Positions 1 through 64,000 of a DNA stretch of 64,000 nucleotides are shown here, piece after piece; the first letter of the stretch is position 1; each line of letters starts with the position of its first letter. The DNA comes from Hexactinellida sp. DTS-2022 (lineage: Eukaryota > Porifera > Hexactinellida). Both the position numbers and the translations under genes were made by a program. Location of the stretch: positions 496,001-560,000 of the forward strand of contig JAPNXP010000013.1 of assembly GCA_028753945.1 (NCBI GenBank), in the 5' to 3' direction. The notes under the pieces were generated by a model, which was not told the origin of the DNA, did no database searches, and was given only the letters and a program-made list of their open reading frames with translations.

Positions 1-165
1 ATTTTAATTAACTTAATTTATATAGTACGTATAATCATTTATTCATTGTATCCCATATTTGTTAACCGAATTTACTGATTATACCAATTTAGTTAATTAT
101 GTTACAAATTACTGAGCAATCAATTAATTCCAGGTGTAAGCATGTTGTGATAATAATGTAATGAA

Positions 166-330
166 TTGTAGTAATTCTCGTAATATGAAAACCAAGGGAC
201 CGTCGAAATTTGTTCGTATCGTATTAACCTCAGTCACTTACATGCATTTGTATAGGTTAGGGGGATTAAATTTTGTACTCTTTAACCGATATTTCGCCAT
301 ATCCGTGTTCGTATTGACGAGAGTCTACTA
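166..330. mobile_element. Short TA-inserted inverted-repeat element, family A (degenerate copy)
   Basis: The stretch before the first gene holds a decayed copy of a family also seen near 11408-11578, 20046-20209 and 30728-30882. Shared marks are GGGACCGTCGAAATT near the left end, TGCATGCATTTGTATAGG in the middle and a right end reading GAGAGTCTACT. The left end here is eroded. The small ORF running through it has no support as a gene. Confidence 0.65.
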
Positions 331-395
331 TATTAATTATTCTATTTGCAAATATTAATTATTCTCATTTACATTTATTGGCAGCATAGCTAATA

Positions 396-2180
396 ATGGA
401 GGATAATCCAACTTTTTTCATTACAGAAGAAAATATTCCTAAAATCCAAACATATCAAGAATTGATTTCTCAAAAACTCAATAATTTATCAGAACAAACA
501 GATAATCTAATAGAAGATGGAAAATATGAAAATGCGCTTGTTTTGTTGAATAAATTAGTTGTTCTTGATTCACAAAGTTATTCGCACTATTTACGTAGAG
601 CGAGTTGTTTATTCAATTTATGTGATTTTAAATCTGCCATTATTAACATTGAAAAAGCACTTGCAATGCGGAATTCTCAAGAATTGCTTGAAAAATGCGC
701 TTTTTATCACTTTCTATACGCACAATCACTCTACGACCAAAAGCTTTACCCCGAAGCAGTTAAAGAATTCGACCATTCAATCCAGATGATTTCTAACAAG
801 CTTATATTTCACATACGAAAGCTAGCTTGCATTTGGGCAATGGGTGACCATAACAAGTGTTTGGATATAATTAACCAACTTATGGCTGACTATATCGATA
901 ACGCAGATATCCTAGTATTACGAGCCATACTGTACTATTCCTATGGTAAGCATACAAAGTGTTTTGAGGATGTGCATCATACCCTTGACATAGATAGCTG
1001 CAATACAATTGCGCTCAGTTTGAAGGAAAAACTTTCAAAAGCGGCCGCACACCATAGAGAACAAGCCATTTCTCTCCACATGCAGAATAAGAATAGGGAA
1101 GCGCTTAGAAAAATTAACCTAGCTATAGAAACTGACCCGACATGCGCGGAATTTCACATATTTCGCGGTGTCCTTTATCGGAATTTACGTGAGTATACAT
1201 CTGCGGCAGATGACTTCCTAATCGCTCTCAACAAATGCAACCATGATCAAGATAATCCTATTTACTGGGATAGCAATAAACAATTGATATTAACTTACAA
1301 CGACTTTGCAGTTCATTGTTATAAGAAGAAGTTTTATGAAGAGGCAATTCAGTTGCTAAACAAAGGAATTGAGTCTGAAAAGAATGAGAAAGGTCTCTAT
1401 ATGAATCGCGGCGATTGTTATTTACAGTTGGGACATTGCGATTTCGCGCGTTCTGATTACGAAGAGGCTCTTCAAATTGATGAACACAACTCTCTTGCTA
1501 AATCCAGGCTTGCTTTTGTGTTGTATTCGAAAGGAATTGATTCGTTTTCCCAATCAAAATACGCAATAGCAACTCAACAATTCTCAGAGGCTATTCACTT
1601 CTCTCCCACTGTAACACACTTCTACTTGTGTCGCGCTAAATCCCGTCTAATCGAAGGGGACACTGAGCATAGCAAGGTAGATGCTCTCATATCTCTCCTG
1701 CTGTCTCCTGGCATTGAGTTAGATCCCGCACTAAAGAGTAGGCTATTTCCGGACGCCCGGACACCAGAGCATCTCCTACAGACGCCTGAAGGAAAGCTAG
1801 CCATTGAGTACATGCGGACTATACAGGATACTGATGCTAGCAAGAGTATTAGCCGAGACAATGCTAGTACTGTAATGCAGCTAGATAATCCGAGTGGTGT
1901 TGTAGATAATCCAACGCCTCAATTGGAAGATAATGTAATTGTAGATGATAGTAGAACTATTGAGGATGTAAAGAGGTTTTGTAGCCAGGATATAATCTGT
2001 GCTCCTAGAAATTGGAGCGTTCTAACTGGAAATCTTCCTGCTATTCCAACTCCTACTGGGGATAATGGTATTATGCCAAACCTAAGGAGATGCATGGACG
2101 AAATGGAATTCCATAAAGCGATATATTATACTAGGAAGAAGATAGACATGGAACTTGCGAAATATTTCAAGCTCAACTGA
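396..2180 (+). CDS. TTC16: TPR-repeat protein, TTC16-like
   Basis: A single-exon protein of 594 residues made mostly of tetratricopeptide repeats. Helical repeat pairs run from about residue 30 to 450. The stretch around residues 330-360 (GLYMNRGDCYLQLGHCDFA) and the later HFYLCRAKSRL and LFPDARTPEHLL segments resemble vertebrate TTC16 in order and spacing. No signal peptide or membrane segment is visible. TPR proteins are scaffolds for protein contacts; the role of TTC16 is poorly known, although it is usually linked to ciliated or testis tissue. The start is the first ATG in the frame. After residue 480 the tail is low-complexity, then a short conserved-looking C-terminus. An AATAAA lies at 2481-2486. 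TTC16 in other animals has several introns, so an intronless copy is notable. Confidence 0.72.
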   Translation: MEDNPTFFITEENIPKIQTYQELISQKLNNLSEQTDNLIEDGKYENALVLLNKLVVLDSQSYSHYLRRASCLFNLCDFKSAIINIEKALAMRNSQELLEKCAFYHFLYAQSLYDQKLYPEAVKEFDHSIQMISNKLIFHIRKLACIWAMGDHNKCLDIINQLMADYIDNADILVLRAILYYSYGKHTKCFEDVHHTLDIDSCNTIALSLKEKLSKAAAHHREQAISLHMQNKNREALRKINLAIETDPTCAEFHIFRGVLYRNLREYTSAADDFLIALNKCNHDQDNPIYWDSNKQLILTYNDFAVHCYKKKFYEEAIQLLNKGIESEKNEKGLYMNRGDCYLQLGHCDFARSDYEEALQIDEHNSLAKSRLAFVLYSKGIDSFSQSKYAIATQQFSEAIHFSPTVTHFYLCRAKSRLIEGDTEHSKVDALISLLLSPGIELDPALKSRLFPDARTPEHLLQTPEGKLAIEYMRTIQDTDASKSISRDNASTVMQLDNPSGVVDNPTPQLEDNVIVDDSRTIEDVKRFCSQDIICAPRNWSVLTGNLPAIPTPTGDNGIMPNLRRCMDEMEFHKAIYYTRKKIDMELAKYFKLN

Positions 2181-2300
2181 TTGTTTGTTTGTTTGTTTGT
2201 TTGTTTGTTTGTTTGTTTGTTTGATTGTTTGATTGTTTGTTTGTTTGATTGTTTGATTGTTTGTTTGTTTGTTTATTTGTTTGTTTGCATGTTTGTTTAT
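2181..2300. repeat. TTTG microsatellite in the TTC16 3' flank
   Basis: Some 115 bp of TTTG units with a few GATT and CATG variants begin right after the TTC16-like stop codon. The rest of the gap to 2660 shows only AT-rich 3' flank and a poly(A) signal at 2481-2486. Confidence 0.9.
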
Positions 2301-2660
2301 TCAGTTACTCGATCACTTAATCATGAATCACTAATATTTGCCGCATACTAAATAAGTATATTATGCCAATAGCACATAAAGTTACAGATATATGCTTTTA
2401 GTGAAAGTAAAATTATTAGTGTTCTCTTAATAGAATTCCATTAATTTTGTACTTTCAACAGGTAGTGTATTTGTTTTAAAAATAAAGAATTAATTTGGAA
2501 ATAATGATGTTAAATCCATTAATTATGTATTATCTATCCACATGTTACCGGAAGTGTATATTTTACAAAATAATAAGTTTAATATATTTTAATGAATTTT
2601 GAAAGCGAAAAGATTGAAAACTACATTATTTATGTAATATGTATATACGTACTAGACTTT

Positions 2661-3695
2661 TTAATGAATACTTTTCTTCAGATACTGTATCCATGCAACT
2701 TTCTCCTCTTCACTTAGCGCACAGAATCTGTAATCTCTGTTTGGAGTTTTGATAGTAAAAGTGAACTCTGTTGGAGGTGCTGTTTTATAATCACCCATTC
2801 CTTCCATAATCGAATCACTGGCGTTTAATTCGAATTCTCCTCTGGGATAAGAGGATGTTTCGTCTTCGAAATATAGCATATTTCCACTGACTACCTTTAC
2901 CCATCGTTTTCTCCATTTCCCCTTTGTTCCTGATCCAGTTTTGTACAAGTGTCCTGATTTAGATATCTTCTTATTTATGTTTACGTGAGCTCTAATTCTA
3001 AGTCTGTTCTCTTCGGATATACTGTGTTGCATAGCTAGGATTGAATAATACCACTCTGTTGTTTCTCTATTCGTGTGTCCGTGTAGGAAATACACTCTTT
3101 TTAGCTCGTCCCCTTGTAAGTGCGAGAGCGAGATGGAATACGGTTTTCCCTCAACAGGCTGTAAGCTGATATCGAGCTGTGTGAGTGGTAGGCTTGTCTT
3201 TGCATCAGTATCTCCGTATTTGCTGTAGAACTCCAAAACTTCATCTTTTAATTGGATATACCTTAGTTTCCAACCTTTTTCATTATTTTTACTTTTCTTC
3301 TGTAACATTCCACACTTTTGTCCTTTGAACCCACAATAGAAATCCTCCACTTCCTCTCCAAACAGTTTTCTGTTATACTTATTCTGTATGTACTCGTATT
3401 TTATTATATACAGAGAAGTGGGGTTCGGTTTGAGATAGAAATCTGGTCTGTAGCTATCTAGACTATCTGACAATGCATTTCCTACAACTTGCTTTAATTC
3501 TTTGTTAGTTAGGTTATCAAGTTGGAACGACTTTACATTACTTCCATCAGCCAGTTCTTTGTGCATCATAGCGCATTCTATACAGAGGTAGCAGCCGTAT
3601 TTCAGGTCGCACCAAGTTGCGTTCTTATCATTGCAGTCGGCACAAACTTTTATTTTGTTTTGGCTCTGCGTATGTTGGTTATTTACAGTGTCCAT
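2661..3695 (-). CDS. ADAP-like ArfGAP with two PH domains, catalytic Arg replaced by Lys
   Basis: A single-exon protein of 344 residues with the layout of ADAP1/ADAP2 (centaurin-alpha): an ArfGAP zinc finger, then two PH domains. The zinc ligands are C18, C21, C38 and C41 in the family spacing CX2CX16CX2C. PH1 is about residues 128-225 and PH2 about 245-343, each ending in the expected tryptophan helix (EWYYSIL and AWIQYL). Family members bind PIP3 or PI(4,5)P2 at the plasma membrane and stimulate GTP hydrolysis on Arf6. The arginine that normally follows CSGIH is lysine here (C41-A-M-M-H-K46), so GAP activity is doubtful while zinc and lipid binding look kept. A TATA-like box lies at 3752-3759, about 57 bp upstream of the ATG. 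Confidence 0.88.
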   Translation of the reverse strand: MDTVNNQHTQSQNKIKVCADCNDKNATWCDLKYGCYLCIECAMMHKELADGSNVKSFQLDNLTNKELKQVVGNALSDSLDSYRPDFYLKPNPTSLYIIKYEYIQNKYNRKLFGEEVEDFYCGFKGQKCGMLQKKSKNNEKGWKLRYIQLKDEVLEFYSKYGDTDAKTSLPLTQLDISLQPVEGKPYSISLSHLQGDELKRVYFLHGHTNRETTEWYYSILAMQHSISEENRLRIRAHVNINKKISKSGHLYKTGSGTKGKWRKRWVKVVSGNMLYFEDETSSYPRGEFELNASDSIMEGMGDYKTAPPTEFTFTIKTPNRDYRFCALSEEEKVAWIQYLKKSIH

Positions 3696-3751
3696 AGCTC
3701 TTGTGTATATGTTAGTTTCTATATTAGTTTAGTTCTTGTTTGTTGTAAGCT

Positions 3752-3759
3752 TATTTATA
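3752..3759 (-). promoter_or_regulatory. TATA-like box of the ADAP-like gene
   Basis: TATAAATA on the minus strand, 57 bp upstream of the start codon. The distance is similar to that of the TATA-like boxes before the kinase and RING genes. Confidence 0.5.
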
Positions 3760-4163
3760 CTTACTTGTGAATACTATATTTTCTTAAAATCTACTCTTTT
3801 GCGAATCTATTTTTATTTATCGGTTTCGAAACCCACGGACTTTCAATTTAAAATTATTTTTTATCATACTTACTTACTACGTACTTGCTAACTTATTTAG
3901 TTACTAATACTTTCTCCACAGGTTGGGGTAATAACATCATATATTTTCTAAATATAGTAATTAATTTCTATAATATTTTAATGATTTTGCATTACACAAT
4001 TTTCTGTGATATTTTACGTAAAATATAACATAGTTAATTAATTAATAGAGTTTAATTATTTGATGCTTGAAATAACTTGTGAAATGTTTAAGATATTAAT
4101 TAAAGCTTTTTTTAGGAACATTAAATTTTCATTATGCATTGATAATAATCAAATCCTTCAGCC

Positions 4164-5066
4164 CACCATACACGATACAAACAAAGTTGCATGCAACTTT
4201 GTTGCATCCAACATGTTGCATTGAAACATGTTCAATTTTCTTACAACGTTGTTGCACGAAAATACGAAAATTCAGTACATGTTTTCAGATTATTTTCGAT
4301 TGCATTATTTCACCTTCTCAAAACAATTGAATGATTGTCGTAATGCTTTCTACACTTATTATTTCTAGTTACATTTTTTATTTATTGCCTACTTTCTCAG
4401 TACTCTTAATCAAAGCCACCTATGATGCGATCAGAATTATAAGTACGGTTTAAAGAACACATCGTAATGTTGCATATTATTTTCCTAGAAATACTTCACT
4501 TCTTAATTATCCACGACCCGTTAACGACAGTTTTTTATTTTTGAATGAATCTAGAAAATATAGATTAACACTTTGGGATTGCACATGTACTAGCCATTGC
4601 ATTTCTGGGATCTAGGTGAATTCCTAGTTATGGGCAGCCTCCGGACGACAGTGCCCGAATAAAGGAGATTTGAGTGTATATATAAATATCCAGTTATAAC
4701 TAAGAATACCCTTATCACTGGAAATACGTCCATCCCTACGAAATTTCTATAACTGGCTGTGTCAAGTGAAAAAATTTCTTTCATCAATAGATGAAATGCA
4801 CTTTGCGTCTCTCAATTTTGATCCAATCCTTAACCCATGAGATTCTCAATTTGCGTTGCGGATCAAATGCAATTTCCTCCGGCGAAGTATAATAATTTGG
4901 AATGCGGAAACGACAGCGTGTGTTTTTCCATTTTATTCAATTAGAAATTAACAAATCCATTGGGATTATACGTATAGTACTGATTTAAAGTAATATTTTA
5001 CTATGTATAATAAGTAATTTACATGCAACATATTGCTTGCAACAAAGTTGCATCGTGTATGTTGGT
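4164..5066. mobile_element. About 0.9-kb element with terminal inverted repeats
   Basis: The left end (CCACCATACACGATACAA) is matched in reverse complement at the right end (CCAACATACACGATGCAA). Both ends continue inward into AAGTTGCA-rich sequence. At the left a perfect 20-bp palindrome, CAAAGTTGCATGCAACTTTG, occurs at 4191-4210. No transposase ORF is visible, so it would be non-autonomous. I could not identify a clear target duplication. It fills most of the gap between the ADAP-like gene and FANCM. Confidence 0.6.
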
Positions 5067-5132
5067 CTCTAAAACACTGTATTAATTAATTACAATTATT
5101 TATGCTACTAATGTGTTGTTAATAAGAATTAT

Positions 5133-8100
5133 ATGTCGATCGAGTGCGAATTGGAATCTCCAGATTTAGATGAATTGGATGATATCGATTGGAAAGATGC
5201 TGCTTTTGAATCTGAAAATTCTAACTTTTATTGCGCTGCACAGCTAAACCAAGGTGATAATTATTACTCAATACGAATGTGATTTACATTTACCGTTTAT
5301 TAGATTAGCATTATCATTTGCATTGTGTATGAATATTATTTCCAATAATATCTAAATTTATCGACCTTATTAAGCATTACTTTTAACTTTACAATGTTAT
5401 ATGATTTACTTTAATTAGAGGGGGTTTTGTGTGCTAAAGTACATGTTGCACATTTTAATTAATATTAATGGACACTACTTTAAATGGATCTAATATACTT
5501 TTACTGTAAACTGTATTTTTGTGTAATGAGATTTTTCTTAAAATATTATTGCGGCATAATCAATCTATCTATAGATTGATACTGGCGAGTATTAATATTA
5601 AACTGTTATTTACATTACAAGGGTGTAGATACAGCTAAAATGCAGTAATTACAGTTTGACTCAAGATATTTTCGGTTAATTCATTTCTCCGCTTAATTGG
5701 GCCAAACTACCCTGGTACAAAACTGACCCTATTAAGCGGAGTCAACTGTATTCGAAAATGATCATATTCATTGCCTTTATAGTAGTCAATCATGGAAATA
5801 TTTATTTTGTTAAAAATTACGGAATTTTGGACGCGTGTAAAAATATGAACATTTGCATGAGAAAATATAATTAGCATCTCATCATTTATTATTTATTATA
5901 GATGATCACTCAAAACCTTCTACTTTTAACAACCAGATACCGTGTAACAGTTATAAGCCAGCACAAATAGAGTATATTTCAGGGTTTAACGAAGAGAGTG
6001 GAAAGACATGGCAATATCCAATAAACTTACCGATTAGAGATTACCAGTTCTCTATTGTCAGACGTTGTTTGTTTAAAAACACACTCGTGTGTCTACCCAC
6101 TGGGCTGGGTAAGACATTCATTGCAGCAGTTGTGATGCTTAACTTCTATAGATGGTTCCCTGAGGGAAAGATTGTGTTCCTAGCGCCTACAAAACCACTT
6201 GTTGCTCAGCAAGTAAGCAGGAATAGTTAAGGATTAATTTATTAACTTGTATATATGTAGACTGTCTGTTAATTACATACTACAGTGGATGCCGGTTATA
6301 AGCACATCGTCGGTAATTGCACTTAATGTGCTTATAACCGACATAAATTATACAGGGTATATGTCAACCGTTTTCCAACATATTGTGCTTATATCCGATA
6401 TGTTCTTATAACCGCTGTGCTTATATCCGACATCTACTGTATTACCCATAGACGGCATGGGCTTTTAGTCTACAGACTTTATAGACAGTCTACAAATTTT
6501 TGCTTATTTTATATGTGCTTTTATAGATCATCTACATATAAGGAAGCTCTTAAAGGATTTATTAGTTTTTGGCTGGATTTTTGCCGACTACAGTGCAACT
6601 TATATTATCCGAAATTCGATTAACGAGCACACCTGGCTGGCCCAATATTATTCCACAAATTAGTTCAGCATTATACTATCCGAACATGTTTGACTGCTCC
6701 CAACGAATTTGGATAATAAAAGTTGCACTGTACTACGTTGTGGGCTAATATTGTCATTGTTGAATTCAGTTTAATATCAGCACATTCCCGGCACATATAA
6801 ATCGATGATTATAGATTAATGTCTATAAATATATTTTGTCAAATATCAAATTCAACTATACTCTAATTCTAATATTAGACACTAAACTTAATTGTTGCAA
6901 ATCAATGTAAATTTCTGTCCTTGCTTAGTTTCAATGTATATATTCTTTACACTATAATGTTCTTATAGTGTAATAATTAATATAGCCAACGGACAATAAA
7001 TTATATACTAACCTATGCAATATTCAATGTTTGACAAGAGTTATGTTTGACAAGAGTTTTTGTTCTATGCAATATTCAATGTTTGACAATAATTTTTATA
7101 CTACGCAATATTCAATGTTTTACATCAATTTTTACTATGCAATATTCAATGTTTTACATCAATTTTTATACTATGCAATATTCAATGCAATATATTCAAT
7201 GTTTGACAAGAATTTTTATACTATGCAATATTCAATGTTTTACATCAATTTTTATACTATGCAATATTCAATGTTTTACATCAATTTTTATACTATGCAA
7301 TATTCAATGTTTGAAAATAATTTATATACTATGCAATATTCAATGTTTGACAAGAATTTTTATTCTATGCATTATTCAATGTTTGAAAATAATTTATGGA
7401 CTATGCAATATTCAAAAAATGTTTAATTTTCCATATTTATTATCTTATCTCCTTATAATACAAATAACTGCTATATTATGTTGCCTGCATAGATTAACGC
7501 TTGTTGCAACATAACCGCTTTACCGCGCTCAGATGTAACCGAGATGACGGGTGCTATTTCTGCCCAGAAGAGAGCGCTTATTTGGAGAGAGAACAGAGTA
7601 TTCTTCTTGACCCCACAGGTTCTACAGAATGACCTCTCCTCTGGCATTTGTCCGGCCGGTGATATTGTGTGCTGTGTGTTAGACGAGGCACACAAGGCAC
7701 TGGGTAACTACGCGTACTCACAAGTGGTGAGAGAATTGGTGGTTAATAGCGTTAAGTTTAGAGTACTGGCTCTAAGCGCTACTCCTGGGGACGATCTAGC
7801 AGCTATACAGGAAGTGAGCATATTTATTATGTATTATTTATTATTTACGTATTGATATACAGTAGAATCCGAACGGAGATCCATATATACAGTGAACTCC
7901 CGTTATAACCAAGTTAGGTATAACGGAATAACCGCTTGTAACGAAATTGATGTTTCCCCCACTAAAAAGCATTAATAATTATCCGCTTATGAGCCTTGTA
8001 ACGAATATCCGGATATAACGAAGGAATTTACAGGTCCCAAACAATTCGTTATAACGAGAGTCAACTGTATATTTCTAGTAATAGTGAGAAAAAAAATCTT

Positions 8101-11100
8101 GAATATTGCTATATTACTATGAAGTATAACGTCTCAAATAAGTATTTTAAGTAGTACACTAGATGTTTTGTTCGGATTACAAAGGTTTGGATAACTTTGG
8201 TTCAGATAATCTAGGTTCTATTATTAACCGTGTTCGCACTAACGAATATACTGCACTTAACTCTATAGGTGATTAACAACTTGCTAATCTCCTGCATTGA
8301 GCTGAGAACGGAGGAGTCTATTGACGTATTGCCTTACACACATCAGAGGAAAGTAGAGAAGTATGTTTTGAAGCTGGATGGAGTTATCGGGGAGATTAAT
8401 GTGAAGTTTCTATCCGTGCTAAGTGGTATAGTTCGTAAGCTGTATTCCCATAAAGCTGTGTACACTGAAGATGCTAAGAAGCTCAGCAAATTCCAGCTAA
8501 TCAAGGTTAGCAGTATATTCAGTCAAACAAATTACAGTAAACCTTAGTTTAACTACAATCCCTAAAGCAATCGGTTAACACAATATAATACAATAAGCAA
8601 ATACTTACCAATCTTACAGGGATTTGATCCATGTATTAGAGCATTTATATTGGCTTATAATTCATTGAAAATACGTATGCATTATGACTCACTGCCCTAA
8701 TTTCATTTATGAGTACCTACATCAATGTTTTCTTCAAGAAAATAGAAACTATAGCAATGTTGTTTGACGGTTTACTTACCATGAATGTACTACATATCCT
8801 TATTCATGTGTTTATCAATAGAAATTCGGGAAAACCCTTAAATCCACTGAAAAATCCCAAATCTAGTCAATTCCATTAGTAAGTATTGGTAACTATTGCA
8901 GTGTTTCATATAGGATTTGCATACAAAGGGGGCAATCTGGATTATGTATGTTCTTAAAGGGGGGGCTAAAATAAACTTCGTAGTGTATTGGTTTTTCTAT
9001 TGTGGGCACTTGAAGGAGCAGGGGGGGGGGGGAAATGTCCCCCCCTCCCCTACAACCTCCTGTATGAAACCCTGTATTGTATCCAACAGGCTCGAGAGAA
9101 CTTCCGTAACACGGTATCGGGTGCGTTTATCGGACCCGTGGAGGGCGAGTTCGCGATTGGCATATCTCTCTACAACTCGTACGATCAGCTGTACGCCAGT
9201 GGCATTCGCGCTAGCTACCTGTCCATACAGAGACTGCTCACCGATGGGAAGTCTGCGTCCAGGTTACACTCCGAGGTAGTGAGGAATGTGGAGCTGAATC
9301 AGATGATCGCTAGGATGGAAAAGCTAGTCGATTCAATGCATAAGTTCTTTATACGCACAAACTCATTAGACCCAAATCTAAGTATTGTAGCAGTTACAGA
9401 TACTTCTGTCAACGTGAGTTATAGTATAACTATTGAATTAGGAATTCTTTATATCGCATTTTTAATGTAAATTCAGGTTCATTTTAGCATCAAAATTTCA
9501 TCTTTGTTAAGTTAGGATTTTATATTGAAATTGTTAGCTGATATACTATAAGTAAACCCTTTATTTAATTTGTATTAATGAGTAAATTCCTTTTAGCTAG
9601 ACTCATCACTAGGTAGTGACGATTTCTTCTACAGCCATCCCAAGCTAGTTAAGCTGGAATCAATCGTAGTTTCTCACTTCAAGGAATCTCGTACCATGGA
9701 TAACACGAATACCCGAGTTATGATATTCAGTAGCTTTAAAGATAGTGTGGAGGAGATTAGTGTTATGTTACACAGACACTTGCCGTTGGTTAGAGTTATG
9801 TGTTTCTACGGACATGGGAGTAAGGCTACTGGCGCTAAAGTGCGAGGGTTCTCACAAAAGGAACAGTTAAAGGTCATGGAGAGGTTTAGACAGGGAGGGT
9901 ATAACGTGTTGGTGTGCACCTGTGTGGGAGAAGAGGGACTGGATATTGGAGATGTGGATTTGATTGTTTGTTTTGATTCTCCCAAAGCTCCTGGCAGATA
10001 TGTACAGAGGATGGGGAGAACTGGTCAGCTGATATTACAGTAGAACTCGGTTTGTACGTACACCCTGGGAGATATAACTAGTACGTACTAACCGAGTTGA
10101 CACTACATAGAGATACATATACATTGACAAACTTTACTTGTAAGTACAAGTTAGTACGTACTACCCGAAGTACTTACTAACCGAGTTCTACAGTAATTAA
10201 TACAATTATTTAAATTGGAATTTAAACCCACTGATAATACAACAATATTAGGGAGTTCAGCTTTTCCTACGGCCAAATATTTTCAATATTAAATCTGACA
10301 TTGTAAATGTGACTTTTTGTTGTTAAAAATTATCTTGCCTGTGCTTGAAATATCATTCGAAAAGGTGTGGTGTTGGCCAATATATATGTACCTTATTTAT
10401 TCGAATAGTAGCCTAGGCGTTTATTGTTTTTTAGGCCATTTCTGACCAATAATTGTTGTGACTTTTCGAGAATATAACATATTATACAATTATTTAGTAT
10501 AGTCGGTTGATAATCGTATTGCGACTTATATTAGATAAATATATTTACTCCGGGTACCAGAGGTAAATTTGTATTTGCTAATTTTTGGGGGCTATTATTG
10601 GAGGTAGGCGATTATTCGAATATGGGCTACTATTAGAGTATATACGGTATTTCCTTTTCTAAATTATTCAAGAGTTAGACTTGCTTACCTCAAGGTCAAT
10701 TTTTTAACTGATAAAACTGGCCATAAAACTGGCCTTTCTCTTGCGTAAACTTGCATACTAAAAGGCCTACCTCTATACAAGTTATCTCATAGTATTATAT
10801 AATAATTTGTCCTTGAGAGTTCGAATTAACAGATGTTGACTGTAGTTATATTGTATAAAGTTGTTCATATTAATCAGACCTGACTGTTGTACGTATATAC
10901 GTAATAATATTGCTGCTAGGTCGCAAGAGAGAGGGTCGCATAGTGATGCTGCTCTCAGAAGGGAAGGAAGAACAGGCCTATCAGAAGTGCCAGAGTTCTA
11001 AGAAGCACATTTACAAGATCGTAACAGAGGGACACAAACATCTCAATTTCTACACAAACTCCCCTCGGATGGTGCCAGCACATATTTCCCCACAGCCGGA

Positions 11101-14100
11101 CAAAGTGTGCTTACAACAAATAGAGACAGATATTCCTATTTCCTCACGCGGGTTAACCAAGGCTAAGAAAGGCCGGCAATCTAAGTCCACTAAGAATCTC
11201 CCAGGCATTTCATCAGCAGCTAGCGAGCTTAAGAAGAACCATGGATATCTGTCTAGAGACGAGCTGAATGTGTGGACTCAGAAGTATTGTATGAGTGATA
11301 AGGATATTCTGTTGCTGCAGCGGAGACTGTATGCTTATACGGGGAAACGGGAAATGTTATCTCTGAAAACTCAAAGTGAAAGACAAGGTATTTAAACTGG
11401 TATTTAATAGTTAATACGAACACCAGGACCGTCGAAATTTGTTCGCGAAATTTGTTCGTTTTATCCAGAATTTGTATTAACCGAGGTCACTTTTTTGCAT
11501 TTATATAGGCTAGGCAAATTAAACCTTACTTTTTAACTAATATTTATCTTTATCCGTGTTCGTATTACGAGTATACTGTATATTATACTACGGGGAATTA
11601 ATACTAACACTATTAATCAGATAATTAATACTCTCTACAGACACCAGTTCTATAACAACTGATATATCCTCACTGCCAGACTCTTCTGAATGGCTAGAAT
11701 GCCAAACCAGAATCCAAACAGGCCTTATACCCCACTCTGCAACCTCTAACTCTCTCATCGCCTGTCTTAAGACATTCGAATACCTAAAGCATTCAGAAAG
11801 CGCTGTGGAGGAATACGAAGCATCTCTGCAGACACATATGACTGACATTGAGCAGTCAATATACTCTGGTATCAATAAATTAACCTTAAAGTTAGTTTGC
11901 TATTTTAACTTGTTATTGAATTTATACGTAAGTTTTCTATGTTATATTCAGTTCTTGTTATTTATTAATGAAATTACTTTTATTCGACCAACGCCTTATC
12001 TGATCTATTTTTAACTTTTTTTAAAATTTTAGCATCAAAAACTTATCTTTGCTAAGCCGGGTTTTATTATATAGGTGTTGGCTGTTAATTAAGTAATTTA
12101 GTAGTTATCTAATTCCTTCCTTATCTCTTTAGAACTAATATCAATCGGATTGGTGGTAAATCTCTTCAGCAGAGAAATAAGAAGAAACACACTCGCATTG
12201 ACGAAATAGATAACGATTCTGCTACGGAATGTCCTGTTACGAATAACATTAATAACACCACAGACTCTCCAACAGACATTAATGTTACTAAGCACCCTTT
12301 CGCTTCTGTCAGTGTTAAACAGAAGATATTCATTCTGGAGTCTTCTTCTGATGAATATAACTCGGATAGCAATCAACAACAACAACAATACTCACCTCCA
12401 CAGTTTCACAATCACACTTCACCTTTTTCAAGTCAGGAATTACCCGAATTATTAAACACGCCTTACATTTCTTCAAAGAAACTAGTATTACAATCATCTC
12501 CAGATTCATCGGATTTATCACAACAATATGTTATACTTGATAACCAACTAATCCCTGGTTCAAAACCTCCAACTATAATTGACGAAGAATCGATTGGGAC
12601 TATTAGTATGAGCACCTCTCACACTTCTATTATTGATGACAAACAAACTGATTGTATAGGAATACAGGGCAACTCTCAAGATAGTATTATTTCACCTGAC
12701 TCACCAATGCATGCAAATACAATCAGTTTGTTGTCAAAAACAAGTACACCTAATTTGAGTTCTCGTATGGTTGATTCTGATATTATTTGTATAGATAAAA
12801 CTCCATTAGATGCTGCTGATAAATGTTATTTCAAATCTGATTCAATTTCTCCTTTGATACAAAACCCGATCGCTTCTCCTTCCTTTCGTGATATCCCTGG
12901 TTCTAATAATTCTAAGAAAGTTGGTTATGAAAATATCGAATCTTCAGATTCTGAAAATGAAGCACTCAAGAGTTTATACAGAAAGCGAAAATTCCATTCC
13001 AAGCGTCAAATAATTTCATCTCAATTCAGTCCGCCTTTTGTGAAACAACAAAATAACCCTAGAAAGAAACGAAAACTTAACTATTTCATTGACGATGAAG
13101 CGATTGAGAGTGATGGCGAGTATTCACAGGATTCATTTAAATCTCCAACACACACAAATAGCCTATCTCTCCCTGACTCATCTTACAACACAGATTACAG
13201 TATTGTGTCTCGTCTCATTGCTGACACCAGTGCCAACACAACAGGCCTTAATGAATCCAGTATGTACGCTATGTATGTCCGTGATATTATTTCTCCCCCG
13301 TGTGCGAATAACCGCAGGCTAGTTATTGATCCGAAGAGACATAAGACTCTAGCTGCTGCCGGCAAGGACATACTCAAGTGAGTTAATTCTTTAAGTAAGA
13401 AATTCCGAACTGTTTCAATCCTGTACCCCCTTAGTCCCCCTATAGCAAATACCAAACATTATGTGAATCCCTCATATTGTCCGTAATACGAATTTATAGA
13501 TCTTGTGAACCCCAGGTTTGAAATCACTGAATTACTTATACAGTGTTTCGCAGGCCTATTAGAGCAGCGAGCTAACTGCATTTCCATTCTGTTTGTCCTG
13601 TTATAAAGTTACAGTGGTGTTCGCGTAATAGTAAGTCGCATTTTGCTCGAAATTTGCTTGTTAAAAGACGAATCTTGCTATTAGGTGAACACCACTGTAT
13701 CTCGATCGTATCGATTTTAAAAGCTGTTCATTCCACGCTACGGGCGTTTTAGCATCTCACACTAGGATTTATCTCCCTTGCTTATTCTTCAAACACATTC
13801 GAATACACATTCGAATTCGAATTATTTATTGATTTACACACGACAAAATTTTAAATTAAAAAAAATAAGGATTATGTTTACAAACTGCAACTATTATAAT
13901 ATTGTTTATTATTAATTGTGTTGTTAATTTAGTTATAGGTTAAACTGGGTAAATAATTCCACTTATCAGAAATATAGAATCATGAGTATCTGCTATCTAT
14001 CTATTCATTCTAAGTAAACTGACCTTTAATATAATAGCAATTACGTTTGCTTAATTTTAGTTAGAATAATTACAATCAAGTGACTTATAACTCTTAGTAA

Positions 14101-17100
14101 TTGGTTGGAAACTATACACTTTTATTATCTTTCTTAAAATGGCTACATTCTGTCCGTGGTTAATTATACCATTTCACAATTTTCTGAAAAGAGTTCTGTA
14201 CATAGATATTCCTTTACTCAGACAGTAATTTTGTGGTTTTAACTTTGTATCTAGAGTAACCATTTTTCCACTTATTGTCTTATATCACACTCGTAAGGCA
14301 TAAAATGTCTAATCGTGCTATGTTCAAGAATTACTTGTAAACGAGTACTAACATCCGTTATACACACCTAAGTACTAAACTGCATACTTCATTCATTAAT
14401 ATACGTACTATCATACCTATGTATACTTGATTGCATGATTATAGTATTACATATAACTGTGTTAGTATATAAGCAGTTGATACTAAGATAAACAATAAAT
14501 TGATATTGGATTTGTTTCTACTCGAAAAATGTATTCGTTTTTTTACTCATTTCTCGTGATAAACGCGATTTTTAACTATGTTTCATTTGGAAATGGTATA
14601 TGTCGCGAATCCCAGGCTTGCCGCAGAAATGGAATCTGCATCGAAGGAAATAACTGCTCTTGCCAAGAAGGTACGTTTGGAGAATTCTGCGATTTTAAAA
14701 ACACGGATTTTGTGAACTCACTTGAGTCCCTTCGTTGTGAGAACAGAGAAGGTGCTATTATACTTGACTGTCTGAATGAAGGGATTTGTATAGCTTTCGA
14801 TAAAACACAGTCTTTTTGTGCTTGTTTCAACACTGAATTCACTGGTGACCTGTGTCAGTTTAACCGTACTTGCGAGCCGTTTTGTTTGACGCCTGAAATT
14901 AGTGTCACAGGGGAAATAACTTGTCCTATTGGCCAGTTACGACTATTCGAAGCTTGTCAGGATAATGGGCTTCCTTTCCCTAGCACTGAGATTCCTGCAG
15001 TAACTACGATACCTAATGTTAACGCTACAGTAGGGCCTCTTACAGAGAACAGCTTCGTTATAATTCTTGTGATAGTAAACGTGATATTCTTACTAATCAT
15101 TGTAGCGATTTCAACGAGTTTCATTTGTGTGGTATTCTTTGTTGCCAGAACTGTTAAGAGGAAGAGGTCAAGATCTAGATTCCAATCTCGTAGACTCGAC
15201 ACTGAGATTAGTGTACCAACAACGAACGGACTCTCAAACGGGAATCAACTACGTAATCTTCCTATTAACCAGTATGAAGTTCCGTACGATTATTTACCTC
15301 GTATTAATCCTGTTCTGCCTGTTATAGTGCAATCCTCTACGATTCCAACTGTTTCCATTACTGAAACGAATCTACCGGAATTACCGTATGAAGTTCCGAA
15401 GCAAACCCTTCGCGTGCCACTCCCTATTCAGCGGAATCGCTTCCCAGACACTTTCCGTGTTAATAACCGCACTTACTCCATCAATAGCAATATATCCGAC
15501 TTATACTTCCAACTGGAAGAGTTCCATGACAACAATGAGAGCATCGCCCCAGGATACGCTGTGATTGTTCCTAGTGCGAGTGATAGAGAGAGCACAAGGA
15601 ATGGAATTACAAGGAATTCTTTAAAGAACAAACATCCACCACCAGTGCCTCCCAAACCGAAGCATTCCTTACTGACATATTGGGAACCAGGCAAGGACTT
15701 TCCATCGCTTTTCGATCAAATGCACAAATCTCGCTATAAAGAACTCAAAACTGAAAACTTGAAAATATTCAATTTGATTGGGAAAGGAGAGTTTGGAGAT
15801 GTCTGGAAGGGTACTCTTGAAACGCCCATCGGTGAAATTCCAGTCGCGATTAAACTCCTAAAAGACACATTAGGCAAACAAGAAAACATATCTTTCCTCC
15901 AAGAAGCAGCCATTATAGGCCAGTTTAACAATATTAACGTTTTAAAGCTGATTGGAGTTGTCACACTATCTGAGCCCAAGCTTATAATAACAGAGCTGAT
16001 GGAAATACAGCTTAGGGATTATCTCCTGCAGTTAAAAAGACGGCCGTCACTTCCTTTTAAGGAAATCGCATCTATTTTCCTTGGCTTCTGTAGGGGCATA
16101 GCAATGGGTATGGCCTACTTGTCTCAAAAGGGATTCATTCATCGCGACCTAGCGGCTAGAAACATTCTGCTTGATGCACAAAACGAATGTAAAATCGCGG
16201 ATTTTGGCATGACACGACGCTTGATGGACAATGACTATTACAAAATGACTGAGACAGCCATAATCCCATTGAAATGGTCAGCGCCCGAATCGATTTTTTA
16301 TAAGAAATACCAGTCAAAGAGCGATGTTTGGAGCTACGCAATTGTTCTATTCGAGATTTGGAGTTTGGGATGTAAACCTTGGCCATACGACAAACTCGAA
16401 TCAGTAATAAGCAAACTTAACCAATCAATTTTAATGCCTCCTCCACCCGGGTGCCCGCGTGGAATATATCTAACAATGGTTTTGTGTTGGCACCCTGATG
16501 CTGACAAGCGTCCCTCTTTCACAGAATTGTGTAGCATATTCAATGAAACTAGCATTGATTCCCTACAGCCCCCACCTGGCAATGGTGAGGATACACAGTT
16601 GGGACAAGATCTGTGTTGCAGTGAGGATTTATACAAAGATCTACAGTACTCTTATAGGAAATAAACCCCTTGACAATCTGTTGACATTATAGTAATGTTG
16701 ATCCAGCTGAATGATCGTGTAAATTTCATTTGTATATTTACTTTTAATTAAATTACATACTTTTGTTATTCAATTAATTAAAGCCAACTATTGTGCTCTC
16801 ACAAAGGGTTAACTAAATCACTGATTAATTATAAATAAAGAACTTTGCTTAATTTATTTCCTTTTCGAAATTGATTCTTAATGCAGTCGACTCCGCTTAA
16901 TAGGGTCAGTTTTGTTCCAGGGTAGTTTGACCCAATTATGCGGAGAAATCTAATAACCGAAAGTATTTTGAGTCAAACTGTAATTCCGTCTTATAAATCC
17001 TCTGAATCCTGTGAATCCTGTGAATCCTGTGAAATCTATTAACCGGAGGCTCTATTAAGCGGAGTATACTATATACAGCCAGGATCTTTTATTATGAACA

Positions 17101-18866
17101 TTCAAGGGACCAAAAATTGTGTTCATAATAGAGATATTTCATAATAAGCGAATTCAACTTAATACAAACCCTATGTAAGTTGTTAAATTGGGACCATAGG
17201 GCTTGTTCATAATAAGAAGATGTTCATATTAAGCAGAATAAATATTGTTCCAATAAGCAGATCTGACTGTATAGCTGTATTACACGAATTGTCATTGTGG
17301 CTCCAAGTGAACAAACTTCTAGGTTGATTCCAATAATATGTTTGTTGAATATTATTCTCATCTTACCCACTTGCTAGACCGCTTTCCATTAGAACTAGCT
17401 TTATTTCATTCCTACCATATTCGGTCGTATTTTTCAAAGCAAAGTAGTAATTGAGTTATTTATTAATTAATTCTAGGTATGATCATGATGCAATTTTATA
17501 TCTTAAAAAAAACTCCATTTTCATAACTTGTTTGTTCTGTTCAATTAAAATTTCTTTGAAAACTTAATCGCTTCATTTCTTCGAAAAACTATATTTTCAA
17601 AGTTATCTTATAATTAATTTATTGCATATCTATTTTATACTCGATAGAATTTCTATAGTTTTAAATGTTGACTCTCCAAGGAATGTTTTATTCAACCTCT
17701 TATTCTCTTCGTTTAAAATTGATTAGTAGAATTTAAGTATTCATTTATTTGCAAACATCTTTTGTTTGGAATCTGCAATAGATATCTCTATCAAATGATT
17801 TAAGCATGAAATGCCTCAATTAAACAGCATATTTTCCCATCCAATTAGATCACTTTAATTATAAGTCGAAGGGCAATCCACGTAAACCAATCCTCACTTA
17901 GCTTAACAATGATAATAATCTAATGCTAGCACATTCCTTAATCTCAGTTTGTTATTGAGTATATCGTAAACAAAGAGTTCATTTTAGAGGTCAACCACCA
18001 ACGAGATTTTATAAAGATTATTTAACATCTTATTGACGCCACTGAATCAGTGTTATTTGTACCATGGCATATATACTATTGTCTATACACTATTATGCAG
18101 TATTATACACGCACCGTTTAATCCATAATTAGCATTGACTATTTAGGACCTCATGATACTAATTTCTTATAAAACTGACCTCAAATTTCCATCTCCATAT
18201 ACGGTATCGGTTATTCTACTGTATGTTCTATAGAAATCCATTATTTCATTAAAGCATTTTTTTGTAGGTTTAAAGAACGGAATTTTGATTCTAATGTTAC
18301 TGACTTTTCTGACAATTTAGAGGCTGAGGAGGTATACGGTATTGTTGATGAAGAATCGGAAAGAATATATTTAGAGTCTTTAGTCAATAGTAAAACGGAT
18401 GATTTACTTACCCCACCCATACAAACTACAAATACAGATTCTGTAATATTAATAGAAGATTGTGTAGAATTATCTAAGCTATCTAAACAAAGTAAAAACG
18501 TTAGTTTTTCTCTTGGCATGGGTGAATGGTTGGATGATTCTTTCTCATTGGAATTTAAGGAGGAACAGAATAATGTTATTGTGGAAAATAACCATTCTTC
18601 TATACTAATTGATTCTGCACAGAAAAGGACTTTTTCACTTGGTTAGTGCTTAAGTTAATTACTAATACTTACGTTGCACTTATTGTATTAGTTATAATAA
18701 ACCCACTCGATTAGGTAACTTTAAATAATGCTAAATTGCATTAATTCTATAGGTATGGATGACTGGTGGGATAATATTGATCCTGGTGACCTAGATACTG
18801 ACTTTCTAACTAATAATCCTCCGCAAAACACAAACACAGATCAACCTTGTAACCCCTCCATTGTTA

Positions 18867-18912
<46 letters not shown>

Positions 18913-19798
18913 TACTCCTCTAGCTACCATTTCATCTAAGGAATCTGCTCCCGTAAGCCCGCTTCCAATAAGCCAGCTGTCCTCAGGTCCATCTCCTATT
19001 AATCCAAATGAGAAGTCTAATGCGATTAGAATTGAATCCTTTTCTAGCACTTTTAAGTCGCCTTTATACTCTAGTGTTGATAATCAGTCTAATGTTATGA
19101 CGTCATCTCTGATTGATAATGATCTTCCTATTGTCGTATTTGCGGATACTCGCGAGGTTTCTAGTTCACACATTTTATCTTCCCTGCGGATTAAGCATGG
19201 GATTAGTGTACACGTATTTCCTCTTAAGCAATGTAGTTTTCTTGTCAGCTCACGTATGGCTGTAGACAGACAAACCGTGTCAGATCTCTCTCAGCAAAAT
19301 TCTTGCCAACGAATTATTGATAGGGCTCGCTATATGTGTGATTTATACGATAGGTCCACTATTATTATTGAGAAAGATCGAATTAAGGGTAAAGTACAGG
19401 ACAGCAAAAACGCAGGTGCTTTTCCAAGGAATCAATTGTTTCTGACTAATTTAGCTAGATTGTGTAAATCTAGGTTGTCAGTGGTTTTCAGTGGCTCGGA
19501 GCAAGATACGATTAATATTCTTGTTTCTTTGTCGAATCAAGAAGCGAAGCGCGGTCATAAAATAACCGGTTCTCTCTCGCGAATTGAAACACCTCTGTTC
19601 AAATTCATCAGTTGCATCCCTAAAGTTAATCCTATAATCGCTCTTGGTTTGGCTTCAAATTTGAAGAATATCAGTCAACTATCAAGTATAACTCCAATAG
19701 ATTTAAAGCGGTTTTGTCATGGTATAACTAAGGATCAGATTGATTCCATACTGAATATATTCGCGCATCAATTTAAATCTTACGCTCTAATCGTGTAG
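5133..19798 (+). CDS. FANCM: FANCM, Fanconi anaemia DNA translocase (11 exons)
   Basis: Exons: 5133-5253, 5902-6212, 7493-7813, 8269-8505, 9090-9413, 9597-10023, 10920-11387, 11641-11890, 12133-13377, 18268-18641, 18753-19798. All junctions are GT-AG and keep the frame, giving 1,707 residues. FANCM remodels stalled replication forks and recruits the Fanconi core complex. An SF2 helicase core comes first: Walker A PTGLGKT (106-112), DEAH (208-211), LALSATPG, and QRMGRTGR assembled across the exon 6/7 junction. The region in exons 7-8 resembles the MHF-binding segment of FANCM. A long acidic serine-rich linker follows (exons 8-10), and exon 11 carries the ERCC4-like fold and paired helix-hairpin-helix. 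The nuclease-like site keeps ADTRE but has CSF and DRQ where active XPF proteins have GDY and ERK, so it should be inactive. Exon 11 includes a threonine run coded by an ACA microsatellite. Intron 9 contains a kinase gene. AATAAA is at 20042-20047. Confidence 0.95.
5643..5748. mobile_element. Family B TA-element (partial), FANCM intron 1
   Basis: It ends in CTATTAAGCGGAGTCAACTG followed by TA and contains CTCCGCTTAAT inside. It matches part of the fuller copies at 16884-17071 and 32833-33031. The left end is missing. Confidence 0.65.
6283..6439. mobile_element. TA-flanked inverted-repeat element, FANCM intron 2
   Basis: Left end CAGTGGATGCCGGTTATAAG, right end CTTATATCCGACATCTACTG, flanked by TA on both sides. 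It is 157 bp with no ORF. The relation to pogo/Tc1-type non-autonomous elements is inferred from the TA target and CAGT ends. Confidence 0.8.
6443..6545. repeat. Dispersed repeat, copy 1 (second copy at 43168-43271)
   Basis: A stretch of about 100 bp beginning ACCCATAGACGGCA and ending CATCTACATATAAGG. It is repeated in the same orientation at 43168-43271 with few differences. It contains internal inverted TAGAC/GTCTA motifs. Confidence 0.7.
7018..7415. repeat. 36-bp tandem repeat in FANCM intron 2
   Basis: About 11 units of a 36-bp sequence containing GCAATATTCAATGTTT, with some shorter units. Because the period is a multiple of three, two plus-strand frames stay open for 131 and 155 codons. 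These ORFs are by-products of the repeat and lie inside an intron. Confidence 0.9.
7890..8067. mobile_element. TA-flanked inverted-repeat element, FANCM intron 3
   Basis: Left end CAGTGAACTCCCGTTATAAC, right end CGTTATAACGAGAGTCAACTG, with TA on each side; 178 bp. A related copy lies at 35529-35697 in DHX9. Confidence 0.8.
10038..10195. mobile_element. TA-element 14 bp after the FANCM exon 6 donor
   Basis: Left end CAGTAGAACTCGGTTTGTAC; right end contains ACTAACCGAGTTCTAC. Internal GTACGTACTAACCGAGTT repeats link it to the element at 33825-33979. It begins only 14 bp downstream of the exon 6 end. Confidence 0.7.
11408..11578. mobile_element. Family A TA-element, FANCM intron 7
   Basis: Shares GGACCGTCGAAATTTGTTCG and the GTGTTCGTATTA right arm with the other family A copies. 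The right end reads GAGTATACTG before TA. Confidence 0.7.
13405..13535. mobile_element. Degenerate hAT-like short element, FANCM intron 9
   Basis: TTTCAATCCTGTACCCCC at the left and GTGAACCCCAGGTTTGAAA at the right resemble eroded ends of the hAT-type element at 27026-27150. I see no intact target duplication. Confidence 0.35.
13612..13697. mobile_element. 86-bp TA-flanked hairpin element, FANCM intron 9
   Basis: Left end CAGTGGTGTTCGCGTAATAG; right end GCTATTAGGTGAACACCACTG; flanking TA on both sides. It is among the smallest of the TA-elements here. The remainder of the 1.15-kb stretch from 13378 to the kinase promoter shows nothing else I can name. Confidence 0.8.
14466..14473 (+). promoter_or_regulatory. 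TATA box of the nested kinase gene
   Basis: TATATAAG lies 63 bp upstream of the kinase ATG at 14529. It supports independent transcription of this gene from inside the FANCM intron. Confidence 0.55.
14529..16664 (+). CDS. Receptor tyrosine kinase with EGF-like ectodomain, nested in FANCM intron 9
   Basis: A single-exon protein of 711 residues. Residues 1-23 are a signal peptide, followed by a small cysteine-rich ectodomain with EGF-like modules (about 25-54 and 70-109). One membrane segment spans about 175-206, then a basic stop-transfer stretch. The cytoplasmic juxtamembrane part contains repeated YEVP motifs and a proline-rich [12 protein letters not shown], likely SH2/SH3 docking sites. 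The kinase domain (about 410-680) has [24 protein letters not shown] and a DYYKM activation loop, so it looks catalytically complete. The HRDLAARN form marks it as a tyrosine kinase. Ligand and subfamily are unknown; the short ectodomain does not fit a vertebrate RTK class. It has its own TATA-like box (14466-14473) and AATAAA (16834-16839), both inside the FANCM intron. Confidence 0.9.
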   Translation: MYSFFYSFLVINAIFNYVSFGNGICRESQACRRNGICIEGNNCSCQEGTFGEFCDFKNTDFVNSLESLRCENREGAIILDCLNEGICIAFDKTQSFCACFNTEFTGDLCQFNRTCEPFCLTPEISVTGEITCPIGQLRLFEACQDNGLPFPSTEIPAVTTIPNVNATVGPLTENSFVIILVIVNVIFLLIIVAISTSFICVVFFVARTVKRKRSRSRFQSRRLDTEISVPTTNGLSNGNQLRNLPINQYEVPYDYLPRINPVLPVIVQSSTIPTVSITETNLPELPYEVPKQTLRVPLPIQRNRFPDTFRVNNRTYSINSNISDLYFQLEEFHDNNESIAPGYAVIVPSASDRESTRNGITRNSLKNKHPPPVPPKPKHSLLTYWEPGKDFPSLFDQMHKSRYKELKTENLKIFNLIGKGEFGDVWKGTLETPIGEIPVAIKLLKDTLGKQENISFLQEAAIIGQFNNINVLKLIGVVTLSEPKLIITELMEIQLRDYLLQLKRRPSLPFKEIASIFLGFCRGIAMGMAYLSQKGFIHRDLAARNILLDAQNECKIADFGMTRRLMDNDYYKMTETAIIPLKWSAPESIFYKKYQSKSDVWSYAIVLFEIWSLGCKPWPYDKLESVISKLNQSILMPPPPGCPRGIYLTMVLCWHPDADKRPSFTELCSIFNETSIDSLQPPPGNGEDTQLGQDLCCSEDLYKDLQYSYRK
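16884..17071. mobile_element. Family B TA-element, full copy, FANCM intron 9
   Basis: Begins CAGTCGACTCCGCTTAATAG and ends CTATTAAGCGGAGTATACT. It contains a short tandem of CTGTGAATC units. It abuts the family D element that starts at 17076, sharing a TA-rich junction. Confidence 0.75.
17076..17269. mobile_element. Family D TA-element, FANCM intron 9
   Basis: Left end CAGCCAGGATCTTTTATTAT, right end CAATAAGCAGATCTGACTG, flanked by TA. Related copies are at 23709-23902, 29520-29713, 31313-31490 and 32546-32734. All carry GTTCATAATA arms and CCTATGTAAGTTGTTAA-like centres. From 17270 to 18267 I see only AT-rich intron sequence. Confidence 0.8.
18870..18905. repeat. ACA microsatellite inside FANCM exon 11
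   Basis: About a dozen ACA units coding a run of threonines within FANCM. It is in frame, so length changes would alter only the run length. The antisense reading gives a false valine-rich ORF. Confidence 0.9.
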
Positions 19799-20045
19799 GA
19801 CATGTATTCTTAACCGAACACAGAATAACTCATTAATGTTAATACCGTGTGCTGTAGTTTATTTTGCTTTTAGCTTACATTAATTATAATTATAAATTGT
19901 AAGGTGCATGAGTGTAGAATTTGTCTCAAAATTGCAAAAATATGTGCGATAATTATTCAAAAGTTAAATGTTATCAAATCACATAATATTATCAACACGA
20001 ATTGGCTGATATTTTTTCAAATATAACCTTACTGGAAACTAAATA

Positions 20046-20209
20046 AAGTAGACTCTTGTTAATACAAACTGTCGAAATTTATCATATTATCCTGAAATCG
20101 TATTACCTGGAGTCACTTGCATGCATTTGTTTAGGCTAGAGGAATTAAACCATGCACTCCTTAACCGATATTTCACTTTATCCGTGTTTGTATTAACGAA
20201 AGTCTACTG
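20046..20209. mobile_element. Family A TA-element ending 23 bp before the POLR1A start
   Basis: Left arm AGTAGACTCTTGTTAATAC, right arm GTATTAACGAAAGTCTACTG before TA. It occupies most of the 434-bp FANCM-POLR1A gap, so any POLR1A promoter or leader must overlap or lie beside it. Confidence 0.75.
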
Positions 20210-20232
20210 TACATCTAGATAGCATTAATCTA

Positions 20233-23200
20233 ATGTGCGATGCTAGAATTGTTCCTAACGTTATAACTCAGGCGGAGTTTGACAATGTATCTATCTCCTT
20301 CTACACAGATGAAGAGATTAAACAGTTGAGTGTACAGAAGATATACAATCCGATAGTATTCGATTCTCTCCTTTACCCCTTACCTGGAGGGCCACATGAC
20401 TATGCCCTTGGGCCACTCGAAAGCAATGAATCATGCGTCACATGCGGTTTAACTGCCGCGTTTTGTCCAGGACACTTTGGGCACATTCAGCTCCCATTGA
20501 TAGTATATAATCCTGTCACATTCACTTTATTATACAAGCTTTTGAAGAAAAGTTGTTATGTGTGTCACCGTTTTCTGTTTAAATCTCCTTTGGATGCTCT
20601 TTTGCTGGAAGGCAAGCTCCGACTCGCGACTGCTGGGTTTCTGTCTGAGGCGATTCAACTCGAGGAGATCGTGAACAGTGAAGAAATTAAGGAATTTGAT
20701 CCTAGCGACATGCAGGAAGCTATCGACGCTGTGTTAGCTGATAAGATAGGCGATACGGCTTGTACGGATGAGAAAGAGACACGACATGTTAAGCAGTATA
20801 AAAACAGTTTAATTACCGAACTCCTGAAGTCAACATCAGCATCTAACACCTGTAAGCATTGCGGTGCTCCATTGAGAGTAGTGAGACAGGATTTTAACTC
20901 TAAGTTCTCTCTAATGCCTCTGTTGGGTAGGAAAGTGAAAAAGTATCTCGAAGCTTGGAAGACAGCACGTACTCCGGATAGCCAGCTTGACAACGAGAGT
21001 GGAGAAGAGGAATTTACATCACGCACCGATATCGATGTGAAATGGTGCACTACGAATGTATTACTCACTCCGTTGGAAGTTAGGGAGCATATCAAGCTGC
21101 TTTGGCGGTTGGAGAGTAGTCTCATAATCGCGCTTTTTAACGGATATTCTAAGTACAACACTAACTCCAACTTTGATCACAATGTTTTATTTATTTCCGT
21201 TTTGCCAGTTCCACCAAGCAACTGCCGGCCTATGGCACACTATAACGAAAAGTCTTATGAAGGCCCACAGACTTCTAATATTAAAAATATTCTAATTCGC
21301 GTTGCTGAAATGCAAAAAGCAATGAAAGATTTGAAAGAAAAACAAGACAAAACAACCAAGGATTACGAACAGTTTCAGTATACCTGGGCCCAGTTACAGA
21401 ATGCGGTGAATGGCTTTATTGACTCAGATTCCAGTTATATAAAGACACAGAAGATTTCTACAGGAATTAGACAAATGTTAGAACACAAACAAGGACTTTT
21501 CAGACAGCATATGATGGGCAAGAGAGTCGATTACTCAGCGAGATCTGTAATATCTCCTGACTTGAATATTGACGTGGATGAAATTGGGATTCCTTTGGTG
21601 TTCGCCACAACTTTAACTTTCCCAGAGCCAGTGACGCCTTGGAATGTCAAACAGCTGAGACAGGCTATTGTCAATGGCCCTTTGGTGCATCCAGGTGCGA
21701 CACACGTGGAGGATTCAGATGGGACCCGCGTGCTATTAAACGCGAAAAGTCAATCACAGCGCGAAGCAATCGCGAGACAGCTGGTAACACCATCAGCACT
21801 CGGGAGAGCACAAGCCGCGAAAAAGGTACACAGACACCTTATAGACGGAGACGTGTTATTAGTCAACAGACAACCTACACTGCACAGGCCTTCTATAATG
21901 GCACACAAAGCACGTATTCTCTCCGATGAGAAAACCCTGCGTCTCCACTACGCTAACTGTAAAGCCTACAACGCAGATTTCGATGGAGACGAGATGAACA
22001 TACATTTGCCGCAAGACCAAATATCTCGTTCTGAGGCTATAAACCTGGTAGCTACTCCGCACCAGTATCTAACTCCAAAAGACGGATCTCCTATAAGCGG
22101 ACTTATACAGGACCACGTTATAGGGGGCGTGCTGCTAACCATGAGAGGGAGAATGCTCGATGTACACACTTACCATCAGTTAGTGTATTCGGCATTACCG
22201 GAGTTTAAACAGAGGTTTATACTATTGCCTCCTTGCCAGATTAAACCTAAAATACTCTGGTCTGGCAAACAGGTTATATCTACGGTGTTAAGGAATGTAA
22301 TACCGAGTAATGAGATTCTACTCTCGATGCATGGTAAGACTAAGTCCGGTAGCTTACAGTGGGCACAGGAACGGTTTATGAGCGAAAACGAAGTTATAAT
22401 TCGCGATGGAGAACTCCTGTGTGGAGTTCTGGACAAGAGTCAGTTCGGTTCTTCTCAGTTCGGATTGGTGCACGCTTGTCACGAGTTATACGGATCAGCT
22501 GTTTCCAGCAAGCTACTGTCAGCTTTCGCGCGGTTATTCACAGTATTCCTACAGCACATTGGGTTTACAATGGGCATACAAGATATCCTGTTAACAGAGG
22601 AAGGTGAGAAACTCCGCAATTCCATTCTATCCAAAGCAGAGGGCGCGGGAATAACCGCAGCTAGAGAACTGTTTTCCGCAGAAACAGACGATGAAGAAAC
22701 GCTACGCGATAAGTACAGACAGCTACAAACCACAGGAGGGGCAGCCGCGAAAGCGCGCGCTGATATTATATTCAAGAAGCACGCTAACCTCATAAACAAC
22801 GAGTTGTACAACAAACTCAACACAATGCATCTCAAGCCATTCCCCAGCAATGCCCTGCACCTAATGGTGGATGCGGGCGCAAAGGGTTCTGCAGTGAACA
22901 GACTGCAGATATCAGCTCTGCTCGGGCAAATAGAGCTAGAAGGAACCAGGCCCCCGTTAATGGTATCAGGGCGCTCCTTGCCTTCACACCTGCCCTATGA
23001 TATTAGCTTAAAAGCAGGTGGATTCGTAACAGGCCGCTTTCTGACCGGTATTTCCCCCCAGGAGTACTACTTCCATTGCATGGCCGGACGGGAGGGGCTT
23101 ATCGACACAGCTGTTAAGACGAGTCGCAGCGGGTATCTCCAGCGGTGTCTGGTTAAGCATTTGGAGGGTTTAAAGGTCAACTATGACCTCACTGTGAGAG

Positions 23201-26200
23201 ATAGCGACGGGTCGGTTATACAGTTCCTCTATGGAGAAGATGGAATTAACGCGGAGAGATGTGCTTATCTTAATCCCGAACAGTTTAAGTTTATTAGAGA
23301 CAACATGCAAGCTATGAATCGGAGACTGTTGATGGATATTGCAGTGCCAAGACTTAAGCCAGGTATGGCAAGGGATTATATTGAAAAGATTACAACGAGA
23401 GTTAGTAAGCGAGCTCGCAAGCTAAAATGCACAGCTTCAGATTTCCTATTGAATAAGAGCGGTAATGCTACTCCATTCCTTAACTATTATTCTAAGTGCA
23501 GCGACGAGTTCCGTATTGACTCTGGACAGGACCTTATGATGCCTGAGTTTAACAACAGGAGACTATGGCAGCTGGCGGCAGTGGAACATTGGTACCGATT
23601 AACTGATGAAGAAGTGGAGAGATACGGGAAGTATACTGAGACTTGCTATGATACTGTGCAGAGTGTGTTTCAACCTGACTTGCATATTGGTAAGTCTTAT
23701 AGGTTATGCAGTCAGGTCTGCTTATTGTGAACAGTTTTTCATCTGCTTAATAATATGAACACCTTTTAATTATGAACAAGCGCAATGGTCCCAAATTAAC
23801 AACTTGGATAATGCTTCTATTAAGTTGAATCGCTTATTATGAAGTCTCTCTTTTATAACACAAATCATGGTCACTTGAATGTTCATAATAAGAATCTGAC
23901 TGTATTTCTTGCTATTTGACAAACTGAATTTATTTATACCTTACCGCTATCTAGGGAGCATATCGGAGAAGATGGATTCTCTAATAAACAACTATTTCGC
24001 AACTGAATTCCATTCAGATTCATCAGATGTATCAGCTGACGAATTCCGCACTTGTTTAGAGCTTAAATACATGAACTCTCTGTGTCAGCCCGGGGACCCA
24101 GTGGGCCTGCTGGCTGCTCAGTCCATAGGCGAGCCCTCCACACAGATGACTCTTAACACCTTCCATTTCGCAGGCCGCGGTGAAATGAATGTGACACTTG
24201 GTATTCCGCGATTGCGGGAGATAATAATGACTGCCTCTGGTAAGATTAGCACGCCTTGTGTTAAGATTCCACTCTTGAAGGGTTTGGATATTGGAGCAGC
24301 TCAAGAGGTGGAGAGGTCTCTGCGGAAAATAACAGTTGAAGAGGTGCTAGACAAGTTTGAAGTGTTTGACAGTATTGCTTCTAGCCAGACCGACATAAGG
24401 TACTTTGAATGCAATATTTTGATATTTGTTCATTATGTTAATCTTATTGTAGAATACAGTACACCCTCGCTAATCCGAACGGGATATCTAACAATTTTTG
24501 TGGTTAAAAAGATAATAATTTCTATTTGAATTTGAATTTTTATACGTAGTAAGGTTCATGTTCTCTCATACAATAATATAATAGGTTTGTAATACATAGT
24601 AATATTATTATTTATTCCTATATAAATGTATTATACTTTACTAATCCGAACAAATTTACTACTCGGAACACCTCTTTTCTGATTAGCGAGGGTATACTGT
24701 AATACGTATTTATGAGTATATTATTTAATTATTTTCTTTTTGAAGGTATCGTAAAGTTAAATTGAAGCTTTCTTTGCTTTCGAACAAATATTTGAAATCT
24801 ACATTTGGAATTTCTCTCAAACGAGTTCTCTCCTACATCGAAAATAAGTTTATACGCATCATCCTAACTACTTTAACACGAATGGTCAAGAATCAACACG
24901 ACACAGTGACTAAGGTAAAAGTAGATAAGATTATTGAGGAGAAGGAGTCGGATGTACAAGATGACGAAGAGGGAGATACAAAAGCAAGTAAAGGCGAGTT
25001 TTAAGTTGTAAACTCAGAATAGAGGGACAAATTCTAAAAAGTTTACTTTTTGAAATTTCGAAAGTTTGCTTTATTAAAAATTGTTCATATTCGTTAGTTT
25101 ACGCATCAAGAATATCACACAACAATTGAAATAAACAAACCAACAAAAAAACAAACAAACAAGCAAACAAACGAATAAATAGTATATAATAGTAAATAAT
25201 AAATAATTAATAGAAATAAATAAATAGATTAATTAATAACAAATAGAATATCACAGATCCAATTAACTAACAAGACTATCTAATATTACTCCGGTTAATA
25301 CGAACTCCGAATAAAGCGATCAAATTTGCACCGTTCATTGGTGTTCGTAGCGTATTAACGAGGTTCTACTGTAACTAACTAAATGATCTAATTAACAAAT
25401 AACAATTCCACTAATCTAACTCGGCTATCTATTATAGCTGACCAGGTGCGGGACAGTATGTTGGAGCGAGTAGAGTCCTCAGACTCGGGAGGAGAGCTGG
25501 AGTCTGAGGACATCAGGGGATCTGCTAGGGAGAGACAGTACGCTAAGTACTCTGATGATGAGGGTAGCGGGAGTCAGAGCGGGAGTGATGGGGAGGTGGA
25601 GCAGAAGCAGGGGGAGCAGAATGGTAGTGTGTATTTGTATTTACACAATTTATTGGGTCTCGGTAGCTTCGCTTGCTTTTTTATTAAGTACCTAGAGTCC
25701 TAGACTCTTACTTATTTTAGTTAGTAACAAGAAATATTAATAGCATTTCAAGTTGATTATTTTACAAACTATTTAGTGTATAATTTTGCCATTAAATTCA
25801 TTTTTATGAAATTCGCTTAAAAGTTCGCGCGTCCGAGATTGAGGATTTCAGATTTTATCTTAACCTTTCATTTCATTTTTCTGATTATTTGACAGAGCTA
25901 AATCTTAGACATTTGTTGATTTAATTGTTACAATTAGTGGATAGACTAACTATCTCAGTATAATTAAATCGCACAAATAATCTAATACATATTGCTGTTT
26001 ATAATAATGTGTTTACACAGAAGATGATAAAGTAGCGAACATGGAAGTGACTGAACAAGAAGAGGACTCTCTTCTAACAGCTCTCTCGCCTCTATCCATT
26101 CAGGAACAGGATAATATAACAGAGCGAGCTAAGAAAGTACTAGGCGCATTCCCTCAAGTTAGACAGTACACTTACGATCAGCACAAATACAGATGGTGTG

Positions 26201-26772
26201 AGATCACTTTCCAACTGCCCATTTCTACCTGTTTTATAATGATAATGCCAATGCTTAAGAACTTAGTTAAGCGCTGTGTTATTCGACAAGCTGATGGAAT
26301 AAAACGCGCGTTTATAAACGAAGAAAATGGGGAGATATTTATAACCACAGAAGGAGCTAACATAAAGGAACTGTGGAAACATCATGCCACTCTCGACTTG
26401 AATAGACTCTATTCTAATGATATAATGCTGTTAGCTAATACATACGGTATTGAGGCTGCTACCAGAGCTATTTCTAAAGAACTGAGTTCTGTTTTCAAAA
26501 TGTATGGCATTAATATTGACCCGCGGCATCTCAACTTGATAGCAGATTATCAGACTGTAGATGGGCGTTTCCGTGGTTGCAATAGGATATCAATGGAATG
26601 TAACGCGTCACCATTTCAACAGATGTCGTTTGAAACTCCAATGAAATTCCTGAAAGACTCACTAATTGGGCGAATGACGGAGTTTTTGGAATCTCCTTCT
26701 GCGAATATAATGTCCGGGCAGTTGGTTAAAGCTGGCACTGGCTGTTTCGACGTGATACAGAGACTCTTCTAG
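20233..26772 (+). CDS. POLR1A: RNA polymerase I largest subunit (5 exons)
   Basis: Exons: 20233-23689, 23955-24399, 24746-24987, 25438-25623, 26021-26772; the frame is kept at every GT-AG junction, giving 1,693 residues (human about 1,720). It is the catalytic subunit of Pol I, which makes the large rRNA precursor in the nucleolus. The N-terminal clamp zinc site is [17 protein letters not shown], with a second cysteine set at CYVC and CKHC. The catalytic [10 protein letters not shown] has magnesium ligands D582, D584 and D586. The bridge-helix stretch ([17 protein letters not shown]) and the [20 protein letters not shown] trigger-loop region follow. Exons 3-4 code the acidic Pol I-specific insert, and exon 5 the C-terminal jaw and cleft end ([18 protein letters not shown]). 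Intron 1 is mostly one mobile element. The start is the first ATG and aligns with the family N-terminus. Confidence 0.96.
23709..23902. mobile_element. Family D TA-element making up most of POLR1A intron 1
   Basis: Left end CAGTCAGGTCTGCTTATTGT, right end AATAAGAATCTGACTG. The 194-bp element fills about 73% of the 265-bp intron, starting 19 bp after the donor and ending 52 bp before the acceptor. Confidence 0.8.
24457..24699. mobile_element. TA-flanked element, POLR1A intron 2
   Basis: Left end CAGTACACCCTCGCTAATCC, right end GATTAGCGAGGGTATACTG, TA on both sides, 243 bp. A fragment of a similar right arm is visible near 46505-46545. Confidence 0.8.
25285..25371. mobile_element. Family G TA-element (left end eroded), POLR1A intron 3
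   Basis: The right end ATTAACGAGGTTCTACTG before TA and an internal GGTTAATACGAACTCCG match the family at 28400 and 32006-32178. The same intron also has a CAAA/TAAA simple-sequence stretch at about 25135-25235. Confidence 0.6.
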
Positions 26773-26874
26773 TAGCGAGATTATATTCATTAAATAGATA
26801 TTCCATCGAATTATTAGCAACAAATTCATAGTAAGATGCTTATAAATACTACATCTAAGCAAGGAATTATGTAG

Positions 26875-27017
26875 GAGCGCGAGACGCTCCTTTGGAGTAT
26901 GATTTTTTGAAAATATTAATTAGGAGCCGAAGATTTGGTATTCTGTACCGTAACATTAATTTGTGATTTAGGTGTATTAAAATTCGATCAGCCAGGATTA
27001 GGAGCGTATTTACAAAT
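26875..27017. repeat. Dispersed GGAGCG repeat (copies near 33450-33606 and, inverted, 34650-34725)
   Basis: The unit starts with a hairpin-forming GGAGCGCGAGACGCTCCTT and runs to AGCGTATTTACAAAT. Two other copies lie in DHX9 introns 7 and 8, the last inverted and partial. Family unknown. Confidence 0.65.
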
Positions 27018-27025
27018 AGCTATAT

Positions 27026-27150
27026 CAGCGATTCCCAACCTTTTTCAACCGTGGACCCCTATAGTCATTATGTGTTCCCCCTCCCATTGACCGTAATACA
27101 TCCTGTGGACCCCTTACAGCCATCCGTTGACCCCAGGTTGGGAACCACTG
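27026..27150. mobile_element. 125-bp hAT-type element with 8-bp target duplication
   Basis: Ends CAGCGATTCCCAACC and GGTTGGGAACCACTG are inverted repeats of the CAGTGGTTCCCAACC type known from hAT (Charlie-like) elements. The 8-bp sequence AGCTATAT sits directly on both sides (27018-27025 and 27151-27158). It lies 55 bp upstream of the DHX9 start codon. Confidence 0.85.
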
Positions 27151-27205
27151 AGCTATATAATACACTGAATCTAATTCCATAGTTTGAACCTATACTATAC
27201 TAGCT

Positions 27206-30200
27206 ATGTTTAGAGCTAGAGATGCAAGAGATTTCCTCAATTATTTCAATGACAAACGTAATGTGTTACCACCCGAATATACGACTGAGAACGAAACAGA
27301 TGATTCCACAAAGCAACCTTATTTCTACTGTGAATGTAGAGTTCCTGGTTTTGAGAATATAGGTGTTGGAGAGTCTCACAGCAAGAAACACGCGGAATTT
27401 CGCGCTTCTAAACACCTGTGTAAACAGCTGCGAGACATGGGTCTGTTAGAAGCTAGCACGGCTGTACAGATACAGCTGGATACTCCCGACCCCCCTTCTG
27501 ATGAAGAGCAGGGTATACTCACGAATGATAGAAAGGTATGTTAATTAACCGTTTTGATTCTACGGTTAACCGGCTAACCGCCCATGCTACTCAACACATA
27601 ATCTTATAGAACATTTTGCTTATTCTACTGAATAAGACTCAGCTTGTTAATTAAACTGTAAGTAAATATAAATGTAAGTAAATATAAATGTAAGTACATT
27701 ACCATAATTAGTACATTAGCTGACATATTTCGTTATTTATTTAACTTATAAGCAATGTTGTTTCTGAAAATTAACTGATGGAAAATCGATATAGGATTAT
27801 TATATTCTACAATAATTCACATAATTTCACTATTTTCTCCAAGAATTTTCTATTTAATGCTAATATTTAACAGATCGGTTAACTGGTCAATTTAATTGTA
27901 ACCGTTAACCGGCTAACCGAATCTCGCCTTACTGATACATATTTATACCGTTGCTATAGCGACCTAACCCCGCACTTACCGACGAATTCGGGGCTGGCGG
28001 CTGGAGTCTGCTTAACGCGAAGTCGCGTCTCAATCACTACATGCAGCAGACAAAGCAGAATAAGGAGATTAACGTATATTCTATCGGCCCACAACACATG
28101 AAGTCATTCTTGGCAGAGATATCTCTATACGTGCCTCAGTGCAGTAGCTATATACATATTAAGGTATGCACAGTTACTTTATTAGGAACTCCCCTATTAG
28201 GAATATTGCTTTATTAACAGCCTCTTTTCGGGTCCCAAGCGTGATAATATTGTTAATTTATTTCCCCTATTAGCAACTTCACCTATTAGCAACTAGATTT
28301 AGTGGCAAACCCGTGTTGCTAATACAGCAACTCCACTGTATGTATGTACAGTTAATACAAATACACTGTATAATACTACCTTTGGGTGAAAAATACATAC
28401 AGTAGAACTTCGTTAGTACGAACACGGGTAATACGAAATTATGGTTAATACGAAAGCTATTTCAGTCCCCAACAAAGCCTTTTCAATGCAAATGCTATTG
28501 GTTAATACGAATTCCGGATAAGGCGAATGCATTATTAATTTATTACAAAAGATACAATGCTGCTACATTGATATGATCTGAAATTACTTAAAAAATCTTA
28601 CTACTGATATAAACTTGAAAACCTAGTGTTTCATGTCGATATTTTAAAGTGGTATACGTTTCCTTGTCATGAGCCACTTGTGGCACAAATTCAGAATTTC
28701 AAATTATTTTGGGCGAGAATAAATAGTATAGTAAAATACTGTATTTATTTTAGCTACGAATAAGTACATAACTATATTATATTAATCATGTGCGTATTGT
28801 TGAGTATAATATCTACATAGCTTCAAGTGGCCATCCCAGGAGCTTGTCTATTCCTCCTTTCCCTTTGGCTGACTTCCCATACCTCTTCTCCCATTGGTAA
28901 CTGGGGAGCTCTGTCAGTTTATACCCGATTTGTCCGGCTGTAGTATTAGGATATCTCTTCCCTTCTTCTCTCTCAATATTACTGTCCTTACTTGGTGTCT
29001 GTTTTTCTGTTTTCTTTGCTTGTAGGAAGCCCCAATCCTCTGGCCATTTCTTCTGAGTCTGCAGCTCCAGTTTGACGTGGTCCTTCCATATCTTATCCTG
29101 GTGCACAAAGTTGCAATTGTAGCTTGTGCTTTTCGAACTCAACATTTGTATCAGTAATTAAACTGTTGCTCATATTTATAGGATCTATTATTACAGGCAT
29201 TGGTTATGTCTTCACGCTGTCTACATTAATTACAATTAAATATTGCTTTTATATTCAATTCAATGTACAATTAATTGACAGTACAGTGCAGTGGTGTTCG
29301 CCTGATAACAATTGCTCTATTAAGAAGTTATTTTCAGTCCCCAAGCGAGCATTTAATGTATGTTTCTCTAATAGCAAGTTCGCCTATTAGCAAGCAAATT
29401 CTGTGCAAAATGCGACTTGCTACAGTAGATACCGGATATAAGAACATTTTACTGGAACAGACTGGAAAACGGTCGCCATATACCCCTATATAATTTATTC
29501 CGGTTATAAGAACATTATACAGTCAGGTCTGCTTATTGTGAACAAGATTTATTCTACTTAATATGAAGATTTTTTATTATGAAGAAGCCCTAATGTCCCA
29601 ATTTGACAACTTACATAGGGTTTGTATTAAGTTGAGTTCGCTTATTATGAAGTCTCTCTATTATGAACACAATTTTTGGTCCCTTGAATGTTCATAATAA
29701 AAGAACCTGACTGTATGCAGTTTCCGACGATGTTCTTATAATCGTATCCACTATATTACTTGAACACCACAGTACAGTCTGTTCTCTCTAATTGTCCAAT
29801 TCTCTAATATATAGTCCACTTATTTACTTGTCCAAATCAACTATTTATATATCTGTAGTCCATTTCTCTAACAGTTGCCCACTAGTGGACTATTAGAGAG
29901 AACAGTCTGTATTACATTACTATTAAGGAACACGGCTCCACTAAGAAGGTGGCTGGTAACACGTGTGCGCTGGCCGCTCTGTCTAAGCTCTACACGGTGG
30001 GGGCTATAGAGGGGTACCGGAGCAAGGAGGATAAGAAGCAGGCTCTATCCAACGATATTCCTGAGTTGGTTATTCCTCAGGAACTGGTCATGCAAGCTGA
30101 ATCTATTCTAGCGAGTGAGTGTATGCGATTATAACTCATAGAACCTCGTTAGTACGAACCGGTTAAGACGAATAACTAAGTTATATAGCAGGGGGGGGTC

Positions 30201-33200
30201 AATGTTAAGAATACTAACCCATAGGTGACTTCATGGAAAAATATATTTTTAGGGCATACCCACCCACCCCTCCTCACGAAGTACCAAGTTTTTAACGAAT
30301 TTATTGCTTTTGGACCCCTACACCCAGTCAGCATTTGCCACAAGTGACACTCTGGAGTTGTCACCTGTGTCAGATTAGCATGGATTGATACGAAGTTAAT
30401 TACATCTGATCCCCGAAGTCCTCCTATGAGCATTTTTACCCAAAACACACTTTTTTTAAAAATTTTAACAATTTTAATTAGTCAGCAATTGTCACCTTTA
30501 GGTGTGATAAGATTTTAAAAATTTACCCTTAGTGTAAATTCTTGATAATTTGCTGCAAAATTTCGCAATAATATTGATTCGTATACCAGGTACTTCATGA
30601 AATATTTTTTTAAATGGGACCCACCACCTGGCTATGGGTCAAGTATCTGTCGATTGACCCCCTCCCCCCCCCCTGTATATAGTACAGTAGACTCTCTTTA
30701 ATATTAACTAAATAACTATGTTATATGCAGTAGACTCGTTAATATGAATACTAGGGACCCTCGAAATTCGTTCGTATTATCCAGAATTCGTATTTACCGG
30801 AGTCATTTGCATGCATTTGTATAAGCTAGGGGAATAAAACCTTGTTCGTCTATATCGTGTTCTTATTAATGAGAGTCTACTGTACATTCTCCAGACAGAT
30901 AAAGTAATTGATTTTACCCGCTTATAACCAACTCCGCTTATAGCGAACAAACCAAGGGTCCCTTGGACTCGTTATAACTGGAGTTAACTGTATATACGTA
31001 TGATTGAACGAATAGAGAGAGGAATAGAGCTGGTAACAGATCCAGGAGATACGGATGATCCAGTCTCCGTTATTACTGAGAAGCCACAAAGCGGAGTGTT
31101 CGATGCTCAGGGAACCCATGTGAGTATTATTTCTATCTTATTCTAGGTATTATACTGTATAGTGCTACTCGGTAATAAGCCACCCTTAATAGGCTATAAC
31201 GGCTCATTGGACACAAAGTTAGCACTCTTATATACTGAATGTCTGCAGTAGTTTAATATTATTATAATTCCAAGGATTGTACGAATTGTAGCTCGCGAAA
31301 TACAGTCAGGTTATTTTATTATGAACATTCAAGGGACAAAAATTTGTTATTAATATAGAAACTTCATAAATTTGTAACGAACGCAACTTTATACAAATCT
31401 TATTGCTAAATTGGGACCGTTCATAATAAAATTCATAAAATTTACTTTATTAAGCAGAAGAAAAGTATTCACAATAAGCAGTATTGACTGTATAGAAGTT
31501 GAATTTTAGTTTATCCCAAATTACCATTCACAAGTATCTCCAGTTATACTATACTATACCCTGCCCTTATCCGTGTATACTGAATACCGTGTGCTTAGGT
31601 TATCCAGTGGGGGCCGCCTAATATCGACTGGAACCCCTGGACCTCGCGGCCCCCTATCGACCAGCTGCACCTCGGGTTCCCAGAGGAGGAGAGAGACAGC
31701 CGGGAGAATAACTCTCTGCTGGAGACGCTGAGACAGACTAACAATACGGAGTCTGGTGTCAGGAGACTGCTGGCCAGACAGCAGCTGACTATAGCCAATC
31801 TCAGGGAGGACATTCTGCAGCTAGTGGAGCAGAATCAGGTCATACACATTAGTACTTAGCTATCTATACTATAGTGGGTTTATACGTATAGTAATTGTTA
31901 GACACATTTTGCACGAATTTCCTTGCTAAATTAGAGGAACATAATTAATATTAAAATTATCGCTATGGGATGGAAAGTAAATTACTGCTAATAGAGCAAT
32001 AGATACAGTAGAACCTCGTTAGTACGAACACGGTTAATATGAAACTCCGGTTAATACGAACACTATTTCAGTTCCCTTCAATTCCTTTTCAATACAAATT
32101 ACACCGATAAATATTAATTCCCGATAAGGCGAACGGATTTGACGGTCCCATGGTATTCCTACTAACAAGGTTCTACTGTATATTGATATTAGAGCAATTG
32201 CTTTAGGCGAACACCACTGTATTATTATTGGCTCATAGGTTGTGTTAATCCGTGGAGACACTGGCTCTGGAAAGACTACACAAGTGCCTCAATTCATTCT
32301 GGACAGCTACATAGAGAATGGCCTGGGCTCTAAGTGCAGCATAATAGTAACACAGCCGCGCCGCATATCGGCAGTAGCTGTGAGCGAGAGAGTGGCCTCT
32401 GAGAGGGGAGAGTGTGTGGGGGCGTCTGTGGGGTATAGCGTTAGGTTCGATTGCGTGTTGCCGAGACAGCTGGGATCTATACTGTACTGTACTACCGGCA
32501 TTCTATGCAGGAAGTTAGAAATAGGTAAGTGTGTATTGATACTATAGTCAAGTTCTTTTATTATGAACTTAAAGGGACCAAAGATTGTGTTCTTAGTAGA
32601 GACTTCATAATAAGCGAACTCAACTTCATACAAACCCTATGTAAGTTGTTAAATTGGGACCATAGGGCTTGTTCATAGTAAAAAGTACTTCATATTTAGC
32701 AGCCGAAAAATTGTTCATAATAAGCAGATATGACTGTAGTATTTAACAAGTTTCCTTTAGGTTCCCCAAATATATTTTGTTAAAAGTTAAGTTCCCAAAC
32801 TTTGGGGAGAAGTTTTTTCAGACAACTTAACTGTAGTAGACTCCGCTTAATCGAGACACTTTGTTCCGAGGGTATTTTGATCCATTTAACTAGATAACTC
32901 AATTAAACGAAAATATTGTAATCCAAACTGTAATTCCGTTCCGTAATTCCGTTCCGTAATTCCTTTGAAATATTGACAAAATCAAGCAGATAACCCAATT
33001 AACCGGTTTCCCGATTAAGCCGAGTTAACTGTACTTATTTGCGTAGGTTTAACGGGCATATCTCATCTCATTATTGACGAAATCCATGAGAGAGACATCA
33101 ACACGGACTTCCTATTAGTCGCTATACGAGACATGGTACACGCATACCCTCAGTTACGCGTGTTAATAATGTCAGCTACAGTCGATACTGGTATCTTCTC

Positions 33201-36200
33201 CCATTACTTTTCCAACTGCCCAGTGCTAGAAGTCCTGGGAAAGATGTATCCTGTGCAACAGTACTTCTTAGAAGACGCTATTGAGATTCTCAGCTTTAAT
33301 CCGCCGCCGTCTAAAATACCACCGAATGACGATGATCACGATGGAGACGCTAATAAGAACTTGGTGTGCGATAGAGATATGTACAAGGTGTCTACTTGCA
33401 TGGCGATGGCTAAGATGGTTGAAAGAGAGGTGAGTAGGGACAAGGAATTATCCAGGATTTCGAGACGCTCCTTTTGGAGTATGATTTTTTTTAAGATTAT
33501 TTAAGAACACGACGAAAATTTGGGATCTTCTCCTATACTGTACATTAATTTATTATTTAGGCGTATGAAAATTGTATCATACCAGCATTAAAGCGTATTT
33601 ACAAATGACTGTATAATACACTGGTAGGGGACAGTCGAATTTTTATTCGTGTTATCCTGAAATGCATATTGACTAGAGTAAAATCATGCATTTGTATAGG
33701 CTATGAAAATTTGTACTCCTTAACCCAGTTGTCCGAAAACTTTCATTTATATCAGGCCACATAATCTTAACAAAATTTTCCTCCGGCCGCAAACAATATC
33801 GAGAAATTTTTCGTATTTTAATATACAAAAGAACTTGGTTATAACGTACCCCCTCGTGAATGGAAAATAAGTACGTACTAACCGAGTTTACCCTACATAG
33901 AAACACATACTGCTTTATAAACTTGGTTCAAAAATAATAGTACGTACTAACTCAGGTACGTTATAACCGAGTTATACTGTAGTATAAAACAATTAATACA
34001 TTCTCTCCAGGTATCTTTCGAGCTAATAGAGAGTCTCCTTGATTACTTCGCTTCACTAGGCCTAATAGGATCTGTTCTAATATTCCTTCCTGGCTGGAAT
34101 CTTATATACGCGCTAACCCAACACTTGTCTTACATATCAAAATTCTCTTCAGACAAATACCTATTTCTCCCCTTGCACTCCTCTGTACCGAAAGAGGATC
34201 AAGTTAAGATATTCCATCCCGCACCTCCAGGCATTACAAAAGTTATTGTTTCCACAAATATAGCAGAAACGAGTATAACTATAGACGATGTCGTATTCGT
34301 GATAGACTCTGCTAGAGCTAAGATAAAGCAGTTCACTTCCTATAACAATATGACTCACTACATAACTGTGTGGGCTTCTAAGACTAATCTGGAGCAGCGA
34401 TTGGGTCGCGCTGGGAGAGTACAGGCCGGCTTCTGTTTCCATCTCTGCTCGAAAGCCAGATACGAGTGAGTTGTGTACAGTTATTATACAGCCAGTAAAT
34501 ACGGTGGAATTGCTTTATTAGCAACTTATTTTAAGTTCCCAAGCGAGCTTTTAATGTTATTTCTGTTCCTCTAATAGCAACTTCGCCTATTAGCAACCAA
34601 ATTTCATGCAAAATGCGAGTTGCTAATAAAGCAATTCCACTGTATGTTCCTAATTTGTGCGCTCCTAAATTCAATTTTTCCAAAAATCGTGCTCCAAAAG
34701 GAGCGTCTCGCGCTCCTGGATAATTCCTTTGTTGTGTTATAGTCTATAATGCAGTTAAAATTCAGAAAGTGAACACGATGGGGACCAGCCAAAATGTTCA
34801 CATTATAGAGGTGTTCAATTTTTATGATTTATCATAATGTGTGTCTAAAGAAATGGGAAAATTGGGACCGAGAAAAAGTGTTCATATTTAGAGTTGTTCA
34901 CTTCTTGAAGGTGTTCACTTTTGGAGGTTTTACTGTACAGTGGTTCCCAATCCCAACCTGGGGTACACTGACGGTAATTTTATCTTAGTGTGATACTGTA
35001 TTCCACATTAACATTACTTTTCATAGACCTTATTATATCTCTAGTATTTACCATACGTATACAAATGTAGTTTGTTTTTTGTGTGTAAATTGCACTATAG
35101 TTTTCTGAAATTTTACTACATAATTCTGACAAGTAGGCTCGTTTGCTACACTCACACTAATTACACTCTATTCGGATCCTTAAACCACTGTATTTATATC
35201 CGTAGCGCTCTCCCCCAACACATGATCCCAGAGATCCTCCGGTCCCCCCTCCTGGACATAGTGCTCAGCATAAAGCTGTTGATGCTGGGAGACATACACT
35301 GCTATCTCTCTCGCTGCATAGAGCCCCCCACGGACGTGGCTATTCAGGAGGCCATATACCTGCTCAAGGTTAAGAACGCTCTCGATATGGAGGAGAATAT
35401 AACTCCATTGGGTAGCATTGTAGCAAGGTCAGTATTATACAGTGATGTTAAAATCAGGGTTGTAAATTGGACACCAGAGTAATTGGGCAGAAATCAATTG
35501 GATTCATATAAATGGTTGTTGTATACTACAGTGAATTCTCGTTATAACGAAATCTAAGGGACCCTTGGTTTATTCGATATAAGCGGAGTTCGTTATAAGC
35601 GAAGTAAAATAAACTACTTAATCCGTTTGGGAATACTATTTATACATTAAAAGCGCGTATTTAGTTTTATCCGACTTCATTTAATCTTGAGTTTACTGTA
35701 TTTGGGAAATAACCAAATGAATTGTCTAAAATATCCCTGATCTGAAACATATACATTGTAACTTGTTTGATAAATGCCAAGCATACACTACCGTTGCTAC
35801 CGTCCTATCCTATAGACTCCCTCTGGAGCCACGCATAGCGTACATGCTCGTTATGAGCACCATGTTCGGAGAGGGAGACACATTCACTACAATAACAGCT
35901 GCTACCAGCTTTCCAGAGCCCTACGTTATCAAAAGCAAACGCTTGATGTACAAACATAGAAATCTCGGTAAGTCTAAATTCAGTGACCACATCGCATTGA
36001 ATAACGTGTATCTCGCTTGGCTTGCGAAGAAACAGTACAGTGATCAACAAGCTGAAGATTTCTGTTATAATATGCAGTTGAATAAGTTTGTGCTTAACAT
36101 GGTGCATGATGCTAAGCAACAGTTACAGAAGATATTAATCGCACACGGATTTCCTGAGGAATGTTTCATGCCTAAGCACCATAGATTTATAGACTCAGAG

Positions 36201-37408
36201 AGCTCATTCGTTGTAACTGCATTGCTGTGTGTGGGGCTATATCCTAACGTGGCTGTTTATGAGAATAAGAGAAAGGTAAGCCAATTATATTGGAATAAGT
36301 TTCTCTAAATATTGTAGCTTTATTAATGATAATATTAACAATAATTCGCGTTCACAATAAGTGAACTTGCTTGCTTATTTAACATTAGGCTTACTTCTAT
36401 TTCTGCCAAACATTTTTGATATAAAATCAGATTTTGCAACAGTAAATTTTTGATGTTTAAAAATCACTTTGCTAGAACCTAAGAATTTTATTAGGTAAAT
36501 TTGGCCAATATAGTATAAGTATATAATTCTTAATATTATAACTTATACTATAAGTCAATTGCTAAAGGCGAATTCCACTGTAGTTAATCTAAAATTTCTA
36601 GCTACTTCTTCCTGAAAGGAAACACGCGCTTATTCACAAAACCTCAAATCTCTGTCCTATGACCAACAGTGAGGATATTCCCATTCCTTCTCCCTACTTT
36701 GTATTCGGTGAGAAGCTACGCACAAAGACGGTAGCTGCCAAACAGCTGTCTATGGTAGAGATAATACACCTGGCTCTGTTCGGATCCAATCTATTGACAG
36801 CCAGTGGAGATTTAGCTACACTCGATTCTTGGCTTGATTTACGTCTGCCTTTCAAACACGCGGCTATTATCGGTGGAATCCGCGAAGCAATTACTGATCT
36901 GCTAAGCAAGGTTGCTTTGAATCCTGAATCCGTATTAACCATGGATCCGATTGATATTGAACTTATAACTTTAGTAACAGAATTAACTAAGATAGAGACA
37001 TACCCTGAAAAACACGAATTGAGAGAATCCACAGTAAGCAATACTGTCCCCTATACCGGTCGCTCCCGGCCCCGTGGCCCCAGGTACCCTAGAGCCCACA
37101 CTTATCCCAGACAATCAAACAGCTACATTCCATTCGCCCCTCATCAGCACCAATCACAACCACAGCAAAACTACCAGCCTACTGCTACCCCCCCTGGACC
37201 TAGCAACACGAATATAGCGTATGCGGGAAATGAAGGGTATATGGGACAACGTGAGTGGGCCCCTAGAGGGGAGCCTTATAGATCCCATAGGAACTCGGGG
37301 AGAAGAGGGTTTGGTTCTAGAACTCGTAGGGATTCCAGCGGTAGGCGACCCTTCAGACATAACAATAGGGGTCGAAGCAATTATCAAGGGCAGAGATATT
37401 TCAATTGA
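27206..37408 (+). CDS. DHX9: DHX9, DExH-box RNA helicase A (11 exons)
   Basis: Exons: 27206-27535, 27960-28163, 29928-30114, 31016-31119, 31599-31838, 32239-32524, 33047-33429, 34011-34465, 35206-35427, 35816-36275, 36602-37408. The frame is kept throughout, giving 1,225 residues (human 1,270). DHX9 unwinds RNA and RNA:DNA hybrids in the nucleus. Two N-terminal dsRNA-binding domains lie at about 5-78 and 126-205; the second joins exons 2 and 3 at [18 protein letters not shown] in exon 5 is the conserved linker before the helicase. The helicase core has Walker [10 protein letters not shown] (361-369), DEIH (461-464), [17 protein letters not shown] and [11 protein letters not shown]/ratchet and OB domains fill exons 9-11, and the C-terminus is an RG-rich tail. 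The exon 4 acceptor (31014-31015) has a weak pyrimidine tract, so its exact edge is the least certain. Introns carry many TA-elements and one antisense gene. Confidence 0.95.
28176..28338. mobile_element. TA-element (family E type), DHX9 intron 2
   Basis: Contains CTATTAGCAACTTCACCTATTAGCAAC and ends AGCAACTCCACTG before TA (motifs abutting). The complete relative is at 34502-34642. It starts about 12 bp after the exon 2 donor. Confidence 0.65.
28400..28545. mobile_element. Family G TA-element, right end missing, DHX9 intron 2
   Basis: Left end CAGTAGAACTTCGTTAGTAC after TA, with internal GGTTAATACGAATTCCGG. The fuller copy is at 32006-32178. Confidence 0.65.
28813..29145 (-). CDS. Small protein resembling ciliary CIMIP1/C20orf85, antisense in DHX9 intron 2
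   Basis: An uninterrupted 110-residue ORF. Residues 13-34 ([15 protein letters not shown] then WPEDWGFL) resemble the start of vertebrate C20orf85/CIMIP1 (QDEIW...WPQNWGFL), and the C-terminal half has GQIGYKL and LLGWP elements in the expected order. CIMIP1-type proteins are small microtubule inner proteins of motile cilia and sperm tails. The ATG at 29145 is the first in the frame. Human C20orf85 is somewhat longer, so an upstream exon is possible. It is fully contained in an intron of DHX9 on the opposite strand. The call rests on remembered motif similarity and is moderate. Confidence 0.55.
   Translation of the reverse strand: MLSSKSTSYNCNFVHQDKIWKDHVKLELQTQKKWPEDWGFLQAKKTEKQTPSKDSNIEREEGKRYPNTTAGQIGYKLTELPSYQWEKRYGKSAKGKGGIDKLLGWPLEAM
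29423..29753. mobile_element. Middle TA-element of the nest
   Basis: Left end CAGTAGATACCGGATATAAG; right end CTTATAATCGTATCCACTA. It is itself interrupted at a TA by the family D element at 29520-29713. Confidence 0.7.
29520..29713. mobile_element. Inner family D TA-element of the nest
   Basis: Left end CAGTCAGGTCTGCTTATTGT, right end AAAGAACCTGACTG, TA on both sides. Being innermost and best preserved, it is the youngest of the three. Confidence 0.8.
29775..29911. mobile_element. TA-element ending 16 bp before DHX9 exon 3
   Basis: Left end CAGTCTGTTCTCTCTAATTG, right arm GACTATTAGAGAGAACAGTCTG. It shares the TA at 29773-29774 with the preceding nest and ends just upstream of the exon 3 acceptor. 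Confidence 0.7.
30189..30675. mobile_element. 487-bp element with C/G-run inverted ends
   Basis: Left end CAGGGGGGGGTCAATG; right end GATTGACCCCCTCCCCCC continuing to CCCTG. The 7-bp TATATAG sits on both sides (30182-30188 and 30676-30682). No ORF of note. The class is uncertain. Confidence 0.7.
30728..30882. mobile_element. Family A TA-element, DHX9 intron 3
   Basis: Left end CAGTAGACTCGTTAATATG, right end TTAATGAGAGTCTACTG before TA, with the shared TGCATGCATTTGTATAAG centre. Confidence 0.8.
30920..30989. mobile_element. TA-element fragment upstream of DHX9 exon 4
   Basis: CCGCTTATAACCAACTCCGC at the left and CGTTATAACTGGAGTTAACTG before TA at the right. It ends 26 bp from the weak exon 4 acceptor. 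Confidence 0.6.
31313..31490. mobile_element. Family D TA-element, DHX9 intron 4
   Basis: Left end CAGTCAGGTTATTTTATTAT after TA, right end CAATAAGCAGTATTGACTG before TA. Confidence 0.8.
32006..32178. mobile_element. Family G TA-element, full copy, DHX9 intron 5
   Basis: Left end CAGTAGAACCTCGTTAGTAC, right end CTAACAAGGTTCTACTG, TA on both sides. A scrap of a family E right end (GGCGAACACCACTG) follows at about 32204-32219, close to the exon 6 acceptor. Confidence 0.8.
32546..32734. mobile_element. Family D TA-element, DHX9 intron 6
   Basis: Begins AGTCAAGTTCTTTTATTATG and ends AATAAGCAGATATGACTG. It has the family centre CCTATGTAAGTTGTTAAATT. Confidence 0.75.
32833..33031. mobile_element. 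Family B TA-element ending 15 bp before DHX9 exon 7
   Basis: Left end TAGTAGACTCCGCTTAATCG, right end GATTAAGCCGAGTTAACTG before TA. Only 15 bp separate it from the exon 7 start. Confidence 0.75.
33825..33979. mobile_element. TA-element ending 31 bp before DHX9 exon 8
   Basis: Left arm AACTTGGTTATAACGTACC, right end GGTACGTTATAACCGAGTTATACTG (two abutting motifs) before TA. It shares the GTACGTACTAACCGAGTT core with the element at 10038-10195. Confidence 0.65.
34502..34642. mobile_element. Family E-type TA-element, DHX9 intron 8
   Basis: Left end CGGTGGAATTGCTTTATTAG, right end CTAATAAAGCAATTCCACTG, TA flanks, 141 bp. The arms are nearly perfect inverted repeats. Confidence 0.8.
34752..34933. 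mobile_element. TA-element with GTGTTCAC arms, DHX9 intron 8
   Basis: Left end CAGTTAAAATTCAGAAAGTG, right end GTTCACTTTTGGAGGTTTTACTG (abutting motifs) before TA. It is directly followed by a hAT-like fragment (CAGTGGTTCCCAATCC) at about 34936. Confidence 0.6.
35529..35697. mobile_element. TA-flanked element, DHX9 intron 9
   Basis: Left end CAGTGAATTCTCGTTATAAC after TA, right end TTAATCTTGAGTTTACTG before TA. Related to 7890-8067. Confidence 0.75.
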
Positions 37409-37906
37409 GTTCTATAGTTGATAGACTAGGTTGAATTTAGAACTTTATTTTGCTAATTTGCAAAGCCAAATAATGTTCTGATTTCTTCTCTGTAGTAACG
37501 CTTAAGTCTAACTATCCTATTTTGTGTATTTTCTATCAATACTATACTTTTGCCCCAAGCTGTTCCTTATTAGTTAAGATTGAGCAGTTTGATCATATTC
37601 CAATTACTCTTTGCGAGGAAGAAATAGTGCTATTCCTCTATTAGAGAAATCATTTACATATCTACTGCTCAGTTTAATTTGATTTTAAATTTGATAAAAG
37701 CTTGGTTCAAAAGGAAAACTTTCTGTCTTTATACTATTATATTATACACATTTCTTGTTAATATCAAAACCATTCTGTATATCTTAAACTGAAGTGATGA
37801 TCGACAATATAAAGTAGATAGGATAAAATTACACCTATCTTTGAATTAAATATTTATGAATTTATTTTGTTATAAACAGCGATACACTTAACTTGCCATA
37901 AATATA

Positions 37907-38590
37907 ATGTCTCGTGTTTTCGACTGGCTCTTCCAGCCTCCCAACCCACCAGCGCCAGACTCCCCTGACACAATGGATCGTGACCCTCTTATGCAGCACA
38001 GTAGTATTTTCGGGGAGATTGATCGTGTCATGCAGGAAATGATGCAGGGACATTTTCAGAATATGAACTTATTTTCACCACCTAATCAATTACAAATGGA
38101 AGACAGGACTGATGAAGATTATAATATCCGTGATCGAATGCTGAAAAAGCCAGAGAGGGAACAAAATAAATTTTACCAAAGAGAGCAGAATTCATTTGTT
38201 CCTAGAAGCGATATTGATCTTGATAATGCTGTTCAAAATAATCCCAAACTTATCGACCAATTCTTGGATGACCACCCTAGTAACCAGATTCAGCAACAAG
38301 AATTCAACCCATTTTCTCAACTCCTCGGATCTCAACAGAACTCTCCCAATAACTTTACTTTCTCGTCTCAAACAGTTATAGTGAGGAGAGGGCCGGACGG
38401 TAAACTGAATTACGAAAAGAGAGAAGTTAGACAAGACTCTCAAGGGAACCGAGAAGAGACTGTGACGTCATCAGATGACAGAGATCAAGTGGGACAACAG
38501 TTTCTACAGAAACAACCCTATTATGCACCCATGGGAGATGAGGGTGTGTTTGGAAAGATTAAGAACTGGTTATACCCTCCTAACAATTAG
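37907..38590 (+). CDS. HAX1-like protein
   Basis: A single-exon protein of 227 residues, mostly disordered and rich in Q, N, D and P. Two blocks recall HAX1 (HCLS1-associated protein X-1): NIRDRMLKKP at about residue 70, like LRDSMLKYP in vertebrates, and a beta-rich C-terminal block at 150-190 with VRRGPDGKLNYEKREVR and GNREETVT, like the PDG...ERRTVVDSEGRTETTVT block. HAX1 is an anti-apoptotic mitochondrial intermembrane-space cofactor. No classical targeting peptide is obvious, though the N-terminus MSRVFDWLFQPPN is amphipathic. An MLF-family identity is a weaker alternative. AATAAA lies at 38806-38811. The 498-bp gap between DHX9 and this gene holds nothing I can name. Confidence 0.6.
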   Translation: MSRVFDWLFQPPNPPAPDSPDTMDRDPLMQHSSIFGEIDRVMQEMMQGHFQNMNLFSPPNQLQMEDRTDEDYNIRDRMLKKPEREQNKFYQREQNSFVPRSDIDLDNAVQNNPKLIDQFLDDHPSNQIQQQEFNPFSQLLGSQQNSPNNFTFSSQTVIVRRGPDGKLNYEKREVRQDSQGNREETVTSSDDRDQVGQQFLQKQPYYAPMGDEGVFGKIKNWLYPPNN

Positions 38591-38685
38591 CTGTATTGTA
38601 TAGTATATCTCTTAATTAAGCTCTTACTGCATGTAATAACGTAATCTATGAGTTTTGATAATACGTGTAATTGTAATTTAACACT

Positions 38686-38985
38686 TAACGATCCCGGTCT
38701 CGGTTTGTTTTTGACGGAACGGTGCAACGCACCTCAAGTTAACGGCTGCTGTGCGGCCTTTCTCCTAACCTTCTTCACCAATTCCATAGTTTAAGTTTGT
38801 TTACCAATAAATATAATTTATAATACCCGCTGAATTCAAACTTCTAGGTTGATTTTGAAATTTCATTAATTTGTTTACCTATTTTGTGCAAACAACAACA
38901 ACAAATATTTATATTAGAAATTTATAAATGCGAAATTCGAATTTAGCATACTGTTTACCTATTATAACATTTGGAACTTAGTTTA
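38686..38985. repeat. Dispersed repeat R1, copy 1 (inverted copy at 53087-53442)
   Basis: It runs from GATCCCGGTCTCGGT through TTGTTTACCAATAA and CAAACAACAACAACAAAT to TTACCTATTATAACATTTGG. The reverse complement of 53087-53442 matches it along most of its length, with an extra piece in the second copy. A third scrap (CGTTCTCGGTCGCTTCGCG) is at about 40867-40890. It overlaps the HAX1-like poly(A) signal. Class unknown. Confidence 0.7.
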
Positions 38986-39101
38986 TAGTATCTCAATTTT
39001 AAATGCGGTTTCTATTCCCCCCATCACTTTAATACAACCCGTACAAACAAACAAACACATTCCAATCGAGTTTTAATAATAGTATAGATATTAATAAGGG
39101 G

Positions 39102-39130
39102 GACCATCCACGGCTGCCATGGATGGTCCG
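39102..39130. other. Perfect 10-bp inverted repeat (hairpin)
   Basis: GGACCATCCA and TGGATGGTCC are separated by 9 bases, in an otherwise unremarkable intergenic stretch. It may be one end of a further element. Confidence 0.5.
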
Positions 39131-39154
39131 GCCGGACCTATTACGGCGTGACAG

Positions 39155-39255
39155 GCAGTGCTCGACAAATTAGGTGTTTTCGTGGCATTAGCCACCAGAA
39201 ATCTTATTTAAGCCACCAAATTTTTATTTGATGGCTTGACTAATCCACCATTAAT
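39155..39255. repeat. Left copy of an inverted repeat pair framing the LRR-EGF gene
   Basis: It starts GCAGTGCTCGACAAATTAGG and contains CTTATTTAAGCCACCAAAT. The reverse complement at 41765-41902 starts the same way. The flanking bases do not form a matching target duplication. Confidence 0.7.
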
Positions 39256-39344
39256 TGAGACTATTTGACTTTGTGTAAATTATATTTTTCGTTGCATTAT
39301 TTGTTAATCAAATTTCTCCTTTCGACACTCAAATAGTCTACCAT

Positions 39345-40742
39345 ATGATGTTGATCTCGATCTTATCGATTCCTCTCCTCTTGTTACTAGGCTGTTATAC
39401 CCCAGGGGTATATGGGGTATGCGATGAGCCAGAATTATCTTGTCCTAGTTCATGTACAGTCAGGGCAAATACCGCTAGTAGGACAAGCTACCTGATAAAG
39501 AAATGTACTCATGAGTTAGCACAGAATGGAGTAGATTCTATAACATTCAATGTGTATTTAGAAGAGATAAATGGTACTATCACACTTGATGTATCTGATG
39601 GTATTACTGGATTCTATTTACATCTTTATGATACAGTCTCAATTGAATTTTACAGAATTCAAACACAGATCCTAAGTTTATCTCTATATGCATACGGTCA
39701 GGCTACTGTATATTGCCCTTATGACGTGTTAAATTACCTACCAAGTGTAACGTATTTTCATTTACATGCTGCTGTATTCGATCGCTTCCCATATTTAAAC
39801 TCTGAAATTTTAACAGAACTACGTATTCACTACCTTATACTTCCTAGTGTCGTAACTATTCTACCGTCAATGCTGATACTACCTAACTTGGCTAAGTTAC
39901 ACTTGTGGCAAACAAAGGAGATACAATGGTATGATATTATTCCCAGCAGTTTTGATAACACTCCTGTTTATTATTTACATCTTAAAGGAATGCAACATCT
40001 TCATAGTTACCACTTTGCCGACTTGGAACGTTTGACTGTCCTAATTTTTCGGGATTTTCCCACTAATTTCACTTTTGAAGAGAACGCACTGGCTGGATTA
40101 GATGCACTGAAGCTCCTATATATCACGTACTATATAGAAACTAACTTAGATTTTCTAATCAATCAAACCTTTCCTAATTTGCTAGGGGTTGACTTAAGAC
40201 ATTCTGCAGTGACTACTCTTGAACAAGATTTCTTTGAGAGACAGAAAGAATTGACAACAATATATGCTTATAACAATCCATTCCATTGTGGCTGTGAGAT
40301 GGCATGGCTAAGTTACGCGACTACTAGTCTAGGCTGGTCAGTTGGTGGTACATGTGCTACTCCTGCTGGCTTGAATGGGAGCTCTATCTCTCTTGGTTCC
40401 AATTACAATGGCTGTCCGAACCAATCCTATCATTGTTTCAATGATACATTCATTTGTCCTCCTGAGAGTAGCTGCGTTAACACAGTAGACAGTGCCTACT
40501 GTGAATGTGAATATGGGTACACACTAAATGAAACTAATAACTGTGAGGATATTAATGAGTGTTCTACTCCCGACAACTGTGAACATAATTGTACTAACAC
40601 AGTTGGTTCCTATACATGCTCCTGTAACTCTGGATTTACTCTGCAATCCGATCTATTCTCTTGTGTCTCAGGAGTCAGTCAGCTGATTGCTCCTATATTT
40701 CTAGCTCTCTTCTCTCTACTCTTACAAACCTCAATTCTATGA
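39345..40742 (+). CDS. Secreted or GPI-anchored LRR protein with two EGF domains
   Basis: A single-exon protein of 465 residues. Residues 1-24 are a signal peptide. An irregular leucine-rich-repeat region runs to about 310 and closes with an LRRCT-like cap beginning NPFHCGCEMAWLSY. Two EGF modules follow at about 365-402 and 402-441. The second starts DINECS and has the Asn and Tyr of calcium-binding EGF domains (CTNTVGSYTC). The last about 20 residues are hydrophobic with no basic tail, which suggests a GPI-anchor signal rather than a transmembrane helix. There are several NxS/T sites. The LRR spacing is too degenerate to name a family, and the function is unknown; adhesion or recognition at the cell surface is likely. 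A dispersed repeat lies in inverted copies on either side. Confidence 0.8.
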   Translation: MMLISILSIPLLLLLGCYTPGVYGVCDEPELSCPSSCTVRANTASRTSYLIKKCTHELAQNGVDSITFNVYLEEINGTITLDVSDGITGFYLHLYDTVSIEFYRIQTQILSLSLYAYGQATVYCPYDVLNYLPSVTYFHLHAAVFDRFPYLNSEILTELRIHYLILPSVVTILPSMLILPNLAKLHLWQTKEIQWYDIIPSSFDNTPVYYLHLKGMQHLHSYHFADLERLTVLIFRDFPTNFTFEENALAGLDALKLLYITYYIETNLDFLINQTFPNLLGVDLRHSAVTTLEQDFFERQKELTTIYAYNNPFHCGCEMAWLSYATTSLGWSVGGTCATPAGLNGSSISLGSNYNGCPNQSYHCFNDTFICPPESSCVNTVDSAYCECEYGYTLNETNNCEDINECSTPDNCEHNCTNTVGSYTCSCNSGFTLQSDLFSCVSGVSQLIAPIFLALFSLLLQTSIL

Positions 40743-41319
40743 TTCATCGTATAGGGCTAACTCTATTTATTTTTCTAATCTAATTTTTATTTTTATATTT
40801 TCTTACTTTATTTACTCTCTTATACTCTATATCATTTTTTATGTTATATTTCTTTACGAGCCTTTCGTTCTCGGTCGCTTCGCGTCTTTGATCGTGTTAG
40901 ACAATTTGCAACATAATTAACTGCCGCTTTTCGGCCTTACCCTCAAAAATCACTCATAATAAGATATGTTAAAGCTGTGACTTGAAATTACACGTACTTA
41001 TTTCAGTTCAATTAGTTGCTAGCACAGTGTCCCTAAAGATCTATTAAAATGAGTACAACATGGACAATTAAATGACAAGTAGTTTCGGGTTGATACGTAT
41101 GTGAAATTCTGCGCACATGTTTTCAATATATGTTACTTATCAAATTTCGATGTTTCCAGCGAAAAAGGAATTTCACGCCATCCATAATTATTCTTAGGGT
41201 TCGAGAGCATTAATGTATGTATTACCAATAGATAGAAACTCTGCATTTTTTTTTGTCCTTAAAGCTTTGTAAGTATACTAGGATTTTGCGAGATATATAA
41301 TCTAAATTACTGCTGTGCC

Positions 41320-41470
41320 GACAGCATGTCATTTGGAGACACTATTTTTGGTGTTTGGTGAAGGCATAGTGCCTCCAAAAGAAAATGCAGCCGTAAAGCT
41401 GTAATTTTATATTTTTTGGTCATGTCATTATCACTGTAAAGGTGCTAAACCATTTCAGAAAGGTGTTTCG
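41320..41470. repeat. Hairpin repeat R2, copy 1 (copy 2 at 52330-52530)
   Basis: The core is an imperfect inverted repeat, TTTGGAGACACTAT and ATAGTGCCTCCAAA, around a TTTTTGGTGTTTGGTG loop, followed by CAGCCGTAAAGCTGTAATTTT. The second copy, in the NDC80 intron, has the 14-bp stem perfect. No target duplication was found. Confidence 0.7.
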
Positions 41471-41764
41471 GAAAGAAACGACCCTTACAAAGCAGAGAAT
41501 CCCAACTTATTTCAGCTGTGGCCCCCTAAGCAGTATATTTATATCCGTGGCCCCTAGCTTTAGGTTTATATAAGGACAAATGAAATTGTTTAGAATATTG
41601 ATATTGATGCTAATTGAACAGACAATTCTATGGATAAGCTTGTTCGTGTGTAATATATCAACTCCAAATATTGTAAATTATGATCATTAAGGTTTAAAAT
41701 GAATTTAACGACACTATTTGTATTAAGCACACTTGGTAACAGTAATCGACAGAATGAAATTTTG

Positions 41765-41902
41765 ATGGTGGTTAATTAAGCAACCACCTCAAATTTCTGG
41801 TGGCTAAGGAATAAACAACGAAAGGCAAAATTTGGTGGCTTAAATAAGATTTTTGGTGGCTAACGTTTCCATACGAACCACCTAATTTGTCGAGCACTGC
41901 TT
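41765..41902. repeat. Right copy of the inverted repeat pair framing the LRR-EGF gene
   Basis: The reverse complement begins GCAGTGCTCGACAAATTAGG and continues with TTAGCCACCAAAAATC, matching 39155-39255. The CAGTG-type end recalls hAT elements, but the duplication expected for one composite element is absent. Confidence 0.7.
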
Positions 41903-43167
41903 GGTAAGCCCTATAAACAATTTGGAAGCGTCTATATGTTAAATACAGACTGAATTAATTTGAATTTAATACGTCTGGAATTAATCGCTGGATGAAAAAA
42001 CTAGGGGAGTAAAAGAAGATTTTCGTCGTCTAAGATTATGGTTATACATATCTCGTGTTTCTCATATACCTTTATTAAGTTCCCACAAAACACAATCATT
42101 TAATTTACAACCGTGGTGGAGAACAAGAACATCAAAACATGTCCTATCCAAACTACTCCAGAACCCTCTTGCTAGGATATCAAGCCTCAGGTGCTGTGCT
42201 GGTGCTTTTGTGCTCAAATATTTCCCCAATCAATTGAATCAACTTTGGCTCTGTTTCGACCCTTTACATAATTCTGAAAGCCAATGTGCTTCTAAATTTG
42301 TGATCTGGTTGTGTCGGAGCGAGACGAAACCACCCCTTTTACATATCAGAGCATGATAATTATTGTTCGGAGAGAAACGTGTACATATCTTTGGTATATT
42401 CTTTAGGGAATGGTTATATCTCAGCGAGATAGAATCTGTAAATTCTTTTTAATTTAGAAGGAAACCATATTCTTTTAGGAGTAGTGCGGCAGCCAAGATG
42501 ACGAACCTTTTTCACCTAGGTTATCAAGTTTTTTTAGCGGTTGACTTAGAGCTTTCGATTTTAATTTCTCTCAATTTCTCCTTATAGTTGGATACTTTGT
42601 TTTGAGTAATTTCTATTTTCTAATGTTTTATGATGGAGTTCAACTGAAGGTACTGCTCTGATGATTATGTTGTTGTTTGATTATGTCACACAAAGGGTTT
42701 AGTAGCTATAAATTATTAAAAGATTAATTAAGTAATCTAATAATATTTAGTGTTTTGAATAAATTAGTAAATTTACTAAGGTTACCGCGAATGATTCAAC
42801 TAATTAAATTTAATCGTGCTTACTATTCATTGTTATTTTGACATACGGTTGCTAAGCAATGAAACTGGCTATAAATACAATTTTCATTTAAATCATATGT
42901 ATTTGTTAATTAATAATTGTATACCTCGATTGATACATTGTTATAACGATATTCTTTTCATGGTTTATTTTGGGAAATCAATTTATTCTGTATTTGAAAG
43001 ATATGCATTATTGTTCAAAAATTCCTTTTTAGAAAGTTTCTTCTCAACACTAATTACCTATGGGTGAGTTACGACTTACTTCTACACTCATGCAATATAT
43101 TGTAGAAATAACTTATATATAGACCGTCTATTTCTAGACCAGGTTTTCTTACATATACATTAGTATT

Positions 43168-43271
43168 ACCCATAGACGGCAGGGCTTTTGGTGGTCTACA
43201 GAATTTATAGACGATCTACAATTTTTTACTTATTTGTATGGGCTTTTATAGACCGTCTACATATAAGGATG
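43168..43271. repeat. Dispersed repeat, copy 2 (copy 1 at 6443-6545)
   Basis: It begins ACCCATAGACGGCAGGGC and ends GTCTACATATAAGGA, in the same orientation as the FANCM intron 2 copy. Confidence 0.7.
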
Positions 43272-44174
43272 CAATATATTGTATAAAAATTAAGGAATTG
43301 GGAGAGTTCTCAAATACAACTTCAGTATTGTTGAAATAATATCACAATACACAACTTACCATTTCATTTAATACTCACGTTAATTTTAATACTAATTATA
43401 GCACCTGACTATTGAATCTCAAATATGGTAGGCAACTTCTTAAAGAGATAGTTTTCTTATCTAATGTTAATAATGAGGTTAATAGTTATATCACAATTAT
43501 CTAATTAGTACTTTATATTCCATTCTTTATATAATTATCCCACTAATATGTTGAAATGAGTCGAACTGTATTTTCTATAGATTCTTGCTTTCATATATTC
43601 ACATATAATCTTAAGGAACAAATGAATTTATATTAATTTATGTTAAAATTTATAACAATTCTTATAACCATTATTCTAAGTTCTAACAATATGTGCTTAT
43701 TTACACTGCCAATACCCAAATTATGTTGCGCCATTTAGTGATATAAGATCGGGAAATCCTGGAGAACTTCCTGACTTTTGAAAATTTCGATAAAACTTAA
43801 AATTGTAACATGCATATGTAGTTTAATATAATATATCTCAGGAATTAATTAAAATACACTTTAGTCAACATTCGTTAAATCTAATATTCGTTAATTAAAC
43901 CAAATTATTTTGCCAAGTGCCTGCGTTTTCTTTTGTTACATTGCTTTTGTAAAGTTACATGGATTAATCTACTAATTACGATTTACTCCATCTCTTAGTT
44001 AGAATCGTAACTAATACGTTTGGTGAGTATAATGACTTAGCCTTCTCTCATTGCCTACGCGTATTGGTTAAAGTTGTGGGTTAGTACTATATCATCCTAC
44101 AATTAATATTATAAATGGAATTAAAATCCAATTAACCACCTCATGCTTACATTCATTGATACAGACAACGATTA

Positions 44175-44183
44175 TTATAAATA
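44175..44183 (+). promoter_or_regulatory. TATA-like box of the STIM gene
   Basis: TATAAATAG begins 38-39 bp before the upstream ATG at 44214. A start site some 30 bp downstream would leave that ATG almost at the mRNA cap, favouring the second ATG at 44268. Confidence 0.45.
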
Positions 44184-44267
44184 GTAATTGAATTTATTAT
44201 TTGCATCAAATAAATGTTTTCTTGTAGTCACATAAAGCCATTGAAATACAGAACAATACCACACAAT

Positions 44268-46133
44268 ATGAAAATCCTAACGACATTTATCCTCATCTCG
44301 GTATTCTGCTGTATAATCGCGGTTTTTCTCACAAACTGTGAGGAAATTGAGGAAGACGAGTGGCTCAATATTGAGCAGTTTCATCGGAAATTAGACAAAG
44401 ATGAGGATGGCACTCTCAGACAGTCTGAAATTATAAACGATGTAAACGAATACAATTCAATCCAAGAAACTCCGCTCGATGTTGATTTCGACGAAACCCC
44501 GCTCTCTCTGCGGAACCTAATGCAACAGTGGTCGCAGAATCTGGCCAGGTCATGGACACCTCGCCAAGTGGCAGAATGGGCTAAAGTCACAGTTAAAATG
44601 CCAGAGATCCTAACTCGTATCCACGACAAGAAGATATCTGGTAGCACACTGCCTATACTAGCTGTAGACAGAGACCAGATTGTACGTATATTCCCTGGAC
44701 TAGACAGTGGACTTGTTGACAAACTAATGGTATATGCATTCAAACTTGTAATCTCAGGTCCCTCTGAAAACGAAATCCCCTCGCCCTATGATGATAGTAA
44801 TAAGGATTGGGTTGCTTTTGAGCAGATCGTAGTCTTCTTTAAGGAAATGGACAAGGACGATGACGGTTGTGTGGACATGGACGAAGCAGATGGGGTAAGG
44901 GACGGACCCGCCCTGGCCAGTAGCACTCCCTGTGATGAGATTAGTATCGAGCATAGGACCCTAAGCGAGGTATGGGAATACTGGTCCAAGTTTAATCCGG
45001 TTAGGAATTGGACTGTGGATGAGGTGAGTACTTGGCTTGAACTGGAGAACTTGGGAAAATATATTGAAACATTCGCGAAACATAAAGTTGTTGGGTTACA
45101 TCTTCCGCGAATCGCTGCGAATGCTAAGACATCCTTTCTCAAAGAATTAAATGTTAACAAGGAAGATCGCAAGAAACTAATGATTAGCGCAATAACGTTA
45201 GTACTGTTCGGGCCTTCGAAAGTTGTCACTCAGTCGCATCTTTTCGCTGACATTCTTTTCGCGATTTTCTGTGTCGTGATCTCTAGTGGCGCTCTTTGGT
45301 ACGGCTTTAATCAGCGGAAACTGAAGATGGAATATGAAGGTAAATTTGTGGACAGTGAAAATAGTTTGGAGCATATTAAACAACAAATGCAAATACTAAA
45401 TGAGATTGAGAAATCAATCGAAATAGAGTTGATAGAGGTACCCAAGATAGAGGAAACAGAATCAATTATTGAAATACACCATGAAGACAGTACACGTATT
45501 ATAGTTAAATACGAAACTCCAGATGAACTGATAATTCTACTTCGCTCCACTTACCTACGAGAATACGAGTTCTACGATCTCAAGAAACTAGACATTGAAC
45601 AGCTGATTGACAAGGCCAGACGTCAACATGAGAACTTAAAACGCAAGCATGGAAATATCCTAAGCGCTCTCTTCATCTCAAACACAAGTGTGTTGGACAA
45701 CAATGAAGTCCTTATGGTTGACACCAAGTCTCGTTTGGACCAGCTAACACACGATATGCATGAACTAAACCAGCGCTGGCAGAAAATCGAGTCTCTAACT
45801 CAATCTTCTCTCATACAGCACTCTTCAACACGTCGTGCTCACAGCCAACACTCACTAATGTCCTATAGCAGCCATATTACATTGGATACCATAAGCACTT
45901 TCGATTCATCCGAGAACAATAATGGTATTGATAGCATTGATTCCTTAAAAGAGCCTCGCGACAATGAAATGTACCGTAGCACTTCGTGTCCTAAGTTGAA
46001 TGTTAATGTGGCAACAGCGACTAACGGTAATAACGAATCGAGTGACCGCAGGAAGAAGTCTAGCAAAATATCAATTACCAATCCGATCAAAAAGTTCATT
46101 GCAAGTTCTGATAAACCAACTGAAATTAAGTAA
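44268..46133 (+). CDS. STIM: STIM-type store-operated calcium sensor with two luminal EF-SAM modules
   Basis: A single exon. I choose the ATG at 44268 (621 residues): it begins with a good signal peptide (MKILTTFILISVFCC), whereas the ATG at 44214 adds 18 residues in front. Numbers below count from 44214. Module 1 has the EF loop DKDEDGTLRQSE (61-72) and a SAM domain (about 113-182). Module 2 has the EF loop DKDDDGCVDMDE (213-224) and a SAM (about 265-333). A membrane helix follows at 343-364, a short coiled coil at 370-410, and the SOAR/CAD region at about 438-530 (LREYEFYDLKK, SALFISNTSVLD, LNQRWQKIE). The tail is serine-rich with a polybasic end like the PIP2-binding tail of STIM1. STIM senses ER calcium and opens Orai channels. 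Known STIMs have one EF-SAM and a longer CC1; this protein has two EF-SAMs and only about 75 residues between membrane and SOAR. Confidence 0.92.
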   Translation: MKILTTFILISVFCCIIAVFLTNCEEIEEDEWLNIEQFHRKLDKDEDGTLRQSEIINDVNEYNSIQETPLDVDFDETPLSLRNLMQQWSQNLARSWTPRQVAEWAKVTVKMPEILTRIHDKKISGSTLPILAVDRDQIVRIFPGLDSGLVDKLMVYAFKLVISGPSENEIPSPYDDSNKDWVAFEQIVVFFKEMDKDDDGCVDMDEADGVRDGPALASSTPCDEISIEHRTLSEVWEYWSKFNPVRNWTVDEVSTWLELENLGKYIETFAKHKVVGLHLPRIAANAKTSFLKELNVNKEDRKKLMISAITLVLFGPSKVVTQSHLFADILFAIFCVVISSGALWYGFNQRKLKMEYEGKFVDSENSLEHIKQQMQILNEIEKSIEIELIEVPKIEETESIIEIHHEDSTRIIVKYETPDELIILLRSTYLREYEFYDLKKLDIEQLIDKARRQHENLKRKHGNILSALFISNTSVLDNNEVLMVDTKSRLDQLTHDMHELNQRWQKIESLTQSSLIQHSSTRRAHSQHSLMSYSSHITLDTISTFDSSENNNGIDSIDSLKEPRDNEMYRSTSCPKLNVNVATATNGNNESSDRRKKSSKISITNPIKKFIASSDKPTEIK

Positions 46134-46949
46134 AATTAAATATTACATTTTGCCCTTTGTCGGTTCCTAGTTTTATTAGTTATTTGATCTATTTGAAGAC
46201 TTGTTAAACTTAGATTATTTAATCAGCTGTGATTGTGGGAACTATCATGTGTGTTTCTTTCTTAAGTGCAACTATTGATTAATAACTTATCAATACAATT
46301 ACCTGAATTGAGGGAATTTTAATGTATCTTTCGATGTTTACTTGATAGGTAATCTAAATAATTTATTAATATAGGCTGGGAAATATGTTTTATTTACTTA
46401 TCATGACCTCATCCAAGACACAATGCTGTATTATGGGAATAGATTTTTAATATTTCTAGTTAATCAATCTTCAGGTTCATATTTGTAATTATAAGGGATT
46501 TTTCGTTGGATTAGCGAAGGTTCGGATTGAGTAGGTATACTAGAAGGAACTGGTATAATTACATACAGTAACTATGTTGTATTAATATATGCAGTGGTGT
46601 ATTACTATTTTAACAAGTGGGGGAACGGTGTTATAACATAGGTCACTTATGCTAGTACATCATCATCATCATAAAATTTTAATGATTGATTTTATGATTG
46701 AAAACGATAGAGAATAATTATTTAGGAACAACATTCAATACAATTAACTATGATCAATTATACAATAGTATGTGTTATTCTACGGGTCAAATTTTTTTGA
46801 AATTTGATATTATACTAATCTGGATATTAATTAGTAGCTTATTAAATTATCAATTTATTCTTTCGATATACGTAACGTATCACTATGTTTAGGAAATATT
46901 ATCTCTCTACTTTGCTACTCTATTATAAGCTAGGACAAAGGAACTTGTG
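46134..46949. other. Gap without a recognised gene
   Basis: AT-rich sequence with a fragment of a TA-element arm (GGATTAGCGAAGGTTCGGAT) near 46510-46530 and a short CATCATCATCATCATAA stretch at about 46660. The 64-codon ORF at 46698-46892 lacks support. Confidence 0.55.
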
Positions 46950-47408
46950 ATGTCAAGCTTGGCTTCTGTCTCTAACAATCCTTTGAGTATTGATAAAATC
47001 AAATTAAGTGAAAAGCTACAAGCTATATCACCAGTAGATAGATTGCTTATTCCTGACGAATTCTCTGTTTTGGCTCTGTCTTATTTGAACATGAAACCGC
47101 CTACTGTCGCGAATGCGGAATCGCAATTGATTTCTGACAATGGTTTAAATCCTTCAATTAACAGAGTGAATGAGAAAAGTGACATAATTTTACCCTCCAA
47201 AGGAATTTCTCAAAATAGTCCAATAAATTTGGTTTCTCAAGATTTTATAATTCCTCCCTCTATTGAATTTCCAGCTGTTACTATTGGACACGAGAGTAGA
47301 GAGGAAGAGAAGACTGACGCATCTGAATCAACTCAGAAATTACTTGCTACCCCCTTGGGGCTAGAATTAGTTGAAGAATTAGAAGACTGGCTTGATGAGT
47401 TGATGTAA
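46950..47408 (+). CDS. Short acidic protein with an AVEN-like C-terminus
   Basis: A 152-residue single-exon ORF. The C-terminal VEELEDWLDELM closely matches the EELEDWLDSMI end of AVEN, and residues 15-45 (IDKIKLSEKLQAISPVDRL) could align with the SELLVRALQELPLCLRL segment of AVEN. AVEN is a cell-death inhibitor and ATM/ATR regulator that in vertebrates has about 360 residues with an RG-rich N-terminus, which is absent here. The frame is closed by a stop just upstream. Either this is a short family member, or an N-terminal exon was not recognised. The call is tentative. Confidence 0.45.
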   Translation: MSSLASVSNNPLSIDKIKLSEKLQAISPVDRLLIPDEFSVLALSYLNMKPPTVANAESQLISDNGLNPSINRVNEKSDIILPSKGISQNSPINLVSQDFIIPPSIEFPAVTIGHESREEEKTDASESTQKLLATPLGLELVEELEDWLDELM

Positions 47409-47703
47409 TCTTGAATGCATTCTATATGCAATTATAAAGTAACATAATCAATTACTTTGAATAATTTTGAACACAGTAAACATCCAAAAATGATGTCTAG
47501 ATCATTAATTAATCATTGTAGCGAAATTTCCCAAAAACTGCTACTAAAGTTTAAAAAATAAATACTAATTATCGGCCATTACAGAGGTGCGTAGAGCTTT
47601 AGTTATTACACAAACAAATATTTACAAGGGAGAGATGACCTAATCTCCTTTCGTCTAACTAATTAATTAAATCCTTGAATATGTGTATCTGGAAGTAATT
47701 CAC

Positions 47704-47713
47704 TATATATAGG
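47704..47713 (+). promoter_or_regulatory. TATA-like box of the RING gene
   Basis: TATATATAGG lies 56 bp upstream of the ATG at 47760. The 351-bp gap before this gene shows nothing else. Confidence 0.45.
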
Positions 47714-47759
47714 CTCTTATATTTATATTGTACCCATTACTTTTAACTAATTTAGTAAA

Positions 47760-48932
47760 ATGAGTGCGAATCTTCCACAGTGCATGACTGTAAATCTGAC
47801 TCCAATTCTGGACTTTTTCAATTGCCCTATTTGTACAGAACAACTAACAAACACGTGTACAACCGTGTGTGGCCACAGGTTCTGTCAGAAATGCATTGAA
47901 GAGTGCATTGACAGGCGATCTCAGTGTCCACTCTGTATGAGATTCCTGAACACCTCTCACGTTGCTAAGGATTTCCAATACGACGAGCTGATCCGTATTG
48001 TAATGGCAGAGAAAACCAAAGGAGAGGAGTTGTATTTCAAACGTTTGGCAGACGAAGCGACTCAGAACGCATTCAATAAGGAAGAGAATCTCAGTCCAGT
48101 GGAACAGGTGCTGCAGAAACATTTGAAGAACAGTCTCGCTTCCTATGAGAGCTACCTTCATAAGATTAAACTTGACTACAGTCGCAAGTTAGAGGAATGT
48201 AAGCAGAGAATGACGTCACGCCGTTTCCAGAGCTTGAGTGTGAAAGGTGATTCTATCTCGAAACAGAAAGAGTTGGAAGCTGAGTTTAAGAAGGCAGAGA
48301 AGGGAATTCAGGACGAGTTGAATCGATCTATAGAGCTGTTAGCGGAGAGCTACGACATGTACCTTTCAAAGAATCTCCCACAACCCTCAACACTGCCTGT
48401 GAAATCAAAGCTATTCATCGAGTGCTTTAGCTTGACAGTCCCTGACTTCGAAATCGGTCCAATGGAACGCATTTCGGAGATAATTCCCCGCTTAACTGAG
48501 ACCATTCGTAATTTAGGTCACGACATAGTCGATATAGGACAAGATGTGAAGTTCTTATTAGCGAAGAGTGATACATTTCGCGAGGATAGTACGAAAGGTG
48601 CCGAGGCTGAGAGTGATAGCGTAGTTCCGTTAGAACTCAACACGAAGCCAGTCATCGAATGCGGACTCCAGCCAGGCGGCGAAATTCGCATTACCGGTCA
48701 AATCTTACAAAGATCAGATCTACCTAAACAGTGTATTATTAAGACATTCACAGCTGGCACTAAAGTCGACTATTCGACCTGTACAACTTGTAATATTAAT
48801 TGGGTGTGTGAGACATGCGCTGAGACATGCCACGCGAAACATGACACCAAACCTTACATCACTGGACATAGCCCGCAATGGGCTTGTTGCTATTGTCCGA
48901 AGAAAAAACTATGCACTATCAAAAATAATTAA
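47760..48932 (+). CDS. RING-type E3 ligase with coiled coil and C-terminal UBR-like Cys/His domain
   Basis: A single-exon protein of 390 residues. An N-terminal C3HC4 RING (about 22-59) begins CPICTEQL, includes CGHRFCQKCI and ends CPLC. A helical, probably coiled-coil, region spans about 105-285. The last 50 residues (about 341-385) form a cysteine/histidine cluster: CTTCNINWVCETCAETCHAKH, in two abutting pieces, then WACCYC and KKKLC. This order (C..C, C..CA..CH..H, then CxC) recalls the UBR box of UBR4-type proteins, with CYC where UBR boxes have CDC. The RING predicts ubiquitin transfer with an E2; the C-terminal domain could read substrates such as N-degrons, which is inference. UBR1/2 have the opposite order (UBR first, RING later). 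I cannot name an ortholog. Confidence 0.75.
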   Translation: MSANLPQCMTVNLTPILDFFNCPICTEQLTNTCTTVCGHRFCQKCIEECIDRRSQCPLCMRFLNTSHVAKDFQYDELIRIVMAEKTKGEELYFKRLADEATQNAFNKEENLSPVEQVLQKHLKNSLASYESYLHKIKLDYSRKLEECKQRMTSRRFQSLSVKGDSISKQKELEAEFKKAEKGIQDELNRSIELLAESYDMYLSKNLPQPSTLPVKSKLFIECFSLTVPDFEIGPMERISEIIPRLTETIRNLGHDIVDIGQDVKFLLAKSDTFREDSTKGAEAESDSVVPLELNTKPVIECGLQPGGEIRITGQILQRSDLPKQCIIKTFTAGTKVDYSTCTTCNINWVCETCAETCHAKHDTKPYITGHSPQWACCYCPKKKLCTIKNN

Positions 48933-49303
48933 TTTTTTTATTTTTTGAACTTTTATTAGTCATCTGTACTGGTTTGAGTGTGAAACAATGCAGGAACTTT
49001 TTCTCATTAGTAGCGAGTGTATTTGGTGAACAATGGACAATGGATATCTACATTTGATTAATGATAAACAGTACTTTTTTTGCAAATGTTTGTAATTATA
49101 AATAATTATTCGGTTATTTGTGCTTATTTTCGATGCGTTACAACTGAATTTCGAGGGTTTAACGTGTCCTAATTAATTTCCTACATTGTGATAGGTATTC
49201 AAACTTTTATTTAAATCCTTTGGCGACCCAACTTATCCAAAAATTCATCGAATTCAAATTTTGGCATATACAATCCGGCGACCTAACATTATTTAGGCGA
49301 CCC

Positions 49304-52300
49304 ATGGCTTCAAGGGCTTCAACGCAGCGAGCCGGTAGCATATTCCAGGACCCCAAGAAGCGAGAGTCTATCGCAGCACTGCAGGGGTACGACTTCTCGA
49401 ATCCACCACAAATCTTGTATTCCGACATTAAAAAGAAGCTTTCATTCGCTCACACACGAATGAAATCTTCCTACTCAACATTTGATCTAAAAACATCGCT
49501 TTCCACTGTCCGTGAAAACAAATTCTTTGTCCCTTCAAAGAGCACTTCAATGACGCATCTAAGCCTCAGTACAATGACCACACCCATATCTCGACCAAGC
49601 TCCGTGCGTACTAAAAGCGTAACGGAAACACCCAAACTTATTGGAACAGTCGTTGAACCTAAAATTATACGCGAGAAGGAATTCATACATTCATCAGCTA
49701 AAATCGTTCAAATATATCTAATAGAAAAAGCATACGAAAACCCGATCACTTTTAAAACACTACTCAGTCCAACGGTACCTGAGATCATCAATATATTTGG
49801 ATTCCTCTTATCTTTCTTTTACAAAGAACTAAAGAATGAAGTAAAAGTTAAAGAGGATATCCCGAATGTTTTATCGCTTATTGGCTATCCATACACTATT
49901 AAGAAATCTATTATTTCTGCTATTAACTCACCGCATAACTGGCCTACCATTCTCGCTTCGCTAAGATTCATTGTAGAACTCCTAGAAAATGTTTTGCCTC
50001 ATAATTTAGGAATCGATACTTTGTTCCCTCCTACTTCATTTTCTGAGGAAATCGGACCTGTGGAACAAAACAAGGAAGAAATTATTCGTAACAGTTGCAT
50101 GTTCGCTTCTAGAGATAAGCCGGAAGTATTGGAATTATACCGTAAGGAGAGATCTGAATATTATGGAGAATCTCTGTACAATCTGAGGGACGATAGAGAT
50201 CAGCTGATGATCAGACGGGAAGAGCTATCGGAACTCAACACTGAACATGAAAAGACTACTCTAGCTGTGTACCAGAATGAATGGCAGGATAAATGCGAAC
50301 AAAAGCTATATCAACGTCAACAGCTGACTGCTATGGAGCAGAAACTACGCGCTAAGCAAGATGATCAAATAAAATTAGCACAAGAGATCCAATCTATTCA
50401 GAAACAAACCACAGAGGAAAAACACAAAATTGAAACGCTTGCAGCTCAAATTAAATGCCAAGCGATTAATATAGAAACTGCTATGGACATGAAGGATGAC
50501 GTAACCACGATTCGCCTCGAAATCGAAAGACAAAGAACATTCATTTCTAACTACAATGATAAAATCATTGAGCTGAGAATACAACATTCCAAACGCATGT
50601 CTAAAGTGCGCGCTAAAATGTCCCAAACGAATCTTGCTCTCAAACAAATAACTCTGTCCTACCAGGATTGCTATGAGGGAGCGGCCGATCAGCTGGGTAT
50701 TCAGTTCGAGACTGCGAACTACGAATTCATGAAGAGTCCGGAACAGCTGAGCAGAGAGAATCAACGCAACATCGATATTCTACAGGAAATAAAAGTACTG
50801 GCTAACACCACTAAATCTCAATTCCTGCAGAATGAAATTGAAGCAAACTACAGTGTGGACGCACTGAAGAACAGTGCTATAGAGAAAAAACTTGAGATCA
50901 AAGAACTTGAAAGCCAAAATATGTTGCAAAAAGAAGCCAACGATAAGCTAGAGGAGATAAAAATAAATTTTATGCAGGTATAGTATATTTAGAGCACTTC
51001 AAAGATATAACTATATCAAAACAACTCATTCAACTCATTCAAAAAACTGAGTTTTTTTGCCAACTCAAAATGAGTTGATACAGCCCGGATCCTAGTATAT
51101 TCCTTTCGTTGTTTGTGCTTAAAGATATGTGTTAATTAAGTGTTTAAAGACATTGTAATGGACATGTCTGTTATGGACATGTCTGATATAGACATGTCTG
51201 TTATGGACATGTCTGTTATAGACATGTCTGTTATGGACATGTCTGATATAGACATGTCTGTTATGGACATGTCTGTTATAGACATGTCTGTTATGGACAT
51301 GTCTATTATGGACATGTCTGTTATGGACATGTCTGATATAGACATGTCTGTTATAGACATGTCTGTTATGGACATGTCTGTTATAGACATGTCTGTTATG
51401 GACATGTCTGTTATGGACATGTCTGTTATAGACATGTCTGTTATGGACATGTCTGTTATAGACATGTCTGTTATAGACATGTCTGTTATGGACATGTCTG
51501 TTATAGACATGTCTGTTATGGACATGTCTGTTATAGACATGTCTGTTATGGACATGTCTGTTATAGACATGTCTGTTATGGACATGTCTGTTATAGACAT
51601 GTCTGTTATGGACATGTCTGTTATAGACATGTCTGATATAGACATGTCTGTTATGGACATGTCTGTTATGGACATGTCTGTTATGGACATGTCTGTTATA
51701 GACATGTCTGTTATGGACATGTCTGTTATGGACATGTCTGTTATGGACATGTCTGTTTTTGACTCCATTAAGCGGAGAAATCTATTAACCGGTGGCTCTA
51801 GTAAGCAGAGTCGACAGTTGTTAATTATTTTAGCAATGTTGTCCACGGTGAGTTGAGTTAAGTCAACAAATTCCTTATTTAATGTAATCTGCTTTGATCA
51901 TTGTATTATTAATAGCTACAATTAAATAAAAGCCAGCTCAAATTCACAAGTTAAATCTATATATTTATCGCAAGTTGAAACAATACAGTAAGATTTAATA
52001 GGTTAAACCAATATATTTATTACAAGTTGAAACAATAGAATTAGATTTAACAGTTTACTGAGTCGAATGTGTGAGGAAGTCCAGGCGATCGGCACCCCAA
52101 TTATGGCAAAACGAAACCCAATTTGAAAATTCGTGCACTGTGAAAAGGTGTAAAATTATATTCTCTATCGAATGCATATAAATTTAATTTCGGGCATTAT
52201 TTATTGTTCATGTTGTGGTTAAATAGGTTCAAAAATGAGTCCAAAAAAATGTCATATAAATCGTGACCCCAGGTGCACATCTGTAACCCATGAGACACCT

Positions 52301-53841
52301 GTCCTGAAAATTTGGGCTCTTAGTTAATAAAACTCTGTTCTGGAGTAATAAATGCAAAATTGCAGCTGTACACGTTCCTTTGGAGGCACTATATTTTGGT
52401 GGTTGGTTAATTGATAGTGCCTCCAAAGGAAAATCTTGTCAGCACAGCTGCAATTTTGGATTTTTTGCCATGTCGTGAACGCCTCAAGGTGTTTAGACCC
52501 ATTTATCAAGTTGCTACGGGACAAAAGAACGATTGATATATTAACCATTCTATCTTAAACCATCTTGAATTTAATGTAATTCTTAAATTATGTATTGATA
52601 ATAAATTATATAAATAGTTAATTATTTTAGCAATGTTATCCACGGTGAGTTGAGTTAAGTCAACAAATCCTTTATATTATTTACTTTGATTTAATCCTTT
52701 GTATAGTAATACTACAAATTAAATAAAAGCCAGCTCGAATTCACAAGTTAAATCAATACATACTTATCGCAAGTTGAAACAATAGTAATTAGTTTTAAAA
52801 CTTTGAATTGAAATAAAGTGTTAGTAAACAAAGGAAATTTGCAACTCAATTGTGCCACAAACTAAGCCCAATTTTAAAATACTGTACGTGCACTGTGAAA
52901 AGGTGTAGTAACCTGACTGTAGTTAACATTAAGAAAACTAACTTGCTTTTAGACAAACTGCTAATCTATATTATTAAATCTCGATTGTTGTGTGTTTGTG
53001 TGTTTGTGTGTTTGTTTGTGTGTTTGTCCGGATTGTATTAAAGTGATGGGGGAATATAAACCGCATTTATATATGAGATATAGACTAAGTTCCAAATGTT
53101 ATAATGGGTAAAAAATGTTATTACAGGTAAACAAGTATGCTGAACACGAATTTCGCATTTACAAATTTCTAATATGAAATTTATTGTTGTTGTTTACAAA
53201 AATAGGTAAACAAATTATTGAAAATTCAAAATCTACCTAGAAGTTAGCTTCTGACGGGTATTATTGGTAAACAAGTTAAAACTATGGAATATGGTAGAAA
53301 GGGTTGTATATAACATCCACTACCATTTTCCATGGTAGCAATTGTGAGGAGTAAAGCCGCATAGCGGCTGTTAAATGGAGGTGCGTAACCGATCTGTCGC
53401 AAAGCGACCGAGACCGAAGGGCTCGTCTAAATCAAAACGTAAAATACACCACATGTAATACAAAATCTCCCTAGTATGTACATCTATACTACTCGTTAAT
53501 TACAATGAATTTCCTCTGTTCTCTCTCGTATGAATTTATTCCTACTATGTACGCAGGAACAGAGCGATAAGAAGATCAGACACAACCAGGAGGTCTACCA
53601 GCTGAGGAGAGAATGCGAGGAGGGTGTAAGACTATTTTCACAGCTGGAGAATGAGAGAGATAGCATAATAACCGCAGGAAGAGAAGAGAATGAACGAATG
53701 CACGCTGAACTTAACACACTTATGGAGAAAATTGAATCGCTTATGGACCTAATTGTAGCCAATTCGAATGAACGCAAGGCTTTTCTCTCAGCGCTAGGAC
53801 AATTACACGGAGCCTACATGGCTATGTACAACAAAGATTAG
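49304..53841 (+). CDS. NDC80: NDC80 kinetochore protein (2 exons)
   Basis: Exons 49304-50977 and 53557-53841, joined in phase 0, give 652 residues (human NDC80/HEC1 642). The frame is open upstream of 49304, but that is the first ATG (MASRASTQ). NDC80 couples kinetochores to spindle microtubules. A basic, Ser/Thr-rich N-terminal tail (the Aurora B-regulated tail in other species) runs to about residue 120. A calponin-homology domain follows (about 125-235, with VLSLIGYPYTIKKS and INSPHNWPTILASL). From about 260 to the end it is coiled coil. Exon 2 codes the C-terminal coiled coil that meets SPC24/25. The 2.6-kb intron carries a satellite array and duplicated segments. A P-type transposon begins 98 bp past the stop codon, and I see no AATAAA before it. 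Confidence 0.93.
51085..51160. repeat. Segment duplicated at 58263-58332
   Basis: GATCCTAGTATATTCC through AAAGATATGTGTTAATTAAG to AAAGACATTGTAAT. The same order occurs at 58263-58332 beyond the P element, without the satellite. The satellite begins exactly where the two copies diverge. Confidence 0.75.
51161..51760. repeat. 15-bp satellite of GACATGTC units in the NDC80 intron
   Basis: I count 40 units of 15 bp with no length change between them. The constant core is GACATGTCT. The spacer is mostly GTTAT or GATAT, and the base before the core alternates G/A. The core is palindromic. Each unit reads RGACATGTCT, which fits the p53-family half-site RRRCWWGYYY. Because 15 is a multiple of three, both strands stay open for about 237 codons; these ORFs are not genes. 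At its right edge lies a family B TA-element fragment (CATTAAGCGGAGAAATC, 51767-51815). Confidence 0.95.
51828..52158. repeat. Duplicated intron segment, copy 1 (copy 2 at 52620-52912)
   Basis: TTAGCAATGTTGTCCACGG, TGAGTTGAGTTAAGTCAAC, AAATAAAAGCCAGCTC and GTGCACTGTGAAAAGGTGTA occur in the same order in both copies, which are direct repeats separated by hairpin repeat R2. Confidence 0.8.
52330..52530. repeat. Hairpin repeat R2, copy 2
   Basis: The perfect 14-bp stem TTTGGAGGCACTAT and ATAGTGCCTCCAAA encloses TTTTGGTGGTTGGTTAATTG. The wider match with 41320-41470 includes the GCAGCTGTA and GCTGCAATTTT flanks and a CATGTC followed by AAGGTG. Confidence 0.75.
52620..52912. repeat. Duplicated intron segment, copy 2
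   Basis: Direct repeat of 51828-52158 with small indels. Confidence 0.8.
53087..53442. repeat. Dispersed repeat R1, copy 2 (inverted relative to 38686-38985)
   Basis: On the minus strand it reads GTCTCGGTCGC, then AACAGCCGCTATGCGGCTTT, then TTGTTTACCAATAATACCCG. It lies in the NDC80 intron just before exon 2. The first copy lacks about 40 bp containing an inverted CTACCAT/ATGGTAG. Confidence 0.7.
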
Positions 53842-54164
53842 TTCGCATTCTATTCTTTCTCAATTTAATTAGCGATATTATCTATAATTTTCCGCTGTTA
53901 GATATCTATTTAATTCTGCTATTTCAGTATTTATCCATCAGGGTTGCCGTGGGTATGGGAATCCTGTGGGAATTCCCACAGGATTCCCATATGGGATGGG
54001 AATGGGAAATTTTTTTAGCCTATGGGAATTCCCACATGTGGGAATCCTGTGGGAAACCTATGGGAATTCCCACATGTGGGAATCCTGTGGGAATCCTATG
54101 GGAATTCCCATAGGACTATCCATAGACTACTTAATACACAGACTGGCAACTCACCGAAATCGCA

Positions 54165-54170
54165 AATAAA
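54165..54170 (+). terminator. AATAAA inside the left transposon end, possible NDC80 poly(A) signal
   Basis: The NDC80 stop codon is at 53841, and no AATAAA is visible before the transposon begins at 53939. The first plus-strand hexamer downstream is this one, inside the element. Confidence 0.35.
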
Positions 54171-54539
54171 AAGAGAGGCCAGTTTATAATTTTCACTCGA
54201 GGGTTGGACTCTTTATTGAAAGTTACAATTTCGATATAAGTGGGGTAAAAAGTCATGGCGAATCCATTGGGACGGTTTTTGAGATTCTCAGAGTTGCGGT
54301 TTAGGCGCCATTTATGATGACTTGGCATCATATTTAATATGTACTATATACAGATAGTACAAAATGTTATAGTCTACTTACTTAATACACAACTGGCAAC
54401 CGCCGAAGTCTCTAAATAAGAGATGATCAGCTAGTGCATTAATTATTGAATTATAATGTCATAAATAGAATTGTACTCGTTCAGAGATAATAGTTTATAA
54501 TAGTAAAAGTTATAAACATTGAAGATTAATTTATAAAAA

Positions 54540-55493
54540 TTACAAAGCACTTTTACGCTTATTTGCCTTGAACGATTCCACTTGGTCTTTGCGTCTAGTT
54601 TCACTAATCTCTCTTGATATTCCTGTAAGGTATAAGTTAGCAATGATGGAATTTATTCGATTTCGGCATTCAGGATAATGTAATTCACAAGAAAAGGTTG
54701 TGTCCCATTGGTTTGATAGCTCTTTAAGTAGACTGCATATAAGAAGTTTCAATGGTATCTTGGTTGCAAGCATCCTTGTTTCTAAATATTCAACACAGCA
54801 AAACGCGCTTTCTACGTAACTATAAAGGATTGAAGATGGTAACTGAAGGCCGCCCCTATTTAATGCGCTAATAAAACAAGTTTCAATTGGATCTTTATGA
54901 AGAAGCTCGGAACAATCTTGGCATTCAGAGTATTTAAGGAGAGAACGGGTAATGTATCCTGAAACATACACAACTACATCTTTTGTATCATTTGATAAAA
55001 CAAGCTGCTCAAGAGGGTTAGAGTGAACACCAAAAATAAACTCCTCAATTTGCTGATTGATGTCGTCTTTAGTATTGAGCTGTAATTCAATAAAATCAAT
55101 TTCGCGTTTAAGCAGCGCCTGGTAAGAAATAATCGATTCTGAACGGAGAACCTCTGTCAAACTAACAAGGAAACGACCTCCACTCATTTGTCTGTAATGT
55201 GAGAAACGTCTTTCCAGAGGATCTGTTTGGAATCGACCTGTTAACACAAACTCATAACCATCTCGGATCAATGCAGACGACAGTTCGATAATAGCATTGT
55301 TAGTTGTGATCATAGCATTAAAGGTTTGTTTGGAAAAATCGAGTGCTTCTGACTGCTTCCAAGTTGTAAGCCATTCGTTCATTCCCCGCAGAAACACGAT
55401 TTTATTCTCACAAGTATTCGAATCGATCGCATTACCGATCGGGTTAGGGTGATACCGCTCCTTCGCATTGACAATAAGCCACCATGCATTCAT
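54540..55493 (-). pseudogene. P-type transposase, C-terminal part (after frameshift)
   Basis: A 317-residue ORF continuing the transposase in another frame. It includes FQTDPLERRFSHYRQMSGGR (about 89-107), where E94 would be the third acidic catalytic residue of the RNase H-like fold of P transposases. Its frame stays open upstream of its first ATG and runs past the stop of the preceding ORF, which is what a one-base loss near 55500 would produce. On its own it lacks the DNA-binding domain and the first two acidic residues. Confidence 0.85.
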
Positions 55494-55498
55494 AAGTT

Positions 55499-57097
55499 CT
55501 AGAAATGCTGGTGTACAGAATCGTCTCCCATTAGATATTGGCGCATTGCAGTTGTTGTTTTAGAATCAAAAATAGCTAATGCAAGAGAAACTGACTGCTT
55601 ATTATTTCCAGGATGGAGTACTGAGTAGTTAAGTGCAGGAGCTTTACGAAGGTGACAGCCCAATGAGAGATCATAATCATGCACCTTGTGGAGGCTAGAC
55701 CAACGTACGTGACCGTCTGGAACACATATCAATGAATCCAGGAGAGGTAACTCAACTCTAGGGATGGTAAAGAAACGATTGTTGAGTAAATTATTACGAA
55801 CGTTCTTTATGAGGTGAACGGTATCAAAAAACAAATAAACTATTCGTTCTGTAAAAGGATTTCTCATGCAATAGTTTTTGTTCTCAATAGGAAATTTTTT
55901 TGTGAGCTTATTGAAAGCAGAAATATTACACTGGTGATTGTCCGATATCACGCAACGAGGCTGGAAATTGGCATCACTTAAAACCTTGAGACAGTTGAGT
56001 ATCCAATCAAAGATAATATCTGAGGACAATTTCACAATTGGAACAGCTTTAATGACATACGGTACGGTCTTTTTGAGAGAAATAACCATAAAGCATAGAA
56101 TGCTCTTGAACATTTCAAGATTTTCATTACAACCGATGATATCTTGGCCATCAAATTGCACTTGCTGCTGAAAATGCATTTCATCTAAGAGAAAAACCAC
56201 GTCATTACCAATACATCCTTCGTCTCGAAGTTTACAAAGTGCTTTAAGACTGTCAATAGAGTTTGACTTGAGTTTGCGTAATAATCGAACACTAGGTAGA
56301 GTCATGTGGCGATGTAGAAATATATATGCAGCATGAGATGTGTAGCGTAATTGAAGAGCGAATCGAAGAACATGCGAAGAATATGTACAGCCCTTAGGAG
56401 AATAATTACAAAGATTTAAGAGTTCTTTAACAGGATCTATGTCAAAATTATGAGATGGATTCTTGCAATAATTCGGCAAATTGGTGAGCATATCCAAGGA
56501 AGTAATTTTGCAGTTAGCTGAGTTCGTTATAAATTCTGGTAGAGGTATAGGAGAACTTTCAAAGCTTAACTTAACATGTAAGTCACTTGTAATGTGAATA
56601 CACTCTTTCACCTGAGCAATGCCTGAATAAATTTCCACACGATAGGTAGTAATACAAGCTTCAGAAATACAATGCGTGAATTTTCGGTATTCACTAGCAG
56701 ATTTTATGTATTTAACAACGTCGTCAAAGTTAGTGACCGCGAATCGTTTTTTGAAGAGATGAAGCTGATCAGGTTGCAGAACGCGTTTAGCGGGCGGTTT
56801 TCTGACAGATTTTGGAATAATGGCTTGGCTCTGACGAATTGAAGTCGGATGTATTGTTGGGATTGGGTTCAATGACATGTTGAGCCTCGTTTTGTGCTGA
56901 TGGTACGATATATACTTCGAGTCAAAGTGTTCCATACAAATTCGCGATGAAGAAGTAATTTCGAAACCATCACGGTTAAGAAATGCGATCCACCGTTGTC
57001 GTAGATCAGCATTTTGAGGAAATGAAAACATTGCTCTATCAGATCTGCCAATATAACCAGAACGGCAATTTACCACAGAACATTTAAAAGGCATCAA
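55499..57097 (-). pseudogene. P-type transposase, THAP and catalytic N-terminal part
   Basis: A 532-residue ORF. The THAP zinc finger is C6-X4-C11 and C54-X2-H57 with the typical PIPTIHP end. A helical region follows, then the RNase H-like domain with likely catalytic D305 (FLLDEMHFQ) and D386 (CVISDNHQC). The later part (DTVHLIKNVRNNLL) matches the GTP-binding insertion of P/THAP9 transposases. It stops at 55499-55501, before the third acidic residue, which lies in the next ORF in a shifted frame. I see no other stop or frameshift. Translated as is, it would be a DNA-binding protein without a complete active site. Confidence 0.88.
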
Positions 57098-57704
57098 CTA
57101 ATTAATTAACTAAAGGTAACAGAAAATAAGAGGTTATTAAAATACATTTCGGATAATAATGGATATTAAGCTCCCGCATGGGGGAGATGCGGGGCCAGTG
57201 CGGGCACAAAGTGCATCTGTAACATAATAATTAAACAAAATAAAGAAAATCATTCAAATTAAACGATGAATTTTGTAAACAGTAAAGGTAAATTTAATAT
57301 TTATATGACATATGGTTGCTTTACAATATATTATTCTCGTTTTCGAAGAATTGCCAAATTGTGAAATATTCTCAGTAAAATATCTTCAGCGAGTTATAAA
57401 CACATCTAAGCAATTTGCTAAAACTTAAAGGTGAATATGTAAGAATATGAGTTTAAATAATAACAAATATTTGCCATTTTATTTTTATGTTAAATAATGC
57501 CAAGTCATCATAAGTGGCGCCTAAACCGCAACTCTGAGAATCTCAAAAACCGTCCCAATGGATTCGCCATGACTTTTTACCCCATTTATATCGAAATTGT
57601 AACTTTCAATGTTGAGTCCAACCCTCGAGTGAAAATTATAAACTGGCCTCTCTTTTTATTTGCGATTTCGGTGAGTTGCCAGTCTGTGTATTAAGTAGTC
57701 TATG

Positions 57705-58116
57705 GACTATCATTAGAATTTCCACACATTCATATAGATCATCATATACAATAAAGCATAGTGTACATTATGGTTGTAGACAAACCATAATGATTCATGA
57801 ATACTATATAGGCGAATTCCCATACGTAGGAATCCTGCGTAAAATTGTAAATGCTATGGGATTTCCCACATGTGGGAATTCTGTGGGAATTCCTATGGGA
57901 ATTCCCATAGGACTATCATTAGAATTTCCACACATTCATATAGATCATCATATACAATAAAGCATAGTGTACATTATGGTTGTAGACAAACCATAATGAT
58001 TCATGAATACTATATAGGCGAATTCCCATACGTAGGAATCCTGCGTAAAATTGTAAATGCTATGGGATTTCCCACATGTGGGAATTCTGTGGGAATTCCT
58101 ACATGTGGGAAATCCT
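57705..58116. repeat. 206-bp tandem duplication in the right transposon arm
   Basis: GACTATCATTAGAATTTCC and everything after it through the CCCATACGTAGGAATCCTGC block is repeated at an offset of 206 bp (57705 and 57911), nearly identical. The left arm has no counterpart, so it arose inside this copy or its recent lineage. Confidence 0.85.
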
Positions 58117-58262
58117 ATGGGAATTCCCACATGTGGGAATCCTGTGGGAAATCCTGTGGGAATCCTATGGGAATTCCCACAGAAATCCTGTGGGAATGGG
58201 ATGGGAATGGGAATGAAAATTTCCTTCCCACGGCAACCCTGTTATCCATTGATAAAGCTGTG

Positions 58263-58332
58263 TAGCGGATCCTACTAGTATCCTTGTTGTCTTAAAGATA
58301 TGTGTTAATTAAGTGTTTTAAAGACATTGTAA
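58263..58332. repeat. Copy of the satellite-flanking segment (see 51085-51160)
   Basis: GATCCTACTAGTATCC through AAAGATATGTGTTAATTAAG to AAAGACATTGTAAT, with no satellite attached. Confidence 0.75.
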
Positions 58333-58769
58333 TTACACTCTGATCCTAAGAGTTTATCATATGTACTTTACGTGTACATACTAATTAATTAATTTAGGTA
58401 TTCAAAGCTTTATTTAATTGTGCCATTGTATCATGTATCTGTTTTATTACATTAAGTCTACAAAACTTATTACTTATTATCTCTGATACAATATATGGTA
58501 GTTAGTTATTAGTACGTATACATAATTAGTACTAGCGATTGGCTACTAGGTCGCTTTGCGGTGTGTTGCGTGCACAAACACAGAGGTTGGTGTTCACGTA
58601 ACCTCGGAAAAAATGATGTCTTGAGATTGTGTTTTTATATCTATCTATATTATGACTACATATATGATAAATGTTCGATTGTTGTTAGATTGATTGTTTG
58701 GTGGGTGGGTAGTATAAAGTGGTAAGGTCTGTTGTATCATATATTGAGGCGCTGTATGATACACTAGTA

Positions 58770-58953
58770 CAGGTAAACCTCCCAAAGCGGCACCCATCGG
58801 GAGAATAATTTTGTGCCGCTTCTCGGAGGTTGCCGCTTTGGGAGGTTGCTCGTAAGGTAAAACTCCCAAAGCGGCACCCATCGGTAGAATGATTTTGTGC
58901 CGCTTCTCGGAGGTTGCCGCTACTCGGAGGTGCCGCTTTGGGAGGTTTACCTG
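58770..58953. mobile_element. TA-flanked element with CAGGTAAACCTCCC ends
   Basis: Left end CAGGTAAACCTCCCAAAGCG, right end TTTGGGAGGTTTACCTG, TA on each side. Inside are two copies of CCCAAAGCGGCACCCATCGG and inverted partners. No ORF of note. Confidence 0.8.
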
Positions 58954-59046
58954 TATATACATGGATATGATATTACAAATTATACTGTTAAGTCCATATC
59001 TACATATTTGAAATACTTGGGAGTCGTCACACCTGACACTGCTTTA

Positions 59047-59551
59047 CGTCTCATTCAATAAATTGCTGATTGTACAATACACTATTTTGCATTTTATTCG
59101 TTCAATTTTAATTTGCCTACTTGTCCTCTCTGGAATTTTTTTCCTCACGAAGAAATATCGTCTCTGTCGGTTAACTATAGATTGCACAATATGTCGTTAG
59201 TTATGATTCAATGAAGTCACATTTCCACATTACTAATGTTTGTCCACGTTGTTTTAAAATTTGTGGATATGTGCTGGCAATTGATGACGTCAAGCCTTCT
59301 GAATTATCAGCCGGAGCATGAGCCATGAGATGCAACTTATTATACAGAAAAGCAGTGATTGGAATTTTATGCGACGCATTGCAAAAGTCTTGTTATCGTT
59401 TCGCTTATGTTGGTATGAGTGAAAGCAGAGTTGCATGCCGGACCGCACAACCAGCACGACACACCACTATAACGACTGACCTGACCTGATAAATAAATTC
59501 AGTGATAATCTGTAGCATATCACGTTTGATATGAACTAGTGGACGTAGAAA
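59047..59551. repeat. 505-bp direct repeat, copy 1 (copy 2 at 60424-60923)
   Basis: From CGTCTCATTCAATAAATT to AACTAGTGGACGTAGA, about 97% alike in the two copies by eye. The sequences that follow are unrelated, so CGTAGA marks a sharp right edge. It has no long ORF. Confidence 0.85.
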
Positions 59552-59552
59552 G

Positions 59553-60130
59553 TTGAAATCGATACCAAACGACGCGCAATGGTGGAAAACCTGGGAGTAA
59601 AATTATCATAAAAATAATAAAGAGTTTGCAAATTGCTACAAGAACCAGCATTATGCATATTGCCAGGGTATTATGCTTTTGCATATTGCCCATAACATAT
59701 ATACTAGAAGATCGCAAGAGCTAATTTTAGGCATACAGTGTTATTTTAGTGCAGGCTCGGATATGCTGAAATCTCGAATGGAGTTAAGATTTAACTGTCA
59801 CATCATAAAAGTGTTAAGTTTCTTGCACACGAGCTCTTCGATCTCGGTTGGGTTAACTCCTCACTAAACTAATGAGTATACATATATGTTAACCCTAATC
59901 TGGCTCGGAATGTGAAATTGAAACTGAAAGTAAATACAATTTCAATTGAAAGTGAAACTGAAACTGGGGGTTTTTCTATTTATACTAAAAACCCCAAGCC
60001 ATCTTCGGGTTAATTAATAGATTTTTCCACTTAATCTGGTCGAAATTTCACAGGATTTCTAGGAAGGAATTATATTATGGCTTAAAATATTTTCGGTTAA
60101 TAGATTTCACCGCTTAATCGGGTCAAAGCA
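59553..60130. repeat. Segmental duplicate of the sequence from 63596 to the window end
   Basis: It begins with a decayed piece of the GNAT exon and its splice acceptor (minus strand), then the shared GAGTTTGCAAATTGCTACAA, CTAGAAGATCGCAAGAGC and TCTCGAATGGAGTTAAGA stretches. It differs from the other copy by one 117-bp insertion (59893-60009) and small changes. Confidence 0.85.
59893..60009. mobile_element. 117-bp piggyBac-type element at TTAA
   Basis: TTAA lies on both sides (59889-59892 and 60010-60013). The ends are CCCTAATCTGGC and GCCATCTTCGGG. The duplicate near 63923 has the same flanks without the insert, acting as an empty site apart from one extra TTAA here. Confidence 0.75.
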
Positions 60131-60171
60131 AACTGGTCTCGAGGTGACCCTATTAAGCGGAGTCGACTATA
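60079..60171. mobile_element. Family B TA-element (partial)
   Basis: AAATATTTTCGGTTAATAGA, CACCGCTTAATCGGGTCAAA and the right end CTATTAAGCGGAGTCGACTA. Part of it is also at the window end (from about 63990). A CCATGGCCTGATCGGCC hairpin-like stretch follows. Confidence 0.6.
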
Positions 60172-60423
60172 TATATATTGTGAGAGTGGTCAGGCCATGG
60201 CCTGATCGGCCTGACCGCTCCCGCCGGCCCTATATATATATTTATATATAAATATATTGAACACACAAATTGAGTTTCTAAGCATAGATATGCTATTAGG
60301 TGGCACAAAAAAGAAGTATTAGATCCGTAGGGTTTATGTGATTTTTTTTCTTTTCTAGTAATTGATTTATAATTTCACCCATTAGATTATTTCGAAAGTT
60401 TGATAATTGTCGTCAGATTCTTC

Positions 60424-60923
60424 GTCTCATTCAATAAATTGGTGATTGTACAGTACACTATTTTGCATTTTATTCGTTCAATTTTAATTTGCCTACTTGT
60501 CCTCTCTGGAATTTTTTTCCAACGAAGAAATATCATCTGTGTCGGCTAACTATAGATTGCACAATATGTCGTTAGTTTTGATTCAATGAAGACACATTTC
60601 CACATTACTAATGTTTGTCCACGTTGTTTTAAAATTTGTGGATTTGTGCTGGACATTGATGACGTCAAGCCTTCTGAATTATCAGCCGGAGCATGAGCCA
60701 TGAGATGCAACTTATTATACAGAAAAGCAGTGATTGGAATTTATGCGACGCATTGCAAAAGTCTTGCTATCGTTACGCTTATGTTGGTATGAGTGAAAGC
60801 AGAGTTGCATGCCGGGCCGCACAACCAGCACGACACACTACGATAACGACTGACCTGACCTGATAAATAAATTCAGTGATAATCTGTAGCATATCACGTT
60901 TGATATGAACTAGTGGACGTAGA
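60424..60923. repeat. 505-bp direct repeat, copy 2
   Basis: Direct repeat of 59047-59551. Its right edge (CGTAGA at 60923) abuts the decayed gene at 60924-61926. Confidence 0.85.
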
Positions 60924-61926
60924 TCATGGAAATAAGAGACTTGAGGGTTGAGGGTATTGAGCCGGGATGCAACCAGTGAAGTTGAAGCCTTGATGGCTTA
61001 AGATGTCTTTTCTGACTAACGTAGCAGCTTTGGCCAGGATAAGAGCATCTTCTGAGAAGTCTCGAGTCTTCAGAGCTTCCTTCAACATATTTCTCATGTC
61101 TTCCTTGAAAACGAGAACAGTGTTTCTTCCATCATACTGTTCTTGTGCCACTGGGAATCGTTATCGCAGATGCATTCCTTCAGCCTGGTCTTGTTGACTA
61201 GTTTCTTGATGCTCAGTTCTTCCAGACGTTTCACATACAGAGAATGGATCTCGGATAGTTTGAAGAGGAGAGTTCCAGAGTTCACAGATTCCGCAATGTA
61301 TCTGGTGAGTTCTTCAAATGCCCGAGACTCGTTCATTTTAGCATCTGTGTCTTCAGGTATTTGGTTTAGCTTGCGAGTGAGACTACGGTATAGATTTCTC
61401 AACTTGACCATACATGTCAGATGGTATTTGGCCTCCATTGCGATTAGATCTCCTCCAACTATTCTACTCAAGAGCTGGGTGTCGTTTAGCTCTGTGATTA
61501 TTTCCCGGATATTTTTGTGTGCATCAAATGTTGAAAATTCATGAAGAACATGTTCCTCTTCCCCTTTCTCGCAGAATAAACATTTTTGAACGTCAAGTGC
61601 TTTGCGCTTACTGGGCCTTTTCTCTTCATCATCATGGTTGCGCTCTCTCTTCTTCTTTGCCTTTGCTAACTTAGAATTGTTGAATTTCAAGTGACAAGAT
61701 TTGTGCCAGGAAGCAGAATGAGAAGCAAAGTTGCCAATAGTTTCATCACTCCCAAAAATAGTTCAGCTGGAAGAGCACCAATGGCTCGGAACTGTTCTAC
61801 GTTGGTAAGGAATGATGTGTAGGCATCTGTATTGTCACGACTTGATCCAGGGCTCAGCAAGGGACACTTGAAGGGTTCACCAGTCTCCTGCTTGCAAATC
61901 ACACAGCAATCCCAGTTCAGTTCCAT
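60924..61926 (-). pseudogene. Decayed Cys-rich gene of unknown, probably multi-copy family
   Basis: Minus-strand coding sequence spread over three frames. It begins with MELNWDCCVICKQETGEPFK and a frame change at about 61745 leads into a segment with SASWHKSCHLKFNNSKL. Next comes CLFCEKGEEEHVLHEF with HKNIREIITELND, and a second frame change near 61140 leads into RKDILSHQGFNF. The C..C followed by W-H-x-x-C-H pattern suggests a zinc-binding N-terminus of the sort seen in multi-copy, transposon-associated invertebrate proteins; this is recollection, and I cannot name the family. The coding signal stops at the 500-bp repeat. Confidence 0.6.
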
Positions 61927-62239
61927 GCTGACACTCTGAAAGGAGAAGAAAAGCTATTTGAAATTAAGCAGCCAAGGCACAAACATCTACAAAATGATTT
62001 TCCCTAGTATACAATTCATATACCTAAATAGCACAAGGATGACAAATGTTGAGAGTATTGTTAGGGATCTGCCCCAGTGGTTCTCCCAATATAGCTATAG
62101 TTGGCCAGATAGACTAATAGAATATTAATGCTGTTTTAACTGCATGCTGATCTCCCTGGGCTTCAGAGCTGGCTCCTTTATATAGGCTGCCAGTCATCTG
62201 TCCATTATCTGCTAACACAATACAACTACTCCTAACATA

Positions 62240-62801
62240 CACTAAGCAGCCAAAAGTATTTGGACAATATAAATTTTAATGCACAGACAATTCTCGCCTG
62301 GTAACTTATTAAGGGCTATCTAAACTATTCTGAAATAACTATAAATATCTTATTATAGATATACATTACAAAATATTGCGATTTCAATTAAATTTTGAAA
62401 ATTTCCACGAAGTGGCACAAGTGTTTCTGCCACGTGCCACATGTGGCATAAGTGGCACAAATGGAAATGTTGCTGAATCACAGTAGAAAATATTCGGATT
62501 GATTTGAAATTATGTACTTAGAGTAATTTAACCATGTGGAATTCAAATCCGCTATCAGAATTAAAATATTAACATTGCATCTTAATGATCAATAATTAAT
62601 TATTTAATTAGCTAATTATATATTTAATAAGTTTAACGCCTCACAAAAATGTAAATTCAAAGATTTTGCTGTTTTATTATACTTTATATATCGTTTCATG
62701 TTTATTGCCATTTTGTAGCATCTAGTAATGTTATTATGCTGTATAACCTCAAATGTATGAATACAAATTATTCCTGTTCAAATACTTTTGGCCGGTTAGT
62801 G
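62240..62801. mobile_element. 562-bp Tc1/mariner-type element with TA flanks
   Basis: Left end CACTAAGCAGCCAAAAGTAT, right end ATACTTTTGGCCGGTTAGTG, with TA outside both ends. GGCCAAAAGTATTTG is a familiar Tc1-type terminal motif. No transposase ORF, so non-autonomous. It contains a small tandem of AAGTGGCAC/TGCCACATG motifs at about 62410-62460. Confidence 0.85.
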
Positions 62802-62904
62802 TATAGCCAACTAGTCATACAAACACAACACAATTACTGAACACAAATTACCACTAGTCATCATACACAATACAATTACTGCACATTAATTATAATGTAA
62901 TGTA

Positions 62905-62955
62905 GTCCTGTGTTGTTGGGGTTCCCCAGCATTGGGGAATCCACAACAACTATAG
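62905..62955. other. Hairpin-forming inverted repeat
   Basis: GTTGTTGGGGTTCCCCA and TGGGGAATCCACAACAAC face each other around GCAT. It may be a short element end pair. The rest of 61927-63359 outside the Tc1-type element shows no gene. Confidence 0.55.
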
Positions 62956-63359
62956 AATACGATTTAATATCAATTTAATGCCTATAATATTATAGAGTTT
63001 CTAAACATGGGGATATGATACAAAAAAAAATGTTGACGAAAATCGCTCTTTTTCATATTTGTCGGCCATCTTTTTCATTTTACACACAATAAAATTTGAA
63101 TCTCCGGAGGGCTCCTATGCTAATATTTATCGATATGCCCTAAGGGTTCCTCATGCCAAATTTGGTGCTTTTATCCGCCATGTAACCGTAATCGTTAAAT
63201 ATAGCCCTAAGCCACCTCACAATTTATACTACCCACTAAAGACTAAACAATCAATAATCAATTAATACAAATTATACTTGAAATACTTGGGAGTTTTCAC
63301 ACCTGACAGCTTTATATACATTTGTGTAGCAACATATCACACCCCTCTGAATCAAGAGT

Positions 63360-63631
63360 CTACTCCACAGGACGATATCCCAGACCTGAATAGAACTTGC
63401 AGGCTTCTTTAAACGCGCTAGCGGTCTTTATGCACACTTGTTTATAGCCTTGCTTCTCTATCGCGGTTTCCAACATATTCATCAGTTCATTTCCCAGTCC
63501 CTCTCTCCTGGACTCGGGTACGATATACAACTTGCGTATCTCTACGCAGTCTATTCCTCTGGCAATCCTATGGTAAGCAGCTGTTGCTACGACGATGAAA
63601 TCGATGCCAAAAGAGCGCAATGGTAGAGAAC
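63360..63631 (-). CDS. GNAT-family N-acetyltransferase, last exon (partial)
   Basis: The 3' end of a minus-strand gene. The exon begins after the acceptor CTCCAG at 63637-63632, and there is no ATG in the open frame, so upstream exons lie beyond the window. It codes motif A of the GNAT fold: a beta strand ending KLYIVPES, then RREGLGNELMNMLE, the acetyl-CoA pyrophosphate loop and helix. The C-terminal ACKFYSGLGYRPVE is the usual FYxxxGF-type ending. Substrate unknown. A broken copy of the first about 45 bp of this exon, with its acceptor, sits at about 59553-59600. Confidence 0.8.
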
Positions 63632-64000
63632 CTGGAGTAAAATTATCAGAAAAATAAAAAAGAGTTTGCAAATTGCTACAAGAACCAGCATTATGTATAT
63701 TGCCAGGGCATTATGCTTTTGCATATTGCCCATAACATATATACTAGAAGATCGCAAGAGCTAATTTTAGACATACAGTGTTATTTTAGGGCAGGCTCGG
63801 ATATGTTGAAATCTCGAATGGAGTTAAGATTTAACTGTCACATTATAAAAGTGTTAATTTTCTTGCACACGAGCTCTTCGATCTCGGTTCGGTTAACTCC
63901 TCACTAAACTAATGAGTATATATGTTAATAGATTTTTCCACTTAATCTGGTCGAAATTTCACAGGATTTCTAGGAAGGAATTATATTATGGCTTAAAATA
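63596..64000. repeat. Segmental duplicate of 59553-60130, reaching the window end
   Basis: Shares long stretches with 59553-60130 and lacks its 117-bp TTAA insertion. It includes the GNAT exon start and intron. Confidence 0.85.

Follow-up and report, generated by a model that had tools for sequence, protein, structure and literature searches.

Vertebrate STIM1 and STIM2 share a signal peptide, a single luminal EF-SAM, one membrane helix, a CC1 segment, SOAR and a basic tail. C. elegans STIM likewise has a single EF-SAM, as does its solved chain (PDB 6pw7), and it is this chain that our comparison covers. Several SAM domains per chain, as in the protein described here, are found in SARM1, liprin and caskin, which are cytosolic, lack EF hands and SOAR, and were matched as SAM folds only. 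According to the accessible part of PMC12718381, the calcium-bound EF-SAM of human STIM1 acts as a steric brake, since its deletion drops resting occupancy from 70% to 59% while the larger MBP put in its place gives a resting occupancy of 91%, a result that concerns human STIM1 only; CC1alpha2/3 of the same protein forms a separate brake. Calcium loss leads the SAMs to pair and CAD to be released (accessible text of PMC12871627), and STIM1 and STIM2 differ in affinity (accessible text of PMC11506743).

The window analysed, a stretch of 64,000 nucleotides, contains at 44268..46133 (+) a STIM coding sequence of 621 aa that, judged by the genome sequence, is a single exon. Its predicted parts follow the order signal peptide, two EF-SAMs where STIM1 and STIM2 have one, one membrane helix, short CC1, SOAR and tail. 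The sequence-only reading had proposed this arrangement of two tandem EF-SAM modules, a short CC1 and SOAR in one open frame, and our analysis bears it out. The luminal EF-hand and SAM, the SOAR/CAD, the signal peptide with a single membrane helix, and the presence of Orai in the genome all identify the protein as a STIM. We judge the tandem EF-SAM with short CC1 to be genuine and well supported, a domain arrangement new to an established family. As had been supposed, no STIM of this form was among the matches listed in the open-access literature on STIM evolution and duplicated EF-SAM, and the accessible parts of PMC11506743, PMC1904252 and PMC7016017 make no mention of a doubled EF-SAM. Two candidate precedents were rejected: in the accessible text, 'two EF-SAM' in PMC9873985 and 'two SAM domains' in PMC12871627 denote the two halves of the STIM1 dimer and not tandem modules. 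A search for relatives gave 13 pattern matches in prokaryote contigs and 5 in viral contigs, none of them confirmed.

The open frame spans 44214-46133 (+), 639 codons, with the stop at 46131-46133. The upstream ATG at 44214 runs immediately into a pyrimidine-rich stretch ending in AG, TTTTCTTGTAG (44217..44227), which on inspection looks like a candidate 3' splice or trans-splice acceptor and lies before the likely start, ATG 44268. Two hydrophobic peaks exceed the threshold, at residues 1-27 and 319-348; both calls come from hydrophobicity over threshold. The N-terminal peak, the strongest in the protein, marks a putative signal peptide (residues 1-23; 44268..44336), and the other a membrane helix at about residues 325-347 (45240..45308), in agreement with the single membrane helix originally described.

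The membrane-proximal module 2 (residues 173-318; 44784..45221) is, by Pfam and sequence matches, a clear STIM EF-SAM, with STIM2 as best match (E 6e-15). Its EF loop (residues 195-206; 44850..44885) retains Asp at position 9, and its SAM domain (residues 245-309; 45000..45194) matches Pfam SAM_2 at E 3e-10. The N247-W-T of this SAM is the counterpart of the glycosylation-type NWT at N131 of STIM1 and is retained in module 2 only, not in module 1. The hidden EF-hand stretch of module 2 shows a gap opposite STIM1 I115, and gaps were required to align the EF part of either module to STIM1.

Module 1 (residues 24-172; 44337..44783) is more divergent in its Pfam scores. When it was searched alone, nothing exceeded the curated cut-offs (EF-hand_STIM1 0.051, SAM_PNT 0.045, SAM_Ste50p 0.1); since profile and PDB searches gave clear results, this null was not counted as absence. 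Against 177,635 PDB sequences, the only significant matches of module 1 were worm STIM, STIM2 and STIM1 (E 3.8e-9, 5.3e-8 and 1.7e-5; next match 0.69), and none of 2000 shuffles reached its alignment scores. These sequence comparisons mark module 1 as a real EF-SAM despite the sub-threshold Pfam scores. Its EF loop (residues 43-54; 44394..44429) carries Asp at positions 1, 3 and 5, Gly at 6 and Glu at 12, with Arg at position 9 where STIM1 has D84. The position of STIM1 H72 is occupied by His in module 1 and by Phe in module 2.

Structure prediction, one of the checks originally suggested, gave a divided answer. From a single sequence AF2 returned a full-length model of mean pLDDT 32, which is unusable; for module 1 alone, the five models scored between 37 and 59, and the highest-scoring one was used. 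In this model pLDDT was about 72-81 over most of the SAM part (about residues 89-167; 44532..44768) but below 50 over the EF part. Foldseek placed three EF-SAMs at ranks 1-3, one of them with E below 0.001, for a model whose EF half lies under pLDDT 50, and the solved structure nearest to module 1, by sequence as well as by Foldseek, was C. elegans STIM (6pw7). With VIA-align the best EF-SAM, again 6pw7, tied with plain SAMs, while STIM1 ranked 28 and STIM2 ranked 32. The SAM-like segment reported after each EF loop is thus found in both places, the second by its Pfam match and the first, below Pfam thresholds, by sequence and a predicted SAM fold.

Both loops are acidic at positions 1, 3 and 5 with Glu at 12. 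The EF loop pattern occurs twice in the protein; it occurred at least twice in 0 of 20,000 shuffles and at least once in 78 of 20,000, so that the report of two EF loops is upheld. The equivalents of STIM1 L195/L199, which we take to anchor the SAM in the EF cleft, are hydrophobic in both modules (F/I in module 1, I/L in module 2). Between the modules 33 of 130 aligned residues are identical, and in a five-sequence tree they group with 52% bootstrap, a value that does not settle the date of the duplication. Such figures suggest that the modules are old or fast-evolving, and the duplication therefore need not be limited to one species. The layout could then be genuine but ordinary, a tandem EF-SAM common in sponge STIMs and merely undescribed; we consider this quite possible, although we lean against it.

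The genome-wide searches covered an assembly of 112.4 Mb in 18 contigs. The whole protein found itself and one weak match confined to residues 244-306, the module 2 SAM (E 0.002), and the SOAR model hit one place. The Pfam STIM EF-hand model found nothing in this genome; it thereby misses a STIM gene that exists there, and its null is no evidence of absence. The gene at 44268..46133 is the only STIM found. Two Orai frames lie elsewhere (E 7.3e-37 and 7.5e-35), each with the selectivity-filter Glu at the expected place, given what we take to be the position of that motif. Five Ins145 matches were obtained, three in stop-free frames and two with stops; the three IP3R-type frames (2639, 2664 and 2704 aa, at G000:C8:1877617, C8:1941460 and C18:1234424) are giant single exons. 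Long single frames are thus seen for STIM, both Orai and all three IP3R-type genes. With one STIM, two Orai and IP3R-type genes, the parts of store-operated entry are present.

From its gene content, the assembly probably belongs to a sponge and perhaps to a glass sponge. The traits considered for Hexactinellida were absent Wnt and Dishevelled, a single Frizzled, few homeobox genes and an abundance of single-exon genes, and the uninterrupted STIM, Orai and IP3R-type frames were weighed under the last of these. There were at least 16 homeodomain matches, and the four inspected were by eye Msx-, NK-, Barx- and POU-like. Wnt gave 0 matches in a search without positive control, two Frizzled-family frames were found (one with an Fz domain, one without), and of two DIX matches one lies in a CH-DIX protein and not in Dishevelled. 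The glass sponge Oopsacas minuta, according to the accessible part of PMC10280926, possesses neither Wnt nor dishevelled, has frizzled B as its only frizzled and encodes 20 homeodomain proteins including Msx, BarX and NkX. The two DIX matches, even with one of them the CH-DIX protein, argue against a glass sponge, as does an assembly larger than the 80 Mb genome of Aphrocallistes. GC in the window is mostly 32-39%, with one 4-kb block at 43%. A stretch near a contig end (G000:C4:37500-43500) has a GC of 0.515, compared with 0.33-0.38 in six other stretches; its 704-aa frame pairs a CH domain with a DIX domain at the C-terminus.

On the cytosolic side, CC1 (residues 350-415; 45315..45512) is short. 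From the membrane-edge glutamine to SOAR there are 66 residues, compared with 110 in STIM1, so that the shortening is confirmed; the length first estimated was about 75 residues. Sixty-six residues are too few for the CC1alpha2/3 hairpin. The segment begins with ENSLEHIKQQM, where STIM1 has EQSLHDLQERL; this likeness to CC1alpha1 is weak and suggestive (54 of 2000 shuffles score as high), and CC1 as a whole shows no significant likeness to STIM1 (159 of 2000). After the alpha1-like start about 27 residues are left, which cannot hold the two further helices of STIM1, with the extents that we take CC1alpha2 and CC1alpha3 to have. A PDB search with the CC1 segment gave no STIM match, its sole match being an alcohol dehydrogenase at E 0.36. 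The STIM1-type CC1 with alpha1, alpha2 and alpha3 helices, a sub-feature that is not obligatory for a STIM, is therefore absent here.

SOAR/CAD, in turn, is as clear as the sequence-only reading had it (residues 417-511; 45516..45800): PF16533 matches at E 1.1e-17, 64 bits against a cut-off of 25, and the alignment to STIM1 has a z of 17, with 0 of 2000 shuffles reaching its score. The CC3 positions that receive the clamp in STIM1 (I409, L416, V419, L423) are M, L, L and M, a hydrophobic face for CC1alpha1, and the basic clamp may hence be retained. Of the different clamp previously suggested, the part that stands is that a CC1alpha2/3 brake cannot fit; the CC3 face taking CC1alpha1 has been kept. 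At the apex, the basic KIKKKR of STIM1 is NLKRKH, and F394 and H398 are replaced by Leu and Asn, the Leu as in STIM2 L485. The chain 3ter, presumably worm SOAR, has Leu and Thr at the apex and is likewise without Phe and His. In the accessible part of PMC10616141, H398 of STIM1 is called indispensable, most changes of it abolishing gating, and human STIM1 F394L forms resting puncta in more than 40% of cells. These mutant effects leave two readings of the SOAR described here, adaptation to the Orai of its own genome or weak activation. The tail had been called polybasic; over its 105 residues the net charge is a modest +3, but a basic cluster occupies the last 29 residues (46044..46130; 9 K/R, 3 D/E).

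Taken together, these features suggest that the sole STIM found in this genome is probably an ER-membrane sensor that activates Orai on store emptying, with module 2 as the main switch and module 1 as an addition. Module 2 adjoins the membrane and has the canonical loop; on calcium loss its EF hand would release the SAM, the SAMs would pair and SOAR would be freed. Module 1 would be an extra EF-SAM, with which luminal bulk and SAM number are both doubled. As STIM1 has both a steric brake and a CC1alpha2/3 brake, and here the lumen is doubled and alpha2/3 is missing, we propose that restraint may have moved from cytosol to lumen, the doubled lumen possibly offsetting the lost brake. Such a shift would be the simplest account of both changes, although the two might be unrelated. 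A full rebuilding of autoinhibition, in which the second luminal EF-SAM replaces CC1alpha2/3 and each dimer has two unequal kinds of calcium site and four SAMs, is put forward tentatively and is on balance unlikely.

In favour of module 2 as the main switch of an Orai-activating sensor are the clarity of module 2 and SOAR, the support for module 1 from sequence and Foldseek, the complement of one STIM, two Orai and IP3R-type frames, and the hydrophobic residues kept at the CC3 clamp positions and at the L195/L199 equivalents of both modules. Against it stand the non-significant CC1 similarity, including its alpha1 part; the apex Leu/Asn, though the worm SOAR chain is also without Phe and His; and the poor AF2 model over the EF part of module 1 together with the VIA-align tie between EF-SAM and plain SAMs.

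The role of module 1 admits other readings. If the modules bound ER calcium with different affinities, the response could be two-step or cooperative, and one gene might cover the roles of STIM1 and STIM2, which differ in this respect. The acidic positions 1, 3 and 5 and the Glu at 12 in both loops are consistent with two such thresholds, but Arg in place of the position-9 Asp suggests a weaker calcium site in module 1, where binding may be weak or absent, and module 2 has its own gap in the hidden EF-hand at STIM1 I115. We regard two thresholds as unlikely. Alternatively, the module 1 SAM may add valency and so build larger luminal oligomers, calcium binding by its EF-hand being unimportant. 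The SAM half is the best-modelled part of module 1 and matches many SAM structures, loop 1 is altered at position 9, and the tandem SAMs of AIDA-1, which bind each other, offer a precedent (accessible part of PMC11506743). However, drift would tend to erase the other acidic positions of loop 1 if calcium were irrelevant, and these are kept; a purely clustering role seems distinctly doubtful.

The gene model was assessed by codon usage, with four large neighbouring frames as reference. In frame, module 1, module 2, TM-CC1, SOAR and tail each fit, with values of 0.18 to 0.30 bits per codon, whereas each of their five remaining frames gave a value below 0. For the 23-codon signal peptide the value was -0.105 in frame, with two other frames above 0. 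At the DNA level, no identical run longer than 9 bases is common to the two modules, which argues against a recent tandem misassembly; a misassembled module was among the refutations that the sequence-only reading had named. An artefact, whether a wrong gene model with one module spliced out or an assembly fault, is thus very improbable: although the gene is known here from genomic DNA, and a GTGAGT at 45024 within module 2 strongly resembles a 5' splice site, the frame is single and open, both modules carry coding signal, and at 25% identity they have no long DNA repeat between them.

Other genes and repeats share the window. At 14499-16664 (+) lies a single-frame transmembrane tyrosine kinase with a confirmed kinase domain and an ectodomain that is EGF-like by eye, though a search at E 1e-4 matched no EGF domain. 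At 20197-24529 (+), two long frames, one of 1177 codons and one of 209, are separated by a break that is probably an intron and belong to a gene that we take to be RNA polymerase I large-subunit-like. A 159-aa frame at 46929-47408 (+) has no Pfam match at E 1e-4, and its end presumably resembles AVEN. Just downstream of an NDC80-like gene, a 15-base tandem array of about 40 copies with 93% match (51154-51757) is open in several frames on both strands. At 54540-57097 (-), two overlapping frames of 532 and 339 aa encode a THAP / P-element-type transposase, the 532-aa frame containing THAP and RNase H-like domains.

Most work on STIM activation concerns proteins in which a long CC1 accompanies a single EF-SAM. 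The STIM described here, in which the EF-SAM is doubled and much of CC1 lost, offers a natural test of the role of each brake and of possible cooperativity in luminal sensing; its existence suggests that the layout of STIM can vary among animals. In glass sponges, calcium action potentials travel through a syncytium (accessible part of PMC5095125), and if the source is a glass sponge, this variant may set calcium refilling in such a body-wide conducting tissue.
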